A model generated the notes under the pieces. The model ran no database searches, was not told where the DNA came from, and saw only the letters and a program-made list of their open reading frames with translations. The position numbers and the translations under genes were made by a program. Of a DNA stretch of 64,000 nt, positions 1 through 64,000 are shown one piece after another (the first letter of the stretch is position 1; every line of letters begins with the position of its first letter). This stretch comes from Actinocorallia herbida (GTDB taxonomy: Bacteria; Actinomycetota; Actinomycetes; Streptosporangiales; Streptosporangiaceae): the NCBI RefSeq assembly GCF_003751225.1, contig NZ_RJKE01000001.1:2232001-2296000 (forward strand). Reading direction: 5' to 3'.

Positions 1-540
1 GACGTCGGCGCGGGCTGGATGGTCGCCAACACGACGCTGATGAGCGAGCGTGTCTCGATCGGCGGCCAGGCCGTGCCGCGCGAGAGCGGTGTGCTCGGCC
101 TCGTCGCCGAGGCGTGGCGGGAGCGCCCCGAGCTGCGCTCGCCCGGCGCGCACGACCGGCTGCTGTCGCTGTGGGTGAAGGCGGAGGTGACCCGGCAGAC
201 GGCGCGGCGCCTCAGCCAGTCGCTCGCCGCGGGCAAGCCGGGCCCTGAGGGCAGCGGCATGAAGCTGGCGTTCGGCGAGCTGAACCAGGCGACGACCGAC
301 TTCGAGGTCGAACTGCTGGCCGAGGAGGGCCTGCGGTACGACGAGTGGACCATGCGCCGTCCCGACAGCGTCGACTTCGCGGGCCGCGGCCCCGGCTACC
401 GGTACCTGCGGGCCAAGGGCAACTCCATCGAGGGCGGCACCTCGGAGATCCTGCGCAACATCATCGCCGAGCGCGTGCTGGGCCTGCCCGGCGAGCACCG
501 CGTCGACAAGGACATCCCCTGGAAGGACCTGCCCCGATGA
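1..540 (+). CDS. acyl-CoA dehydrogenase, C-terminal part (5' end outside window)
   Basis: The reading frame is open from base 1, so the gene starts upstream. The 179 residues seen are the C-terminal helical domain of an acyl-CoA dehydrogenase, with the GNSIEGGTSEILRN stretch that contacts flavin and precedes the usual C-terminal helix. These enzymes oxidise acyl-CoA to enoyl-CoA with FAD. The stop overlaps the next acyl-CoA dehydrogenase start (ATGA), so the two are co-translated. Adjacent, non-identical FadE pairs in actinobacteria often form alpha2beta2 enzymes for steroid or branched side-chain oxidation; that role is inference. The substrate cannot be told from this fragment. Confidence 0.9.
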   Translation, partial: DVGAGWMVANTTLMSERVSIGGQAVPRESGVLGLVAEAWRERPELRSPGAHDRLLSLWVKAEVTRQTARRLSQSLAAGKPGPEGSGMKLAFGELNQATTDFEVELLAEEGLRYDEWTMRRPDSVDFAGRGPGYRYLRAKGNSIEGGTSEILRNIIAERVLGLPGEHRVDKDIPWKDLPR

Positions 541-1574
541 GCGACCTGCTTTACAGCGAGCTGGAAGAGGAGCTGCGCTCCGGGGTGCGCCGCGCGCTGC
601 GGGAGCGGGCGGACTGGCAGCAGGTGCTGGCCTGGACCGAGAGCGGCGAGACCGCTTACTCGGGCCTGTGGAAGGTCGTGGCGGCCGGGCTGGGCACCGC
701 CGGCCTGGCGGTGCCCGAGGACAAGGGCGGGGCGGGCGCGTCCTGGCGCGAGGTCGCGGTCGTGCTGGAGGAGCTGGGCCGGGCCGCCGCGCCCGTCCCG
801 TACTTCGGCTCGGCGGTCCTCGGCGTCGCGGCGCTGCTGGAGGGCGACGATCCCGCGCTGCTGGAGGCCGCGGCCTCCGGCGAGCGGGTCGTGACGCTCG
901 CGGTGCCCTTCGGCGCGCACAGGCCGGGGCCGCAGGGCCCGGTGGTGGCGGGCGTGGCCGACGCCGTCACCGCCGACGTCCTCCTGCTCCCCGAGGAGGA
1001 CGGCCTGTACGCCTACGACGCGTCGGACGTCTCGGTCACCCCGGTCGTCAGCCTCGACCAGACCAGGCCGCTCGCCGACCTGGACTTCACCGGCGCGTCC
1101 GGAAGGCGCGTCGCGGGCCCCGAGACCGCAGGGAGGGCCTGGACGATCGGGGCCGCCCTCCTGGCCTCCGAGCAGCTGGGCGTGGCCGAGCAGTGCCTGG
1201 AGACGACGGTCGAGTACGTGAAGACACGGCACCAGTTCGCCCGTCCGATCGGCTCCTACCAGGCCGTCAAGCACCGGCTGGCCGACCTGTGGCTGACCGT
1301 CGCGCAGGCCCGCGCGGCGGCCCGCTACGCGGCGTCCTGCGCGGCGACCGGGGATCCGGACCTCGCGGTGGCGGCCGCCGTGGCCCAGTCGCACTGCTCG
1401 GAGGCCGCGCTGCGCGCCGCCGAGGAGTGCGTGCAGCTGCACGGCGGCATCGGCTTCACCTGGGAGGCCCCGGCGCACCTGTGGCTGAAGCGCGCCAAGG
1501 CCCTGTCGCTGGCGCTGGGCGCGCCGCACAGGCACCGGGCGACCCTCGCCGAGCTGGTCGACCTGCCGCTGTGA
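537..1574 (+). CDS. acyl-CoA dehydrogenase family protein
   Basis: This 345-aa protein begins at the ATG overlapping the preceding stop. The helical C-terminal domain shows the family motifs RHQFARPIGSYQAVKHRLAD and QLHGGIGFTWE. The N-terminal half is shorter and more divergent than in a classical 380-390 aa enzyme, as is common for the smaller subunit of heteromeric FadE pairs. Together with the upstream gene it probably forms a two-subunit acyl-CoA dehydrogenase. In-frame sequence upstream of 537 (from 345) lies inside the previous gene and is not part of the protein. Substrate unknown. Confidence 0.88.
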   Translation: MSDLLYSELEEELRSGVRRALRERADWQQVLAWTESGETAYSGLWKVVAAGLGTAGLAVPEDKGGAGASWREVAVVLEELGRAAAPVPYFGSAVLGVAALLEGDDPALLEAAASGERVVTLAVPFGAHRPGPQGPVVAGVADAVTADVLLLPEEDGLYAYDASDVSVTPVVSLDQTRPLADLDFTGASGRRVAGPETAGRAWTIGAALLASEQLGVAEQCLETTVEYVKTRHQFARPIGSYQAVKHRLADLWLTVAQARAAARYAASCAATGDPDLAVAAAVAQSHCSEAALRAAEECVQLHGGIGFTWEAPAHLWLKRAKALSLALGAPHRHRATLAELVDLPL

Positions 1575-1712
1575 CGCGTCCGCTCTGAGCGGATCGCGGC
1601 GTCGTCCTTCGAGGGGACCTACCGTGCGCCGGACCCGGCGTGGCACGATTCCCGGTGGCGCGACCGCCGTCCCGTACGGCGGCCTTCCCCGGCGCACGGA
1701 GGTGCCCTCTCG

Positions 1713-2168
1713 ATGACCGATCAGACACTCCAGCTGCTCGACCGGATGGAGATCGCGGACCTGCTGGCCCGCTACGGCCTCGCCGTGGACACCGGCAGAT
1801 GGTCGCTCCTCGACACGGTCTTCGCCCCCGACGCGGTCCTGGACTACACCGCGACGGGCGGCGCCAAGGGCGGCCTCGCCGAGGTGCGCGGGTGGCTGAG
1901 CGAGGTGCTCCCGGCCTTCCCCGGCCGGCTCCACCTGCTCGGCCCGCCCGCGATCGCCTTCGACGGCGACCGGGACGAACCCGCGTTCGCGGGCGTCACC
2001 GTGGCGTTCACCGACACCCTCGCCCCGTCCCGCGAGGCGCTCGGCGGCCGGCACACCCAGGGCCTCATCCAGGGCGGCGGCTACTACCACCACCGGATGG
2101 AGCGCACCCCGTCCGGCTGGCGCAGCCGCGAACTCGTCGTGGAGCAGACCTGGCGCGTCTTCCACTGA
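1713..2168 (+). CDS. SnoaL-like / nuclear transport factor 2 fold protein
   Basis: A 151-aa alpha+beta-barrel protein of the SnoaL-like type. The N-terminal helix (LLDRMEIADLLARYGLAVD), the DxxFAPDAVLDY segment and a final strand with RELVVEQTWRVF are typical. Members act as small dehydratases, isomerases or hydroxylation helpers, often in polyketide or lipid breakdown. The 138-bp gap after the acyl-CoA dehydrogenases and the shared strand suggest a link to acyl or steroid catabolism, but substrate and catalytic residues cannot be assigned. Confidence 0.75.
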   Translation: MTDQTLQLLDRMEIADLLARYGLAVDTGRWSLLDTVFAPDAVLDYTATGGAKGGLAEVRGWLSEVLPAFPGRLHLLGPPAIAFDGDRDEPAFAGVTVAFTDTLAPSREALGGRHTQGLIQGGGYYHHRMERTPSGWRSRELVVEQTWRVFH

Positions 2169-2190
2169 GCCACGGCGCCGCCCGGCGGGG

Positions 2191-3480
2191 CTACTCCTCG
2201 ACGCGGCGGCGCCTGGTCCGGCGCGGGTAGGCGCGGGCGGTCTCGGCGAGCCGGGCGGAGTGCTCGGCCTGCTTGCGCCAGTGCCCGTACGCCTCGCCGC
2301 GCTGGGCGAGCGTGTCGAGCCGCTTCATCGTCTGGACGGGGATGAAGGCCGGGTCGGCGTCGCGCCAGGGCGTGCCGGGCAGCGGCATGAAGGTGTGCGT
2401 GTGGATGCGCGCGCCGAGGTCCACGAGGTCCTCGGCGAGCCTGAGGGAGTCGGCCTGGTCGGCCGCGTCCTCGCCGGGCATGCCGAACATGAAGTCCACA
2501 TTGACCCGGAACCCGTGCTCGACGGCGATGCGGACGGCGTCCCGGACGGGTCCGGCGCCATGGCCGCGCCCGGAGGCGGCGAGGATCTTGTCGGAGCCGG
2601 ACTGCGCGCCGATGATGATGTTGTCGTTGTTCACGTACCGCCGCAGCAGCACCATCGCCTCGGGCGTGACGTGCTCGGGCCGCACCTCGGACGGGAAGCT
2701 GCCGAAGAAGATGCGCCCGTCGTCCGGAAGCTCCTCGCGCACCCCCGACAGCAGCTCCTCGACCTTGGCCAGATCGGCGTCCGGCCCCGGCGTCCCGTAG
2801 GACAGCGACGTGGGCGTGATGAACCTGACGTCCTTGAGCCCGAACACGCGCATCTGCCGCACATGCGCGCGGACGCTCTCGACCGACCGGTGCCGGAACT
2901 GCCCGCCGAACATGAACGGCGTCTGGCAGAAGCGGCAGGCGTACCGGCATCCGCGGGTGAGCTCGATCGGGCCGACGTGCCGGCGCACGGCGGGGAAGGA
3001 CCGGTGGGCGTCCAGGGGGAGCTGGGGCGCGGGACGGGTGCGCAGGGCGACGCCGTCGTGGTCGCGCAGGGCCAGGCCCGGCACGTCGCGCAGGGGCGTG
3101 TCCGCGCGCAGGGCGGCGACGAGGGAGACGATCGTGGACTCGCCTTCGCCGATCCCCGCGAGGTCCCAGCCGGAGTCCAGGACGTGCTGCGGCTCGGCCG
3201 TGGCGTGGACGCCGCCCGCGATGTGCAGCACGTCGGGGCCGTCGGCGAGGGCGCGGACGGCGGCGAGTTCGGCGGTCATCGCCGCGGCGTCGGGGGAGTA
3301 GAACGACCACAGCACGAGGACCCGGGTGCCCGCGGCCGCGGCGATGTGCCCGGCGGTCTCCTCCGGGCTCGTGCCGTAGCGCAGCGTGCAGGACTCGCCG
3401 GACTCCTCGAGGGCCGCGAGCAGGGCGTGAATCCCGTACGTCACCGCTTTGCGGTACCGGGCCACCACGGTCACTTCCAT
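2191..3480 (-). CDS. B12-binding-domain radical SAM protein (MJ_1487-like)
   Basis: A 429-aa protein. The N-terminal ~150 residues look like a cobalamin-binding Rossmann fold (LVLWSFYSPDA, HIAGGVHATAEPQ). The radical SAM core follows with the 4Fe-4S motif CRYACRFC and the later NVDFMFGMPGED strand typical of these barrels. It resembles the B12-binding/radical SAM family first seen in archaea (MJ_1487 type), whose reaction is unknown; members in general methylate or rearrange unactivated carbons. The start at 3480 is chosen because the domain begins there (MEVTVVARYRK) and the longer in-frame extension runs through the divergent promoter. It stands alone, convergent to the SnoaL gene and divergent from the SDR. 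Confidence 0.8.
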   Translation of the reverse strand: MEVTVVARYRKAVTYGIHALLAALEESGESCTLRYGTSPEETAGHIAAAAGTRVLVLWSFYSPDAAAMTAELAAVRALADGPDVLHIAGGVHATAEPQHVLDSGWDLAGIGEGESTIVSLVAALRADTPLRDVPGLALRDHDGVALRTRPAPQLPLDAHRSFPAVRRHVGPIELTRGCRYACRFCQTPFMFGGQFRHRSVESVRAHVRQMRVFGLKDVRFITPTSLSYGTPGPDADLAKVEELLSGVREELPDDGRIFFGSFPSEVRPEHVTPEAMVLLRRYVNNDNIIIGAQSGSDKILAASGRGHGAGPVRDAVRIAVEHGFRVNVDFMFGMPGEDAADQADSLRLAEDLVDLGARIHTHTFMPLPGTPWRDADPAFIPVQTMKRLDTLAQRGEAYGHWRKQAEHSARLAETARAYPRRTRRRRVEE

Positions 3481-3530
3481 AGCCACGCAGGGTACCGGCA
3501 TCCGCCGCGCGGACCGGGTCTGGCGCTTAC

Positions 3531-3545
3531 TAGACGGATCGTCTA
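3531..3545. promoter_or_regulatory. palindromic operator upstream of the SDR gene
   Basis: TAGACG-GAT-CGTCTA is a perfect 6-bp inverted repeat with a 3-bp spacer, 46 bp before the SDR start and in the divergent gap with the radical SAM gene. The form is typical of TetR-family operators. The cognate regulator is not obvious in the window. Confidence 0.6.
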
Positions 3546-3590
3546 AGATCCGGACCGTCCCAGTCAGAACCGGAGAAACGCGGAGGCGGC

Positions 3591-4451
3591 ATGAGCGGCG
3601 CAAAGGTGGCGGTGGTGACGGGCGCGGCCCGCGGGCTGGGTGAGCTGATCGCGCTCAGGCTCGCCGGGAAGGGCTTCCGGCTGGCCCTGGTCGGGCTGGA
3701 GCCGGAGGAGCTGGCCCGGGTCGCCGAGAAGTGCGGGAACGGCGCGGAGTCCTGGAAGGCCGACGTCACCGACGACGCGGCGATGGTCGCGGTCGCCGCC
3801 GAGGTGGTCGAGCGCTTCGGCCGGGTGGACGTGGTCGTCGCCAACGCGGGCATCGCCACGGGCGGCCCCGTGGAGCTGTCGGACCCGGCCACGTTCAACC
3901 GCGTCATCCAGGTGAACCTCATCGGCAGCGTCACGACCGCGCGCGCCTTCCTGCCCGCGCTGCGCCGGTCGAAGGGCTACTTCTTCCAGGTCGCGTCCCT
4001 CGCCGCGCTGACGGCCGCGCCGATGATGGCGGCCTACTGCGCCAGCAAGGCGGGCGTGGAGGCGTTCGCGCACTCCCTGCGCGCGGAGGTCGCCCGCTAC
4101 GGCGTCGGCGTGGGCGTCGGCTACCTCAGCTGGACCGACACCGACATGGTCCGCGGCGCCGACGAGGACAAGGCGCTCGGCGAGCTGCGCGCCCAGATGC
4201 CGTGGCCGACCGGCAAGACCTACCCGCTGGCCCCGACCGTCGACCGCCTCGTCGCGGGGATCCTGCGGCGCCGTCCGCAGGTGTACGGCCAGTGGTGGCT
4301 GCCGGGGCTGCGCTACATGCGCCCGCTCATCCCCGCGATCGTGACGAGCCAGGCGGGCAAGATGCTCGCGGGCTTCGACGAGAAGTGGGCGGCCGCGAGC
4401 GGGAAGAACCGCCTGGTCGGCGCGGGCGGGGCGGCCGACGAGAAGCGCTGA
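3591..4451 (+). CDS. short-chain dehydrogenase/reductase (SDR)
   Basis: A 286-aa NAD(P)-dependent oxidoreductase of the classical SDR family. The cofactor loop TGAARGLG, the NAG motif (VVANAGIA) and the active-site YCASK (Tyr and Lys) are all present, with a Ser-containing strand (VASLAALTAAP) before them. A C-terminal tail of about 40 residues after the core is rich in Trp/Tyr and may contact membrane or substrate. Substrate unknown. A palindromic operator at 3531-3545 suggests ligand-controlled expression. Confidence 0.88.
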   Translation: MSGAKVAVVTGAARGLGELIALRLAGKGFRLALVGLEPEELARVAEKCGNGAESWKADVTDDAAMVAVAAEVVERFGRVDVVVANAGIATGGPVELSDPATFNRVIQVNLIGSVTTARAFLPALRRSKGYFFQVASLAALTAAPMMAAYCASKAGVEAFAHSLRAEVARYGVGVGVGYLSWTDTDMVRGADEDKALGELRAQMPWPTGKTYPLAPTVDRLVAGILRRRPQVYGQWWLPGLRYMRPLIPAIVTSQAGKMLAGFDEKWAAASGKNRLVGAGGAADEKR

Positions 4452-4521
4452 CGCGCCGGGGCGCGGCCGCGCCGGGCGAGGAAGGCGGGCGGTCTTCTGG
4501 GGCCCCGGTCTGGACGGCGAA

Positions 4522-4556
4522 TGTAGGTAAGGCTTACCTTCGTAAGGCTTACCTAA
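4522..4556. promoter_or_regulatory. tandem iron boxes (DtxR/IdeR type)
   Basis: Two adjacent palindromes share the core GTAAGGCTTAC. The first, AGGTAAGGCTTACCT (4525-4539), is a perfect 15-bp palindrome; the second is centred at 4547 and followed by CTAA. Their centres are 15 bp apart. They match the known DtxR/IdeR/DmdR consensus (TTAGGTTAGGCTAACCTAA) and lie about 35 bp before the N-hydroxylase start, so iron-dependent repression is expected. Confidence 0.85.
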
Positions 4557-4591
4557 GTTCATTTTTCGCCGGCTCGTGTGAAAGGGCGCCC

Positions 4592-5866
4592 ATGACCAGC
4601 ACCGCAGAGCATGTCCACGACCTGGTGGGGATCGGTTTCGGTCCCTCCAACCTCGCTCTGGCGATCGCCTTGCGCGAAGAGGGCGGTGACCTCGACGCGG
4701 TCTTCCTCGAGCGGCAGCCCGCGTTCGGCTGGCATCGCGGCATGCTCATCGAGGGCACCACGATGCAGGTCTCGTTCCTCAAGGACCTCGCGACGATGCG
4801 GAACCCGTCGAGCTCCTTCAGCTTCCTGCACTACCTGAAGGAGCGCGGCAGGCTCGTCGACTTCATCAACCACAAGACGATGTTCCCGTCGCGGTTGGAG
4901 TTCCACGACTACCTCGAGTGGGCGGCCGCGAGATTCACCGACCAGGTGGAGTACGGGACCGAGGTGCTCGCGGTCCGGCCCGTCGTCGAGGACGGCGCCG
5001 TGGTGGCGTGCGAGATCGTGGCCACCAAGGACGGCGAGACCGTGGTGCGCCGGGCCCGCAACCTGGTGATCGCCACCGGGCTCGAGCCCGCCGTGCCCGC
5101 CGGGATCGCGCTGGGCGACCGGGTGTGGCACAGCCACGAGCTGCTGCGCCGCCTGCCCGGGCTGCGCGGCCCGCGCAGGCTGCTGGTGCTGGGCGCGGGG
5201 CAGAGCGGCGCGGAGGTCGTCGACCACCTGCACCAGTCCTACCCCGACACCGAGGTGTGCGCGGTCTTCGCCAAGTACGGCTACACCCCGGCCGACGACA
5301 GCAGCTTCGCCAACCGCATCTTCGACCCGGCCGCGGTGGACCACTTCCACTACGCGCCCGAGGACGTGAAGCGGATGCTGCTGGACTACCACGGGTCCAC
5401 CAACTACTCCGTCGTCGACCTCGACCTCATCGACGAGCTGTACCGGCGCGTCTACCAGGAGAAGGTGCAGGGCAAGGAGCGGCTCCGCATCCTCAACGTC
5501 TCGCGGGTCCTGGACCTCACCGAGCACGCCGACGGCGTCAGCGCGCTGGTGGAGTACCTGCCTACGGGTGAGCGGACCGTCCTGGAAGCCGACGCCCTGG
5601 TCTGCGCGACCGGCTACCGCAGCCGCGACCCCCTCGGCATGCTCGGCGACCTCGCCGCCCACTGCGTGCGGCGCCCCGACGGAGGCCCGGACATCGCCCG
5701 CGACTACCGCATCGCCACCGCCCCCGAGGTGCGCTGCGGCATCTACCTCCAGGGCGCGACCGAGCGGACGCACGGGCTCGGCTCGACCCTGCTGTCCAAC
5801 ACCGCGGTGCGGGCCGGGGAGATCGTGCAGTCCCTCGTGCGCGCCCGGCGGCTCGTGACGGTCTGA
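4592..5866 (+). CDS. L-lysine/L-ornithine N-monooxygenase (siderophore type)
   Basis: A 424-aa flavin- and NADPH-dependent N-hydroxylating monooxygenase of the IucD/SidA/PvdA class. The FAD loop GFGPSNLALAIAL is at the N-terminus, the NADPH loop GAGQSGAEV near the middle, and the conserved ATGYRSRD motif towards the C-terminus. It makes the N-hydroxy amino acid used in hydroxamate siderophores. The ATG at 4592 sits just after the two iron boxes and starts the domain, so I prefer it to the long upstream frame. No NRPS, acyltransferase or siderophore transporter is next to it, so the rest of the pathway must be elsewhere. Whether lysine or ornithine is used cannot be read from sequence. Confidence 0.9.
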   Translation: MTSTAEHVHDLVGIGFGPSNLALAIALREEGGDLDAVFLERQPAFGWHRGMLIEGTTMQVSFLKDLATMRNPSSSFSFLHYLKERGRLVDFINHKTMFPSRLEFHDYLEWAAARFTDQVEYGTEVLAVRPVVEDGAVVACEIVATKDGETVVRRARNLVIATGLEPAVPAGIALGDRVWHSHELLRRLPGLRGPRRLLVLGAGQSGAEVVDHLHQSYPDTEVCAVFAKYGYTPADDSSFANRIFDPAAVDHFHYAPEDVKRMLLDYHGSTNYSVVDLDLIDELYRRVYQEKVQGKERLRILNVSRVLDLTEHADGVSALVEYLPTGERTVLEADALVCATGYRSRDPLGMLGDLAAHCVRRPDGGPDIARDYRIATAPEVRCGIYLQGATERTHGLGSTLLSNTAVRAGEIVQSLVRARRLVTV

Positions 5867-5880
5867 CCCGGACTCCTCGC

Positions 5881-5907
5881 GACGGACGGGCCGCGTGCCC
5901 GTCCGTC
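5881..5907. terminator. hairpin between convergent genes
   Basis: A perfect 10-bp stem (GACGGACGGG / CCCGTCCGTC) with a 7-nt loop lies between the N-hydroxylase stop and the TetR stop and can serve both directions. There is no clear T-tract, as is usual in this GC range. Confidence 0.6.
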
Positions 5908-6442
5908 AGCCGTCGATGAGCGCCTGGACGGCCGGGGCGTACCGGCCGATGACCTCGGCGGGGTCGGCGGCCATGATCGCGCCCTGCTTGTGCAGGCTCA
6001 GCACGGTGCTGAGCCCGAGGAACTGCGCCCACACCAGCTCCGCGCGCAGCGCCGCGCGCGGGCCGGGGAGCAGCGCGGCGAGGCGGTCGGTGGCCTGCTC
6101 GCGGAAGCGGCGCAGCAGCAGCTCCCGCTCGTCGCCCGCGCCGATGCCGAACACCACCCGGATGAGCGGCGGGGGCAGGTCCCGGTGCCGGACCATGACC
6201 GCGGTCTCCACGAGGTGGCGGCCGAGGTCGGCGAGCGGGACCGCGAGCAGCGCCTCGACGTCGCCGGAGAAGTCCGCGACCGCCTCGAACAGCTGCTCCT
6301 TGCCGCCGAAGTGCTTGACGATGAGGGCGGCGCTCACCCCCGCCTCGGCCGCGATGGCGCGCAGCGTCACCATGTCGTACGGGTGGAAGGCGAACGCCCG
6401 GCGGGCGGCCCGCAGGATCGCGGTGCGGCCCGAGTCGCTCAC
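5906..6442 (-). CDS. TetR family transcriptional regulator
   Basis: A 178-aa regulator with an N-terminal helix-turn-helix (LRAIAAEAGVSAALIVKHFGGKEQLFEAV) and a helical ligand-binding C-terminus. It starts with a GTG that overlaps the stop of the MFS gene by 4 bp (GTGA), so both come from one transcript. By analogy with exporter/TetR pairs it probably represses its own operon through the palindrome at 7853-7870. Effector unknown. Confidence 0.88.
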   Translation of the reverse strand: MSDSGRTAILRAARRAFAFHPYDMVTLRAIAAEAGVSAALIVKHFGGKEQLFEAVADFSGDVEALLAVPLADLGRHLVETAVMVRHRDLPPPLIRVVFGIGAGDERELLLRRFREQATDRLAALLPGPRAALRAELVWAQFLGLSTVLSLHKQGAIMAADPAEVIGRYAPAVQALIDG

Positions 6443-7845
6443 GCGGGCTCCGCGACGGGCTCGACCAGGGGGGCGCGCACGGCGAGCGGGCGGCGAGGCA
6501 CCATCAGCGCGAGCACCAGGGCGCAGACCGCGGCGGCGCCGGCGATGAGGAAGATGAGCAGGTACGCGTCGAGGCTGGGATCGCCGCCGATGACCAGGTG
6601 GCTGAGCACCGCGGCGCTCATCGCGCTGGACCCGGCCTGCCCGACCATCCGCATGAGCGTGTTGACGCCCGTCGCCTCGCCCGTCTCGCTGACCGGGATG
6701 GCGCCCATGATCAGCACCGGGAGCGCGGAGTAGGCCAGGGCGGTGCCGATGGCGACAACGGTGGCTCCCAGGATGATCGACCACAGGACGTGGCTCGCGG
6801 CGTATCGGACCACATAGCCTAGCGCGATCACGATCGAGGCCAGGGCGACGGTGGTCTTCGCGCCGCGCCGGTTGGTGAGGCGCGCCGAGACCGGCGCGAG
6901 GAACGCCATCGCCAGGCCGCCGGGCAGCAGGCACAGGCCGCCCGCCACGATCGACAGGCCGAGGCCGTAGCCGGTGCTCTCCGGCTCCTGCACGAGCTGC
7001 GCGGTCGACAGCGAGTTGGCGTAGAAGGCGAAGCCGACGAACAGCGCGGCGAGGTTGGCCAGCAGCACCGCGGGCCGGGCCGCGACGCGCAGGTCGAGCA
7101 GCGGCGCGGGACGGCGCAGCTCGTACCGGCCCCAGACGAGCGCGAGCACCAGGGCGGCGCCGGCGAGGCCGAGCGTCGAGGGCGCGGTGAAGCCCCAGTC
7201 GGGGCCCTTGGTGACCGCCAGCATCAGGCACACCAGGATCGCGGTCAGCCCGACCGCGCCCGGGTAGTCGAACCGCTGGTGCGCGGCGCGCGGCGACTCC
7301 GGCACCGCCCAGCGGACGAGCAGCAGCACGCCGAAGGCGGCGACCGCGCACACCCAGAACATGGCGTGCCAGCTCACGTACTCGATGACGAACGCGGCGA
7401 TCGGCAGTCCGATGGCCGCGCCGATGCCGATGGTCGCGCTCATCAGCGCGACCCCTCCGGCGACCCGCTCGGGCGGCAGCTCGTCGCGCAGGATGCTGAT
7501 GCCGAGCGGGGTCGCGGCGAGGCCGACGCCCTGGAGGGCCCGGCCGAGGATGAGCAGCGGAAGCATGGAGGACAGCGCGCAGACCAGGGACCCGACGACC
7601 ACCACGGCCAGCGCCCAGAGCAGGACGCGCCGCCTGCCGTACATGTCGCCCGCGCGGCCGAGGAGCGGAGTGGCGACGGAGCCGCTGAGCAGGGTCGCGG
7701 TGACGACCCAGCTGACGTCCGCGGGCGCGCTCCCGGTGATCTCCGGCAGGGTCGGCAGCATCGGGACGGTGATCGTCTGCATCAGCGCGACGACGGTGCC
7801 CGAGGAGGCGAGAACCGTGGTGATGGGGGGTGTACGTCTGTTCAC
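6439..7845 (-). CDS. MFS drug-exporter-type transporter (DHA2, 14 TM)
   Basis: A 468-aa integral membrane protein of the major facilitator superfamily. The family A-motif follows TM2 (GRAGDMYGRRRVLL) and an antiporter-like GGVALMSATIGIGAAIGLPIAAF segment is in TM5. The length and number of hydrophobic segments fit the 14-TM DHA2 drug:H+ antiporters. The frame starts at GTG 7845; no in-frame ATG exists nearby and the leader is very short. The gene is coupled to the TetR gene that follows it, implying inducible efflux. Substrate unknown. Confidence 0.88.
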   Translation of the reverse strand: MNRRTPPITTVLASSGTVVALMQTITVPMLPTLPEITGSAPADVSWVVTATLLSGSVATPLLGRAGDMYGRRRVLLWALAVVVVGSLVCALSSMLPLLILGRALQGVGLAATPLGISILRDELPPERVAGGVALMSATIGIGAAIGLPIAAFVIEYVSWHAMFWVCAVAAFGVLLLVRWAVPESPRAAHQRFDYPGAVGLTAILVCLMLAVTKGPDWGFTAPSTLGLAGAALVLALVWGRYELRRPAPLLDLRVAARPAVLLANLAALFVGFAFYANSLSTAQLVQEPESTGYGLGLSIVAGGLCLLPGGLAMAFLAPVSARLTNRRGAKTTVALASIVIALGYVVRYAASHVLWSIILGATVVAIGTALAYSALPVLIMGAIPVSETGEATGVNTLMRMVGQAGSSAMSAAVLSHLVIGGDPSLDAYLLIFLIAGAAAVCALVLALMVPRRPLAVRAPLVEPVAEPA

Positions 7846-7852
7846 CCATCAA

Positions 7853-7870
7853 GGTAAACATATGTTCACC
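7853..7870. promoter_or_regulatory. palindromic operator for the MFS/TetR operon
   Basis: GGTAAACATATGTTCACC is an 18-bp palindrome with one mismatched pair, located 8-25 bp upstream of the MFS start where the promoter must be. It is a good candidate for the autoregulatory site of the TetR protein at 5906-6442. Confidence 0.65.
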
Positions 7871-7882
7871 CGCGGGCCGGGG

Positions 7883-7914
7883 AAAAGCCGGGTGAGCTGT
7901 GTCTCATCACCCGG
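7883..7914 (-). terminator. intrinsic terminator of the deacetylase gene
   Basis: On the minus strand an 8-bp stem CCGGGTGA/TCACCCGG with an 11-nt loop is followed by CTTTTCC. It lies downstream of the deacetylase and upstream of the MFS promoter, so it separates the two co-directional genes. Confidence 0.6.
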
Positions 7915-7952
7915 TCTCCGGGACGGAGGCCGGGCGCGCCGTGCGAAGGCCG

Positions 7953-8798
7953 TCAGAGCAGACCGCGGTACTGGACGCCCGGGGTCACGACGGCCGGGGC
8001 GAGCAGCTCCGAGACCGTGGCGAAGACATAGCCGCGCTTCTTGAGCTCCGCGACGATCCGCGGCACCGCCCGCACGCTGTCCCGCTTGATGTCGTGCAGG
8101 AGCACGATCTCGCCCGGCTGGACCTCCTTCAGCACCTTCGCGGCGACCGCGTCGCGCGACAGGCCGCGCCAGTCCTGCGGATCGATCGTCCAGGTGACCT
8201 CCGGCAGCCCGAGCGCCTCCAGCTCCTTGGCCACCTTCCGGTCGCTCGACCCGTACGGCGGCCGCATGACCGACGGGCGCACCCCGGCGACCTGGCGGAC
8301 GAGATCTGACGTCCGGGTCAGCTCCGACCGCACGGCCGCGGCGTCCAGCCGGGTGAGGTCGCGGTGGTCCCAGGTGTGGTTCCCGATCTGGTGCCCCGCC
8401 TCGGCCGTCGCGCGCAGCACGTCGGGATTCTCGGCGACCTTCTCGCCCAGCACGAAGAAGGTCGCCCTGACCTTCTCGTCCTTCAGCGTCTTCAGCAGTT
8501 CCGCGGTGTAGGGGCCGGGGCCGTCGTCGAACGTCAGCGCGACGCACTTGGCCACCGCGCAGTCGTGCGGATAGGCGTCGGTGCGGGGGAGGCCGCGGCG
8601 CGCCTCGGCGTCCGCGGCGATCACCGGGACCACCGACCTGCCCCCGGCGCCCGGGGCCGGGCCCTCCGGCAGCAGGTGGACGTCGCCGACGACCGCGACG
8701 ACGCCGAGCCCCGCCATCCCGATGGCCACACTCGCCCCGAGCACGAGCACCGCCACCAGCGCGAGCGCGGCCGTCACCGCCACCGCGAGCTTCCTCAT
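7953..8798 (-). CDS. polysaccharide deacetylase (NodB homology), membrane-anchored or secreted
   Basis: A 281-aa protein with a hydrophobic N-terminal signal/anchor (residues 4-36) and a carbohydrate esterase 4 domain. All five NodB motifs are visible: TFDDGP (89-94), HTWDH (141-145, metal ligands), RPPYG (179-183), DPQDW (206-210) and LLHD (233-236). It should remove acetyl groups from GlcNAc or MurNAc in peptidoglycan or another wall glycan outside the membrane. It is followed by its own terminator and preceded by a divergent gap with the SulP gene. Confidence 0.9.
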   Translation of the reverse strand: MRKLAVAVTAALALVAVLVLGASVAIGMAGLGVVAVVGDVHLLPEGPAPGAGGRSVVPVIAADAEARRGLPRTDAYPHDCAVAKCVALTFDDGPGPYTAELLKTLKDEKVRATFFVLGEKVAENPDVLRATAEAGHQIGNHTWDHRDLTRLDAAAVRSELTRTSDLVRQVAGVRPSVMRPPYGSSDRKVAKELEALGLPEVTWTIDPQDWRGLSRDAVAAKVLKEVQPGEIVLLHDIKRDSVRAVPRIVAELKKRGYVFATVSELLAPAVVTPGVQYRGLL

Positions 8799-8929
8799 CT
8801 ACCGCCCCCGAACGCCCAATGAAGATCGTTTGCAGGACGGACACTGCCCGATGCCGGGCCTGGAAAACCAGGCGGCGCGCGCGGGTCGGCCGGGTGTCCG
8901 AAAGGCCGGGTATTTGGGATGATCGCCGG

Positions 8930-10588
8930 ATGTCGCAGTGGTGGCGGGGATACCGCCGGGAATGGCTCCGGGGCGACGCCGCCGCGGGCGTGACCGTCGC
9001 GGCGTACCTCGTTCCGCAGGTCATGGCCTATGCGGCGGTGGCCGGCCTGCCGCCCGTCGCGGGCCTGTGGGCGATGCTCCCCGCGCTCGTCGCCTACGCG
9101 CTCTTCGGGTCGTCCGAAAGGCTCTCGGTCGGCCCCGAGGCGACCACCGCGCTGATGACCGCGGTCGTCATCGGGCCCCTGGCCGGCGGGGATCCGGCGC
9201 GCTACGCGGCCCTCGCCGCGGGGCTCGCCCTGTGCACCGGCCTCCTCGCGTTCGCCGCCCGGCTGCTGCGGCTCGGGTTCGTCGCCGACCTGCTCTCCCA
9301 CCCGATCCTCGTCGGCTACCTCGCGGGCGTCGCCGTCGTCATGGTCTCCGGGCAGCTCTCCCGCGTCACCGGGGTCCCGGTCGAGGGCCAGGGCGTCGTC
9401 GCCGAGGTCGTCTCCTTCGCCGGGAACATCACCCAGGTCCACCCGGGCACCCTCGCGCTGTCCCTGACCTGCCTCGGGTTCCTCTTCGCCCTCCAGCGGT
9501 GGCGGCCGCACTGGCCGGGGCCGCTGCTCGCGGTCCTGCTCGCCGCCGGGGCCGTCGCCGTCTTCGCCCTGGACGAGCGGGGCATCGCCGTCGTCGGGGA
9601 GGTCCCGGCCGGGCTGCCCGCCCCCTCCCTGCCCGACCTCTCCGACGCCGCGGTCCTGCTGCCCGCCGCGCTCGGCGTCCTGCTGGTCTCCTTCACCGAC
9701 ACGATGCTCACCGCCCGCGCCTTCGAGACGCCCGGCGGCAGGCGCGCGGACGGCAACGCCGAACTCGTCGCGCTCGGCGCCGCCAACGCCGGGGCCGGGC
9801 TCTTCCAGGGCTTCCCGGTGAGCAGCAGCGGCAGCCGCACCGCGCTCGCCGCCGCCGCCGGCGCCCGCACCCAGGCGTTCTCCCTGGTGGCGCTCGCCTG
9901 CGTCGGCGCCGTGCTGCTGGTGCTGAACCCGCTGCTCGCGGCCTTCCCCAAGGCCGCGCTCGGCGCGCTCGTCGTCTACGCCGCGGCCCGGCTCGTCGAC
10001 CTCGCCGGGTTCCGCAGGCTCGCCGCGTTCCGGCGCAGCGAACTGCTGCTCGCGCTCTCGGCGGTCGCGGGCGTGCTCTTCCTCGACGTGCTCTACGGCA
10101 TCCTCGTCGCCATCGGGCTCTCGGTGCTCGACCTGCTGCGCCGGGTGGCCCGCCCGCGCGCCGCGGTCCTCGGCAAGGTGCCCGGACTCGCCGGGATGCA
10201 CGACGTCGCGGACTTCCCCGACGCGGAGACGGTGCCCGGCCTCGTCGTCTACCGGTACGACTCGCCGCTGTTCTTCGCCAACGCCGAGGACTTCCGCCGC
10301 CGCGCGCTGGCCGCCGCCGACGCCCCCGCGGAGCGGCCCGCCTGGTTCCTGCTCAACGCCGAGGCGATCATCGAGGTCGACAGCACGGCCCTGGAGGCGC
10401 TCGGCGACCTCGCCGCCGACCTGGCGCGGCGCGGCATCGTGCTGGCCCTCGCGCACGTCAAGCAGGACCTGCTCGGCGACCTCCGCAGGTTCGGGCTGCT
10501 CGAGGTGATCCCAGCGGACCTGATCTTCCCGACCCTCCCGACCGCCGTCGGCGCCTTCACCGAGCGGACGGCCCGGGACGGCGCCTAA
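8930..10588 (+). CDS. SulP family anion transporter with STAS domain
   Basis: A 552-aa transporter. The N-terminal ~430 residues hold many hydrophobic segments with SulP hallmarks (VAAYLVPQVMAYAAVAGLPP near the start, then SVGPEATTALMTA). The C-terminus (from about residue 440) is a STAS domain with the conserved FANAEDFRRR and VDSTALEAL loop. It moves sulfate, bicarbonate or a related anion. The ATG at 8930 starts directly at the first helix; the longer in-frame extension crosses the divergent promoter. It converges on ppk2, with a 4-bp overlap of stop codons (CTAA). Confidence 0.88.
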   Translation: MSQWWRGYRREWLRGDAAAGVTVAAYLVPQVMAYAAVAGLPPVAGLWAMLPALVAYALFGSSERLSVGPEATTALMTAVVIGPLAGGDPARYAALAAGLALCTGLLAFAARLLRLGFVADLLSHPILVGYLAGVAVVMVSGQLSRVTGVPVEGQGVVAEVVSFAGNITQVHPGTLALSLTCLGFLFALQRWRPHWPGPLLAVLLAAGAVAVFALDERGIAVVGEVPAGLPAPSLPDLSDAAVLLPAALGVLLVSFTDTMLTARAFETPGGRRADGNAELVALGAANAGAGLFQGFPVSSSGSRTALAAAAGARTQAFSLVALACVGAVLLVLNPLLAAFPKAALGALVVYAAARLVDLAGFRRLAAFRRSELLLALSAVAGVLFLDVLYGILVAIGLSVLDLLRRVARPRAAVLGKVPGLAGMHDVADFPDAETVPGLVVYRYDSPLFFANAEDFRRRALAAADAPAERPAWFLLNAEAIIEVDSTALEALGDLAADLARRGIVLALAHVKQDLLGDLRRFGLLEVIPADLIFPTLPTAVGAFTERTARDGA

Positions 10589-11376
10589 TCGAGTTCGCGG
10601 CTCGCGTCGGGGACGACCGTGGTCTGCCGGGGCGGCCGGACGTACCCCGTAGGGGCGGGCCGCTTCGGCATCTCGATCTGCGGCGAAGGCACCTCGTAGT
10701 AGGGGATCGTCGAGAGCAGGTGGGAGATCATGTTGATCCGCGCCCGCTTCTTGTCGTCGCTCTCGACCTCGTACCAGGGCGCCTCGGGGATGTCGGTGTA
10801 GAGCATCATCTGGTCCTTGGCCTGGGAGTACTCCTCCCAGCGGGTGATCGACTCGAGGTCCATCGGGGACAGCTTCCAGCGCCGCATCGGATCATCGAGA
10901 CGCGACTCGAAGCGCTTCTGCTGCTCGGCGTCGCTCACCGAGAACCAGTACTTGCGCAGCAGGATGCCGTCCTCGACCAGCAGCCGCTCGAAGATCGGGC
11001 ACTGGTGCAGGAAGCGCGAGTACTCCTCGTGCGTGCAGAAGCCCATGACGTGCTCGACGCCCGCCCGGTTGTACCAGCTCCGGTCGAACAGGACGATCTC
11101 CCCGGCGGCGGGCAGCTCGGCCGCGTACCGCTGGAAGTACCACTCGGTGCGCTGGCGGTCCGTGGGCTTGGGCAGCGCCGCGATCCGGGCGACCCGGGGA
11201 CTCAGGTACTCGGTGACCCGCTTGATCGCGCCGCCCTTGCCCGCGGCGTCGCGGCCCTCGAAGACGATCACGACCCGCTCGCCCTCGGCCTTCACCCACT
11301 CCTGGAGCTTCACGAGTTCGGCCTGGAGCCGGAGGATCTCGCGGTCGTACGTCTCACGCGGGAGCTTCTTCGCCAT
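10585..11376 (-). CDS. ppk2: polyphosphate kinase 2 family protein
   Basis: A 263-aa single-domain PPK2. Walker A is GRDAAGKGG and Walker B is FDRSWYNRAGVEHV, followed by the lid residues and the DPMRRWKLSPMD segment typical of PPK2. These cytosolic enzymes transfer phosphate between polyphosphate and nucleotides. Start at MAKKLPRETYDRE (11376) is preferred; the 32-residue upstream extension is unlike the family. The subclass (AMP, ADP or dual) cannot be set from the motifs alone. Confidence 0.92.
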   Translation of the reverse strand: MAKKLPRETYDREILRLQAELVKLQEWVKAEGERVVIVFEGRDAAGKGGAIKRVTEYLSPRVARIAALPKPTDRQRTEWYFQRYAAELPAAGEIVLFDRSWYNRAGVEHVMGFCTHEEYSRFLHQCPIFERLLVEDGILLRKYWFSVSDAEQQKRFESRLDDPMRRWKLSPMDLESITRWEEYSQAKDQMMLYTDIPEAPWYEVESDDKKRARINMISHLLSTIPYYEVPSPQIEMPKRPAPTGYVRPPRQTTVVPDASRELD

Positions 11377-11525
11377 GATCCCCATTATCGGCATACGGAT
11401 GGGACGGTCGGGGACGGAGGCCGTCCAAGATCCGGTCCTTTTGTGACGCTTTGGTGGAGCATTGCGCCACAAGTGGTGATGTAACGACTACGCTTTGCGT
11501 AGGGCGGGCGGTCGAGGGGAGAGGC

Positions 11526-12023
11526 ATGCGGAGCGCGAGACTGGCGATGAGCCTCTTGGCCCTCGCCGGGGGGATCGAACTCGTGCTCGCCTGCGTGAGC
11601 TACGTCGTCCTGCCCATGGACGACGTCACGGGCCCGCCGACCCCCGGCACCGGCATCGAGTTCGGCTCGGCGATGTTCGCCTACCTCGTCCTGCTGGCCT
11701 GGGGCACCGTCAACGCCGCGGTGCTGGTCCTCTCCGCGGTCTACGGCCTCGCCGTCCACCGGGACGCCGCGCGCTGGAGGCGGGCGCAGCGCCGCGTCCT
11801 CCTGGCCTGCCTGATCGGCGCCCTCATCTGCGTGGCCGGGGCGCTGGCCGGCTACCGCGGCACGACGGCCATCCCGCCCGAATCGGTCGGACCGTCCCTC
11901 ATACATGTCATCGTCTACAGCGGGATCGCGTTCTTCGTCATGCTCTGCCTGCTCGCCCACGACCGGGTCCACGACCGGGCCGGGGGCCTCGCGGTGGAGC
12001 CCGGCGCAGGTGGGCGCGGCTGA
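11526..12023 (+). CDS. four-TM membrane protein of unknown function
   Basis: A 165-aa protein with about four hydrophobic segments: residues ~5-30, ~46-72, ~88-108 and ~128-148. A basic stretch (HRDAARWRRAQRR) between TM2 and TM3 would face the cytoplasm. I do not recognise a family. The start ATG has a good ribosome site (GAGGGGAGAGG) ahead of it. It precedes the CDP-alcohol phosphatidyltransferase gene by about 150 bp. Confidence 0.65.
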   Translation: MRSARLAMSLLALAGGIELVLACVSYVVLPMDDVTGPPTPGTGIEFGSAMFAYLVLLAWGTVNAAVLVLSAVYGLAVHRDAARWRRAQRRVLLACLIGALICVAGALAGYRGTTAIPPESVGPSLIHVIVYSGIAFFVMLCLLAHDRVHDRAGGLAVEPGAGGRG

Positions 12024-12170
12024 CCCGCCGTCGGGCGCCCTCCGACTGGCGAGTTGACGGCCCGGTGAATGTGAAGTGTGTCATACCTGCCATCATCGGC
12101 ACGCTGGAGCGATCCAGTCAGGGGGCTTCGATCAACCGCCCGGTAAGGTCGGTTCAGGAGGTGGGACGTC

Positions 12171-12779
12171 TTGGTGGAGACGAGGGACCGGATCTTCACG
12201 GTGCCGAACGCGCTGAGTCTCGCCCGTCTTCTGGGAGTTCCGCTCTTCTTCTGGCTGGTCCTCGCCGAGAACGACGGATGGGCCATCGGCCTGCTCGTCC
12301 TGGCGGGGCTGTCGGACTGGGCGGACGGCAAACTCGCCAGGGCCCTCAACCAGACCAGCCGGCTCGGCACCCTGCTCGACCCCGCCGCCGACCGGCTCTA
12401 CATCCTCGCCACGCTCGTCGGCCTCACCGTCCGGGGGATCATCCCCTGGTGGCTGGTCGCGGGCCTCGCCGCACGCGAGGTCTACATGGGCCTGGTCCTC
12501 GTCGTCGTCAAACGGCACGGCTGGACCGGCCTGCCGGTGCACCTCGTCGGCAAGGCCGCGACCATGTGCCTCCTCTACTCCTTCCCCCTGCTCCTGTGGG
12601 GGGACCACGACGGCGCCGCGGCGACCGCCGCGCGCGTCGTCGGATGGGCGTGGGCCCTCTGGGGCACCGCGCTCTACTGGTGGGCCGCCGTCCTTTACAC
12701 CCAACAGGCACGACAACTCATCCGAGCGCTGCCCCCCCGAGCGGGCGCCGAGAACGAGGGAGTCGCACCAGCCCCATGA
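12171..12779 (+). CDS. CDP-alcohol phosphatidyltransferase family protein
   Basis: A 202-aa membrane enzyme with the full CAPT signature: DWADGKLAR, then eight residues, then GTLLDPAADR, which carries the metal-binding aspartates. It joins a CDP-diacylglycerol-derived phosphatidyl group to an alcohol acceptor. The acceptor (inositol phosphate, glycerol phosphate or other) is not clear. The start is TTG 12171 or GTG 12174; AGGAGGT at 12156-12162 fits either. The stop overlaps the next start (ATGA), coupling it to the nucleotidyltransferase/phosphomannomutase fusion. Confidence 0.88.
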   Translation: MVETRDRIFTVPNALSLARLLGVPLFFWLVLAENDGWAIGLLVLAGLSDWADGKLARALNQTSRLGTLLDPAADRLYILATLVGLTVRGIIPWWLVAGLAAREVYMGLVLVVVKRHGWTGLPVHLVGKAATMCLLYSFPLLLWGDHDGAAATAARVVGWAWALWGTALYWWAAVLYTQQARQLIRALPPRAGAENEGVAPAP

Positions 12780-15274
12780 AGGCCGTCGTGATGGCCGGAG
12801 GCGAGGGGACGCGACTGCGTCCCATGACCGCCAACCAGCCCAAGCCTCTGCTCCCCGTCATCAACCGACCGATCATGGAGCACGTGCTGCGGCTCCTGAA
12901 ACGGCACGGCTTCACCGAGACCGTCGTCACCGTCCAGTTCCTCGCCGCGCTGATCCGCAACTACTTCGGCGACGGCGAAGAACTCGGCATGAGCCTCCAG
13001 TACGCCACCGAAGAGATCCCGCTGGGCACCGCGGGCAGCGTCAAGAACGCCGAGGACGCGCTCAAGGACGACCGCTTCCTGGTCATCTCCGGCGACGCGC
13101 TCACCGACATCGACCTCACCGACATGGTGCGGTTCCACAAGGAGAACGGCGCCCTGGTGACCATCGGGCTCAAGCGGGTGCCCAACCCGCTGGAGTTCGG
13201 CATCATCATCGTCGACGACGAGGGCCGCATCCAGCGCTTCCTGGAGAAGCCGACCTGGGGCCAGGTGTTCTCCGACACCGTCAACACCGGCATCTACGTC
13301 ATGGAGCCCGAGGTCCTGGAGCGCGTCGCCCCCGGCGAGAGCGTCGACTGGTCCTCCGACGTCTTCCCCCGGCTCCTCGCCGAAGGCGCCCCCCTGTTCG
13401 GCTACGTCGCCGACTGCTACTGGGAGGACGTCGGCACCCACGAGAGCTACCTCAAGGCCCAGGCCGACATGCTTTCCGGCAAGGTCGACGTGGAGATGGA
13501 CGGGTTCGAGGTCTCCCCGGGCGTCTGGGTGGCCGAAGGCGCCGAGGTCGATCCCGGGGCCGTCCTCAAGGGCCCGCTCTACATCGGCGACTACGCCAAG
13601 GTCGAGGCCGGGACGGAACTGCGCGAGTACACCGTGCTCGGCAGCAACGTCGTGGTCAAGGAGGGCGCCTTCCTGCACAGGGCCGTCGTCCACGACAACG
13701 TCTTCGTCGGCCCGTCCACGAACCTCCGCGGCTGCGTCATCGGCAAGAACACCGACATCATGGCCGGAGCGCGGGTCGAGGAGAACGGGATCGTCGGCGA
13801 CGAGTGCGTCATCGAGGCCGAGGCGTACCTGGCCCACGGCGTCAAGGTCTACCCGTTCAAGACCATCGAGGCGGGGGCCGTGGTGAACACCTCGGTCATC
13901 TGGGAGTCGCGCGGCCAGCGCAACCTGTTCGGCCCGCGCGGCGTCTCCGGGCTGATCAACGTCGAGATCACCCCCGAACTCGCCGTCCGGCTGACCAGCG
14001 CCTACGCCACGAGCCTCAAGAAGGGCGCCACCGTCATCACCGCGCGCGACGCCTCCCGCGCCGCGCGCACGCTCAAACGCGCCGTCATCGCCGCGCTGAC
14101 GGCCGGCGCGATCAACGTCGAGGACCTCGAGGCGTGCGCGCTGCCCGTGGCCCGCTTCGAGACCGCCCGGGAGGACTGCGCGGGCGGCATCGTGATCAGG
14201 ACCACCCTGGGCGACCCGGAGAGCGTGGACATCCTGTTCCTGGACGAGACGGGCGCCGACCTCTCCCAGGGCGCCCAGCGCAAGCTGGAGCGGGTCTTCG
14301 GCCGCCAGGAGTTCCGCCGCGCCTTCCCCGGGGAGATCGCGGAGCTCAGCTACCCCACCCGCACCGTCGAGGGCTACAGCCGCGACCTCGTCCGCCAGAT
14401 GGACATGTCCGGCATCGACGAGGCGGGGCTCAAGATCGTCGTCGACTGCGCGGGCGGCGTCACCGCGAACGTCCTGCCGATCCTGCTCACCAAGGTCGGC
14501 GTCGACGTCCTCACCCTCAACAACCGCCTCGACGAGCTGAACCCGACCGAGACCCCGGCCACCCGGGAGAAGGCGCTCGCCGCGATGGGCGCGATCGTCT
14601 CGTCCTCGGGCGCGGCCTTCGGCGTCAGGTTCGACCCGGTGGGGGAGCGGATCAGCCTGGTCGACGAGAAGGGCGACCCGATCTCCGACGACCGGGCCCT
14701 GCTCGTCCTGCTCGACCTCGTGGCGGCCGAGCGGCGCTCCGGCACGGTCGCGCTGCCCGTGACCACCACGCGGGTCGCCGAACGCGTCTGCGCGGCGCAC
14801 GGCGTCCGGGTGCGGTGGACCACCACCCACCAGGACGTGCTGACCAAGGCGGCGGCCGATCCCGAGGTGATCTTCGCCGGCGACGGCCGCGGCGGGTTCG
14901 TCTTCCCCGAGTTCAGCCACACCGTGGACGGCGTCGCCGCGTTCGTCAGGCTCACCGGCCTGGTCGCGCGGACCCGCATGACGCTCTCCCAGATCGACGA
15001 GCGGATCCCCGACGCGCACCTGCTGCGCGCCTCGGTGCCCACCCCGTGGGCGGCCAAGGGCAGCGTCATGCGGCACGTGGTCGAGGCCGCGGGGGACCGG
15101 ACCGTCGACACCACCGACGGCGTCCGGGTGGTGGAGGCGGACGGGCGGTGGGCGCTGGTCCTGCCCGATCCCGCCGAAGCCGTCACGCACCTGTGGGCCG
15201 AAGGCCCCGACGACGCGGCCGCCCGCACCCTCCTGGAGGAGTGGGTGGCGGTCGTAGAGGCCGCCGGAAGCTGA
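12776..15274 (+). CDS. NDP-sugar pyrophosphorylase / phosphomannomutase-like fusion
   Basis: An 832-aa fusion. Residues 1-~235 are a sugar-1-phosphate nucleotidyltransferase (GGEGTRLRPMT, then EKPTWGQ and the GDALTDID metal site). Residues ~250-370 are left-handed beta-helix repeats, and ~375-830 have a phosphohexomutase fold. Such fusions are annotated mannose-1-phosphate guanylyltransferase/phosphomannomutase in actinobacteria. The mutase half looks inactive. No TASHNP phosphoserine loop is seen (near residue 470 it reads IRTTLGDPESVD). The DxDxDR metal loop is replaced by FDPVGERI (~616) and the GExSGH sugar loop by GDGRGGFVF (~700). It may be structural or regulatory. The gene is translationally coupled to the CAPT gene. 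Confidence 0.85.
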   Translation: MKAVVMAGGEGTRLRPMTANQPKPLLPVINRPIMEHVLRLLKRHGFTETVVTVQFLAALIRNYFGDGEELGMSLQYATEEIPLGTAGSVKNAEDALKDDRFLVISGDALTDIDLTDMVRFHKENGALVTIGLKRVPNPLEFGIIIVDDEGRIQRFLEKPTWGQVFSDTVNTGIYVMEPEVLERVAPGESVDWSSDVFPRLLAEGAPLFGYVADCYWEDVGTHESYLKAQADMLSGKVDVEMDGFEVSPGVWVAEGAEVDPGAVLKGPLYIGDYAKVEAGTELREYTVLGSNVVVKEGAFLHRAVVHDNVFVGPSTNLRGCVIGKNTDIMAGARVEENGIVGDECVIEAEAYLAHGVKVYPFKTIEAGAVVNTSVIWESRGQRNLFGPRGVSGLINVEITPELAVRLTSAYATSLKKGATVITARDASRAARTLKRAVIAALTAGAINVEDLEACALPVARFETAREDCAGGIVIRTTLGDPESVDILFLDETGADLSQGAQRKLERVFGRQEFRRAFPGEIAELSYPTRTVEGYSRDLVRQMDMSGIDEAGLKIVVDCAGGVTANVLPILLTKVGVDVLTLNNRLDELNPTETPATREKALAAMGAIVSSSGAAFGVRFDPVGERISLVDEKGDPISDDRALLVLLDLVAAERRSGTVALPVTTTRVAERVCAAHGVRVRWTTTHQDVLTKAAADPEVIFAGDGRGGFVFPEFSHTVDGVAAFVRLTGLVARTRMTLSQIDERIPDAHLLRASVPTPWAAKGSVMRHVVEAAGDRTVDTTDGVRVVEADGRWALVLPDPAEAVTHLWAEGPDDAAARTLLEEWVAVVEAAGS

Positions 15275-15484
15275 AAATCCCGCCCCCGGGACCGGTAATT
15301 CGATCACCGGGGGCTCCGCGACCGCCGTCCGCGCGGTACGGTCTTCCTGACAGGCTTTCCGGAGGGCCCCACCGCGCGGCGGCGTAGACCGCCGATCATG
15401 GCGGAGGGTAGCGTTCGCCGGTAAGTGTTCTTTGTGGGGCGTGGTCCAGGGGGACCCGCCGAGGGTAGGAGGCCGAGCCGATCG

Positions 15485-16018
15485 ATGCCGAGCGTCTACT
15501 GCACCCAGTGCGGTCACGCCAATCCCGATGGCGCCCGCTTCTGCTCCAACTGCGGCACCCCTCTGGTGCGCAGCGTGCACCCGGCTCCGGAGACCCCCGG
15601 TGAGTCGACCTCGACGATCTCGATCAGCGGGCTGACCGACGGACTGGAGATCCCCGAGGCACCCTCCACCGAGGAGGGCGGCTCCGACCAGCTCAACGTC
15701 GACGCCCTGCCGTTCGGCACCGCACTGCTCGTGGTGCGGCGCGGCCCCAACGCCGGCAGCCGCTTCCTGCTCGACAAGGAGCGCACCTCCGCGGGCCGGC
15801 ACCCCGAGAGCGACATCTTCCTCGACGACGTGACGGTCTCGCGCCGGCACGCCGAGTTCACCCGCCACGGCGGCGGCTTCTCCGTCCGCGACGTGGGCAG
15901 CCTCAACGGCACCTACGTGAACCGCGAGCGGATCGACAGCGTGGCGCTGAACGGCGGGGACGAGGTGCAGATCGGCAAGTTCCGGCTCGTTTTCCTCACC
16001 AACCCACAGCACGGGTGA
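15485..16018 (+). CDS. garA: zinc-ribbon FHA protein, GarA/OdhI homologue
   Basis: A 177-aa signalling protein. The N-terminus is a zinc ribbon (C6, C9, C20, C23). An ESTS stretch at 40-43 takes the place of the ETTS motif phosphorylated in mycobacterial GarA. The FHA domain spans ~95-172 with SAGRHPESDIFLDD, VSRRHAEF and SLNGTYVNR, nearly the same as GarA. GarA/OdhI controls 2-oxoglutarate use (2-oxoglutarate dehydrogenase, glutamate dehydrogenase) according to its phosphorylation by Ser/Thr kinases. The GTAGGAGG ribosome site at ~15465 supports this start. It overlaps the ftsR-like gene, the conserved order in actinobacteria. Confidence 0.9.
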   Translation: MPSVYCTQCGHANPDGARFCSNCGTPLVRSVHPAPETPGESTSTISISGLTDGLEIPEAPSTEEGGSDQLNVDALPFGTALLVVRRGPNAGSRFLLDKERTSAGRHPESDIFLDDVTVSRRHAEFTRHGGGFSVRDVGSLNGTYVNRERIDSVALNGGDEVQIGKFRLVFLTNPQHG

Positions 16019-16677
16019 GCAGCAGCGCCGCCCGGGCGTACATGACGATCGGGGACGTCTTGGCGCGCCTACAGGGCGAGTTCCCGGACGTCACCCCGTC
16101 GAAGATCCGGTTCCTTGAGGCCGAGGGCCTGATCGAGCCGGACCGCACCCCGGCGGGCTACCGCAAGTTCAGCCACGCCGATGTGGAGCGCCTGCGGTTC
16201 ATCCTGGCGGCCCAGCGCGACAGCTATCTGCCGCTGCGGGTGATCAAGGAGCAGCTGGAGTCCAGGCCGCCGCGCACGCTGGTGGCGGCCGACTCCCAGC
16301 CGTCGGCGGAGGTCGCGCTGACCCGCCGCCAGCTCCTGGACGCCACGGGGATCGACGAGTCGCTCCTGGAGGAGCTGGAGGCCTACGGGCTGGTCCGGCG
16401 GAACGCGGGGGGCTTCGGCTCCGAGGCGCTGACGGTGGCCCGCACCGCGGGCCTGCTCGCCCCGTTCGGCCTCGAGGCCCGGCATCTGCGGGTGATCAAG
16501 GCGGCCGCCGAGCGGGAGCTCGACCTCGTCGAGCAGATGATCGCCCCCCTGCTGAAACGGCGCGCCCCCGGCGCGCACGAGGAGGCCGGGCGGACCGCCG
16601 ACGAGCTGTCGGAGCTCGTGCTGGCGCTGCACACCGCGCTCGTGACGGCCGGGCTGCGCGACAGCCTCGGCCGATGA
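16015..16677 (+). CDS. ftsR: MerR family regulator, FtsR homologue
   Basis: A 220-aa MerR-type regulator. The N-terminal winged helix runs ~9-75 (YMTIGDVLARLQ, then TPSKIRFLEAEGLIEPDRT and GYRKFSHADVERLRFI) and a helical C-terminus follows. The position directly after garA (GTG start in a GTGA overlap) matches cg1631/ftsR next to odhI in Corynebacterium, where FtsR activates ftsZ. Naming rests on synteny and motif likeness. Confidence 0.82.
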   Translation: MSSSAARAYMTIGDVLARLQGEFPDVTPSKIRFLEAEGLIEPDRTPAGYRKFSHADVERLRFILAAQRDSYLPLRVIKEQLESRPPRTLVAADSQPSAEVALTRRQLLDATGIDESLLEELEAYGLVRRNAGGFGSEALTVARTAGLLAPFGLEARHLRVIKAAAERELDLVEQMIAPLLKRRAPGAHEEAGRTADELSELVLALHTALVTAGLRDSLGR

Positions 16678-16823
16678 CCCCGGACGTGCTCCTGTGGGCC
16701 CGGCAGCGGGGGGTCCGAGGGCCCGGTCGTGCCGGGGCGCCCCGGCCGGCGGGGCCGGTTCCGCGGAGTCGGTTCCGGAAGGTGTAGTTTGTGACATAGG
16801 ACCGCCTGACGCAGGGAGCCGCC

Positions 16824-17300
16824 GTGAAGCAGATGGAGGTCGTCGGCGTAAGGGTCGAAGTGCCCACCAACCAGCCGATCGTGCTGCTCAAGGAGGTCGG
16901 CGGGGACCGGTATCTGCCCATCTGGATCGGGGCTGTGGAGGCCACCGCCATCGCCGTCGCGCAGTCGGAGAACCAGCCGCCGCCGAGGCCCCTCACCCAC
17001 GATCTGTTCAAGAACGTGATCGAGGCGCTGGGCGTCGCGCTGACGACGGTGAACATCACCGCGCTGCGGGACGGGATCTTCTTCGCCGACCTGGTGTTCT
17101 CCAACGGCACGGAGGTCAGCGCGCGTCCGTCGGACTCGATCGCGCTCGCGCTGCGCACCGGATCGGCGATCTTCGCCAGCGAGGACGTACTGGAGTCGGC
17201 GGGCGTGTCCATGCCCGACGAACAAGAGGACGAGGTGGAGAAGTTCCGGGAGTTCCTGGACAACATCTCCCCCGAGGACTTCGAGAAGGGCGGCGCTTAG
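16824..17300 (+). CDS. bifunctional nuclease family protein (DUF151)
   Basis: A 158-aa protein of the DUF151/BFN family, recognised by PIWIGAVEATAIA, RPLTHDLF and RPSDSIALALRTGS. Plant members have DNase and RNase activity; the bacterial role is not settled. It follows ftsR and precedes another MerR gene, a block conserved across actinobacteria. GTG start at 16824 with GGGAG ahead. Confidence 0.9.
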   Translation: MKQMEVVGVRVEVPTNQPIVLLKEVGGDRYLPIWIGAVEATAIAVAQSENQPPPRPLTHDLFKNVIEALGVALTTVNITALRDGIFFADLVFSNGTEVSARPSDSIALALRTGSAIFASEDVLESAGVSMPDEQEDEVEKFREFLDNISPEDFEKGGA

Positions 17301-17567
17301 GCGCCGTGGAAGTCCCGTGACCTTTCACCGGTCCTGACAGGTGTCATGGCCGTTTCCCACACCCGCGCCCGCGGGTAGGGGAAGAGAGGGAGCGGATACC
17401 AAGTCGTTTGTGCACGTGAAGGCGATACATCCGCCTTGCGACGCGCCGACGGCGAACGTTGACCATGCCCTGACCGGCACCTACCGTGCTGGTGGAGCAC
17501 CCGTGGTGAATTTCCGGCAAACCCCCTTGCCGGGATGACCGCAGGATGACAGAAGCCGGAGGTCCGC

Positions 17568-18161
17568 GTGGCGGTGAGCAGCGGCGAGGACAAGGTGGAC
17601 CGCGAACGTCGGCTCGCCTCCCGGGCGGCCGGGGAGCAGGGCCTGCTGTTCGATGGAGGCGTCCGTATGCCGTCCCGGCTCTCCGACGAGGTGGGGTTCC
17701 GCGGGCCGGCGGCGTGCGCGGCGGCGGGGATCACCTACCGGCAACTCGACTACTGGGCGCGCACCAAGCTGGTCGAGCCCAGCGTGCGGCCCGCGCACGG
17801 CTCCGGCAGCCAGCGGCTGTACGGCTTCCGCGACATCCTCGTGCTCAAGGTCGTCAAGCGGCTTCTGGACACCGGGGTCTCGCTCCAGCAGATCCGCTCC
17901 GCGGTCAGCCACCTGCGCGACCGGGGCGTGGAGCATCTCGCCCAGATCACCCTGATGAGCGACGGCGTCAGCGTCTACGAGTGCACCAGCCCGGACGAGG
18001 TCGTGGATCTGCTCCAGGGCGGCCAGGGGGTCTTCGGCATAGCGCTCGGCCGGGTCTGGCAGGAGGTCGAGGGCAGCCTCGCCGCGCTGCCCGCCGAGAG
18101 CGCCGCGCCCGGCTCCGCGGCCGACGAGCTGTCCCGCCGCAGGGAGCGCAAGACGGGCTGA
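17568..18161 (+). CDS. MerR family transcriptional regulator (second in block)
   Basis: A 197-aa regulator with an N-terminal tail of ~40 residues and then a MerR winged helix (FRGPAACAAAGITYRQLDYW, with VKRLLDTGVSLQQIR further on). It is the fourth gene of the garA-ftsR-DUF151-merR block. The sensory C-terminus has no metal-binding Cys cluster, so a metal sensor is unlikely. Targets are unknown. The GTG at 17568 follows GGAGG. Its 3' end converges on the large flippase-like gene. Confidence 0.86.
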   Translation: MAVSSGEDKVDRERRLASRAAGEQGLLFDGGVRMPSRLSDEVGFRGPAACAAAGITYRQLDYWARTKLVEPSVRPAHGSGSQRLYGFRDILVLKVVKRLLDTGVSLQQIRSAVSHLRDRGVEHLAQITLMSDGVSVYECTSPDEVVDLLQGGQGVFGIALGRVWQEVEGSLAALPAESAAPGSAADELSRRRERKTG

Positions 18162-18177
18162 GCCCACCCCTCCGGCG

Positions 18178-20622
18178 CTAGAGCGAGTCCGTGCGCTGGA
18201 GGTGGTGGAAGGCGGCCCAGCCGGGCAGCACCGGCAGCCAGAACGTCAGCAGCCGGTACAGCAGCACCGCCGAGGTCGCGGTCTCCACCGGCAGGCCCGC
18301 GACCGTCAGGCCGAAGATCAGCGCGGTCTCCACCGCGCCGAGGCCGCCGGGGGTCGGCGCGGCCGAGCCGATGGCGTTGCCGGTGAGGAACACCACCGCG
18401 ACGGCGGTCCAGGCGAGCGAGCCGCCGAACGCGCGGATCGAGGCGTCCAGGCAGACCACGAAAGCGACGGTGAGCAGCAGGGTGCCGCCCAGGCCGGTGG
18501 CGACCTTGCGGGGATCCTGGAGAACGTCCACGAGCCGCGGGACGACCCCGGAGAACATCAGCCGCAGCCGCTTCGTCACCATCCTGCGCACGGGCCCCAC
18601 GGCCGCCAGGAGGCCCGCGACCGCCGCGACGGCCAGCAGCACCAGCATGACCGTCTTGGACGGCGCGAACTCGGCGTCAGGGCGGCTGGAGCCGGTCAGG
18701 AAGCCCATCACCAGCAGCAGCAGGATGTGGATGACCAGTCCGGTGAGCTGGGAGGCGCCGACGCTGGCCACGGCGGGGCCCGGCCGCACCCCCATCTTCT
18801 GGAGGTAGCGGGTGTTGATCGCGATGCCGCTCACCGCGGCGGGCGCGACGAGCTTGACGAACGAGGCGGCGAACTGGACGGCCACGCTCCGCCACAGCGG
18901 CAGCCGCTCCGGCACGAACCCCATGACCATCAGCGCCGCGGCCACGAACGACACGCCCGAGGCCACCAGCGCCAGGGCCGCCCAGCGCCAGTCTGCCGTC
19001 GCGGCGAGATGCCCGAGGTCCTGCCCGCTCAGCTGCGACGCCAGGACGTAGGCGGCGATGGTGGCGCCGACGATGCTGAAGATCGTGCGCGGCCGGAACC
19101 GCTCGAGCCGGACCTCCTCGACCTCGATCTCGGGGTAGGACCGCAGGATCTCCTCGCGCAGCGCGCCCAGCAGCTTGCCATCGCGGCGCAGCGCCGCGCG
19201 GGTCTCCCGGGACAGCGCCACCTTCTGGAGCAGCGGCACCAGCCCGCCGAGCGACTGGGCGCCCAGCATCTCCGAGGCGGTACGCACCGCGCGCTCGGCG
19301 CCCACCCGCAGGCCGAGGGTGGTGAGCAGCTGCGCCTGGTCGATCCGCACCAGCAGCTCGCCCGCGGCGATCTCGCCGCCGCCGAGCGCCACGAGCCACG
19401 GCCGCCCCTCGCAGACGAGGACCGCCGAGCCGTCCAGGCCGCGGTGGGCGATGCGCTGGCGGTGCAGGAGGTTCAGCTGGCGCCAGATGCCCATCAGGAG
19501 CTCGTCGGTGACCTCCTCGTCGGGGAGGTCGGACAGCGCGACGCCGTCCACGTGCGTGTAGGCCAGCAGGGCGGCTTCGGTGCCGACCTCGGAGGTCGCC
19601 ACGAGCCGGGGCGTGCGGACGCCCGCCGCGGTGGCCGCGTAGGACAGCAGCGACTCCTGCTCCAGCGAGCGGCGCAGCGAGCGCAGGGTGCGGCGCGGCT
19701 GGTTGGCCCGCAGCCGCAGGCCCCGCCAGGCCCGGTAGAGCAGGCCCGACGTCTGCTGGTCGCGGTCCAGCACGACCACGTCGAGGTCGCGGGTGCGGGC
19801 GCGGACCAGGTAGCTGCGCCGGTCGAGCGTCCCGTCGTCGATCCGGGTGGCCTTGACCGGGCGCAGGCCGAGCCGGTCCAGCGCGGCGAGGACCGCGGTG
19901 CCGGGCGGGCGCGGGTTCGGCGTGCCGAGGCCGTAGAGGGTCAGGTAGCCCGTCAGCCTGCCGATCAGGTAGGTGGCGACCAGGCCCAGCGCCGTGGTGT
20001 TGCCCGCGACGAGCGAGGCGAGGCCGGCCAGCGCGATCGTGCCCCACATGACGGCCTGCCAGCGCGGCCGGCCGGCCAGCCGGATCGCCGTCACATAGGC
20101 GATGACGGGCGTCAGGTCGGCGGGGACGGGCGTCTGCCCGGTCTTGGTCCAGCCGAGCGCGTTGGTGATGATCGCGGGCGCGGCGTGCTCGATCCACGCG
20201 TCCAGCGCGACCACCGCGCCGAGCGCCGCGATCGCCGCGGCGAGGCCGACCACGATCCGCATCCCGTCGCGGCGGATCACCCGGTCGGCGGCGAACACCA
20301 GCGGGACCGCCAGCACGCCGAAGCCCGCGGTCAGGCTGGCGAGGCTCAGAAGGAAGTGCGGCGCCTGCTCGGTGCCCCGGGTGACGTCGCTCTCCAGACC
20401 CGTCGTGGTCTGGGTGGCGAACGAGGGGAGGAGCAGAAGCAGACCGATGCCTATGAGGCAGGCGAGGGCCCTGATGAGATCGCCCTGATTGCGGATCCGC
20501 GACGGAAACGGCGGCTCATCGACCTCGGCGCCTTCGGGAAGGTCGAGCGGAGGCTCCAGGGCAGTCGCGCCCTGCGTTTTCACCACGTCGTCACCGTCCT
20601 CCCGTTTCCCCGCACCGCCCAA
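18178..20622 (-). CDS. flippase-like membrane protein (LPG-synthase TM/UPF0104) with degenerate kinase-like domain
   Basis: An 814-aa protein in three parts: an N-terminal block of TM helices (~45-230), a soluble kinase-like domain (~250-470) and a C-terminal bundle of about eight TM helices (~490-810) of the lysylphosphatidylglycerol synthase TM/UPF0104 type. The kinase-like part has the expected order, but its catalytic loop reads IAHRGLDGSAVLV (Asp of HRD replaced) and the DFG position reads LVALGGGEIA. Phosphotransfer is therefore unlikely. The LPG_synthase_TM domain is linked to lipid flipping. A role in moving a lipid-linked cell-wall component, with the pseudokinase as a binding or scaffold unit, is inference. 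GTG/ATG choices near 20622 do not affect the domains. Confidence 0.78.
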   Translation of the reverse strand: MGGAGKREDGDDVVKTQGATALEPPLDLPEGAEVDEPPFPSRIRNQGDLIRALACLIGIGLLLLLPSFATQTTTGLESDVTRGTEQAPHFLLSLASLTAGFGVLAVPLVFAADRVIRRDGMRIVVGLAAAIAALGAVVALDAWIEHAAPAIITNALGWTKTGQTPVPADLTPVIAYVTAIRLAGRPRWQAVMWGTIALAGLASLVAGNTTALGLVATYLIGRLTGYLTLYGLGTPNPRPPGTAVLAALDRLGLRPVKATRIDDGTLDRRSYLVRARTRDLDVVVLDRDQQTSGLLYRAWRGLRLRANQPRRTLRSLRRSLEQESLLSYAATAAGVRTPRLVATSEVGTEAALLAYTHVDGVALSDLPDEEVTDELLMGIWRQLNLLHRQRIAHRGLDGSAVLVCEGRPWLVALGGGEIAAGELLVRIDQAQLLTTLGLRVGAERAVRTASEMLGAQSLGGLVPLLQKVALSRETRAALRRDGKLLGALREEILRSYPEIEVEEVRLERFRPRTIFSIVGATIAAYVLASQLSGQDLGHLAATADWRWAALALVASGVSFVAAALMVMGFVPERLPLWRSVAVQFAASFVKLVAPAAVSGIAINTRYLQKMGVRPGPAVASVGASQLTGLVIHILLLLVMGFLTGSSRPDAEFAPSKTVMLVLLAVAAVAGLLAAVGPVRRMVTKRLRLMFSGVVPRLVDVLQDPRKVATGLGGTLLLTVAFVVCLDASIRAFGGSLAWTAVAVVFLTGNAIGSAAPTPGGLGAVETALIFGLTVAGLPVETATSAVLLYRLLTFWLPVLPGWAAFHHLQRTDSL

Positions 20623-20791
20623 GGTTAGTAGCCCTCCGTCCAGCAGTGATCAGACCTCCGGATGAGTTCGCCGCCCGCGTGCGCGGTACCCCGTGCGCCC
20701 GGCCCCCGCCGGTCGGCGATGATCTCCCGCGCCGGGGCCGCCGACGCCGGTGAGATCGTGCACAAGGTACACTGGCCGGGCTGTCGACCCC

Positions 20792-20976
20792 TGGCGGGAG
20801 AGACTTCGCGCAAGCCGGCGCGGAGCGCCGAAGGAGCAACGTCCCCGGAACCTCTCAGGCAAACGGACCGTTCGGGTGAGGCGCCTCTGGAAAGCGGGCA
20901 TGTGCCCCACCGAAGGTGAAAACCATGCGTCCTGCGCGTGGCGAAGCTCTCAGGTTCCATGACAGAGGGGGAGCGC
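20792..20976 (+). promoter_or_regulatory. tandem glycine riboswitch
   Basis: Two glycine aptamers in series lie upstream of gcvP. The first runs from GGCGGGAGAG (~20793) through CGCCGAAGGAGCAA to CCTCTCAGGCAAA. The second runs from TCTGGAAAGCGG (~20885) through CACCGAAGGTGAAA to GCTCTCAGGTTCC and ends with the GACAGAGGGG closing strand. The repeated CGAAGG and CTCTCAGG blocks are diagnostic. Binding of glycine should switch on the glycine cleavage gene; the expression platform lies in the ~50 nt before the gcvP start. Confidence 0.93.
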
Positions 20977-21027
20977 GGGTCTCAACGACCCCTCCGCACC
21001 TCTGTACCGCGCCTTGGAGGCCCCGGG

Positions 21028-23892
<2,865 letters not shown>

Positions 23893-23903
23893 CGACCCGG
23901 CCG

Positions 23904-23926
23904 CCCCCGCCCTTCCAAGGCGGGGG
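23904..23926 (+). terminator. hairpin downstream of gcvP
   Basis: CCCCCGCC and GGCGGGGG form a perfect 8-bp stem with a 7-nt loop, 12 bp after the gcvP stop. No T-run follows, so strength is uncertain. Confidence 0.5.
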
Positions 23927-24205
23927 ACTTCCCCACGAGCCGGCCACCGGTCGGGTGAGGGGCGCCCCGGCGCCTGCCCCGTGGCCCCCAGGGCCGAAGG
24001 GGCGGGCGGCGGGATCTCAAGCGCCCGAACCGGCCGATGCCGTGTCTCGGTAGCCGCCTAGGGCGGACGGGGTGAGGGGCGGCCGTGAACGCGGGATCGG
24101 CCAATCAATTCGGGTGATCTTTCCTTATCCGGTCGTGTCCCGCCCCGCGGGATCGGCCGGATCGGTAGGGTCTGGCTTGCGTCCCCGGCCGTGAGGAGCC
24201 CCGGA
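23927..24205. other. intergenic region before the TPR gene
   Basis: Together with the gcvP terminator this is about 310 bp without a gene. It is GC-rich up to ~24060, then holds a less GC stretch (CAATCAATTC, TTTCCTTATC, ~24100-24130) that could carry the promoter of the TPR gene. I see no small ORF or RNA in it. Confidence 0.4.
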
Positions 24206-24982
24206 TTGACCCTGGCGCAGGCACATCGCATGGCCGAGACCGGTGATCTGACCGGTGCGGCGACCCTGTTCACCGAGGCGCTGGCCGACTCCCCGGCGCC
24301 GGCCGACCGGGCGCAGGCCGCGCTCGGCCTGGCCGTGGTCCTGGACGACCTGGGCGACACCGAGGGCGCCCGGCGCGCCGACTGGACCGCGATCGAGACC
24401 GGCGATCCCGAGTACGCGCCGCGCGCCGCCTACCACCTGGCCCTCTCGCACGAGCGGGCGGGCGAGCCGGGAGGCGCCGCCGAGGCCTGGCGGATCGTCG
24501 TCTCCTCCGAGCACCCGGCCTATCTGCCTGCCGCCTGCCTGGCCCTGGCCCAGCTCGCCGACGACACGGGCGACACCGAGGCCGCGATCTCCTGGTGGGA
24601 GCGGGTCATCGAGACCGGCGACGCCGAGTACGCGCCGGTCGCCGCGCACGACCTCGCCCAGCGTCTCCTCGAGGACGGCCGAGCCTCCCGCGCCCAGCGC
24701 ATCCTCGCCGACGCGCTCCGGGCCGTCGACCCCGGCGGCTACGCCTACGCCCGCCTGGCCGTCCTGATCGGTCTCACCCACCTCGACCAGGCCATCGGCG
24801 CCTTCACCGCCGCCGTCGAGTCCACCGACGCCCCCGACGTGGCCCCCCTGGGCATCGAACTCCTGGCCCGCACCCTCTCCCTCCGAGGCCGCGACACCGA
24901 AGCCGACTCCGTCTGGCGCGCCGGCCTGGCCACCCCCCACCTCCACGACCAGATAACCGCCCGTCTCCACCGCGACACCTGA
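24206..24982 (+). CDS. tetratricopeptide-repeat (TPR) protein
   Basis: A ~258-aa all-helical repeat protein. Units such as IETGDPEYAPRAAYHLA and IETGDAEYAPVAAHDLA recur at about 36-residue or longer spacing, as in TPR/Sel1-like folds. It has no signal peptide or catalytic motif and is probably a cytosolic scaffold. A TTG at 24206 preceded by GAGGAG (24194-24199) is my preferred start; the frame can also begin at GTG 24191. No partner is evident. Confidence 0.72.
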   Translation: MTLAQAHRMAETGDLTGAATLFTEALADSPAPADRAQAALGLAVVLDDLGDTEGARRADWTAIETGDPEYAPRAAYHLALSHERAGEPGGAAEAWRIVVSSEHPAYLPAACLALAQLADDTGDTEAAISWWERVIETGDAEYAPVAAHDLAQRLLEDGRASRAQRILADALRAVDPGGYAYARLAVLIGLTHLDQAIGAFTAAVESTDAPDVAPLGIELLARTLSLRGRDTEADSVWRAGLATPHLHDQITARLHRDT

Positions 24983-25210
24983 CCCGCCGCCTCGGCCCGC
25001 CACCCGGGCGGGCATCGCCCCTCCGGACGGCCGTATCGCGGGGCGGCCCCGCGCCGCCCGCGGCACGATCGAGCTTCTGGAAATCGCCGGTGACGATGGG
25101 CCGCGCCGGACCATTTCCCGGCGACGGGGGAGCGCGGTCCTGCGGGTTCGGCCGTCGGGGAGCGGCCGGCGTGGCGGGGAGGGGCGGGGTGATCATGGGA
25201 GGATGGCGTG

Positions 25211-25804
25211 ATGCGGATCGAGACCGTGGCGGGGACTGCTGAGATCTTGCTGGAAGGTCCGGCGGAGCCGGGGCTCGTGGTGGTGGTGACGCACGGGTCC
25301 AACGGGACCGTGGACGCGCCGGATCTCGCGGCGGTGCGGGAGGTGGCGCTGGGGCTGGGTGCCGGGGTGGCGCGGGTGACGCAGCCGTTCCGGCTGGCGG
25401 GGCGGCGGGCGCCGGGCAACGCGGCCAAGCAGGACGCGGCCTGGCTGGAGGCGGTGGCCGTGGTGCGGGCGAAGTGGCCTGAGGCGCCGCTGGTTCAGTG
25501 CGGGAGGAGCAACGGGGCGCGGGTGGCCTGCCGGACCGCCGTTGAAGCCGGGGCGGTGGGGGTGCTCGCGCTGGCGTTTCCGCTGCATCCGCCGGGCAAG
25601 CCGGAGAAGAGCCGGGCCGCGGAGCTGCGGGAGGCGAAGGTGCCGGTCGTGGTCGTCAACGGCGACCGCGACCCGTTCGGGGTGCCGGACCCCGCTGACG
25701 CGGCCGAGGTCGTCGTCCTGGCGGGGGAGCGGCACGATCTGCACAAGGACCCCGCCCGGGTAGGAGCGGCGGCCGAACCATGGCTCCGGCGCTGGCGGAG
25801 CTGA
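25211..25804 (+). CDS. alpha/beta-hydrolase family protein (KANL3/TEX30-like)
   Basis: A 197-aa alpha/beta hydrolase of the short KANL3/TEX30-like type. THGSNGTVDAPDL forms the oxyanion-side loop. The nucleophile elbow is CGRSNGAR (Ser in GxSxG), the acid is in VVNGDRDPFG and the base in GERHDLHKD, so the triad looks complete. It is probably a cytosolic esterase or hydrolase of unknown substrate. GTG 25208 and ATG 25211 are adjacent possible starts. No operon partner is seen. Confidence 0.82.
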   Translation: MRIETVAGTAEILLEGPAEPGLVVVVTHGSNGTVDAPDLAAVREVALGLGAGVARVTQPFRLAGRRAPGNAAKQDAAWLEAVAVVRAKWPEAPLVQCGRSNGARVACRTAVEAGAVGVLALAFPLHPPGKPEKSRAAELREAKVPVVVVNGDRDPFGVPDPADAAEVVVLAGERHDLHKDPARVGAAAEPWLRRWRS

Positions 25805-25894
25805 GGCCGACCGCTGGCGGGGCCGGAAGGCGGCGCTTCGAGGGACGTTTCCCCCGAAGCCCGGTGATCACCCGATAGGACTAGTCCCCGCGCT

Positions 25895-26098
25895 TCAGGC
25901 CGCGGTGGGGGCGTGCAGGTCGGTGGGCCGGTGCGGCGCCACGATCCCCCCGTCAGGCAGCAGCTCACCGGTGTCGTCGAACAGCACAACGCCGTTGCAC
26001 AGCAGGCTCCACCCCTGCTCGGGGTGGCTGGCCAAGGTCCGCGCGGCGTCGCGGGTCGGTCCGTCGGAAGAAGGACAGGACGGCTGGTGCGGGCACAT
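25895..26098 (-). CDS. DUF5999 family small protein
   Basis: A 67-aa protein starting MCPHQPSCPSSDGP with the conserved SHPEQGWSLLCNGVVLF core and APHRP tail of the DUF5999 family, found only in actinobacteria. The MCxHxxxC start suggests metal binding, but no function is known. The in-frame extension to 26119 lacks family likeness. Confidence 0.85.
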   Translation of the reverse strand: MCPHQPSCPSSDGPTRDAARTLASHPEQGWSLLCNGVVLFDDTGELLPDGGIVAPHRPTDLHAPTAA

Positions 26099-26226
26099 CG
26101 GCGTGCCTCCGGTTCTCACTCTCGAATGGGCGTGTGTGATCTGTCACGTTGGACGCGTACCAGTCTGCAACGGTTCGCGTTCGCCGGGACATAGCCCGAT
26201 GGGACTGTTGTGGCATCGACATCTGA

Positions 26227-26248
26227 GCCGCCGCGCCCGCGCGGCGGC
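26227..26248 (-). terminator. GC-rich hairpin downstream of TetR gene
   Basis: GCCGCCGCGC / GCGCGGCGGC makes a 9-10 bp stem with a tiny loop, ~120 bp past the stop of the minus-strand TetR gene and upstream of the DUF5999 gene. It has no T-tract, so a terminator role is tentative. Confidence 0.4.
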
Positions 26249-26370
26249 GTCCGCTGATCGACGTGGACCGATCCTTCCCGCGGCTATCCCGGAGGAAACG
26301 GGCGGCTGCCCGTCCTGGACAGAAGATCATGTCCTCTTGGCAAGGACGGGGAACGGGCGCCGCGCCGGCG

Positions 26371-26928
26371 TCACAGCAGCGCGGTGAGCATCCCCGAGAG
26401 CAGGACCTCGAGGCTCTCCTCGAACTGCCGGTCCCAGTCGACGGGCTCGGGCGTCGCCAGCTCCCGGCCGCGCACCTCGAGGGCGGCGTGGCCGATGAGG
26501 AAGGCCAGGAGGGTCCGGGCCGCGCTGTGCGCGGCGGACTCCAGGAAGCCGGCCAGCCGCAGCACCTCGGCGATCGAGCGGGCCGTCGTCGCCAGGGCGG
26601 CGGGGTTGCGCCGGGTCACCAGCAGCGGCAGGACGCCCGCGTGGTCGACGAGCAGGGCGCGGTAGGCCTCGGCCCAGGACCTGATCCGGTCGCGCCAGTC
26701 GTCGGCGCCGAGCGGCCGGGTGTCGGCGTGCAGGACGCCGACGTGGGTGACCAGGCCGTCGAGGAGCTCCTCCTTGCCGCGCGGCAGATGGTGGTAGATC
26801 GCCATCGCCTCGACCTCCAGGGCGTCGCCGAGGCGGCGCATCGTGAGGCGGCCGAGGCCCTGGCCGTCGACGATGTGCAGGGCTGCCTCGATGATCCGGT
26901 CGCGGGTCAGCGGCTCACGCGGGCTCAA
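26371..26928 (-). CDS. TetR/AcrR family regulator
   Basis: A 185-aa regulator. The N-terminal HTH is LTMRRLGDALEVEAMAIYHHLPRGKEELLDGL. The C-terminus resembles the TetR_C (tetracycline-repressor-like) ligand domain, with LLFAFLIGH-type helices and the final EESLEVLLSGM. It has no obvious co-transcribed target, and the divergent neighbour is an unknown 126-aa gene. Confidence 0.86.
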   Translation of the reverse strand: MSPREPLTRDRIIEAALHIVDGQGLGRLTMRRLGDALEVEAMAIYHHLPRGKEELLDGLVTHVGVLHADTRPLGADDWRDRIRSWAEAYRALLVDHAGVLPLLVTRRNPAALATTARSIAEVLRLAGFLESAAHSAARTLLAFLIGHAALEVRGRELATPEPVDWDRQFEESLEVLLSGMLTALL

Positions 26929-27090
26929 CGGCGCTCCTTGAAGGGGTCGGGGCTAGGGTGATCACGAAGGAACCTTACTGCGTAAAGGGGCCGGGCGGGG
27001 CGCGCGGCGCGGAAAATCCCGCCGGGCGGATGTGCCCGGCGTCACGCGGCGGCGTAGGCTGCCGCGAGTACCTGCGGAAAGGAAAGACCC

Positions 27091-27471
27091 ATGGTCTTCG
27101 GACGTCGCATCAGCCCTGACGACGCGGCACTGTACGCCGCCGACAAGCAGCTCGCCGGGGAGCACGCAGGCCGTGTCGCGGCCGTGGAGGAGGCGCGGGC
27201 GGCCCTCGCCGCGGGCGCCCCGGACTCCGCGGGCCGGCGCGAGCTGGCCGGGGTCCTGGAAACCGCCCTCGTGGACGCCATCGCCTCGGCGGCCGCCGCC
27301 GAGCGCGTCGCCATGGGGCCCAAGACCTACGGCACCACCCGGGCCGCCGAGATCTCCCGGCGCAAGGCCAGGGCGAAGGTGTCCGTCCGCCCCTACAGTG
27401 AGGAGCTGGACCGGCTGCGGACGGCCCGCGAGACGCACAAGCTCTCCTTTCGGGCCCTGGAAAGGGTCTAA
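27091..27471 (+). CDS. small helical protein of unknown function
   Basis: A 126-aa hydrophilic, Ala/Arg-rich protein, probably mostly alpha-helical, with no signal peptide, TM segment or Cys. It starts MVFGRRISPDDAALY and ends KLSFRALERV. I do not recognise a family. GGAAAGGAAAG lies ahead of the ATG. Coding potential is supported by the codon-position GC bias of this frame. Confidence 0.6.
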   Translation: MVFGRRISPDDAALYAADKQLAGEHAGRVAAVEEARAALAAGAPDSAGRRELAGVLETALVDAIASAAAAERVAMGPKTYGTTRAAEISRRKARAKVSVRPYSEELDRLRTARETHKLSFRALERV

Positions 27472-27630
27472 AAGGAGATAGGCGGGGTTTTCCGGCACGC
27501 TGGCCGCCCAAGGTGGCACAGCGGCCGGAACTCTGAGACCCTTGCCTGCGCATTCGCGGGGGGGCACCGCGAGTCAGGGGGGAACCGGGCCGGTGGCAGG
27601 CCCGGCGGGGGAAATCGTGGGGGTTGTGAG

Positions 27631-28284
27631 TTGGATCGCAGGCCGCCTGACCGGCACCGCTTGCTGGAGTCCTACCGCGCCGGGGTGGCCGCCATACGGC
27701 GGTTCGCGGCCAGGTGCGAGGACTGGGAGGCGCCGACTCCGTGCTCGGAGTGGCTGGCGATCGACCTGGCCGGGCACCTGCGCTGTGTCGCGGAGAACCA
27801 CCTCGAATACCTCCAGGACGCCCCGGACAGCCGGCTGGCGAAACTGTTCGCCCAGGACATCGCGACGGCCGTGCTGATCCGTCAGCAGGCCCGCCAGAAC
27901 GCCGCCGAGCTCGCGGTGCTGCCGCCCGAGTCCGGGCGCGAGCGGATCATGTCGTTCACGGTGTCGGCGGACGCCTACCTGGACCTCATGGCGGACTGCT
28001 GGGAGAAGACCCATCTGATCCACCGGGGCACCAAGTACACCGTCGGCGACCACGCGGGCTCGGCCTGCGTCGAATGGCATCTGCACGCCTGGGACCTCGC
28101 CCGCGCGATCGGCGAGGACTACCGGCCCGCCGACCCGGAGCTGCTGGTCGCCGCCTGGGCGTGGGGCGTGCCGCATCTGCCGCTGAGCCGCGAGGGCGAC
28201 CCGTGGATCCGGGTGCTGCGCTCCTCCGGCCGCTCCCAGGACTGGCGGCGCGACCGGCCCGTCCGGGCCCGCAGACGCCGCTGA
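27631..28284 (+). CDS. maleylpyruvate isomerase N-terminal (mycothiol/DinB-like) domain protein
   Basis: A 217-aa protein with the four-helix DinB-like fold of the mycothiol-dependent maleylpyruvate isomerase family. PTPCSEWLAIDLAGHLRCVAENH near the N-terminus carries the first metal-ligand His, and VEWHLHAWDLARAIGEDY later carries the two others. Members use mycothiol or a divalent metal in detoxification or isomerisation. The start is a TTG, since no ATG/GTG in frame is near. Substrate unknown. Confidence 0.78.
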   Translation: MDRRPPDRHRLLESYRAGVAAIRRFAARCEDWEAPTPCSEWLAIDLAGHLRCVAENHLEYLQDAPDSRLAKLFAQDIATAVLIRQQARQNAAELAVLPPESGRERIMSFTVSADAYLDLMADCWEKTHLIHRGTKYTVGDHAGSACVEWHLHAWDLARAIGEDYRPADPELLVAAWAWGVPHLPLSREGDPWIRVLRSSGRSQDWRRDRPVRARRRR

Positions 28285-28403
28285 GGCCCCGCCGGGTCGG
28301 CCCCCGCATGACGCGGTGACGCGCAGGGTAGGGGCCGGGTAGGTCCACTTCGTCCGGTCTCGGGGGAGACCGTGCTGGACCGAGGATCCCGGGGGAGATC
28401 ACG

Positions 28404-28652
28404 ATGGCCATGTGCGAGGTCTGCGGCAACGACTACGACCTGGCGTTCGAGGTGCACACGCAGGGCGCGGTGCACGTCTTCGACAGCTTCGAGTGCGCGA
28501 TCAGCAAGCTCGCGCCGATCTGCGAGCACTGCAAGTGCCGGGTGATCGGCCACGGCGTCGAGGTCGACCGCCACTGGTACTGCTGCGCCCACTGCGCCCG
28601 CTCGGCCCAGGGCGCCGCCGCCCGCGAGATCCGCGACCGCGCCCCGGCCTGA
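28404..28652 (+). CDS. metallothionein-like small zinc-binding protein
   Basis: An 82-aa Cys-rich protein: CEVCGN near the N-terminus, a lone C in FECAIS, then CEHCKCRVIGHGVEVDR and YCCAHCA. The second block has the CxxCxC...YYCCxxCA pattern of prokaryotic metallothioneins (SmtA type), so it likely holds a small Zn/Cd site in the cytosol. The N-terminal CxxC adds an extra pair not found in SmtA. It has its own start (GGGGGAGATCACG ahead) and no metal regulator beside it. Confidence 0.75.
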   Translation: MAMCEVCGNDYDLAFEVHTQGAVHVFDSFECAISKLAPICEHCKCRVIGHGVEVDRHWYCCAHCARSAQGAAAREIRDRAPA

Positions 28653-28680
28653 CCCGCGGCCGCCGGCCGGCCGCCCGGCG

Positions 28681-29175
28681 TCAGCGGCGGGGCGCCGGGG
28701 CCGCGCAGGCCTCGGGGTGGACGCCGGCCTCCAGGTAGACGGGATGGCCGGAAGCGGCGACTATGCCGGCGATGCGGCGGGTGATGTGCGGGGGCGTGAA
28801 GTCGCCGAGCTCGTCGGGAGAGGCCAGGACGTGGTCGGAGAGCTCGTCCGGGGGGAGTTCGATCCGGGCGATCTCTTCGGGGTCGAGGCGGCCGGCGAAG
28901 ACCCAGACGTTGGTCGCGTCGGCCTCGCCTTCGGGCGGGACCCAGTCGAAGCAGACGAGGCCGTCGAGGCGCGGTCGCAGGCCCAGTTCCTCCTGGCATT
29001 CGCGCAGGCAGGCGGCCAGGGGCGACTCGCCGGCCTCGATGACGCCGCCGGGCAGCAGCCAGCCGGGGCGATAAGTCGGCTTCACCAGCAGGATGCGGCC
29101 GCCGTCGTCGGTGAGCAGGGCGGAGGCGGCCCCCCTGGTGCGCGGCAGCGTGGCGAGGTATGCGGCGTCGGCCAT
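28681..29175 (-). CDS. NUDIX hydrolase
   Basis: A 164-aa protein with a complete Nudix box (GGVIEAGESPLAACLRECQE followed by ELGL, i.e. Gx5Ex7REUxEExGU with Cys-Gln in the REU region). It should hydrolyse a nucleoside diphosphate linked to another group, cytosolically. Substrate unknown. It is divergent from the nitrate locus. Confidence 0.88.
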   Translation of the reverse strand: MADAAYLATLPRTRGAASALLTDDGGRILLVKPTYRPGWLLPGGVIEAGESPLAACLRECQEELGLRPRLDGLVCFDWVPPEGEADATNVWVFAGRLDPEEIARIELPPDELSDHVLASPDELGDFTPPHITRRIAGIVAASGHPVYLEAGVHPEACAAPAPRR

Positions 29176-29253
29176 ACCTTCGAGACTAAGCCTCCGAGCG
29201 GCGGAAGCGCGGTTTGACGGCGCGCGAACCCATCACGCCGTGGCGCGCGGCCG

Positions 29254-29302
29254 GTGAGCGTGTATTAACACCGGGGACATGCACGGGACCTTCTCGTGAA
29301 AC
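29254..29302 (+). promoter_or_regulatory. nitrate-locus promoter element, copy 1
   Basis: GTGAGCGTGTATTAACAC (29254-29271) holds the palindrome GTGTATTAACAC and is followed, ungapped, by GGGACC and GTGAAAC blocks. The same arrangement occurs before nirB (31496-31544) with the palindrome 54 bp from the start codon in both. Likely a site for NnaR (encoded at 34433) and/or GlnR (GAAAC half-site). Confidence 0.72.
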
Positions 29303-29324
29303 CGCCGCCGCACACGATCGGGGC

Positions 29325-31376
29325 ATGGCCGCTAGCGACCCGGGAGCCGTCGCTCCCCGCTGTCCGTGCCGCTCCGCGCGGTGCGGGCCGGCAGGCGGAC
29401 CGGATGGCACCGGAGTGATCCCCCGCTCGGACGGACCCGCGGACGGCGGGCCGGATCAGAAGGGCTGGTCGGCCGCCGCGATGTGCACCGTATCGGACCG
29501 TGTGACGACACCACTCCTGCGCGTCCACCCGGGCGCACCCCTGGAACCCGTGTCCTGGGACTCGGCGCTCGCGGTGGTGGCCGCCCGGCTGCGGGTCCTG
29601 CGCGAGGCGCACGGCGACGGGACGGTCGCGGTGTTCGGCGGCTGCGGGATGACCAACGAGAAGGCGTACCAGCTCGGCAAGTTCGCCCGGGTGGCGCTGC
29701 GGACCCCGAGGCTGGCCTTCGGCGACGGCACGGGAGTGCCCGCGCGGACCGCCGCGGCGCTGACCCGGGCGTTCGGGGTGGACCGGGCGTTTCCCGGCCC
29801 GCTTCCGGACGTGGGGGAGGCCGACGCGCTGCTGCTGGTCGGCGGGGACGCCGAGGCCGCGGCGCCGCCGTTCCTGCGCCAGGTCCGGCGGATGCGTGAG
29901 GGCGGCGCCGCCCTGATCGTGGTGGATCCGCGCAGGACCGAGTCGGCCAGGGCCGCCGACCTGCACCTCCAGATCACGCCGGGGACGGAGCCGGTGCTCG
30001 CCAACGGCCTGCTGTTCCTGGCCATCGCCGACGGCCTGGCCGACGGCGGCTACATCGCGGCGCGGACGACCGGGTTCGACAGGCTGCGCACGGCCGTCGG
30101 CGGATACTGGCCGGAACGGGTCGAGCGGCTGACCGGGGTGCCGGTCGCCCGGATGCGGGAGGCGGTCCGGTTGCTCGCGGCCGGACGCCGGTCGCTGGTG
30201 CTGACCGAGCGGGACCGCGCGGCCGACACCGTCGCGGCCTATCTGAACCTGGCGCTGGCGCTGGGCCTGCCCGGCACCGCGGGGTCGGGGTTCGGTTGTG
30301 TGACGGACCCGGGCGACGGGCGGGGCCATGGCCAGAAGGCCGCCCGCCTGCCGGGGGACCGGCCGCTGGACGATCCGGCGGCGCGCGCGCACGTCGCGCG
30401 GGTGTGGGGGGTGGATCCGGCGGTGCTGCCGACCGCGCCGCCGCCCGCCGACGGGCTGCTGGGCGGCCGGGACGCGCCGCGGGCCCTCCTGGTGTTCGGT
30501 TCGGACCAGGTGGCCGCGGCGGCGCGCGCGGGCGTGGTCGAGCAGCGGCTGAACGCGCTGGATCTGCTGGTGGTGGCCGATCACGAGCTGTCGGAGACCG
30601 CGCTGCGCGCCGATGTGGTGCTGCCGGTGGCGCGGTGGGCCGAGGAGTCGGGGACGACGACGAGCCTGGAGGGCAGGGTGCTGCGCAGGCGGCGCGCGGT
30701 TCCGCCGCCGCAGGGGGTGCGCACCGATCTCGCGGTGCTGCGCGATCTCGCCGGGCGGCTCGCCGCGCCGGGGCGGTGGAGCGCGGAGCCGGAGGAGGTC
30801 TTCGGGGAGCTGGCCAGGGCGTCGGCGGGCGGTCCCGCCGACTGCGCGGGCGTCTCTTACGCGCGGCTCGACGCCGAGGACGGGGTGTGCCTGCCTTGTC
30901 CGTCGGCGGAGCATCCCGGGACGCCGCGCCCGTTCCTTGATCGTTTCGCGACCCGTGACGGGCTCGCCCGGTTCGTCGCGGTCGATCCGGTGGGTCCGGC
31001 GGAGGACGTGGACGCGCGGTACCCGCTGTACCTGACGACGGGCCGGGTGGCGGCCGGGGCTCAGGAGGAGCCGCCTTTCGTGGAGCTGCACCCGGATCTG
31101 GGTGAGCGCCTCGGCATCGGGCCGGGTGCGATGGTGCGGGTGTCGGGCCGGCGCGGCGTGGCGATCGGCCGGGCGAGGTACAGCGCCGCGCTGCGCGAGG
31201 ACACCGTGGCGATGCCCGCGCCGTGGGGCGGCGAGGGTACGGCGCGGCCGCGCGCGGCCGCCGCGGCGGGGGTTCCGTGGTCGGTGGTGTGGGCGGTGCG
31301 GATCGAGCCGGTCGGGCTGCCCGATCCGGTGGCGCCCGCGATGTTCGAGGGTCCCGGAGGCGCGCCGGGGGCCTGA
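29325..31376 (+). CDS. NasA-like molybdopterin oxidoreductase (divergent assimilatory nitrate reductase)
   Basis: A 683-aa member of the molybdopterin oxidoreductase family most like assimilatory nitrate reductases: VTTPLLR, FGGCGMTNEKAYQLGKFARVALRT, and a C-terminal dinucleotide-binding domain (YPLYLTTGRVA). The metal motifs are odd. The Fe-S site is C13-x-C15-x4-C20 with C54, not Cx2Cx3C. Where relatives have NGRFCMSSA with the Mo-ligand Cys, this protein has DGTGVPART. It should reduce nitrate to nitrite for the NirBD gene products if active. Start at 29325 is set by equal spacing from the shared promoter element. A strong terminator follows at 31390. Confidence 0.75.
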   Translation: MAASDPGAVAPRCPCRSARCGPAGGPDGTGVIPRSDGPADGGPDQKGWSAAAMCTVSDRVTTPLLRVHPGAPLEPVSWDSALAVVAARLRVLREAHGDGTVAVFGGCGMTNEKAYQLGKFARVALRTPRLAFGDGTGVPARTAAALTRAFGVDRAFPGPLPDVGEADALLLVGGDAEAAAPPFLRQVRRMREGGAALIVVDPRRTESARAADLHLQITPGTEPVLANGLLFLAIADGLADGGYIAARTTGFDRLRTAVGGYWPERVERLTGVPVARMREAVRLLAAGRRSLVLTERDRAADTVAAYLNLALALGLPGTAGSGFGCVTDPGDGRGHGQKAARLPGDRPLDDPAARAHVARVWGVDPAVLPTAPPPADGLLGGRDAPRALLVFGSDQVAAAARAGVVEQRLNALDLLVVADHELSETALRADVVLPVARWAEESGTTTSLEGRVLRRRRAVPPPQGVRTDLAVLRDLAGRLAAPGRWSAEPEEVFGELARASAGGPADCAGVSYARLDAEDGVCLPCPSAEHPGTPRPFLDRFATRDGLARFVAVDPVGPAEDVDARYPLYLTTGRVAAGAQEEPPFVELHPDLGERLGIGPGAMVRVSGRRGVAIGRARYSAALREDTVAMPAPWGGEGTARPRAAAAAGVPWSVVWAVRIEPVGLPDPVAPAMFEGPGGAPGA

Positions 31377-31389
31377 AACGGTTCAACGT

Positions 31390-31434
31390 CCGGAACCCGG
31401 TGTGACGTCCCGTCACGCCGGGTTCCGGCGTTTT
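31390..31434 (+). terminator. strong intrinsic terminator between NasA-like gene and nirB
   Basis: An 18-bp stem with one G-T wobble (31390-31407 with 31411-31428), loop TCC, followed by CGTTTTG. It ends the NasA-like transcript 13 bp after the stop, so nirB must use its own promoter. Confidence 0.85.
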
Positions 31435-31495
31435 GTTAACCAAATACTAAAAAATCCGGTTCTTGGTCACGCCATGACAACGACGACGTCTCGAC

Positions 31496-31544
31496 GTGAG
31501 CGTGTTTTAACACAGGGGTGACAATGGGGACCCTGACGCGAAAC
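31496..31544 (+). promoter_or_regulatory. nitrate-locus promoter element, copy 2 (before nirB)
   Basis: GTGAGCGTGTTTTAACAC (31496-31513) with the palindrome GTGTTTTAACAC, then GGGACC and GCGAAAC blocks at the same offsets as copy 1. The palindrome ends 54 bp before the nirB start, as in copy 1. An AT-rich tract (TTAACCAAATACTAAAAAAT, 31436-31455) lies upstream and may hold the promoter or another activator site. Confidence 0.72.
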
Positions 31545-31566
31545 GCGCCCTTCCGAATATCTGAGC

Positions 31567-34098
31567 ATGGATCACGGAGGAGTCGTTTCCCAGCAGAACC
31601 TGGTGGTGGTCGGGTATGGCCCGGCAGCCCACCGGTTGATCGATGCTCTGCGTGAGCGGGACGGCGCCGGCGCCTGGAAGATCACCGTCATCGGTGAGGA
31701 GACCCGGCCGGCGTACGACCGCGTCGCGCTCACGACCTACCTTGAGGGCGCCGACCTCGCTTACCCCGCGCACGGCGACGGCGACGGCGTCGACGTGGTC
31801 TGCGCGGAGAAGGTCGCCGAGATCGATCGGGCGGCCAAGGAGGCCGTCACCGAGTCCGGTCGCCGCTTCGCCTACGACGTGCTCGTCCTCGCGACGGGCT
31901 CGGCCCCCTTCGTCCCGCCCGTCGAGGGCAAGGACCTGCCCGGCGTGTTCGTCTACCGGACGATCGACGACCTGGACGCGATCCGCGACTACGCCGCGGG
32001 ACGCGCGACCGGCGCCGTCGTCGGCGGCGGCCTGCTCGGCCTGGAGGCCGCCCGCGCGCTCCAGGGACTCGGCCTGGACAGCGGTGTCGTCGAGGTCGCG
32101 CCCTGGCTGATGCCGCGCCAGCTCGACGAGGGCGGAGGCGCGATGCTGCGCCGCCACATCGAGGGCCTCGGCATGGCCGTGCACGCGGGCACCCCCATGG
32201 CCCGCCTGGCCGCCGGTCCCGACGGCGCCGTCGACAAGGTCGTGTTCGGCAACGGTGCGGAGATCCCGGCGGAGGTCGTCGTCTTCTCCGCGGGCATCCG
32301 CCCCCGTGACGAACTGGCCCGCGCGGCCGGCCTCGCGGTCGGCGAGCGCGGCGGCATCGTGGTCGACTCCGGCTGCCGCACCGACGACCCCGCGATCTAC
32401 GCGATCGGCGAGTGCGCCCTCATCGGCGGCATGGTCTACGGTCTCGTCGGCCCCTGCTTCACGATGGCCGAGGTCGTCGCCGACCGCCTGGTCAACCCCG
32501 ACAGCGCCGCCTCCTTCGAGGGCGCGGACCTGTCCACCAAGCTCAAGCTGATGGGCGTGGACGTCGCGAGCTTCGGCGACCCTTTCGCCGGCGGCGAGAA
32601 CGGGGCCGCCTTGGGCGTCACCTACACCGACCCGGTCGCGGGCGTGTACAAGCGCCTGCTCGTCAGCGACGACGCCCAGACGCTGCTGGGCGGCGTGCTG
32701 GTGGGCGACGCCGAGTCCTACTCGACGCTGCGCGCCTACGTCGGCGCGAAGCTGCCGGGCGCGCCCGAGCAGATGCTGTTCGGCGGCACCGAGGCCGCGG
32801 GCGGCGACCTGCCCGAGGCGACCGTCATCTGCTCCTGCAACAACGTGACGGCCGGGGACATCCGCTGCGGCATCCGCGACCACGAGCTGCGCGACGTGCC
32901 TGCGGTCAAGGCGTGCACCCGCGCGGGGTCGAGCTGCGGATCCTGCGTCCCGCTGGTGAAGAAGCTGCTGGACGCCGAGCTGGCCGCGGCCGGCATCGAG
33001 GTCAGCAAGGCGCTGTGCGAGCACTTCGAGTACTCCCGCGCCGAGCTGTTCGACATCGTCCGGGTCCGTCAGATCAGCACGTTCACCCAGCTCATCGCCG
33101 AGCACGGCACCGGCAAGGGCTGCGACATCTGCAAGCCGACGGTCGCCTCGATCCTGGCGTCCCTGGGCAACGGCCACATTCTGGACGGCGAGCAGGCCGC
33201 CCTCCAGGACACCAACGACCACTTCCTCGCCAACATGCAGAAGAACGGCACCTACTCGGTCGTTCCGCGGATCCCGGGCGGGGAGATCACCCCCGACAAG
33301 CTCATCGTGATCGGCGAGGTCGCCCGCGACTACGGCCTCTACACCAAGATCACGGGTGGGCAGCGGATCGACCTGTTCGGCGCCCGCGTCGAGCAGCTCC
33401 CGGTGATCTGGAAGCGCCTGGTCGACGCCGGGTTCGAGTCCGGCCACGCCTACGGCAAGTCGCTGCGGACGGTGAAGTCCTGCGTCGGCTCGACCTGGTG
33501 CCGCTACGGCGTCCAGGACTCCGTCGGCATGGCGATCAAGCTGGAGCTGCGCTACCGGGGCCTGCGCGCCCCGCACAAGCTCAAGTCGGCGGTGTCGGGC
33601 TGCGCCCGCGAGTGCGCCGAGGCGCAGTCGAAGGACTTCGGCATCATCGCCACCGAGAAGGGCTGGAACCTCTACCTGTCGGGCAACGGCGGCATGCGGC
33701 CCCGGCACGCCGACCTGTTCGCGAGCGACCTCACCGACGAGGAGCTGCTCACCTACATCGACAGGTTCCTGATGTTCTACATCCGGACCGCCGACCGCCT
33801 CCAGCGCACCTCGGTGTGGATGGAGTCGCTGGAAGGCGGCCTGGACTACCTGCGCGAGGTCGTCATCGACGACAAGCTCGGCATCTGCGCCGAGCTGGAC
33901 GCCGCGATGGCGCGGCACGTCGAGGCCTACGGCGACGAATGGGCCGAGACCCTCGAGGACCCCGAGCGGCTCGCCCGGTTCGTCTCCTTCGTGAATGCCC
34001 CCGAGACGCCCGACCCGAGCATCTCCTTCGAGGTCGAGCGCGAACAGATCAAGCCGGTCCTCGTGACCGGACCGCGCCTGGAGGTGATCGGCCAGTGA
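31567..34098 (+). CDS. nirB: nitrite reductase (NADH) large subunit
   Basis: An 843-aa siroheme nitrite reductase. Residues ~10-390 form the FAD/NADH module (VVVGYGPAAHR, TGSAPFVPP, VVGGGLLGLE). A BFD-like [2Fe-2S] domain begins at C422/C424 (CSCNNVTAGDIRCG). The siroheme/4Fe-4S ligands are C639, C645, C679 and C683 (Cx5C...Cx3C). It reduces nitrite to ammonia in the cytosol with NirD. The ATG at 31567 is 54 bp from the promoter palindrome. The stop overlaps nirD (GTGA). Confidence 0.96.
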   Translation: MDHGGVVSQQNLVVVGYGPAAHRLIDALRERDGAGAWKITVIGEETRPAYDRVALTTYLEGADLAYPAHGDGDGVDVVCAEKVAEIDRAAKEAVTESGRRFAYDVLVLATGSAPFVPPVEGKDLPGVFVYRTIDDLDAIRDYAAGRATGAVVGGGLLGLEAARALQGLGLDSGVVEVAPWLMPRQLDEGGGAMLRRHIEGLGMAVHAGTPMARLAAGPDGAVDKVVFGNGAEIPAEVVVFSAGIRPRDELARAAGLAVGERGGIVVDSGCRTDDPAIYAIGECALIGGMVYGLVGPCFTMAEVVADRLVNPDSAASFEGADLSTKLKLMGVDVASFGDPFAGGENGAALGVTYTDPVAGVYKRLLVSDDAQTLLGGVLVGDAESYSTLRAYVGAKLPGAPEQMLFGGTEAAGGDLPEATVICSCNNVTAGDIRCGIRDHELRDVPAVKACTRAGSSCGSCVPLVKKLLDAELAAAGIEVSKALCEHFEYSRAELFDIVRVRQISTFTQLIAEHGTGKGCDICKPTVASILASLGNGHILDGEQAALQDTNDHFLANMQKNGTYSVVPRIPGGEITPDKLIVIGEVARDYGLYTKITGGQRIDLFGARVEQLPVIWKRLVDAGFESGHAYGKSLRTVKSCVGSTWCRYGVQDSVGMAIKLELRYRGLRAPHKLKSAVSGCARECAEAQSKDFGIIATEKGWNLYLSGNGGMRPRHADLFASDLTDEELLTYIDRFLMFYIRTADRLQRTSVWMESLEGGLDYLREVVIDDKLGICAELDAAMARHVEAYGDEWAETLEDPERLARFVSFVNAPETPDPSISFEVEREQIKPVLVTGPRLEVIGQ

Positions 34099-34436
34099 CC
34101 GTTACCGCGATCTCTACGACCTGGACGGACGTGTGCTCCGTCGACCGCATCACCCCCGAGCGGGGCGTGTGCGCCCTGGTGAACGGCCTCCAGGTGGCCG
34201 TCTTCCGGACCTTCGAGGGGCACCTCTACGCCCTGTCGAACTTCGACCCCTTCAGCAACGCGTTCGTGCTGTCGCGGGGCATCCTCGGGAGCCGCGGCGG
34301 CGTGCCGACGGTGGCGTCCCCGATGTACAAGCAGGTCTTCGACCTGGCCAGCGGAAGGTGCCTGGACGATCCGGACACCTCCGTGCCCACCTTTTCCATC
34401 AGGCTCAACGGCGACCGTGTGGAAGTGATGACGTGA
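34095..34436 (+). CDS. nirD: nitrite reductase small subunit
   Basis: A 113-aa Rieske-fold small subunit. The FALSNFDPFSNAFVLSRGILG-type core is present (here LYALSNFDPFSNAFVLSRG), but the Cys-His Rieske ligands are absent, as normal for NirD. It pairs with NirB. GTG start in a 4-bp overlap with nirB; its own stop overlaps nnaR in the same way. Confidence 0.94.
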   Translation: MTVTAISTTWTDVCSVDRITPERGVCALVNGLQVAVFRTFEGHLYALSNFDPFSNAFVLSRGILGSRGGVPTVASPMYKQVFDLASGRCLDDPDTSVPTFSIRLNGDRVEVMT

Positions 34437-35626
34437 CTATTCAGGCGGGTGTGCTGACCAGTGAACCCCTCTCGGGGTTCGCCGTCGGGGTGACGGCGGC
34501 CCGCCGCCATGAGGAGCTCGCGGCGCTCCTGGAGCGAAGGGGCGCCCGGGTGGTCCACGCCCCGGCGATCCGGCTCGTCCCGCTCCAGGACGACGCCGAA
34601 CTGCTCCAGGCCACCGAGGAGTGCATCAGCCGCCCGCTGGACTACGTGGTGGTCACCACCGGCATCGGGTTCCGGGCCTGGCTGGAGACCGCCGACGGCT
34701 GGGGGCTGCGCGACAGCCTCCTGGACCGCCTCGGCCGGGTGCCGATCCTCGCGCGCGGTCCGAAGGCGCGCGGCGCGATCCGCTCGACGGGGATCACCGA
34801 GGCGTGGTCGCCGGAGTCCGAGAGCTGCGACGAGGTGCTCAAGCACCTGCTGGAGGGCGACCTCCGCGGCACCCGCATCGCGGTGCAGCTCTACGGCGAG
34901 CCGCTCCCGGACTTCACCGACGCGCTGCGCGGCCACGGCGCCGAGGTGATCGAGGTGCCCGTGTACCGCTGGTCGCGGACCGACGACTCCACGCCGCTGC
35001 GCCGCCTCGTCGGCCAGGCCGTCGCCGGCACCGTCGACGCCATCACCTTCACCAGCGCGCCCGCGGTCACCGCGACCCTCGCGGTCGCCGCCGAGGACGG
35101 TCTGGAGGACGCGCTCATCGAGGCGCTGCGCACCCACGTCGTCGCGGCGTGCGTCGGCCCGGTGACGGCGTTCGCGCTCACCGAGCGGGGCGTGCCGACG
35201 ATCCAGCCCGAGCGGGCGCGGATCGGCGCGCTGGTCCGCGCGATCGTGGAGGACCTGCCCGAGCGGCGGGCGCGGCGGCTGCACGTGCGCGGCCACGCCC
35301 TCGAGCTGCGCGGGCACGCCGTCGTCCTGGACGGCCAGCTCCGGCCGATCGCACCGGCGCCCATGGCCATACTGCGCGCGCTCGCCCGCCGCCCCGGCCA
35401 CGTCGTCTCGCGCGCCGAGCTGTGCGGGGTGCTGCCCTCGCGGGTGGTCGCCGCGGGCTCCGGCTGGACGAACCCGCGCGACGGCCGCCCGCAGGCCGAC
35501 GAGCACGCCGTGGAGATGGCGGTCGCCCGGCTGCGCCGGGGCCTCGGCCGGACCGGGATCGTCGAGACCGTCGTGAAGCGCGGCTACCGGCTCGCGTGCG
35601 AACCGGGTCGCGAGGCGCTCGCCTGA
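34433..35626 (+). CDS. nnaR: uroporphyrinogen-III synthase-like / winged-helix regulator (NnaR type)
   Basis: A 397-aa protein with a HemD-like domain (~15-265; VTAARRHEELAALLERRGA, ITFTSAPAV) and a C-terminal OmpR-type winged helix (~285-390; RPGHVVSRAELCGVLP, then EMAVARLRRGL and VVKRGYRL). This is the architecture of NnaR, the nitrate/nitrite assimilation regulator of Streptomyces and mycobacteria. Its place in the nirBD operon supports the name. It may also act in siroheme synthesis. It probably binds the palindromes at 29260-29271 and 31502-31513 (inference). Confidence 0.88.
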   Translation: MTIQAGVLTSEPLSGFAVGVTAARRHEELAALLERRGARVVHAPAIRLVPLQDDAELLQATEECISRPLDYVVVTTGIGFRAWLETADGWGLRDSLLDRLGRVPILARGPKARGAIRSTGITEAWSPESESCDEVLKHLLEGDLRGTRIAVQLYGEPLPDFTDALRGHGAEVIEVPVYRWSRTDDSTPLRRLVGQAVAGTVDAITFTSAPAVTATLAVAAEDGLEDALIEALRTHVVAACVGPVTAFALTERGVPTIQPERARIGALVRAIVEDLPERRARRLHVRGHALELRGHAVVLDGQLRPIAPAPMAILRALARRPGHVVSRAELCGVLPSRVVAAGSGWTNPRDGRPQADEHAVEMAVARLRRGLGRTGIVETVVKRGYRLACEPGREALA

Positions 35627-36333
35627 TGGCCGTCCTGCTCGGCGTCGCGCACGGCACCCGCGATCCCGCGGGCGCCGCGACGGTCCGCGCGCTGCTCGCG
35701 CTGGTGCGCGCGGCGCGGCCGGACCTCGTCGTCGCCGAGTCCTATGCCGAGAACACCGGGCCGTCGGTCGCCGAGGCCGTCGCCGCGCTGCGGGCCGGAC
35801 CGCCGTCGGCGGAGCCGCTCGTCGCGGTGCCGCTGCTGCTGGGCCGCGGCTACCACGTGCACGTCGACATCCCCGCGCAGCTCGCCGCGACGGGGACCGC
35901 GGCCGTGGTGTCGCGTCCGCTGGGCCCGCACGCCGAACTCACCCGGGCGCTCGCCGACCGCCTCGCCGAGGGAGCGGCGGCCGACGCCGTGGTCCTCGGC
36001 GCGGCGGGCTCGACCGACCCGTGCGGCGTCGCCGACGTCCGCGCCGCCGCCCGCCTGCTCTCCCGCCGCCTGGGCCGGGACGTCCCCTACGGCTTCGTAG
36101 GAGGCCCCGGCCCCCGCCTCGACGACGTCGTCGCGGCGGCCAGAGCCGGAGGCGCCCGCACCGTCGCGGTCGCCTCCTACCTCCTGGCCCCCGGCTTCTT
36201 CCAGGGCCGCCTCGTCGCGACCGGCGCCGACCTGGTGGCCCCCCCTCTGGGCGCCCACCCGGCCCTCGCCACCCTGATCCTCCGCCGCCACGAAGAGGCC
36301 CTCATCGCCACGACGGCCCTGGCCCCGACCTGA
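35626..36333 (+). CDS. sirohydrochlorin chelatase (CbiX/SirB-like)
   Basis: A 235-aa two-domain CbiX-type chelatase. GVAHGTRDPAG at the N-terminus carries the first catalytic His, VPLLLGRGYHVHVDIP the second site, and VASYLLAPGFFQGRL is the matching region of the second half. In this operon it most likely inserts iron into sirohydrochlorin to make siroheme for NirB. The start overlaps the nnaR stop by 1 bp (TGATG). A cobalt role cannot be excluded. Confidence 0.88.
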   Translation: MAVLLGVAHGTRDPAGAATVRALLALVRAARPDLVVAESYAENTGPSVAEAVAALRAGPPSAEPLVAVPLLLGRGYHVHVDIPAQLAATGTAAVVSRPLGPHAELTRALADRLAEGAAADAVVLGAAGSTDPCGVADVRAAARLLSRRLGRDVPYGFVGGPGPRLDDVVAAARAGGARTVAVASYLLAPGFFQGRLVATGADLVAPPLGAHPALATLILRRHEEALIATTALAPT

Positions 36334-36353
36334 CCCCGGGCCCGAACACGCCA

Positions 36354-36381
36354 AAGGCCCCGACGCACCCGTCGGGGCCTT
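36354..36381. terminator. bidirectional terminator after the nir operon
   Basis: AAGGCCCCGAC / GTCGGGGCCTT, an 11-bp perfect stem with a 6-nt loop. The A-rich and T-rich ends suit both strands. It lies between the chelatase stop and the minus-strand sigma-factor stop. Confidence 0.8.
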
Positions 36382-36512
36382 GCTCTGGCAGGAGTCCCCG
36401 GAGGGGTTCCGGCCCGGCCATCGGCCACGGGCCTTGGTGAGGAATCACGCCGGTGCGATCGGGCGCCGGGATCTGAGGCGCCCGATCACCGCGACGCCGG
36501 AGGCGGCGCGAT

Positions 36513-37904
36513 TCACACGGCGAAATCCAGGAGGGGCTGGGCGTTGCTGGGGTGCCTCAGCTTGGAGAGGGATTCCTTTTCCAGTTGGCGGATGCGTTCG
36601 CGGGTGAGGCCGAGGTGCTTGCCGATTTCGTCGAGGGTGCGCGGGGTGCCGTCGTAGAGGCCGAAGCGCATGGACATGATCTTGGCTTCGCGGGGTGAGA
36701 GGACGCCCAGCGCGCGGCGGAGCTGGTCGGCCATGAGCTGGCGGTCGACGAGTTCGGAGGCCTCGACGCTGTCGGTGTCCTCGATGAGGTCGCCGATGCG
36801 GGTCTCGCCGTCTTCGCCGATCGTGGAGTCCAGGCTGATCGGCTGGCGGCTGGTGCGCAGGAGCTCGCGCACCTGCTCGGGGCTCTTGCCCATCTCCTCG
36901 CCGAGCTCTTCGGCGGTGGGTTCCCGGCCGAGCCGCTGGTGCATGTCCCGCTCGATGCGGCTGAGCTTGCTCAGCAGCTCCAGGACGTGGACGGGCAGGC
37001 GGATGGTCCGGGCGGAGTCGGCGAAGCCGCGCTGGATGGCCTGGCGGATCCACCACATGGCGTAGGTCGAGAACTTGTAGCCCTTGGAGTAGTCGAACTT
37101 CTCCACGGCGCGGATCAGGCCGAGGTTGCCCTCCTGGACGACGTCCAGGAGCGACAGGCCGCGGTCGGAGTACTTCTTGGCGACCGAGACCACGAGCCGG
37201 AGGTTGGCCTCCAGCATGTGGGCCTTGGCGCGGTTGCCGTCCTCGACGATCCACTCGAGCTCGTCGCGCTGGCGGGCGGACATGCGCGGCGGGGCGTTGT
37301 CCAGCTTGTACTCGGCGTACAGGCCCGCCTCGATCCGCTTGGCGAGGTCGACCTCCTGTTCGGCGGTGAGGAGCTGGCGGCGGCCGATGGCCTTGAGGTA
37401 GGTGTGGACGGAGTCGCCCATCACCGAGGTGTTGTCGTCGAGGTCGCGGGTGCTGACCTCGTCGTTGCCCTCATCCTCGGCGTTCGGGTCGAACTCGGAG
37501 TCGTCGTCGCCCAGTTCCGCGGCGCGCGCGGCCTGGTCGTCGCCGGTCTCGGCGGTCTTCGCGGTGCCGTTCTTGGCGCCCGTTTTGGCGGTGGTCTTGG
37601 TGCCGCGCGCGGTCCGGCCGGAGGCCGCCGGCTTGCGGGTAGTCTTCGTCGTGGGCTTGGCGGTGCCGTCGGCCTGGGCGCCATCGTCGCCGAGGCGGAC
37701 TCCGCTCTCGGTCAGCTCCTTGAGCAGGGAGCGGCCGCGGGTCGCCGAGATGCCCGCCTCCTCGAACGCTCGGCGGACCTCGGTGAGGGACAGGTGGCCG
37801 CGGGACTTGCCCAGTGCCAGCAGATCCGCCACGTGGGCTGCCGCGCCGCTGTCGGTCGCCGCCCCGCTCTCAACGGTCGGGGCCGCTGTGGCCTTACGAG
37901 GCAT
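36513..37904 (-). CDS. principal-type sigma-70 factor (SigA/HrdB family, possibly group 2)
   Basis: A 463-aa RpoD-family factor. The N-terminus has a region-1.1-like helical part (~20-75), a Lys/Thr/Ala-rich linker (~85-140) and an acidic stretch. Regions 1.2-2.4 follow ([44 protein letters not shown]), then 3 and 4 ([33 protein letters not shown]). The C-terminus [15 protein letters not shown] and the AMWWIRQ/SARTIR variants differ from HrdB/SigA (YATWWIRQ, ARTIR, LRHPSRSQVLRDYLD). It could thus be a group 2 paralogue (HrdA/HrdD-like) rather than the essential factor. Start at [10 protein letters not shown] with AGGGAGGG ahead. Confidence 0.88.
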
Positions 37905-37960
37905 GGGGTCCGACCCTCCCTTCTCGAGGTCCGAAATATGCCTTTTGGGCACGTATCCGA

Positions 37961-37988
37961 AACGAAGGACCGTGTCCAGGATGTTCCC
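37961..37988 (-). promoter_or_regulatory. SigR/SigH-type promoter candidate for the sigma gene
   Basis: On the minus strand GGGAAC, 19 nt, GTT is present ~55 nt upstream of the start codon. This fits the GGAA...GTT pattern of thiol-stress sigma R promoters, which are known to drive hrdB/hrdD paralogues in Streptomyces. Pattern match only. Confidence 0.4.
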
Positions 37989-38140
37989 GACCAGCGAAAA
38001 CCTTGACCCAAACGGCTTGTGGCCGGACATGGGTGACTTTCGCGAGACTCGATCGGGTACCCGGTTACCTCACCTACAACGTCCGGGTAATACGTATGAT
38101 TCCGGAGGTGCCTCCGCGGTTTACCGGTGTGGCGCGATTC

Positions 38141-39301
38141 TCACCCGCCGGTGAGACCGGCCGTCCCGGCCGTCCCGGCCTCCGGGGCGCGGCGCAGCGC
38201 CTCGCGGTCGGGCTTGCCCGACGCCAGCAGCGGCAGCTCCGCGCGGATCTCCAGCTCGCGCGGCGCCGCGTGGGCGGGCAGCTCGGCCCGGACGAGGTCG
38301 CGCAGCTCGTCCAGCGTGACGGGCCCGTCGGCGACGACCACGGCGGTCACCCGCGACCCCCACTCGGGGTCGTCCCGGCCCACCACGACCGCCTCGCGCA
38401 CCCGGGGGTGCCGCGAGACGATCTCGGCCACAGCTCCGGCCACGACCTTCTCCCCGCCGGTGTTGATCACATCGTCGATCCGGCCGAGGACCCGCAGGCG
38501 GCCTTCCTCGAAGACGCCGAGGTCCTGGGTGGTGAACCACCGGCCGGGCCGGCGCTCGGCGAAGCGGTAGCCGGAGAAGAGGACGGAACCGGAAAGCGAG
38601 ATCCGTCCGGCTGCGTCCAGGGAGACCTCCACGCCCTCCAGGGGGACGCCGTCGTAGACGCACCCTCCGCTGGTCTCGCTCATCCCGTAAGTGGTGAAGA
38701 TCCTTGCGCCGCGATCCCGGGCCTCCGCCAGCAGAGCCGAGGGCGCCGCCGCCCCGCCGAGCAGGATCGAGGCATAGGAAGAGAGGTCGGCTTCCACGTC
38801 CAGGAGACGGCGGAGCTGCGTCGGGACGAGGGAGATGTGCACCTCGCCCGCCTTGGCGACCTCCATGAGGTCGAACCCCGGGTGGATCACCGGGGACACG
38901 CCCCCGAGCAGCGCCCGCACCAGCACCTGGACGCCCGCGATGTGCGAGGTCGGCAGACAGCACAGCCACGGCGCGTGCCGGGCGCCGACCCGGGAGAGGG
39001 TCGAGCGGGCCGAGGACTCCAGCGCCCCGGCCGTCAGCTCCACGACCTTCGGACGGCCGGTGGAACCCGAGGTGGCGATGAGCACCGCCGCGTCGGTCGG
39101 CACCCCGCCCTCCAGCGCGTGCACGCCGGAGGAATCGACGAGCGCGGCCGGTTTCGCGGTCTCCACGAGCGCCCGCAGCGCGGGCTCGGGCGTGCCCGGG
39201 GCCACCGGGAGCAGGGCGGGCCCGGTGCCGTCGAGCGCGGCGGTCAGCACGTCGAGGAAGCGGGGGCCTGGGGGGAGAACGACGGCATGCAGGGGTCTCA
39301 T
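38141..39301 (-). CDS. menE: o-succinylbenzoate-CoA ligase
   Basis: A 386-aa acyl-adenylating enzyme. The P-loop TSGSTGRPKVVEL, the TTYGMSETSGG motif and the WFTTQDLG/GRIDDVINTGGEKV hinge are all present. It activates o-succinylbenzoate for menaquinone synthesis. It is divergent from menB with a 58-bp gap and so shares a promoter region with menBCD, which supports the assignment over other AMP ligases. It is compact for the superfamily but normal for actinobacterial MenE. Confidence 0.92.
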   Translation of the reverse strand: MRPLHAVVLPPGPRFLDVLTAALDGTGPALLPVAPGTPEPALRALVETAKPAALVDSSGVHALEGGVPTDAAVLIATSGSTGRPKVVELTAGALESSARSTLSRVGARHAPWLCCLPTSHIAGVQVLVRALLGGVSPVIHPGFDLMEVAKAGEVHISLVPTQLRRLLDVEADLSSYASILLGGAAAPSALLAEARDRGARIFTTYGMSETSGGCVYDGVPLEGVEVSLDAAGRISLSGSVLFSGYRFAERRPGRWFTTQDLGVFEEGRLRVLGRIDDVINTGGEKVVAGAVAEIVSRHPRVREAVVVGRDDPEWGSRVTAVVVADGPVTLDELRDLVRAELPAHAAPRELEIRAELPLLASGKPDREALRRAPEAGTAGTAGLTGG

Positions 39302-39359
39302 TGTGTGATCAGGCTACCCGTGGCCGAACACGGCACGGAAAGGCGATGTAATAGGGGCC

Positions 39360-40259
39360 ATGGTCTCCGAGATATTCGACGCCGCAGCCTGGAAGGAAGT
39401 CGACGGGTTCGACTTCACGGACATCACCTACCACCGTGCGGTGGGCCAGGGGACGGTGCGGATCGCCTTCAACCGGCCGGAGGTGCGCAACGCCTTCCGC
39501 CCGCACACCGTGGACGAGCTCTACCGGGCGTTCGACCACGCCCGCCTGTCGCCCGACGTCGGCGTCATCCTGCTGACCGGCAACGGCCCCTCGCCCAAGG
39601 ACGGCGTCCACGCCTTCTGCTCCGGCGGAGACCAGCGGATCCGGGGCAAGGACGGCTACAAGTACTCCGAGAGCGAGAGCGCCGCGGGCATCGACCCGGC
39701 GCGCGCGGGCCGCCTCCACATCCTGGAGGTCCAGCGGCTCATCCGCTTCATGGGCAAGGTCGTCATCTCGGTGGTGAACGGCTGGGCCGCGGGCGGCGGG
39801 CACAGCCTGCACGTCGTGTCCGACCTCACCCTGGCCTCGCGCGAGCACGCGCGGTTCAAGCAGACCGACGCGGACGTCGCGAGCTTCGACGGCGGCTTCG
39901 GCTCGGCCTACCTGGCCCGTCAGGTCGGCCAGAAGTTCGCTCGCGAGATCTTCTTCCTGGGCGACGAGTACTCCGCCGAGGACGCCCACCGCATGGGCAT
40001 GGTCAACGCGGTCGTCGCGCACGCGGACCTGGAGAAGACCGCCCTGGAATGGGCCGCCAAGATCAACGCGAAGTCGCCGACGGCGCAGCGGATGCTCAAG
40101 TTCGCCTTCAACCTCATCGACGACGGGCTGGTCGGCCAGCAGGTCTTCGCGGGCGAGGCCACCCGCCTCGCCTACGGCTCCGCCGAGGCCGCCGAGGGCC
40201 GCGACTCGTTCCTGGAGAAGCGCGACCCCGACTGGTCGCCCTACCCCTGGCACGGCTGA
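39360..40259 (+). CDS. menB: 1,4-dihydroxy-2-naphthoyl-CoA synthase
   Basis: A 299-aa crotonase-fold enzyme of the actinobacterial MenB type. HAFCSGGDQRIRGKDGY, WAAGGGHSLHVVSDLTLAS (oxyanion hole) and DGGFGSAYLARQVG are distinctive of MenB. It closes the second ring of the naphthoate from o-succinylbenzoyl-CoA. First gene of menB-menC-menD; its stop overlaps menC (TGATG). Confidence 0.95.
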   Translation: MVSEIFDAAAWKEVDGFDFTDITYHRAVGQGTVRIAFNRPEVRNAFRPHTVDELYRAFDHARLSPDVGVILLTGNGPSPKDGVHAFCSGGDQRIRGKDGYKYSESESAAGIDPARAGRLHILEVQRLIRFMGKVVISVVNGWAAGGGHSLHVVSDLTLASREHARFKQTDADVASFDGGFGSAYLARQVGQKFAREIFFLGDEYSAEDAHRMGMVNAVVAHADLEKTALEWAAKINAKSPTAQRMLKFAFNLIDDGLVGQQVFAGEATRLAYGSAEAAEGRDSFLEKRDPDWSPYPWHG

Positions 40260-41176
40260 TGCGGGCCTTCGCCATCCCGATGCGCACCCGGTTCCGGGGG
40301 CTGACGCGGCGGGAGGGCGCGCTGATCCACGGCCCGGCGGGATGGGGGGAGTTCTCCCCGTTCGCCGAGTACGGCCCTGCGGAGGCGGCCCGCTGGCTGG
40401 CCGCCGCCCGCGAGGCGGCCTTCACCGGGTTCCCCGCGCCGCTGCGCGACCGGATCCCGGTGAACGTCACCGTCCCGGCGACCGACGCCGGGCACGCCTG
40501 GCGGATCACCGCCGAGGGCGGCTGCCGCACGGCCAAGGTCAAGGTCGCGGAGAAGGGCCAGAGCGAGGCCGACGACCTCGCGCGGGTCGAGGCGGTGCGC
40601 GACGCCATCGGACCGGACGGTAAGGTCCGGATCGACGTCAACGGCGGCTGGGACGTCGATCAGGCCGTGCGGATGATCCGACTGCTCAACCGGTTCGATC
40701 TCGAGTACGTCGAGCAGCCTTGCGCTACGGTCGAGGAGCTGGCGGCGGTGCGCAGGCGCGTCGAGGTGCCGATCGCGGCGGACGAGTCGATCCGCCGCGC
40801 CGAGGACCCGTTCCGGGTGGTGGCGGCCGAGGCCGCCGACATCGCGGTGCTCAAGGTGCAGCCGCTCGGCGGGGTCGCCCCCGCGCTGGAGATCGCCGCG
40901 GCGATCGGCCTGCCCGTGGTGGTGTCGAGCGCGGTCGAGACCTCGGTCGGGCTCGCCGCGGGGCTCGCCCTGGCCGCGGCGCTGCCGGAGCTGCCGTACG
41001 CGTGCGGCCTGGCGACGCTCAGCCTGCTGGAAGGCGACGTGACCGGCGATCCGCTGGTCGTGGAGGACGGGGAGATCGCCGTCCGCCGGCCCGAGGTGGA
41101 TCTCGCGGCGCTCGCGCGCCACCAGGTCGACCCGGCTGCCTGGCGGCGGCGAGCGGAGGAAGCGGAGAGAGCATGA
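40259..41176 (+). CDS. menC: o-succinylbenzoate synthase
   Basis: A 305-aa enolase-superfamily enzyme. TAKVKVAEKG carries the KxK catalytic pair, and the metal ligands lie in VRIDVNGGWD, YVEQPCA and IAADESIRR. It dehydrates SHCHC to o-succinylbenzoate in menaquinone synthesis. It overlaps menB by 1 bp and menD by 4 bp. Confidence 0.93.
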   Translation: MRAFAIPMRTRFRGLTRREGALIHGPAGWGEFSPFAEYGPAEAARWLAAAREAAFTGFPAPLRDRIPVNVTVPATDAGHAWRITAEGGCRTAKVKVAEKGQSEADDLARVEAVRDAIGPDGKVRIDVNGGWDVDQAVRMIRLLNRFDLEYVEQPCATVEELAAVRRRVEVPIAADESIRRAEDPFRVVAAEAADIAVLKVQPLGGVAPALEIAAAIGLPVVVSSAVETSVGLAAGLALAAALPELPYACGLATLSLLEGDVTGDPLVVEDGEIAVRRPEVDLAALARHQVDPAAWRRRAEEAERA

Positions 41177-42837
41177 ACCCGGCGACGGCGCTGGCCACGG
41201 TCCTGGTGGACGAGCTGCTGCGGGGCGGGATGACCGACGCGGTCCTCGCCCCCGGCTCGCGCTCGGCCCCCCTGGCCCTCGCCCTGGACGCCGCGGAGCG
41301 CGCGGGGCGGATGCGCCTGCACGTCCGGGTGGACGAGCGGTCGGCGTCGTTCCTGGCGCTGGGCCTGGCCAAGCGGACGGCCAGGCCCGTCGCGCTGGTG
41401 TGCACCTCGGGGACGGCGGCGGCGAACTTCCACCCCGCGGTCATCGAGGCGTCGGAGTCGGCGGTCCCGCTCATCGTGCTGACCGCGGACCGGCCGCCGG
41501 AGCTGCGCGGCACCGGCGCGAACCAGACCATCGACCAGGTGAAGCTGTACGGCACCGCGGTCCGCTGGACCTGTGAGGTGGGGGTGCCCGAGGAGCGGCC
41601 GGGGATGGTCGCCTACTGGCGGTCGATGGCCAGCCGTGGCTACGCCGCCGCCCTCGCGCCCGACCCGGGACCGGTCCACCTGAACGTGAGCTTCCGCGAG
41701 CCGCTCATCCCCAACGGCGACGACACGTGGTGCGAGCCGCTCGACAGCGGCGACGCCAGCGTGTGGACCCGGGTCAGGGAGAGCTCGCCGGGGTCGGTGC
41801 TGCACGTGCCGCCGACCCGCCGGGGCGTCCTCGTCATCGGCGACGGGGCGGTGAACGTCAAGCGCTATGTCGCGGCGGCGTCGATGGCGGGGTGGCCGGT
41901 GCTGTCGGAGCCGATAGGCAACGGACGGTACGGCGACCACGCGATGTCGTCCTACCACTTCCTGCTGGGCGTGCCCGAGTTCGTCGAGGCGCACCAGCCC
42001 GAGGTGGTCGTGACGCTCGGCAGGCCGGGGCTGTCCAAGCCGCTGCTGGGCATGCTGCGCCGCGCCCAGGAGCACATCGTCGTCACCCCGAGCCTGGCCC
42101 GCTGGCCCGACCCGGTCCGCTCGGCCACCCAGGTCGCCCAGGAGGTGGAGATCCCCGTGGTCTCCGGGGACGACGGGTGGCTGAAGTCCTGGCGCACGGC
42201 CGACCAGGCCGCGTCCGCCGCCGTCGACACGCTGCTGGACGAGAGCGAGGAGGTGACCGAGCCGCGGCTCGCCCGCGACCTCGTCGCCACGATCCCGGGC
42301 GGCTCGCTCCTGCTCACCTCGGCGAGCATGCCGGTGCGCGACCTCGACCAGACCATGCGCCCGCGGCGCGGCCTGCGGATCCTCGCCAACCGGGGCGCCT
42401 CGGGCATCGACGGCCTGGTCTCCACGGCGATCGGGATGGCCCTCGGCCACAGCGGCAGGTCGTACGCGCTGCTCGGCGACCTGTCGTTCCTGCACGACCA
42501 GAACGGCCTCATCATCGGCCCCCGCGAAGCACGCCCGGACCTCGCGCTCATGGTGGTCAACAACGACGGCGGCGGGATCTTCTCGCTGCTGCCGCAGGCG
42601 TCGCTGCGCGAGCCGTTCGAGCGGGTCTTCGGCACCCCGCACGGGGTCGACCTGGAGCGGATCGCGGCGGCCCACGGCATCCCCTACACCCGGCTGGACT
42701 CCGCCGGGCAGCTCCCGCGCGCGCTGTCCGGCGACGGGCTGCGCATCATCGAGGCGCGGACCGACCGGGAGAAGAACGCGCTCCTGCACGCGCGGATGCG
42801 CCAGACGGCCCAGGACGCGATCAAGAACGTGCTGTGA
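41173..42837 (+). CDS. menD: SEPHCHC synthase (2-oxoglutarate decarboxylase/cyclase)
   Basis: A 554-aa thiamine-diphosphate enzyme. The N-terminal ThDP pyrimidine part has APGSRSAPLALA and TSGTAAANFHPAVIEA. The C-terminal diphosphate motif is GDLSFLHDQNGL, then NNDGGGIFSLLPQ, typical of MenD. It joins isochorismate and 2-oxoglutarate at the start of the menaquinone pathway. Last of menBCD; menF/menH are not nearby. Confidence 0.94.
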   Translation: MNPATALATVLVDELLRGGMTDAVLAPGSRSAPLALALDAAERAGRMRLHVRVDERSASFLALGLAKRTARPVALVCTSGTAAANFHPAVIEASESAVPLIVLTADRPPELRGTGANQTIDQVKLYGTAVRWTCEVGVPEERPGMVAYWRSMASRGYAAALAPDPGPVHLNVSFREPLIPNGDDTWCEPLDSGDASVWTRVRESSPGSVLHVPPTRRGVLVIGDGAVNVKRYVAAASMAGWPVLSEPIGNGRYGDHAMSSYHFLLGVPEFVEAHQPEVVVTLGRPGLSKPLLGMLRRAQEHIVVTPSLARWPDPVRSATQVAQEVEIPVVSGDDGWLKSWRTADQAASAAVDTLLDESEEVTEPRLARDLVATIPGGSLLLTSASMPVRDLDQTMRPRRGLRILANRGASGIDGLVSTAIGMALGHSGRSYALLGDLSFLHDQNGLIIGPREARPDLALMVVNNDGGGIFSLLPQASLREPFERVFGTPHGVDLERIAAAHGIPYTRLDSAGQLPRALSGDGLRIIEARTDREKNALLHARMRQTAQDAIKNVL

Positions 42838-42946
42838 CGGGTCCCGCCTTACCGCGTAAAGACACCGGATCGGCCGACCGCGTAAGGGCTCCGGGCCGAT
42901 CGAAAGACCGCTTCGGGGAGGATCCCCGATCTCGCGCTGTGTTCCT

Positions 42947-43507
42947 TTACGTTGCGGAAGGTGACGGCCGGGAGGCGGGGGCCCGGTCGTCGTCGCCCCA
43001 GTCGTGGTCGTCGCAGCGGCGGGACGCGACGTAGAGGGCGACCCTGCCTCCGGGGTTCCACTGCTGCCCGGCGGCGGGCTGCTGGTTCAGGACGCCCTCC
43101 TCCCGGCTGCGCACGCAGATCTCGGCGAAGCCGAATCCGGCCTGCGCGAGACGGACGGCGGCCTCGTTCAGGGAGAGGCCGACGACGTCCGGGACGGCCC
43201 GGGTCGTCGGCGCCGGGGGCGCCTGCGTCGCCGGGGGCTGGGGCGGGGGCGGCTTGGGCGAGGAGGTCGTCGGCCGGGGGGTCGGGGTGGCCGGCGGGGT
43301 CGTCGCCGTGGTCCTCGTCGGGGCCGAGACGGGGGTCGGCTCCGCGGTCTCCGGGGCCTCGGTCGGGGTCACCGTGGAGGTCGCGGTGGCGATGGCGGGC
43401 CGCTCCGGGGTGAGGGTGAGGTTCTTGTCGGAGTCGTCGCCGCTGAAGGCCACGGTGAGGCCGATCACGGCGATCGCGCCCACGGGCACGGCGATCTTCA
43501 CAAGCAT
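42947..43507 (-). CDS. PASTA-domain membrane protein
   Basis: A 186-aa protein: one N-terminal TM segment (residues ~3-20), a long Thr/Pro-rich extracytoplasmic linker (~45-115) and one PASTA repeat (~118-170; VPDVVGLSLNEAAVRLAQAGF, then QQPAAGQQWNPGGRVALYVA). PASTA domains bind peptidoglycan fragments; a single repeat without kinase suggests wall anchoring. Divergent from the hydrogenase cluster. Confidence 0.8.
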   Translation of the reverse strand: MLVKIAVPVGAIAVIGLTVAFSGDDSDKNLTLTPERPAIATATSTVTPTEAPETAEPTPVSAPTRTTATTPPATPTPRPTTSSPKPPPPQPPATQAPPAPTTRAVPDVVGLSLNEAAVRLAQAGFGFAEICVRSREEGVLNQQPAAGQQWNPGGRVALYVASRRCDDHDWGDDDRAPASRPSPSAT

Positions 43508-43712
43508 CCGGCTCCGCCGGTTGCGGGTATGCGCTCCGATGGCGAATCCCCCCTTTCGCAGGACGATCTTAGGGCATTACGGATAAATCAAAGCCGTGTA
43601 TCGCCGTATCGCGCGGCGGCTCTTTGCCCCGCCTTCCCGCCGACTGATTACGCACCGCATGACATTGGGTACATAACGTGAACAGGTAGGCGAATCCTGG
43701 AGGGCGGGGGCC

Positions 43713-45077
43713 ATGACGACGGATCCGGCGACGACCGACGACGCCTTCGCGCCCCTCCGCGCGCTGGCGGACGCGATCCTCTATGAGGGCTACCTCCTCT
43801 ACCCCTACCGGCGCTCCTCGGCCAAGAACCGGGTCCGCTGGCAGTTCGGCGTCCTCACGCCGCGCGCGTGGACCCAGGCGCGGGGGCCCGACGACACGGG
43901 GGTCGCGGGCTCCGCCGAAGGCTGGTGGCAGCGGACCGAGGCCCTGGTGCGGGCGCCTGCGGGCACGCCCGTCGAGGGCGCGGTCCGGTTCCTGCAGGTG
44001 CAGCGCAAGACCGTCGAGGAGCACCGGGCCGGGCGCTGGCACGCCGCCGAGTCCCTGACGGCCGCGGCACGGCACGAGGTCCCGTTCGACGAGGCGGTCC
44101 CGCACGAGATCCGCTTCCGGATCCCGCTCGGCGCGGCGCCGGACCTGGAGTTCACCGTGCCCGGAGGCCGGGACGTCGAGGAGATCGCCGATCCGGCCGG
44201 CCGCGTGGTCGGGCGGGTGGTCCGGGAACGGCTGGCCCTCGCCGTCCGGGTCGGGGTGGGCGGGGCGGCGCTGGGGGAGGGGCCGGACGGGCCGCTGCAC
44301 CGGCTGTCGGTGCGGGTGGCGAACGCCGCGGCGGACATCGCGCCGGAGGTTCCGCGCGACACCGCGCTGCGCTCGTCGCCGCTGGCCTGCCACCTGCTGC
44401 TCGCCGTCCGAGGCGGCGCGTTCGTCTCGCTGCTCGATCCGCCCGAGTGGGCCGAGGCCGCCGTGCGGGGCTGCGCGAACGTGCACACCTTCCCCGTCCT
44501 CGCCGACGCCGCCGACACGCTCGTGCTCTCGTCGCCGATCCTGCTCTACGACCACCCCAAGGTGGCCCCGGAGAGCCCCGGCGACCTCCACGACTCCGGG
44601 GAGATCGACGAGATCCTCACCCTGCGCACCCTCACCCTGACCGACGCGGAGAAGCGCGAGGCCCGCGCCACCGACCCGCGCGCCGCCGCGATCGTCGACC
44701 GGGCGGACGCGATGCCGCCCGAGGTGTTCGAGCGGCTGCACGGCGCGGTCCGCTCCCTCGGCGCCGCCGATCGGGGCGGTCCGCCGGACGCGTCGGTAGT
44801 GGTGGCGGGGGTGCGGCTGCGCGCGGGCAGCCGGGTGCGGCTCCGCCCGCGCAGGCACGGCACCGACCCGCAGGACCGCTTCCTGGACGGCCGCACGGCC
44901 CGTGTCGAGAAGGTGCTCGCCGACATGGACGACGCGACGCACCTCGCCGTCACCGTCGAGGACGATCCGGCGGCGGACCTGGACCGGTGGTACGGCCGCT
45001 TCCGCTACTTCGCGCCCGACGAGGTCGAGCCGCTGGAGCCCGCCGCGCCGCTGGAGACCTCGGGGGAGGGCCGGTGA
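43713..45077 (+). CDS. hydrogenase-cluster protein of unknown function (454 aa)
   Basis: A 454-aa soluble protein, the first gene of the hydrogenase operon. It has no TM, signal or CxxC motif. The opening LADAILYEGYLLYPYRRSS, the WWQRTEALV region and a C-terminal beta-rich GSRVRLRPRR...FLDGRTARVEKV part (~360-420, like a small SH3-type barrel with RYFAPDEVEPL after it) are the visible landmarks. It is joined to the maturation protease by a 4-bp overlap. I recall similar genes next to group 1h hydrogenases; a maturation or assembly role is inference. Confidence 0.7.
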   Translation: MTTDPATTDDAFAPLRALADAILYEGYLLYPYRRSSAKNRVRWQFGVLTPRAWTQARGPDDTGVAGSAEGWWQRTEALVRAPAGTPVEGAVRFLQVQRKTVEEHRAGRWHAAESLTAAARHEVPFDEAVPHEIRFRIPLGAAPDLEFTVPGGRDVEEIADPAGRVVGRVVRERLALAVRVGVGGAALGEGPDGPLHRLSVRVANAAADIAPEVPRDTALRSSPLACHLLLAVRGGAFVSLLDPPEWAEAAVRGCANVHTFPVLADAADTLVLSSPILLYDHPKVAPESPGDLHDSGEIDEILTLRTLTLTDAEKREARATDPRAAAIVDRADAMPPEVFERLHGAVRSLGAADRGGPPDASVVVAGVRLRAGSRVRLRPRRHGTDPQDRFLDGRTARVEKVLADMDDATHLAVTVEDDPAADLDRWYGRFRYFAPDEVEPLEPAAPLETSGEGR

Positions 45078-45598
45078 GCGCCCGGGGCGGCGTCCTGGTC
45101 GCGGGCATCGGGAACCTCTTCCTCGGCGACGACGGCTTCGGCGTCGAGGTGCTGCGGCGGCTCGACCCCGCCCGGCTCCCGGACGGGGTGCGCGCCGCCG
45201 ACTACGGCATCCGGGGCGTCCACCTCGCCTACGAACTGCTCGACGGGACCGTCGACACCCTCGTCATGGTCGACGCGGTCCCGCTGGACGGCCCGCCCGG
45301 CACGCTCGCGGTGCTGGAGGTGGGCCCGGACGACCTGGGCGACGACGACGGCGCCGCGGTGGACGCGCACGGCCTGCACCCGCTCGCGGTGCTGCTCCTG
45401 CTGCGCCGCCTCGGCGGATCGGTGGGCCGCGTGTTCGTCGTCGGCTGCCGCCCGGAGTCCCTGGAGGAGGGCATGGGCCTGTCCGCGACCGTCGAGGCCG
45501 CGGTGGACGGGGCGGTGCGCCTCGTCGAAGAGCTGGTCGAAGACCTCGCCCGTACCGGACGGGCGCGGACGGAGCGAGAGGAACCGGCCGATGCATGA
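45074..45598 (+). CDS. hydrogenase maturation protease (HyaD/HybD/HoxW family)
   Basis: A 174-aa endopeptidase that trims the large-subunit C-terminus after Ni insertion. GNLFLGDDGFGVEVL is the family start. The nickel-sensing triad is likely D20, D67 (VDAVP) and H99 or H102; Asp replaces the usual Glu at the first position. The substrate is probably HhyL (48 kb), expected to be cut after H576. GTG start in overlap with the 454-aa gene, 8-bp overlap with hypA. Confidence 0.92.
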   Translation: MSARGGVLVAGIGNLFLGDDGFGVEVLRRLDPARLPDGVRAADYGIRGVHLAYELLDGTVDTLVMVDAVPLDGPPGTLAVLEVGPDDLGDDDGAAVDAHGLHPLAVLLLLRRLGGSVGRVFVVGCRPESLEEGMGLSATVEAAVDGAVRLVEELVEDLARTGRARTEREEPADA

Positions 45599-45965
45599 AC
45601 TGGGGCTGTGCGACGCGATCGTGGCCGCCGCGCTCAAACGCGCGGGCGACCGGCGGGTACGGGCGGTGCGGGTGCGCGTCACCGGCCACCCGGTCGACCC
45701 GGCGGTGATCGAGCAGGGGTTCCGGCTCGCCGCGGAGGGCACCCTCGCCGCGGACGCCGAGGTGGACCTGGTGCAGGACCAGGCCGAGGTCCGCTGCCGC
45801 ACCTGCGGCGAGACCGGCAGGGCCGACGGCGCGCTCGGCCTCACCACCTGCATGACCTGCGGCGGCCTCGACGTGGAGGTCACCGGTGAGGAGGAGGCGT
45901 TCCTGGAGTCGATCACCGTCGACCAGACCGAGGGGCAGGGCGAACCCGCCGGAGCGGGCGGGTGA
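45591..45965 (+). CDS. hypA: hydrogenase nickel incorporation protein HypA
   Basis: A 124-aa Ni metallochaperone. MHE at the N-terminus gives the nickel site (His2). The zinc site is C69, C72, C87 and C90 (CRTC...CMTC). It delivers Ni to the large subunit, normally with the GTPase HypB, which is not in this window. It has an acidic C-terminal tail after residue 100. The small-subunit gene follows after 13 bp. Confidence 0.93.
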   Translation: MHELGLCDAIVAAALKRAGDRRVRAVRVRVTGHPVDPAVIEQGFRLAAEGTLAADAEVDLVQDQAEVRCRTCGETGRADGALGLTTCMTCGGLDVEVTGEEEAFLESITVDQTEGQGEPAGAGG

Positions 45966-45978
45966 GGGGAGGCGTGCG

Positions 45979-47028
45979 ATGACCACCACGACGACGGGCA
46001 AGGCAGTCGAAGAGGTGCACATTCTGTGGATCTCCGAGGGCATGAGCTGCGACGGCGACACCGTGTCGATCACCGCGGCGTCGCAGCCCGCGATCGAGGA
46101 CGTCGTCGGCGGCCTGATCCCGGGGCTACCGAAGGTGCACCTGCACAACAAGGTGCTGTCGCCGACGCTCGGCGGCGAGGAGTTCCTCGGACCCTTCCGG
46201 GCCGGGGCGACGGGCGAGCTGGACGCGCCGTTCGTGTTCGTGCTGGAGGGCTCGGTCCCCAACGAGAAGATCAACGGGGACGGGTACTGGACGTCGTTCG
46301 GCAACGACCTCCTCACCGGTGAGCCGCTCACCCTCGACCGCTGGATCGACGCGCTCGCGCCGCGCGCGTTCGCCGTCGTCGCCGTCGGGACATGCGCGAC
46401 ATTCGGCGGCATTCACGCGATGCAGGGCAATCCGACGGGCGCGATGGGCCTGTCCGACTACCTCGGGACGGACTTCCGCTCCGCGGGCGGGCTGCCGATC
46501 ATCAACATCCCGGGCTGCCCCGTCCAGCCGGACAACTTCATGGAGACGCTGACCTGGTTGCTCTTCCACGCCGCGGGCACGGCGCCGCCGCCTCCGCTGG
46601 ACGACCTGGGCCGGCCGACGTGGCTGTTCGGCAGCACCGTCCACGACGGGTGCGACCGGGCCGCCGGATACGAGCAGGCCGACTTCGCCCATGACTACAA
46701 CTCCTCCAAGTGCCTGGTGAAGGCCGGGTGCTGGGGGCCGGTCGTGAACTGCAACGTGCCCAAGCGCGGCTGGATGGGCGGGATCGGCGGCTGCCCGAAT
46801 GTCGGCGGCATCTGCATCGCGTGCACCATGCCGGGCTTCCCGGACAAGTTCATGCCCTTCATGGACATGCCTCCGGGCGCCACCCTGTCGTCGGCGCTGA
46901 TCAAGCCGTACGGGGCCTTCATCAAGCGCATGCGCGACATCACCAACCACACCGCGAACCGCGAGCCGAAGTGGCGGCACAACCGGGACAAGATCACCAC
47001 CGGATACCGCAAGGCCGAGCGGCGCTGA
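45979..47028 (+). CDS. hhyS: [NiFe] hydrogenase small subunit, group 1h
   Basis: A 349-aa Fe-S subunit. The proximal cluster motif reads SCDGDTVS: C24 is kept, but Asp27 replaces the second Cys. This Cys3-Asp ligation is the mark of the actinobacterial (group 1h/5) oxygen-tolerant hydrogenases, seen in the Ralstonia AH structure. The other proximal Cys residues are in VGTCATFGG and IPGCPVQPDN. The medial and distal clusters use the HDGCDR...KCLVKAGCWGPVVNC...CPNVGGICIACTMPGF region. No Tat signal is present, as usual for this group. It passes electrons from H2 to a cytosolic or membrane-side acceptor. Confidence 0.95.
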   Translation: MTTTTTGKAVEEVHILWISEGMSCDGDTVSITAASQPAIEDVVGGLIPGLPKVHLHNKVLSPTLGGEEFLGPFRAGATGELDAPFVFVLEGSVPNEKINGDGYWTSFGNDLLTGEPLTLDRWIDALAPRAFAVVAVGTCATFGGIHAMQGNPTGAMGLSDYLGTDFRSAGGLPIINIPGCPVQPDNFMETLTWLLFHAAGTAPPPPLDDLGRPTWLFGSTVHDGCDRAAGYEQADFAHDYNSSKCLVKAGCWGPVVNCNVPKRGWMGGIGGCPNVGGICIACTMPGFPDKFMPFMDMPPGATLSSALIKPYGAFIKRMRDITNHTANREPKWRHNRDKITTGYRKAERR

Positions 47029-47065
47029 ACCGCGCCGTCTTCCAGGCAGGAGAGGACCACCACCG

Positions 47066-48862
47066 ATGGCCATCACCGATCCGAGGACGGCCGGCAAGAC
47101 CAAGCCGGGCCAGCTCGTCGAGATGTCCTGGGACCCGATCACCCGCATCGTGGGCAACCTGGGCGTCTACACCAAGATCGACTTCGCGAACCGGCGGGTG
47201 GCCGAGTGCCACGCGACCTCGTCGATGTTCCGCGGCTACTCGGTCTTCATGAAGGGCAAGGACCCGCGCGACGCCGGGTTCATCACCAGCCGGATCTGCG
47301 GGATCTGCGGCGACAACCACACCACCTGCTCGGTGTACGCGCAGAACATGGCCTACGGGATCAAGAACCCGCCGCTCGCGGAGTGGATCCTCAACCTCGG
47401 CGAGGCCGCCGAGTACATGTTCGACCACACGATCTTCCAGGACAACCTGGTCTTCGTCGACTACTGCGAGGCGATGGTCAAGGACACCAACCCGGCCGTG
47501 CTGCGCCGGGCGAGAGAGACCCCCGCGCCGGGCGCCGACGTGCACGGATACCGCACCATCGGCGACATCATGGCCGCGTTCAACCCGTTCGAGGGCGAGG
47601 TCTACAAGGAGTCGCTGCGGATCAGCCGGGTCACCCGGGAGATGTTCTGCCTCATGGAAGGCAGGCACGTGCACCCGTCGACGGTCTATCCGGGCGGTGT
47701 CGGGACGGTGCCGAATCCGTCGGTGTTCACCGACTACCTGTCGCGGCTGATGCAGGTCGTCGACTTCTTCAAGAAGTCCGTCGCGATGAACGACGACGTC
47801 TTCGACTTCTTCTACGAGGCGCTGCCCGGCTACGAGGAGGTGGGCCGCCGGCGCGTCATGCTGGGCTGCTGGGGCTCCTTCCAGGACCCGGCCGTCGTCG
47901 ACTACCGCTACGAGTCGATGGAGGCCTGGGGCAGGGCCATGTACGTCACACCCGGGATCGTCGTGGACGGGCGGTTGCTCACGACCGACCTGGTCGACAT
48001 CAACCTCGGCATCCGCATCCTGCTCGGCAGTTCGTACTACGACGACTGGACGGCCTCGGAGAAGTTCGTCGACCGGGACCCGCTCGGCAATCCCGTCGAC
48101 ATGCGGCACCCGTGGAACCAGACGACGATGCCCGCGCCGCAGAAGCGCGACTTCGACGACAAGTACAGCTGGGTGATGAGCCCGCGCTGGTTCGACAAGG
48201 CCAGCGGGCAGCACCTCGCGCTCGACACCGGCGGCGGCGCCTTCGCCCGGCTGTACACCACGGCCCTGGCGAACCTGGTCGACACCCCGTACGTGAAGGC
48301 CACGGGCTCCAGCGTGCAGATCAACCTGCCGCGCGGCACCGAGCTGCCCGAGACGACGTTGGAGTGGCGCATCCCGCGCTGGTCCAACGCGCTGGAGCGG
48401 AACAGGGCGCGCGCCTACTTCGTCGCCTACTCCGCGGCGATGGCGCTGTACTTCGTCGAGGAGGCGATGAAGCTCGTCTCGGCCGGCGACACCAAGGTCT
48501 TCGAGCCGTTCGAGGTGCCCGACGAGGCCATCGGCTGCGGGTTCCACGAGGCCGTCCGCGGCGTCCTGTCGCACCACCTGGTGATCCGCGAGGGCAAGAT
48601 CGCCAACTACCACCCGTACCCGCCGACGCCCTGGAACGGCAGCCCGCGCGACAGCTACGGCACCCCCGGCCCGTACGAGGACGCCGTCCAGGACATGCCG
48701 ATCTTCGAGGAGAACGGCCAGGACGACTTCCGCGGCGTCGACATCATGCGCGCCGTCCGCAGCTTCGACCCGTGCCTGCCCTGCGGTGTCCACATGTACC
48801 TGGGCAAGGGCAAGACGCTCGAGAAGATGCACTCGCCGATGTTCGGGGCCTCCCATGGGTGA
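47066..48862 (+). CDS. hhyL: [NiFe] hydrogenase large subunit, group 1h
   Basis: A 598-aa catalytic subunit. The L1 motif is RICGICGDNHTTC (Ni ligands C78, C81) and the L2 motif DPCLPCGVH (C570, C573), which leaves a 22-residue C-terminal peptide after H576 for the protease to remove. The L1 form with CGDNH is typical of group 1h/5, the high-affinity enzymes that oxidise atmospheric H2 in actinomycetes during starvation or sporulation. The stop overlaps the NifU-like gene by 8 bp. Confidence 0.96.
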   Translation: MAITDPRTAGKTKPGQLVEMSWDPITRIVGNLGVYTKIDFANRRVAECHATSSMFRGYSVFMKGKDPRDAGFITSRICGICGDNHTTCSVYAQNMAYGIKNPPLAEWILNLGEAAEYMFDHTIFQDNLVFVDYCEAMVKDTNPAVLRRARETPAPGADVHGYRTIGDIMAAFNPFEGEVYKESLRISRVTREMFCLMEGRHVHPSTVYPGGVGTVPNPSVFTDYLSRLMQVVDFFKKSVAMNDDVFDFFYEALPGYEEVGRRRVMLGCWGSFQDPAVVDYRYESMEAWGRAMYVTPGIVVDGRLLTTDLVDINLGIRILLGSSYYDDWTASEKFVDRDPLGNPVDMRHPWNQTTMPAPQKRDFDDKYSWVMSPRWFDKASGQHLALDTGGGAFARLYTTALANLVDTPYVKATGSSVQINLPRGTELPETTLEWRIPRWSNALERNRARAYFVAYSAAMALYFVEEAMKLVSAGDTKVFEPFEVPDEAIGCGFHEAVRGVLSHHLVIREGKIANYHPYPPTPWNGSPRDSYGTPGPYEDAVQDMPIFEENGQDDFRGVDIMRAVRSFDPCLPCGVHMYLGKGKTLEKMHSPMFGASHG

Positions 48863-49490
48863 GCCCGCCGCGCGCGCCAGGCCCGTCGGCGCGTCCGCGC
48901 GGCGCCTGGAGGACGCGGAGGCCACCGACCGGGTCGAGCGCGCCGAGTCCGCCGGGCCTGCGGACGGGGTCGCGGAGCGCCTCGACGACGTGGAGGTCGC
49001 CGATCTCGTCGGGAGGGTCGAGGCCGAGCTCAGCGCGCTGGAGAGCATGCCGGGGGCGACCGCGGCCCGCGCGCTGGACGCGGTCGCGTTGCTCACCCGG
49101 GTTTACGGGGAGGCCCTGGCCCGGATCGTGGACCGGGTCGCGGGGGACCGGGCCGTCGCCGGGGAACTGGCCGCCGACGAGCTCGTCGGGCACCTGCTCG
49201 TCCTGCACGGGGTCCATCCCGAGCCGCTGCCGCAGCGGGTGGCGCGGGCGCTGGACCGGCTGCGGCCGCTGCTCGGGGGCGGCGAGGCCCGGCTGGAGGG
49301 CGTCGAGGGCGGGATCGCGCGGGTCAGGCTGAGCGGGACGCACGGCTGCGGGACCCGTCCGCTGGAGGACGCGGTGCGCGACGCGGTGCTCGCGACCGCG
49401 CCGGAACTCTCCCGGGTGGACCTGCGCTCGGGGGAGCCCGCGTTCGTGCCGGTGGAGGCGCTGCTGAGCCGTCCGAGCGCGGCGCCATGA
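48855..49490 (+). CDS. NifU-C-like hydrogenase accessory protein
   Basis: A 211-aa protein with a helical N-terminal half and a NifU C-terminal-like domain (~127-190): VARALDRLRPLLGGGEARLEG, ARVRLSGTHGCGTRP, and PELSRVDL. NifU scaffolds have CxxC here; this protein keeps only C165, so it cannot bind a cluster the usual way unless it dimerises through it. The overlaps with hhyL (8 bp) and the DUF5947 gene (4 bp) tie it to hydrogenase assembly, perhaps for the Asp-ligated cluster (inference). Confidence 0.8.
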   Translation: MGEPAARARPVGASARRLEDAEATDRVERAESAGPADGVAERLDDVEVADLVGRVEAELSALESMPGATAARALDAVALLTRVYGEALARIVDRVAGDRAVAGELAADELVGHLLVLHGVHPEPLPQRVARALDRLRPLLGGGEARLEGVEGGIARVRLSGTHGCGTRPLEDAVRDAVLATAPELSRVDLRSGEPAFVPVEALLSRPSAAP

Positions 49491-50065
49491 GGCAGGGCGC
49501 ACTCGAACGCCTGGTCCGCCGGGCCGCCGAGCCCGCGGCCGAGAGCTGCGGGCTGTGCGCGGTCCCGCTCGGCGAGCGGCACGACCATGTGCTCGACGAC
49601 CGGGACGAGAGCCTGCTGTGCGCGTGCCGCCCGTGCGTCCTGCTGTTCGGGGAGGGCACCGGGCACTTCCGGCCGGTGCCCGCGCGCCGGATCAGGCTGG
49701 ACGGAGTGCGGGCGGCCGACCTCGGGGTGCCCGTGGGACTCGCGTTCTTCACCGTCGCGGACGACGGGGCGGCCGTCGCGAGGTACCCCAGTCCGGCGGG
49801 GGCGGCGGGCTGGCCCGTCGACCCGGCGGCGTGGGCCTCGGCGGTCGCGGCCTGCCCGCCGCTCGGCGGGCTGCGGCCGTACACCGAGGCACTGCTGGTC
49901 AACACGCTGCACGACGCCGACGAGCGGTGGCTGGTGCCGGTCACCGACGGGCACCGCCTCGTCGCCGCCGTCCGGCTCGCGTGGAAGGGCCTGTCCGGGG
50001 GAGCCCGGGTGCGGCCGGAGATCGAGGCGTTCTTCGCACGCCTCGCGGAAGGGGGAGAACCGTGA
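49487..50065 (+). CDS. DUF5947 family hydrogenase-cluster protein
   Basis: A 192-aa protein with a putative zinc ribbon (CGLC at ~22-25 and CACRPC at ~45-50) followed by a mixed alpha/beta body ending in a helix (RPEIEAFFARLAEG). DUF5947 proteins accompany group 1h hydrogenases in actinobacteria; function unknown, perhaps assembly or electron-transfer partner. Coupled on both sides by 4-bp overlaps. Confidence 0.78.
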   Translation: MRQGALERLVRRAAEPAAESCGLCAVPLGERHDHVLDDRDESLLCACRPCVLLFGEGTGHFRPVPARRIRLDGVRAADLGVPVGLAFFTVADDGAAVARYPSPAGAAGWPVDPAAWASAVAACPPLGGLRPYTEALLVNTLHDADERWLVPVTDGHRLVAAVRLAWKGLSGGARVRPEIEAFFARLAEGGEP

Positions 50066-50172
50066 GAGGACCGTGGGTCTTCGTGCTCGGGCTGCTGGGG
50101 CTGCTCGGACTGTTCGTGTTCTGGAAAGAGCTGCCCGACCTCAAGCGCTATCTGCGGATGCGACGGATGTGA
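50062..50172 (+). CDS. 36-aa single-TM peptide (DUF6893-like)
   Basis: A very short gene with GTG start overlapping the DUF5947 stop (GTGA). Residues 4-20 are a hydrophobic helix (WVFVLGLLGLLGLFVF) and the tail is PDLKRYLRMRRM, strongly basic. This is the DUF6893 pattern of tiny actinobacterial membrane proteins. In this operon it could dock the soluble hydrogenase or its partner to the inner face of the membrane; that is a guess. Confidence 0.7.
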   Translation: MRGPWVFVLGLLGLLGLFVFWKELPDLKRYLRMRRM

Positions 50173-50227
50173 CCGTGCTCATCGGGCCCGGTACGCGGGC
50201 GCCACTACGAGAAAGGCGGAACAACGG

Positions 50228-50500
50228 ATGTGCCTGGGCATCCCCGGAGAGATCGTGGAAATGCTGCCGGACCGCGCCGACCTCGCCCTGGTCGAGGTGG
50301 CCGGGGTACGGCGGCCCATCAGCGTCGGCCTGCTCGGCCCGGACGGGGTCGGCCCCGGCGACTGGGTGCTGGTCCACGTCGGCTTCGCCATGTCGAAGAT
50401 CGACGAGGCCGAGGCGGCGGCCACGCTCCAGCTGCTGGAGGGCCTGGGCCAGGCCTACGCCGACGAGCTCGACGCGCTCGCCGCTTCGGACATCACATGA
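50228..50500 (+). CDS. hypC: hydrogenase assembly chaperone HypC
   Basis: A 90-aa HypC with the essential N-terminal MCLGIPGEIVE (C2) and the VGFAMSKIDEAEA tail helix. It carries the Fe(CN)2CO unit from HypD to the large subunit. Followed after 16 bp by hypD. A second HypC-like gene lies at 57646-57873. Confidence 0.94.
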   Translation: MCLGIPGEIVEMLPDRADLALVEVAGVRRPISVGLLGPDGVGPGDWVLVHVGFAMSKIDEAEAAATLQLLEGLGQAYADELDALAASDIT

Positions 50501-50516
50501 GGGGGGACCGGCCGGC

Positions 50517-51659
50517 ATGAGGTTCGTCGACGAATACCGCGACGCGGACAAGGCGCGGGCGCTTTCCGGGCAGATCGCCGCACTGTGCGAGCCGGGAAGG
50601 CACTACAAGTTCATGGAGGTGTGCGGCGGCCACACCCACACCATCTACAAGCACGGGCTGGAGGACCACCTGCCCGAGACCGTCGAACTGGTCCACGGAC
50701 CGGGCTGCCCGGTCTGCGTGATCCCGATGGGCCGGGTGGACGACGCGATCGCGATCGCGCGCGAGCCGGACGTCATCCTGACCTCGTTCGGCGACATGCT
50801 GCGCGTCCCTGGCGGCACCGGCTCGTTCCTCGAGGCCAAGGCCGAGGGCGCCGACATCCGGATGGTCTACTCGCCGCTGGACGCGCTCAAGATCGCCAGG
50901 GAGAACCCCGGCCGCCGGGTGGTGTTCATGGCGATCGGGTTCGAGACGACGGCGCCGTCGACGGCCGTCACGGTGCTGCGGGCCGCGTCGGAGGGCGTCT
51001 CGAACTTCTCGGTCTTCTGCAACCACGTCACGATCATTCCGGCGATCAAGGCGATCCTCGACTCGCCCGACCTGCGGCTCGACGGCTTCCTCGGGCCCGG
51101 CCATGTCTCGACCGTCATCGGGTGCAGGCCGTACGAGTTCATCCCGAGCGAATACGGCAAACCGCTGGTCTGCGCCGGATTCGAGCCGCTCGACCTGCTC
51201 CAGTCGGTCCACATGCTGCTGCGGCAGTTCGCCGAGGGCCGCTGCGAGGTCGAGAACCAGTACACCCGGGTCGTCCCGTGGGACGGCAACGCCCGCGCGC
51301 TCGAGGCGATCGCCCGGACGATGGAGCTGCGACCGCACTTCGAGTGGCGCGGCCTCGGGTTCATCTCCCACTCGGCGCTCGCGCTGCGCGAGGAGTTCGC
51401 CGCGCACGACGCGGAGAAGGTCTTCGACGTGCCGGGCGTGCGCGTCGCGGACCCGAAGGCGTGCCAGTGCGGAGAGGTACTGAAGGGCGTCATCAAGCCG
51501 TGGGAGTGCAAGGTGTTCGGCACCGCCTGCACTCCCGAGACCCCCATCGGGACCTGCATGGTCTCCTCCGAGGGGGCGTGCGCGGCCTACTACAACTACG
51601 GGCGGTTCAGCCGGGCCGCCCTGGCCGAGAGCACGATGCGGGAGGGGACGCGCGCATGA
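50517..51659 (+). CDS. hypD: hydrogenase formation protein HypD
   Basis: A 380-aa Fe-S protein on which the Fe(CN)2CO centre is built. Conserved CGGHTHTIYKHG (C36), GPGCPVCV (C64, C67) and the C-terminal cluster Cys residues (CQCGEVLKG, CKVFGTACTPETPIGTC) are all present. Overlaps hypE by 4 bp (ATGA). Confidence 0.95.
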   Translation: MRFVDEYRDADKARALSGQIAALCEPGRHYKFMEVCGGHTHTIYKHGLEDHLPETVELVHGPGCPVCVIPMGRVDDAIAIAREPDVILTSFGDMLRVPGGTGSFLEAKAEGADIRMVYSPLDALKIARENPGRRVVFMAIGFETTAPSTAVTVLRAASEGVSNFSVFCNHVTIIPAIKAILDSPDLRLDGFLGPGHVSTVIGCRPYEFIPSEYGKPLVCAGFEPLDLLQSVHMLLRQFAEGRCEVENQYTRVVPWDGNARALEAIARTMELRPHFEWRGLGFISHSALALREEFAAHDAEKVFDVPGVRVADPKACQCGEVLKGVIKPWECKVFGTACTPETPIGTCMVSSEGACAAYYNYGRFSRAALAESTMREGTRA

Positions 51660-52741
51660 CCACCGAACAGCAGGTGCTCGACCGGATAGAGCGCGCCAGG
51701 AAGCGGGCGCCCAAGGTCCGCGAAGAACGCGTCACCCTGGCGCACGGGGCGGGCGGGAAGGCGAGCCAGACCCTTATCGACGACGTGTTCGTGACGGCCT
51801 TCCGCAACCCGGCCCTGGACGCGCTCGGCGACGGAGCCGTGCTCGACCTCGGGCTCGGGACGGGTGTGCCGCGCCTGGTGATGACGACGGACTCCTACGT
51901 GGTGTCGCCCGTCTTCTTCCCCGGCGGGGACATCGGCGACCTGGCCGTCAACGGGACCGTCAACGACCTCGCGGTGTCCGGCGCGCGGCCCATGCACCTG
52001 TCGGCGGCCTTCATCCTGGAGGAGGGGTTCCCGATCGGGGATCTGCGGCGGATCGCCGCGTCCATGGCGGCCGCGGCCGCACGGGCCGGGGTCGCGATCG
52101 TCACCGGCGACACCAAGGTCGTCCAGCGGGGCAAGGGCGACGGCTGCTACATCACGACCGCCGGGGTGGGCCTCCTGGACCGTCCCGAGGCCCTCGGCGT
52201 CGCGGAGGTCCGCCCGGGCGACGCCGTGCTGGTGTCCGGCCCGATCGGCGACCACGGCGTCACCGTCATGCTCGCCCGCGGCGACCTCGACCTCGCCGCC
52301 GACCTGGAATCCGACACCGCGCCGCTGCACTCGATCGTCGCGGCCCTGCGCGACGCGGTGCCGGGCGCCGTCCGCATGATGCGCGACGCCACCCGGGGCG
52401 GGGTCGCCACGGTGCTCAACGAGATCGCCCGGGGCGCGGGGGCCGCCGTCATCCTCGACGAGGCGGCCGTGCCCGTCCGTCCGGCCGTCTCCGGGGCGTG
52501 CGAACTCCTCGGGATCGACCCGCTGTACGTGGCCTGCGAGGGCAGGTTCGTCGCGGTCGTGGCCGAGGACGGGGCGGCGGAGGCCCTGGCCGCGCTCCGC
52601 GCCCACCCGCAGGGCGCCGACGCCGCGGTGGTGGGCCGCGTGGCGGACGATCCGCCCGGTCTGGTCCTCCTCAAGACCGCTTTCGGCGGGACCAGAATCG
52701 TCGACGTCCTCGTCGGTGACCCGCTCCCGCGCATCTGTTGA
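51656..52741 (+). CDS. hypE: hydrogenase expression/formation protein HypE
   Basis: A 361-aa PurM/AIR-synthetase-fold enzyme that dehydrates the HypF-made thiocarboxamide to thiocyanate on its C-terminal Cys. The tail PRIC (C361) is intact, as are LAHGAGGKASQ, VNGTVNDLAVSGA and RDATRGGVATVLNE. Last gene of the plus-strand hyp operon before a 80-bp gap. Confidence 0.95.
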   Translation: MTTEQQVLDRIERARKRAPKVREERVTLAHGAGGKASQTLIDDVFVTAFRNPALDALGDGAVLDLGLGTGVPRLVMTTDSYVVSPVFFPGGDIGDLAVNGTVNDLAVSGARPMHLSAAFILEEGFPIGDLRRIAASMAAAAARAGVAIVTGDTKVVQRGKGDGCYITTAGVGLLDRPEALGVAEVRPGDAVLVSGPIGDHGVTVMLARGDLDLAADLESDTAPLHSIVAALRDAVPGAVRMMRDATRGGVATVLNEIARGAGAAVILDEAAVPVRPAVSGACELLGIDPLYVACEGRFVAVVAEDGAAEALAALRAHPQGADAAVVGRVADDPPGLVLLKTAFGGTRIVDVLVGDPLPRIC

Positions 52742-52821
52742 GGCGAATCACGAAAATCGAGGCGGTGCCGAGCGATACTTAGCCGATAGTCACTCATGGG
52801 GGTATTGCGTCGGGAGGCTTT

Positions 52822-54465
52822 GTGGGGGACGGCTCGCCCGGCCAGGGCGTCGAGCGGTCGAGCGCGGGCAGGGACATTCTCCAGTACTTCAGCCGCGCCC
52901 TCATCTCCATCCATGTCTGGCCCTCCCGTACCGTGCCGGATCCGGGTGGGGAACCCGGCCCGCCCGAGCCGGGGCGGCCTGGGCGGCCGCGGCGAGGCCG
53001 GAAGGTCGCGGCCGCTTTCGTCGCGGTCGCCCTGGTGACGGGCCTGGGCCTCTGGTTCGGCCTGCGGTCCGGCTGCGAGGGCGACCTGGAGCTCAACGCG
53101 GGCGAGTGCGTCGGCGTCAGCGACGGCGAGGCCCTGTTCGACCCGAAGAACGCGGGGCTCACCGCGGTGCAGCGGCTCTTCGCCGCGGAGAACCGCCTCG
53201 TCGACGCGGACCAGGACGACGGCGACGTCACCATCGCGTTCCTCGGCCCGCTCACCGGCGACGCGAACTCGCCCGCCAAGGGCCGCGCCGTGCACGAGAT
53301 CGCCGCCGCCTACATCGCCCAGGTGCGGGCGAACTCCGGGGAACTCGGCGAAAGCCGGAAGATCAAGGTGGTCCTGGCCAACGCGGGCAGCGACGAGTCG
53401 GGGTGGGAGCAGGCGGCCGAGGGCCTGAAGAAGATGGTCGGCGCCGACCGTCTCGTCGCGGTGGTCGGGCTCGGGCTGAGCCAGCGCGAGACGAAGAACG
53501 CGATCAACCGGCTCGCCGAGAAGGGCCTCCCCCTGATCGCCGACGTGGTGACCGCGAGCGGGTTCGACCGCGCGAACACCGACTCCGACCGGCTCCACCT
53601 GATGCCGCTGCCGGTGGACAGGCAGATGGAGATCGTGCACGCCTGGTTGAAGGACAAGCATCTGATGGCCGGCACCGCCGAGGTCGTCGAGACCGGCGTC
53701 ACCTCGACCGGGGCCGAGGACATGTACGCCACGTCGCTCAGCGCGGCCTTCGCCAAGGAGGGGTTCGTCCCCACCACGCCGACCGGAGGCGGTCGGCCGT
53801 ACCAGTACAAGCCGGGCGAGGACTTCAAGGGCATCGCGCAGAGCGTCTGCGCGGCAGGGCCCGACCTGCTGTACTTCGCCGGCCGCGGCGTCGACCTGGA
53901 GAAACTGCTGAACGCGCTCGGCGCCCAGACGACGTGCGCCCTCCCGTCCCTGACCGTGGTGACGGGCTCGGACGCCACCGCGCTCGACCCGACGGAGCCG
54001 TTCTTCTCCGACCCCCGCAGGCCCCTCTCCCTCGTGTACGTGCCGATCGCCGACCGCGACCGGCTCAACAGCTGGGACAACCAGGAGATCGCCCAGTACC
54101 ACGCCTTCGCCAACCGGTTCGTCGCCACCTTCAAGGGGCTGGGACTCGACGAGTCCGAACTCGCCGACGGGTGGGCGATCATGGCGCACGACGCGATGCT
54201 CGCCGCGGCGAAGGCCGCCATCGACGCGCACGGGAAGAACCCGACGGTCGACGCGGTCGCGGAGGCGCTGGACGCCCTCGGGTCGGGGCCCGCGGACGCG
54301 CGGGACCTCGTTCCGGGGGCCGCCGGGGACTTCGCGTTCGACGCCGAGGGCGGCCGGGTGGTCTATCTCCCCACGCGCAGCGGCGAAGGGACCCGGACGC
54401 CGAGTGCCGCGCCCGTCCAGATCGGCGTCCACTGCGCGGAGACGGGCCGCGCGGGCCGCTGCTGA
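52822..54465 (+). CDS. periplasmic-binding-fold (type 1) substrate-binding-like protein, membrane-anchored
   Basis: A 547-aa protein. The N-terminal ~60 residues are cytosolic and Pro/Gly/Arg-rich, a TM helix follows (~62-85), then two Cys (CEGDLELNAGECVGV) and a type 1 periplasmic-binding domain (~130-520) with VTIAFLGPLTGDANSPAKG and VVGLGLSQRETKNA. The fold matches branched-chain amino-acid receptors, but no permease or ATPase is adjacent. Similar ligand-binding proteins occur as sensors. It sits between hypE and the convergent hypF. Start GTG 52822. Ligand unknown. Confidence 0.75.
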   Translation: MGDGSPGQGVERSSAGRDILQYFSRALISIHVWPSRTVPDPGGEPGPPEPGRPGRPRRGRKVAAAFVAVALVTGLGLWFGLRSGCEGDLELNAGECVGVSDGEALFDPKNAGLTAVQRLFAAENRLVDADQDDGDVTIAFLGPLTGDANSPAKGRAVHEIAAAYIAQVRANSGELGESRKIKVVLANAGSDESGWEQAAEGLKKMVGADRLVAVVGLGLSQRETKNAINRLAEKGLPLIADVVTASGFDRANTDSDRLHLMPLPVDRQMEIVHAWLKDKHLMAGTAEVVETGVTSTGAEDMYATSLSAAFAKEGFVPTTPTGGGRPYQYKPGEDFKGIAQSVCAAGPDLLYFAGRGVDLEKLLNALGAQTTCALPSLTVVTGSDATALDPTEPFFSDPRRPLSLVYVPIADRDRLNSWDNQEIAQYHAFANRFVATFKGLGLDESELADGWAIMAHDAMLAAAKAAIDAHGKNPTVDAVAEALDALGSGPADARDLVPGAAGDFAFDAEGGRVVYLPTRSGEGTRTPSAAPVQIGVHCAETGRAGRC

Positions 54466-54500
54466 ACGGGCGGGTCCGGTCTCCGGTCTCCGGCCGGAGG

Positions 54501-56990
54501 TCAAAGCAGGTCATGGGAGGCGGCGACGTGCGCCTGGCCCAGGGAGAGACCGCCGTCGTTGGGCGGGACCCGGGAGTGCAGGAGGACGCGGAACCCGGCG
54601 GCTTCGAGGCCGGAGGTGACGCGGTCGAGGAGAAGGACGTTCTGGAAGACCCCGCCGGACAGGGCCGCGGTCGTGAGGCCCGTGCGGGTGCGCAGGACGC
54701 GGGCGGCGGCCACGACGGCCCGGGCGAGGGCGTTGTGGAAGCGGGCGGAGATCAGGGACGGGCCGGTGCCCTTGCGGACGTCGTCGGCGACGGCGCGGAT
54801 GAGGTCGGGGCAGGACAGGACGAGGGGATCGCCGTCGAGGACGGGCAGGGGATAGGCGCCGGACTCGGCGGGGTCCGCGGCGCGTTCCAGGGCGATCGCG
54901 GCCTCACCCTCGTAGCGCGCGGTGCCGCGGAGGCCCGCGAGGGCGGCGACGGCGTCGAAGAGGCGGCCCGCGCTGGACGTCAGCGGGGAGCCGAGGCCCG
55001 AGCGGGCCAGCGCGGTGACGGCGTCCCAGCGCCCGGCGTGGAGGTCGTGCAGGGGAAGGGCGGGGGCCCCGCCGTCGTAGGCGGCGGCGAGGTGGGCGGC
55101 GGCCATGCGCCAGGGCTCGCGGATCGCGGCGGCGCCGCCCGGCATCGGGACCGGCGTGAGGCAGGCGGCGCGGTGGTAGCGCGCCAGGTCGGCGATCAGG
55201 AGCTCGCCGCCCCACAGGGCGCCGTCGGGGCCGTAGCCGAGGCCGTCGAACGCGACGCCGATCACCGGGCCGTCCTCGCCGTTGTCGGCGAGGCACGCGG
55301 CGATGTGCGCGTGGTGGTGCTGGACCGCCACGAGGTCCAGGCCCTCGGCCTCGGCGAGGTCGACCGCGAACTTCGTCGACAGGTACTCCGGGTGCAGGTC
55401 GTGCGCGACGACCTCGGGTGCGATCCCGAACAGGCGGCGGTGGTGCGCGACGGTCTCGGTGTAGGCGCGCAGGGTCGCGTAGTCCTCCAGATCGCCGACG
55501 TGCGGGGACACGAACGCGCGCGAGCCCTTGGCCAGGCAGAAGGTGTTCTTCAATTCAGGGCCACAGGCCAGGACCGGGCGCGGGAACGGGCGGTGCGCGG
55601 CGAGCGGGGCCGGCGCGTGGCCGCGCGAGCGGCGCAGCGGCAGCTCACGGCCACGGAACAGGCGCACCACCGAGTCGTCGGCGCGGGCGTGCACCGGGCG
55701 GTCGTGGGTGAGGAAGGCGTCGGCGATCCCGGCGAGGCGCGCGGCCGCCTCCGCGTCGCGGTGCTCGATCGGCGCGCCGGCGAGGTTGCCGCTGGTCAGC
55801 ACGAACGGCGCGGCGAGCCGTCCGGCGAGCAGGTGGTGCAGCGGCGTGTAGGGGAGCAGCACGCCGAGGTCCGCGGCCCCGGGGGCCACCTCCTCGGCCG
55901 TCGCGGCGCCCGGGAGGCGGCGCAGGAGCACGATCGGGCGGCGCGGCCCGGTGAGCACGGCCTCGGCGGCGTCGTCGACCTCGACCAGCGCGCGGGCCGC
56001 GGCGAGGTCGCCGACCATGACAGCGAACGGCTTGGCTTCGCGGTGCTTGCGCTGCCGCAGACGGGCCACCGCGGCGGCGTCGGAGGCGAGGACCGCAAGG
56101 TGGAAGCCGCCGAGGCCCTTCACCGCGACGATCCCGCCCTCCCGCAGCAAGGAGACCGCCGAGTCCACGGGATCACCCGCGACCGGAGATCCGTCCGCCA
56201 GGACGAAGCGCAAGGAGGGTCCGCAAGCGGGGCAGCAGACGGGCTGGGCGTGGAACCGGCGGTCTGAGGGGTCAGCGTACTCCTTCGCGCAGGCCGCGCA
56301 CAGAGGGAAGTCCCGCATGGTGGTGTTCGGACGGTCGTAGGGGACGTCCGCGGTGATGGTGTAGCGCGGGCCGCAGTGCGTGCAGTTGGTGAAGGCGTAA
56401 CCGTGCCTGCGGTCTTCCGGGTCGTTCAGCTCGCGGAGGCAGTCCGCGCAGGTCGCGGTGTCGGGGGAGACGAGAGCCGACCGCGAGCCTCCGGCGATGC
56501 TCGCGACGATCTGGAAACCCCGCGCACCGACCGGCGCCGCGGGCTCGGCGGTGACCCGTTCCACGACGGCCAAGGGCGGGGCGCACAGATCGAGGTCGGA
56601 AACGAAGGCCGCCAAGCGCGCGGGCTCCCCCTCGGCCTCGGCGAACACCCCATCGCCATCGTTCCCCACGAACCCGTCGATCCCATGCCGTCCCGCCAGA
56701 TCGTGCACGAACGGCCGGAACCCCACCCCCTGCACGATCCCCTCGACCCGGACCCGGACCCGCACCCGACCCGCCTCGGGCGCGCGGTCCCGTTTCTCCG
56801 GCCGGTTCGCCTCAGGCGCGCGGTGTCCCACCCCCGGGTGGGTCGCCTTGGGCGTGCTGGTCGGCTCGTCCGGGTGGCCCGACTCGGTCGTGCGAACCCC
56901 CTCAGCCGAGTGGCCCGTGTCGGGCGGGTGGCCCGGCTCGGCCGGGCGGTCCGCCTCGGCCGGGCGGTCCGCCTCGGGCGGGCGGGTCAT
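54501..56990 (-). CDS. hypF: carbamoyltransferase HypF
   Basis: An 829-aa HypF. The acylphosphatase domain begins near 76 (GIVQGVGFRPF), two zinc-finger Cys pairs follow (CADC, CTHC, CAAC, CPAC, ~180-260), then a YrdC-like domain and the Kae1-like part with HHHAHIAACLAD (~560). It makes the carbamoyl-AMP used for CN ligands. The first ~73 residues are an extra Pro/Glu/His-rich tail with tandem EADRPA repeats. The ATG overlaps the SIS gene stop, which supports it, but a GTG at 56765 would give a normal-length HypF. Confidence 0.94.
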   Translation of the reverse strand: MTRPPEADRPAEADRPAEPGHPPDTGHSAEGVRTTESGHPDEPTSTPKATHPGVGHRAPEANRPEKRDRAPEAGRVRVRVRVEGIVQGVGFRPFVHDLAGRHGIDGFVGNDGDGVFAEAEGEPARLAAFVSDLDLCAPPLAVVERVTAEPAAPVGARGFQIVASIAGGSRSALVSPDTATCADCLRELNDPEDRRHGYAFTNCTHCGPRYTITADVPYDRPNTTMRDFPLCAACAKEYADPSDRRFHAQPVCCPACGPSLRFVLADGSPVAGDPVDSAVSLLREGGIVAVKGLGGFHLAVLASDAAAVARLRQRKHREAKPFAVMVGDLAAARALVEVDDAAEAVLTGPRRPIVLLRRLPGAATAEEVAPGAADLGVLLPYTPLHHLLAGRLAAPFVLTSGNLAGAPIEHRDAEAAARLAGIADAFLTHDRPVHARADDSVVRLFRGRELPLRRSRGHAPAPLAAHRPFPRPVLACGPELKNTFCLAKGSRAFVSPHVGDLEDYATLRAYTETVAHHRRLFGIAPEVVAHDLHPEYLSTKFAVDLAEAEGLDLVAVQHHHAHIAACLADNGEDGPVIGVAFDGLGYGPDGALWGGELLIADLARYHRAACLTPVPMPGGAAAIREPWRMAAAHLAAAYDGGAPALPLHDLHAGRWDAVTALARSGLGSPLTSSAGRLFDAVAALAGLRGTARYEGEAAIALERAADPAESGAYPLPVLDGDPLVLSCPDLIRAVADDVRKGTGPSLISARFHNALARAVVAAARVLRTRTGLTTAALSGGVFQNVLLLDRVTSGLEAAGFRVLLHSRVPPNDGGLSLGQAHVAASHDLL
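56941..56976. repeat. 18-bp tandem repeat, two copies, in the hypF 5' end
   Basis: GCCGGGCGGTCCGCCTCG occurs twice head to tail and a third partial copy follows. It encodes repeated EADRPA in the HypF N-terminal tail and looks like slippage in a low-complexity region. Confidence 0.8.
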
Positions 56991-57649
56991 CTCGGATCGG
57001 CGCAGGGCAGCGCGGCGGCCGTCAGCTCGCCGAGGACGTGGTAGAGGGTCGTCTGCGCCTCCTGGATGCGGTGGACCGACTCCGAGGGGATGACGAACAG
57101 GTGCCGGACCGCCCCCGGCGCGGCCATCGGCCCGCCGTCGTAGCCCGCGAACCCGACGGTCACCAGGCCGCGCCGTCCCGCCTCGTCGAGGCCGCGGAGC
57201 ACGTTCGGTGATCCGCCGCTCGTGGAGAACGCCACCGCGACGTCGCCCGGCCTGCCCAGCGCGGCGACCTGCCGGGAGAACACCACCTCGTAGCCGACGT
57301 CGTTGGCCAGCGCGGTGAGCGCCGCGGTGTCCTGCGCGAGGGCCAAGGAGGGCAGCGGACGCCCCGGCGAAGGCGGCGCCGCGAGCAGGGCCGCGAAGGC
57401 CCGAGCGTCGGTGGCGCTCCCCCCGTTCCCGAAAGCCAAGAGCCTGCCTCCCGCCGCGAAGGACGCGGCGAGATCCCGCGCGCAGGCGGCCAGCGCCCCC
57501 GCGAACCTGTCCGCGAGCGCCTCCCGCAGCGCCGCGGCCTCGGCCGCCTTGCGCTCCGTGGACGCCTCCACATCGGCGACCGGCCCCGCCGCCCCGCCCT
57601 CCGCGCCCGCGTACAGGAACGGGTAGAGCGCCTCGACGCCCCCGCTCAC
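56987..57649 (-). CDS. SIS-domain protein (GmhA-like), hydrogenase-linked
   Basis: A 220-aa SIS protein like D-sedoheptulose-7-phosphate isomerase. FGNGGSATDA (73-82) is the phosphate loop, FSTSGGSPNVLRGLDEA (~141-157) the second SIS loop, and HRIQEAQTTLYHVLGEL the C-terminal helix with the expected Gln/His. It should bind a sugar phosphate. It lies between a HypC-like gene and hypF with 4-bp overlaps on both sides, so it is made together with them. The link to hydrogenase maturation is strong by context; the reaction is unknown. Confidence 0.85.
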   Translation of the reverse strand: MSGGVEALYPFLYAGAEGGAAGPVADVEASTERKAAEAAALREALADRFAGALAACARDLAASFAAGGRLLAFGNGGSATDARAFAALLAAPPSPGRPLPSLALAQDTAALTALANDVGYEVVFSRQVAALGRPGDVAVAFSTSGGSPNVLRGLDEAGRRGLVTVGFAGYDGGPMAAPGAVRHLFVIPSESVHRIQEAQTTLYHVLGELTAAALPCADPR

Positions 57650-57873
57650 GCGCCGGCCTCCACGATGGCGATGGCCTCCTTGGCGTGCACGAGGACGAGG
57701 TCGCCGGGGCGGGCGTCGACCAGGGCGACGCTCACCTCTTCCGGGCCCGCTTCGGTGTCGACCATGGCGAGGCCGCCGGGGAGCAGTTCGCGCACGCGTA
57801 CGGCGACGGCGCTGTCGGAGCAGGTGATGCACACCTCGCCCAGGCAGAGCGGGACGGCGTCTTCACCGGTCAT
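57646..57873 (-). CDS. second HypC/HupF-family protein, non-canonical N-terminus
   Basis: A 75-aa HypC-like protein. The core PLCLGEVCITCSDSAVAVRV and VSVALVDARPGDLVLVHAKEAIAIV fit the family. The catalytic Cys is not residue 2 after Met: it is C10, with C15 and C18 added to form CLGEVCITC. This is unlike hypC at 50228. Overlaps the SIS genes on both sides (4 bp and 11 bp). It may bind a different metal-ligand intermediate or another client. Confidence 0.85.
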   Translation of the reverse strand: MTGEDAVPLCLGEVCITCSDSAVAVRVRELLPGGLAMVDTEAGPEEVSVALVDARPGDLVLVHAKEAIAIVEAGA

Positions 57874-58483
57874 GGGATCCCCCGAGGTCTTGGGCGGAAG
57901 GCGCCCCGGTGAGGGCGCCTTCCGCGAGAAAGACGTGAACCAGCTCCCACAGCACGTGGTAGGTGGTGACTTGGATCTCCCGCACGATGAGCGGGTCGGC
58001 GGACTCCACGGCGAGCACATGGTCGGCGGCCTCCCTCGCGGCCGTGCCGTCACCGCCGACGAGCGCGACCGTGAGCGCGCCGGCCTCCCTGGCCGCGGCG
58101 AGGCAGCGGAGCACGGCAGGGTCGTCCCCGTCGGCGGCGAGGCCCAGCGCGATGTCGGCGGGCCCGGCAAGGGGCCGCAGCCGCGCTGCGAGCGCGTCGT
58201 GCGGGCCGGTGCCCGTGCCGCCGTCGCAGGCGGCGCCCGCGCCCAGCGCGATCGCGGGCAGCGCGCGCTTGCCGACGATCACCGGATGGGTGAACTCGAC
58301 CGCGACGTGCGCGGCGTCCGCCGCCGCGAGCCCCGTCCCGAACGAGAACAGCAGCCCTCCGCGCCGGAATCTCTCGGCCATCGCCCGGCACGCCGCCCCG
58401 AGCCGCGCCGCCTCCCGCCCGAGCGCCTCCCCGGGCCCCGCCCGCCGCCCGAGCAACTGCCGCGCAAGCCCCTCAGCCCTCAT
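57863..58483 (-). CDS. SIS-domain protein with degenerate phosphate loop
   Basis: A 206-aa paralogue of the SIS protein at 56987. The two share the C-terminal helix (REIQVTTYHVLWELVHVFL here). The phosphate loop FGNGGS is changed to FGTGLAAADAAH (~48-60), and the second loop (LAADGDDPAVLRCLAAA) lacks the Ser cluster. It probably does not isomerise and may form a heteromer with the intact SIS protein. First gene of the minus-strand operon SIS-hypC2-SIS-hypF. Start ATG 58483. Confidence 0.8.
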   Translation of the reverse strand: MRAEGLARQLLGRRAGPGEALGREAARLGAACRAMAERFRRGGLLFSFGTGLAAADAAHVAVEFTHPVIVGKRALPAIALGAGAACDGGTGTGPHDALAARLRPLAGPADIALGLAADGDDPAVLRCLAAAREAGALTVALVGGDGTAAREAADHVLAVESADPLIVREIQVTTYHVLWELVHVFLAEGALTGAPSAQDLGGSHDR

Positions 58484-58977
58484 CACCCGCACCCCCCGCA
58501 CGACGCCCCCCGCACCCCCACCACCCGAGCCTCCGCCCCGGCAAACCCCCGACCCCAGGGCGCCACCGTCCCCCCGCGCCACGCGGCGAGGCCGACACAG
58601 CGGGCAAAGGCCCCCGATCGGCCGTGTCGCGCGGCGGAGCCGGAAGGTCGTGTGTGATCGCCGAGTCGGCCGTGTCGCGCGGCGGAGCCGGGTGGGCGTT
58701 GATGCTGGGTGCGGTGAATGTGCGGTTCTTGGGGTGCCGGTCGGCTCGGGTGCCGCCGGTCTCGTGGTGGTTCGCGGGGTCGGGGGTGGGCCGACCGGGT
58801 GGGAGGGCGTGGGTGGGGAGGGGAGGGCGGGGCAGGGGGTGGGCGGTGGGTCGCTCCATGGTGGTCCCCCTCTGCGGGGTGGGAGCCCCGCGATACCTGA
58901 CAAAGCGGACACTGGTGACGAGCTGTAGTCGGTGTCCTACCTGTCGTGGTCTCGGGTGAAACCTGGGGGTGGGTCCG
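58484..58977. other. gene-free stretch with short direct repeats
   Basis: 494 bp between the SIS operon and the XRE gene. It holds a 26-bp direct repeat at 58618-58643 and 58666-58691 (48-bp period), starting TCGGCCGTGTCGCGCGGCGG. The rest is G/T-rich (58730-58860). Translated frames are low-complexity and not convincing genes. Confidence 0.6.
58618..58691. repeat. 26-bp direct repeat, two copies
   Basis: Identical 26-bp units at 58618-58643 and 58666-58691 are separated by 22 bp. Only two copies exist, so this is not an array. Origin unknown. Confidence 0.75.
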
Positions 58978-59595
58978 TCAGGTCTGCTCGATGATCATCA
59001 CCGCGGTGGTGCCGGGGGCGAGGGCCTCGAAGATGTGCTGGGTGTCCCCGGGGTAGCAGACGTAGTCGCCCGGGTCCAGTTCGACGGTGGCGTCGACCGG
59101 TCCGACGAGGGCGCGGCCTTCGGCCAGGACGACGTGCTCGCGCACGCCCGCCTGGTGCGGCGTCGTGGTGAGGCGGGGCGCGCCGGGCTCGGCGACGATC
59201 CGGAAGAGGTCGCGCCGGGCGCCGGGTGGGCACGGCGAGAGAAGGGCGACGCCGTAGGGCGCCTCCTCGGACCGGGTGTAGGGCCCCTCGTCGGCGCGGA
59301 TCACATGGACCGGCGGCAGCGGCGGCTCTACCAGGCGGCTGAACGGGACCCTGAGGGCGAGGCTGAGCGCCCAGAGCGTCTCCACGCTGGGGTTGCCGGT
59401 GCCCGACTCCAGCTGGGACAGCGTGGACTTGGCGAGCTTCGCCCGGCGGGCCAATTCGGTGAGCGAGAGGCCCGCGCGCTCGCGCTCGCGGCGCAGGGAG
59501 GTCGCGATGGTCGTGATGATGTCCGGGGTGCTGATCGTCGGCTCCTGTTCGCTGGACTGCGCGCCGCCGCTCGGACGTTCGGCAAAGAAGTCCAC
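58978..59595 (-). CDS. XRE family regulator with cupin domain
   Basis: A 205-aa regulator. The N-terminal HTH (~35-85; SLTELARRAKLAKSTLSQLESG) and C-terminal cupin barrel (~125-200; REHVVLAEGRALVG, ELDPGDYVCYPGDTQHIF) are typical of sensors of small metabolites. It is divergent from azlCD and probably controls it through GAAC/GTTC sites in the 45-bp gap. Confidence 0.88.
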   Translation of the reverse strand: MDFFAERPSGGAQSSEQEPTISTPDIITTIATSLRRERERAGLSLTELARRAKLAKSTLSQLESGTGNPSVETLWALSLALRVPFSRLVEPPLPPVHVIRADEGPYTRSEEAPYGVALLSPCPPGARRDLFRIVAEPGAPRLTTTPHQAGVREHVVLAEGRALVGPVDATVELDPGDYVCYPGDTQHIFEALAPGTTAVMIIEQT

Positions 59596-59640
59596 AGGTT
59601 CGATTTGACGAACGGCATCGCACTGTTCATTCTATTGTTC

Positions 59641-60327
59641 ATGTGTTCGTTCTGGCGAACGATGGATCGCGGCACGCTCCGCGACATCGGCCTGGTCAGC
59701 GTCGCCGACGCGCTCGTCGGCGTGTCCTTCGGCGCGCTCGCGCTCGCGGGCGGCCTGCCCCTGTGGGTGCCGGTGGCCATGTCGGTGCTGGTGTTCGCCG
59801 GCGGCGCGCAGTTCGCGGCGCTGGGCGTCGTGCTCGCCGGGGGCGGCGCGGTCACCGCGGTGGTCACCGCCCTGGTGCTCAACGCGCGGCTGCTTCCGTT
59901 CGGGCTGGCCACCGCCGACGTCCTCGAGGGGCGCCCGTGGCGGCGGCTGGTCGGCGCGCACCTGCTCACCGACGAGTCCGTGGCGTTCACGCTGCGGCAC
60001 ACCGACCCACGCCAGCGCAGGCTGGCCTACTGGGTGTGCGGGATCGCCCTGTTCGTCGTGTGGAACCTCGCGGTGCTGGTCGGCGCGTACGCGGGCGGCG
60101 TGCTGGAGGACGTCAACGCCCTCGGACTCGACGCGGCCTTCCCCGCGGTGCTGCTCGCGCTCGTGATGCCCGCCCTGGCGGAGCGCCGCACCCGCGGCAT
60201 CGCGCTCGTCGGCGCCGCCGTGGCGCTCGCCCTGACCCCGCTGCTCCCACCCGGCCTGCCGGTGCTGCTGGCACCGGCCGCCGCCGTCCCCCTCCTGCTG
60301 CGCGCCCGTCGCGCCGAGACCTCCTGA
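59641..60327 (+). CDS. azlC: AzlC family branched-chain amino acid exporter subunit
   Basis: A 228-aa membrane protein with about six TM segments, of the AzlC type: VGVSFGALALAGGLPLWVPV, VFAGGAQFAALGV and LLTDESVAFTLRH are family landmarks. With AzlD it forms a two-subunit exporter for branched-chain amino acids or analogues. Two in-frame ATGs exist (59641 and 59662). Neither has a clear ribosome site, and a leaderless transcript is possible. Confidence 0.88.
   Translation: MCSFWRTMDRGTLRDIGLVSVADALVGVSFGALALAGGLPLWVPVAMSVLVFAGGAQFAALGVVLAGGGAVTAVVTALVLNARLLPFGLATADVLEGRPWRRLVGAHLLTDESVAFTLRHTDPRQRRLAYWVCGIALFVVWNLAVLVGAYAGGVLEDVNALGLDAAFPAVLLALVMPALAERRTRGIALVGAAVALALTPLLPPGLPVLLAPAAAVPLLLRARRAETS
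59647..59662. promoter_or_regulatory. inverted repeat at the azlC start
   Basis: TCGTTC-TGGC-GAACGA is a perfect 6-bp arm palindrome. TGTTCAT is also repeated just upstream (59627-59642). Together they suggest an operator for the XRE-cupin protein that overlaps the azlC promoter or start. Confidence 0.55.
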
Positions 60328-60338
60328 GGGAGATCGTC

Positions 60339-60644
60339 ATGCCTCTGCTCGCTGTGCTCGTGCTGGCCGCGGGCACCTATGCCTTTCGGGTCGCGGGGCC
60401 GCTGGCCGCGCGGCGGCTCGATCTGGAGCGGCTGCGCGGGCCGCTCGTCGGGGCGGCCGTGGTGCTGCTGCTGGCGCTCGCGGTGACCTCGGCGGTCGCC
60501 GACGGGCAGGAGTTCGCCGGATGGGCGCGGCCCGCGGGCGTCGCGGTCGCCGCGGTCCTCGCCTGGCGCAGGGCCTCGTTCGTGGTGGTGGTGTCGGCCG
60601 CCGCCGCGGTCACCGCGGGGCTTCGCCTGCTCGGCGTGCCTTGA
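60339..60644 (+). CDS. azlD: AzlD family membrane protein
   Basis: A 101-aa protein with three to four TM segments (LLAVLVLAAGTYAFRVAGPL first, as in AzlD). It is the small partner of AzlC and lies 11 bp downstream with a GAGGGAG ribosome site. A strong terminator follows. Confidence 0.88.
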   Translation: MPLLAVLVLAAGTYAFRVAGPLAARRLDLERLRGPLVGAAVVLLLALAVTSAVADGQEFAGWARPAGVAVAAVLAWRRASFVVVVSAAAAVTAGLRLLGVP

Positions 60645-60680
60645 AGGACGCGGGACCGGGTTCGGGCTGCGGAGAAGGCA

Positions 60681-60715
60681 GCAGGGCCCGTCCGGATGAT
60701 CCGGACGGGCCCTGC
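60681..60715 (+). terminator. terminator after azlCD
   Basis: A near-perfect 14-17 bp stem (arms 60681-60695 and 60701-60715, GCAGGGCCCGTCCGG with its complement) has a 5-nt loop. It has no T-run, but the stem is very stable. Confidence 0.78.
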
Positions 60716-61093
60716 CACACGATGCGGCGCGATGTGCGGGGTCGCCTCTCGGCGAAAGGCACAACACGGCTCCAGCCGAACGGTATTCCGTGAAGGCTAT
60801 AGATGGGGCCCGGGGACACCCGAGTCACATCGGCCACGCCCTGTTCAACCAATGACCCCCCAGCGATGTTCCCGCGTTCCCCGACCTTTTTCCGGACCGC
60901 CGCCTCCCGGTCCGGCGGTCCGCGGCTCCCGGGCGGCCCGCGGGGGTCCCTGCGGGCGGCCGCCGGGTGCGCGGCCCGCGGAGCCGCGCCGAGGGGAGGG
61001 CCGGGGGCGGGCGGCGCGGGGGTCGCTCTTGGGGAGGTGTGCACGGACGTGACGGCATTGTCGGTGTGCGCGGTGAGCTGCGAGAATGCCGCC
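60716..61093. other. gene-free stretch before the HAD gene
   Basis: 378 bp. An open frame continues upstream from the HAD gene to 60803 but encodes Pro/Gly/Ala-rich sequence without likeness to HAD proteins. I see no RNA or regulatory motif I can name. Confidence 0.4.
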
Positions 61094-61876
61094 ATGAACG
61101 AGCGGATGCCCATCGAATGCTGGCTGTCGGACATGGACGGGGTCCTCGTGCACGAGGGGAAGCCCGTCCCCGGGGCGGAAGCCTTCATCGCAAAGGTCGT
61201 GGATTCGGGGAAGCGCTTCCTCGTCCTCACCAACAACTCCATCTACACGCCGCGCGACCTCTCGGCCCGGCTCGCCGCGGCGGGCCTGAACATCGGGCCG
61301 GAGATGATCTGGACGTCAGCCCTGGCGACCGCGAAGTTCCTCAACGACCAGCGGCCCCACGGCACGGCTTACGTCATCGGGGAATCCGGTCTGACCACGG
61401 CCCTGCACGAGGTCGGCTACATACTCACCGACCTCGACCCGGAGTACGTGGTGCTCGGGGAGACCCGGAACTACAGCTTCGACCAGATCACCCGGGCGGT
61501 ACGGCTGATCGAGCGCGGGGCGCGGTTCATCTGCACCAACCCCGACCCGATCGGCCCGTCCCAGGAGGGCTCGCTGCCCGCCTGCGGCGCGGTCGCGGCG
61601 ATGATCACCAAGGCGACGGGGGTCGAGCCGTACTTCGTCGGCAAGCCGAACCCGCTCATGATGCGCAGCGCGATCCGGCAGGTCGCGGGGCACAGCGAGT
61701 CGACGGCGATGATCGGCGACCGGATGGACACCGATGTGGTCGCGGGCATGGAGGCGGGCCTGGAGACGATCCTCGTTCTCACCGGGGTGACCCGCAGGCA
61801 CGAGGTCGAGCGGTTCCCCTACCGTCCGTCACGAATCGTTGACTCTGTGGCGGACCTTATCGACCTTATCGGTTGA
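61094..61876 (+). CDS. HAD-IIA family phosphatase (NagD-like)
   Basis: A 260-aa HAD phosphatase. Motif I DMDGV (D13, D15), motif II in VLTNNS, motif III lysine in GKPNP and motif [10 protein letters not shown] are all in place, with the IIA-type C2 cap between II and III. Such enzymes dephosphorylate nucleotides or small sugar phosphates in the cytosol. The ATG at 61094 is used because the fold begins there. Confidence 0.9.
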
Positions 61877-62037
61877 GACTTCTTAGACCCTGATGGAAGA
61901 AACTTAAATCCCCCTATGCCGGGAGAAGGGTACTTGTTGGTACCTCATAACGGTTGTCAGTGAGCCAGTGAATTCGCCGGTTCCGCGTCGATAGCCTCCG
62001 ACCACTTGAGAGTTCTCGGTGGTGACGGGGGGACGCG

Positions 62038-62412
62038 GTGCCGGCGATTGAGGATTGCCTGACCTCGGTCATGGCGATCCCTGGCGCACGGTCCGCCGGC
62101 CTGCTGGACTTCGCCACCGGGCTCGCCATCGCGTCGGTGGGCCTGGCGCGGGACGCCGCAGAACAGGCGGCGGGAGCGTCCGAACTGGTGCGGGCCGTCG
62201 TCACCAGCCCGGTCTTCACCTCGGCGGGCACCGGGGACGAGATCGACGAGATCACCGTCAGCGGGACGGCGGGCCACCACCTCCTCGCGCTGGTCACCAC
62301 CGCGACCGACGCCCGGCTGTGCCTGCACCTGGCACTCGACGCCGAACGCGGCAACATCGCCCTCGCCCGACACCGGATGCGCGACGCCCTGCGCGATCTG
62401 GCGGTGGGATGA
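62038..62412 (+). CDS. roadblock/LC7-like small protein, first of signalling cluster
   Basis: A 124-aa protein. The opening AIPGARSAGLLDFATGLAIASVG and the end GNIALARHRMRDALRDL match the corresponding parts of the last gene in the window (63588), so the two are paralogues of the roadblock/LC7-like fold. These proteins regulate small GTPases in bacteria (MglB, CvnB). GTG start. Coupled to the next gene by ATGA. Confidence 0.72.
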   Translation: MPAIEDCLTSVMAIPGARSAGLLDFATGLAIASVGLARDAAEQAAGASELVRAVVTSPVFTSAGTGDEIDEITVSGTAGHHLLALVTTATDARLCLHLALDAERGNIALARHRMRDALRDLAVG

Positions 62413-63203
62413 GGCAGATCCGCGCCCAGCTCGAGCGCCTCGCCCGGGAACAGGCCACGGGCACGCTCCTCCTAGGTGACGACGGAGCCTTCCACCTCCT
62501 CGACGGACAGGTCGTGCACGCCGAGACCGGTCTCGCCCCCAGCCTGCACGACCTGCTGACGGCGTCGGGGCGGCTCAGCGAACAGGGCTGGGAAGGGCTG
62601 CGGACGCGGGGCCCCGGGCAAGGCCCCGCGTCCCCGGCCCGACTCACCGGCACCGAGCTCGAGGCGCACGCGCTCATCCAGCTGTTCGACGCGGCGTTCT
62701 TCCTGCTCCGCTCGGCGCACGAGCCGGAGTTCCACGGGGGCAAGCGCGCCTACTGGCCGGACTGCCTCGCGGTGGACCCGGTGACGCTCTGCGTGGAGAC
62801 GCGCCGCCGCAGGGGCCTCCTGGACGAGGCGTGGCCCTCGCCCCTCGCCGACGACGGCCCGGTCGAGCCGGTGCGCAGGCTGCGCCGTCAGCGCGTCATC
62901 CTCACCGGTCTCCAGATGGAGATCCTGCTGAACGCCGACGGCCGCAAGACCCCGTCCGGGCTCGCGCGGGAGCTCGGACGGACCCGTTTCGGGTGCACCC
63001 TCGCCGTGCGCGGCCTCGTCGCCTCGGCGCTCGTCCGCGAACCCGAGCCCGCAGCCGGGGGAGACCCCGCGCCGCGCGGTCGGATCGGGGGTGCGCCCCT
63101 GCGGGACCAGGGGGCACCGCCCTTCGGCGGGCCGACGAAATGGGCCGATGTCGATCTCGCCTTGCTGACACAGCTACATGACGCGCTGAGGGAGCTGGAA
63201 TGA
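62409..63203 (+). CDS. DUF4388/PATAN-like protein with wHTH-like C-terminal part
   Basis: A 264-aa protein. Residues ~1-115 resemble a DUF4388 (PATAN) domain: GTLLLGDDGAFHLLDGQVVHAE, then a helical DLLTASGRLSEQGWE part. Residues ~155-215 (VILTGLQMEILLNADGRKTP, GLARELGR) look like a winged helix. A Pro/Gly tail follows. PATAN domains sit in bacterial signalling and motility proteins with roadblock partners. Its role here is to link the roadblock proteins to an output (inference). Confidence 0.7.
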   Translation: MRQIRAQLERLAREQATGTLLLGDDGAFHLLDGQVVHAETGLAPSLHDLLTASGRLSEQGWEGLRTRGPGQGPASPARLTGTELEAHALIQLFDAAFFLLRSAHEPEFHGGKRAYWPDCLAVDPVTLCVETRRRRGLLDEAWPSPLADDGPVEPVRRLRRQRVILTGLQMEILLNADGRKTPSGLARELGRTRFGCTLAVRGLVASALVREPEPAAGGDPAPRGRIGGAPLRDQGAPPFGGPTKWADVDLALLTQLHDALRELE

Positions 63204-63694
63204 GCGAAGAACGGATCTGGAGAGAGCTGCACGGGCTCCGTCTCAGGGTGCCGGACATGACCGGTTCCCTGGTCGCGACCTGCGACGGGTTCCTCGTCGC
63301 GAGCGACCTGCCCGACCTTGTGGAACCCGACGGGATGGCCGCGATGACCGCGACCGAGCTGTCCCTGTCCGACCGTGTCGCCCGTACCGCGGCCGACGGC
63401 GCCTTCGAGGAGGTCGTCATCCGCAACAGCGGCGGACATGTCGCGATCTACGCCGTGGGCCCGACCGCGGCCCTGGCGATCCTCGCCGGTCCGGGGGTCA
63501 CCCTCGGCCGGCTCCATCTGGAGGCCAGGCCCGTGGCACGGGCCATCGAGGCCTTCTTGCCGGAACCCACCATGGAAAGGACGAGAAATGTCGAACCTGG
63601 ACCAGTCGCTCAAGGAGATGATGTCGATCGATGGCGCCCTCGGCGTGGCGATCGTCGACTACAGCAGTGGCATGGCGCTGGGCGTGCTCGGTAG
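63200..63694 (+). CDS. roadblock/LC7 domain protein with overlapping C-terminal tail
   Basis: A 164-aa protein whose first ~125 residues are roadblock/LC7-like (MTGSLVATCDGFLVASDLPD, VVIRNSGGHVAIYAVG, LGRLHLEARPVARAIEAFL). The last ~35 residues run in a second frame over the next gene for 107 bp and are Arg/Gln-rich. The ATG is coupled to the preceding stop (ATGA). The tail may be real or non-essential read-out to the next stop. Confidence 0.78.
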   Translation: MSEERIWRELHGLRLRVPDMTGSLVATCDGFLVASDLPDLVEPDGMAAMTATELSLSDRVARTAADGAFEEVVIRNSGGHVAIYAVGPTAALAILAGPGVTLGRLHLEARPVARAIEAFLPEPTMERTRNVEPGPVAQGDDVDRWRPRRGDRRLQQWHGAGRAR

Positions 63695-63959
63695 CACCAA
63701 GGCGCTGGACCTGCAGATCGCGGCGGCGGGCAACACCGAGGTCGTCCGCGCGAAGATGCGCACGATCGAGCAGCTCGGGCTGAAGGAGTCCATTGAGGAC
63801 ATCCTGATCACGCTCGACAAGCAGTACCACATCATCCGGCCGCTCACGAGCCGCAACGGGCAGGGCCTGTTCATGTACGCGGCGCTGGACCGGGGCCGCG
63901 CCAACCTGGCCCTCGCCCGGCACCACCTCCGCCGCATCGAGGAGAACGTCGAGGTCTGA
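63588..63959 (+). CDS. roadblock/LC7-like protein
   Basis: A 123-aa protein (DGALGVAIVDYSSGMALGV, VVRAKMRTIEQLGLKESI, ALDRGRANLALARHHLRRIEEN) paralogous to the gene at 62038. It starts inside the preceding roadblock gene with GGAAAGG ahead of ATG 63588. A GTPase partner may lie beyond the window end. Confidence 0.78.
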   Translation: MSNLDQSLKEMMSIDGALGVAIVDYSSGMALGVLGSTKALDLQIAAAGNTEVVRAKMRTIEQLGLKESIEDILITLDKQYHIIRPLTSRNGQGLFMYAALDRGRANLALARHHLRRIEENVEV

Positions 63960-64000
63960 CTCCGCCGCGTCGGGTCCTCCGGGCTGACCCGTGCCGCCCC

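Follow-up and report, generated by a model that had tools for sequence, protein, structure and literature searches.

Two paralogous GmhA-like SIS proteins, SIS1 and SIS2, encoded next to the group 1h [NiFe]-hydrogenase gene cluster of Actinocorallia herbida, are probably the two halves of a single hydrogenase-maturation factor. This proposal, which leaves the substrate aside, joins features documented in the sequences (gene order, co-occurrence, association with a HypD lineage, complementary residue conservation and gene fusions) with a heteromer, a composite active site and a step of action that we infer. Strictly conserved, enzyme-like and located between the hypC and hypD genes, the SIS family follows a single HypD lineage; its active site is predicted to be split, and it constitutes a concrete candidate for a missing step, one that can be tested quickly. 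Most of the SIS-bearing 1h/2a genomes examined lack HypX, the established aerobic CO source, and the SIS factor could help explain how the iron-ligand group is synthesized in air in many aerobic H2-oxidizing bacteria. The SIS family also suggests a partner set for making these hydrogenases in other hosts.

A preliminary description of this DNA presented the SIS pair as its best candidate for an undescribed system. The association itself is visible in published annotation: MSMEG_2706 appears as a 'phosphoheptose isomerase' in the hydrogenase gene list of M. smegmatis (PMC5445863), 'SIS domain' is gene cluster 37 in PMC12727194, and the C. necator pHG1 annotation also shows a SIS gene in its hydrogenase cluster. 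What stands of the claim is the lack of a functional account, since full-text literature searches for a published function of the hydrogenase SIS gene returned table-level mentions only.

Operon and hydrogenase cluster

The window, the whole 64,000-nucleotide stretch that was analysed, carries a SIS1-HypC2-SIS2-HypF operon on its minus strand, adjoining the hydrogenase cluster:

57863-58483, minus strand: SIS1, degenerate GmhA-like SIS protein (206 aa; Pfam SIS_2, AF2 fit to GmhA)
57646-57873, minus strand: HypC2, non-canonical HypC (75 aa; Pfam HupF_HypC)
56987-57649, minus strand: SIS2, GmhA-like SIS protein (220 aa, GTG start; Pfam SIS_2, AF2 fit)
54501-56990, minus strand: HypF carbamoyltransferase (829 aa; full-length, NCBIfam 757 bits)
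43713-45077, plus strand: conserved 454-aa protein of the hydrogenase cluster
45074-45598, plus strand: maturation protease of the hydrogenase cluster
45591-45965, plus strand: HypA
45979-47028, plus strand: HhyS, small subunit
47066-48862, plus strand: HhyL, large subunit, with the group 1h motifs L1 TSRICGICGDNH and L2 SFDPCLPCGVH
48855-49490, plus strand: NifU-like protein of the hydrogenase cluster
49487-50065, plus strand: DUF5947 protein of the hydrogenase cluster
50228-50500, plus strand: HypC1, canonical (MCLGIPG)
50517-51659, plus strand: HypD, of the SIS-associated lineage by tree placement
51656-52741, plus strand: HypE, with C-terminal PRIC

These coordinates bear out the tightly overlapped operon first described, with overlaps of 11 bp between SIS1 and HypC2, 4 bp (GTGA) between HypC2 and SIS2 and 4 bp (ATGA) between SIS2 and HypF. 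The two SIS proteins score 40.5 and 62.9 bits against Pfam SIS_2 (cut-off 27), and the presence of both L1 and L2, as defined in PMC10080006, places HhyL in group 1h. Chance reading frames or a lone oddity are ruled out by the recurrence of the identical gene string across the family.

Conservation of SIS genes in maturation loci

Among 61 genomes of the family, SIS2 is present in 31 of the 32 that encode HhyL and in none of the 29 others (Fisher p 1.4e-16, uncorrected for kinship). A context-blind scan recovered single-copy SIS relatives in five phyla; the SIS gene directly precedes hypD at all 80 loci, and hypC precedes the SIS gene at all 79 where the contig extends far enough. The placement of SIS proteins within [NiFe] maturation is thus upheld by relatives that were not selected for it, and the opposite case, SIS genes occurring widely without hydrogenase genes, was tested and did not hold. 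The group 1h cluster of C. necator pHG1 has the order hypF-hypC-SIS-hypD-hypE-hypA-hypB and shares the structural hydrogenase genes and accessory genes (DUF5947, NifU, 454-aa-type protein) of A. herbida; unlike the latter, it has one SIS protein with a complete site and no Cys-motif HypC2.

Phylogenetic analysis groups the hydrogenase SIS proteins in a single clade (support 100) separate from GmhA, which splits into single-copy (100), SIS1 (99) and SIS2 (93) branches. The SIS-linked HypDs of 1h and 2a clusters likewise form one clade (97/95 in the careful tree, 98 in the quick tree), and the HypDs of f3 (Streptomyces-like), part of f78 and some f4 HhySL clusters, all without SIS, fall in another (100); the SIS-less HypDs in this tree come mainly from Actinomycetota, so that exclusivity of the HypD clade is only partly covered. 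SIS can be dispensed with over evolutionary time, as a SIS-type HypD stands without SIS in four of the f78 clusters sampled.

A predicted split of the GmhA-like active site

AF2 models of SIS1 and SIS2, computed as single chains with an input alignment of single-SIS relatives only, adopt the fold of GmhA (B. pseudomallei 2x3y, N. gonorrhoeae 5i01), with Z 24.6, rmsd 2.5 and 176 aligned residues for SIS1 and Z 28.1, rmsd 1.5 and 187 aligned residues for SIS2. As had been noticed from the letters, one SIS loop is intact (FGNGGS in SIS2) and the other degenerate (FGTGLA in SIS1). SIS2 keeps GNGGS, N116-D117, STSGGS and Q196, and its metal-ligand His and Glu are gone (A84, L88). SIS1 keeps the metal-ligand half, DAxHxAVEFxHPVIVGKRALPA (H59, E63) and H176; its phosphate loops are gone and the Gln ligand is replaced (R168). 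Alignments show the partition among hydrogenase SIS proteins (B. pseudomallei GmhA numbering; residue kept in single-SIS, SIS1 and SIS2 proteins, in that order):

H64: 84/85, 29/30, 0/30
E68: 84/85, 30/30, 0/30
H183: 84/85, 30/30, 21/30
Q175: 85/85, 3/30, 30/30
T124: 85/85, 3/30, 30/30
S58: 85/85, 2/30, 29/30

The single-copy homologues hold the full GmhA active-site set, with H64, E68, Q175 and H183 in one polypeptide, but neither SIS1 nor SIS2 does. In N. gonorrhoeae GmhA, zinc is bound by H61, E65 and H183 from one monomer and Q175 from its neighbour (PMC5387315). Because GmhA ligands come from two adjacent subunits, SIS1 and SIS2 are likely to be obligate partners in a heteromer whose active site is composite, a reading drawn from residue patterns and fusions. 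SIS1-SIS2 fusions in Thermus and Sulfobacillus, and SIS1-HypC2 fusions in Mycobacterium and several other taxa, agree with this view, and the heteromer suggested in the preliminary description is probable on the complementary loss of active-site residues and the SIS1-SIS2 fusions.

The fold and the automatic annotation of MSMEG_2706 as a phosphoheptose isomerase would also suit an ordinary GmhA that serves cell-envelope sugars and lies in the cluster by accident. We regard this as highly improbable: the hydrogenase SIS proteins form their own clade, their hyp context is invariant, neither half holds a full active site, and the three proteins scored fall below the cut-off of the NCBIfam GmhA equivalog TIGR00441 (209.45 bits), with 121.2 for SIS2, 67.8 for SIS1 and 148.1 for the single SIS of C. 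necator. No heptose-biosynthesis gene context was found in the window, at the family loci or at any of the 80 relatives, where hyp or hydrogenase genes stand instead.

The maturation factor appears to have arisen by duplication of an ancestral GmhA-like homomer, which Proteobacteria and other phyla still encode as a single gene flanked by hypC and hypD, followed by complementary degeneration of the copies into SIS1 and SIS2. In this scheme the His, Glu and His metal ligands would come from SIS1, and the Gln ligand and phosphate-binding loops from SIS2, so that the complete site would exist only in the SIS1:SIS2 heteromer. The factor probably acts with a particular HypC-HypD-HypE lineage, no later than the step at which the HypCD scaffold assembles Fe(CN)2CO; its partner would be the Cys-rich HypC2, presumably tied physically to SIS1.

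E. coli offers a precedent in DiaA, a tetramer of the GmhA type that has been recruited to organise DnaA, a non-metabolic partner. By analogy, the SIS proteins might be a non-catalytic adaptor holding HypC2, HypC1-HypD or HypF together, with vestigial ligand binding; the SIS1 and SIS2 models match DiaA closely (Z 23.2 and 27.4), SIS1-HypC2 fusions exist and SIS1 has lost its phosphate loops. A pure scaffold, however, would need no GmhA site, yet 84-85 of 85 single-SIS proteins retain the full site, and SIS1 and SIS2 divide it between them without loss. DiaA also has Ser at the position of the GmhA catalytic Glu (PMC7705670), a residue that is conserved here, and the partner here is the Hyp machinery; we consider the adaptor unlikely. 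Phosphosugar-sensing SIS domains of the MurR, NanR and RpiR type are also among the structural matches, and H2 oxidation in M. smegmatis is reported to respond to carbon supply (PMC13098282); the pair could then sense a sugar phosphate and permit maturation only under carbon limitation, along the lines of the carbon-status gate that the preliminary description named as an alternative. Such a gate is quite improbable for proteins whose closest relatives are GmhA enzymes rather than regulator-type SIS proteins, whose single-copy form keeps all catalytic residues and which track the HypD lineage.

The Cys-rich HypC2

HypC2 scores 32.2 bits against Pfam HupF_HypC (gathering cut-off 28.5) and 19.1 against NCBIfam TIGR00074, below its cut-off of 48; a sequence search of the PDB gave no significant match. 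It has the core of the HypC/HybG/HupF chaperones, including the LVHAxxAI segment, but lacks the N-terminal MCLxIPG and carries LCLGEVCITCSD instead. The Met-Cys motif (MCLxIP) is absent from HypC2 in the window and in relatives. What they have instead, upstream of the core, is the motif C-x(n)-C-[VIL]-T-C-[SAG]-D, which the earlier inspection had overlooked.

Another reading is a role in metal handling, in which the His-Glu-His-Gln site would carry Fe(II) (or Zn) to the HypC2 cysteines and on to HypCD, with bound sugar phosphate controlling release. SIS1 is exactly the metal-ligand half, and the half that is fused to HypC2. Yet the known relatives are zinc isomerases, the phosphate and substrate loops are conserved as strictly as the metal ligands, no Cys-motif HypC2 was seen at the 80 single-SIS loci and E. 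coli iron is proposed to derive from Isc (PMC10847431); metal handling is distinctly unlikely.

HypX and ligand supply

The CO ligand of [NiFe]-hydrogenases has an origin listed as open in anaerobes, with HypX as the only established aerobic source (PMC12134894). HypX, an ancillary maturation protein of aerobic hydrogenases unrelated to SIS in sequence and chemistry (formyl-THF to CO), occurs in HhySL clusters without SIS (Streptomyces-like genomes). The reported absence of hypX from the window was confirmed, and the C. necator HypX query found no homologue at E <= 1e-30 anywhere in the 9.8 Mb genome.

The idea that the SIS pair contributes to ligand supply survives as a possibility because HypX is absent from most SIS genomes (36 of 40), few carrying both, but not as a general requirement, because 26 of 54 HhyL genomes have neither. 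The remainder have SIS only (13), HypX only (14) or both (1; Fisher p 0.08), and the HypX carriers are nearly all from one family, so mutual exclusion does not serve as proof that SIS replaces HypX. The same 26 genomes rule out SIS as a strict need for 1h maturation. Absence of SIS from them appears genuine, since a re-check for hidden copies gave as best matches GmhA-like proteins at E >= 1e-23 or a 37-residue fragment. In many HhySL clusters the Hyp module is a different one, without SIS and without HypX.

For the substrate of the two-part factor we offer a tentative guess, possible but on balance doubtful: a phosphorylated sugar-like metabolite feeding a CO or C1 ligand in HypX-less organisms. 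CO-ligand supply without HypX is an attractive but unproven reading and, to our knowledge, no GmhA reaction yields CO or any [NiFe] ligand. That the factor itself generates the CO ligand of aerobic [NiFe]-hydrogenases, or its C1 precursor, independently of HypX, with a sugar phosphate processed at the composite metal site and the product passed to HypCD with HypC2 as carrier, we hold to be rather unlikely.

The HypF encoded in the operon bears a repetitive, proline-rich N-terminal extension of ~75 aa.

Operon structure and gene content

The SIS factor is genuine and conserved, and ancillary to a defined [NiFe] maturation lineage; comparative data give good support for its place in that process. 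For SIS1 and SIS2 of Actinocorallia herbida a split active site is predicted. The four overlapping minus-strand genes of the preliminary description were confirmed, with overlaps of 11 bp (SIS1/HypC2), 4 bp (HypC2/SIS2) and 4 bp (SIS2/HypF):

58483-57863, minus strand, SIS1 (Pfam SIS_2)
57873-57646, minus strand, HypC2 (Pfam HupF_HypC)
57649-56987, minus strand, SIS2 (Pfam SIS_2)
56990-54501, minus strand, complete HypF (Pfam)

The structural cluster, on the plus strand, encodes a conserved 454-aa protein, a protease, HypA, HhyS, HhyL, a NifU-like protein, DUF5947, HypC1, HypD and HypE. Its HhyL contains TSRICGICGDNH and SFDPCLPCGVH, the motifs given for group 1h (PMC10080006). HypA is present and HypB was not found within 43713-58483. 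At its N-terminus (56760-56990, minus strand), HypF carries some 75 residues of degenerate repeats rich in proline and acidic residues (PEADRPAEADRPAEPGH...), ahead of the acylphosphatase domain. A putative periplasmic substrate-binding protein is encoded on the plus strand (52822-54465) in the interval separating hypE from the convergent hypF.

Recurrence with hydrogenase maturation genes

SIS2 orthologues (E < 1e-45) were found in 32 of the 61 genomes of the window's family. The proposed association with HhyL held there, HhyL occurring in 31/32 SIS2-positive vs 0/29 SIS2-negative genomes (Fisher p 1.4e-16, genomes counted regardless of kinship); the sole exception, G024, still carries the cassette beside hypC, hypD, hypE and hypF. 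SIS1 and SIS2 accompany hyp genes in 19 of the 20 stretches fetched from the family, the twentieth (L037) holding a second, diverged SIS1-SIS2 pair of genome G012 that adjoins nitrate-reductase-like genes. This strongly diverged pair (L037:8884-10024, G012:C2:4257000-4276999), with hyp genes absent nearby, lies on the same strand as, and downstream of, ORFs identified by eye as resembling nitrate-reductase subunits. Across a sample of 246 Actinomycetota genomes, 33/35 SIS2-positive genomes encode HypD.

Outside Actinobacteria, Cupriavidus necator pHG1 carries hypF-hypC-SIS-hypD-hypE-hypA-hypB downstream of the genes for its 1h subunits. Plasmids from Bradyrhizobium and Novosphingobium share this order with a different hydrogenase, and those of M. 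intracellulare and Thermus bear the paired form. A context-blind genome scan with degenerate peptide patterns returned 529 relatives. Among the best 80 of these, spanning Pseudomonadota, Myxococcota, Nitrospirota, Planctomycetota and Acidobacteriota, hypD directly follows the SIS gene in 80/80 and hypC immediately precedes it in 79/79 loci with upstream sequence, always on the same strand. Within these 80, 20 loci have a large subunit whose best match in our own reference set is 1h-type and 34 have one that best matches 2a-type, some 2a scores being low.

Among the hydrogenase genes listed for M. smegmatis is MSMEG_2706, a 'phosphoheptose isomerase' (PMC5445863), and a table in a 2025 neighbourhood survey includes 68 genes grouped as a 'SIS domain' cluster (PMC12727194). 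No functional description of the hydrogenase SIS was found in the literature searched, many subscription papers being outside its reach.

Association with the HypD lineage

HypD trees were built quickly (83 rows) and carefully (55 rows, mixture model), HypDs without SIS being drawn mostly from Actinomycetota. SIS-locus HypDs form one clade with 1h or 2a subunits alike (SH-aLRT 98 in the quick tree; 97/95 in the careful one), and the SIS label requires 5 changes on the quick tree vs 27.9 when shuffled. In HhySL clusters from family f3 (Streptomyces-like) and from parts of family f78 and genus g63, HypD belongs to a different clade (100/100); these clusters carry HypX or neither factor, in no case SIS. 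SIS thus tracks the HypC-D-E module rather than the hydrogenase. Nine non-SIS rows fall inside the SIS-type clade, most with a HypC2-like match; the genome of one (L132) has SIS on another contig.

Two HypC/D/E lineages accompany the same HhySL structural genes (window 43713-52741; loci L123, L125, L127, L128, L143-L150), even inside genus g63 (L129, L141 vs L128, L149, L150), which suggests swapping of the module.

Relationship to HypX

HypX gave no match at E <= 1e-30 anywhere in the source genome (9.8 Mb, single contig). It occurs in 4/40 SIS-bearing genomes and in 3/61 genomes of the family, just one of those three with HhyL. Among 54 HhyL genomes of the class sample (excluding G561, a distant match), SIS alone is present in 13, HypX alone in 14, both in 1 and neither in 26 (p 0.08). 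Negatives in large samples reflect the restricted number of candidates that were scored; full re-search of 18 'neither' genomes yielded no SIS2 orthologue. SIS and HypX are thus seldom together, yet both are commonly absent, and we do not claim replacement of HypX by SIS.

Complementary degeneration of the active site

Residues were counted in B. pseudomallei GmhA numbering for SIS1 (n=30), SIS2 (n=30) and single-copy proteins (n=85, including two GmhA-like controls without hyp neighbours). The zinc ligands of GmhA are H64, E68, Q175 and H183 (PMC5705639). SIS1 retains H64 (29/30), E68 (30/30) and H183 (30/30), which in SIS2 are lost or loose (0/30, 0/30 and 21/30); Q175 is kept in 3/30 SIS1 vs 30/30 SIS2; and T124, S125, S128, N97, D98 and S58 are almost absent from SIS1 and present in 28-30/30 SIS2. 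Single-copy proteins have all these residues in 84-85/85. In N. gonorrhoeae GmhA, zinc is bound by H61, E65 and H183 of one monomer and Q175 of its neighbour (PMC5387315), and in a model (PMC7705670) Glu66 and Gln173 come from different monomers. As read from the aligned residues, the SIS1/SIS2 split coincides with this inter-monomer boundary, from which we infer that the two would form an obligate heteromer, its complete sites being half the number found in GmhA. Predicted single-chain models of SIS1 and of SIS2 are both GmhA-like.

HypC2, duplication and fusions

HypC2 lacks Met-Cys-Leu-x-Ile-Pro; C-x(n)-C-[VIL]-T-C-[SAG]-D precedes the HypC core instead. None of the 80 single-SIS loci (the best 80 of 529 relatives) has this Cys motif; almost every paired locus does, the exceptions being L034, L037 and L041. 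Three f78 clusters (L153, L157, L158) retain it after SIS loss, and the fourth sampled without SIS (L147) has a weak HypC2-like match only.

In the SIS tree, every hydrogenase-linked sequence falls in one long-stemmed clade (100) separate from GmhA, with single (100), SIS1 (99) and SIS2 (93) subclades. SIS1-HypC2 fusions occur in M. intracellulare, G012, G038 and the second cluster of G039. In Thermus, a single ORF of 392 aa encodes both SIS1 and SIS2; an unannotated fusion of the two, its frame broken near the 3′ end, lies on Sulfobacillus acidophilus plasmid CP003180 (L186:11250-12450). The latter fusion is flanked by hypE on one side and a glutaredoxin gene on the other, and the Thermus plasmid has a glutaredoxin-like gene at the corresponding position.
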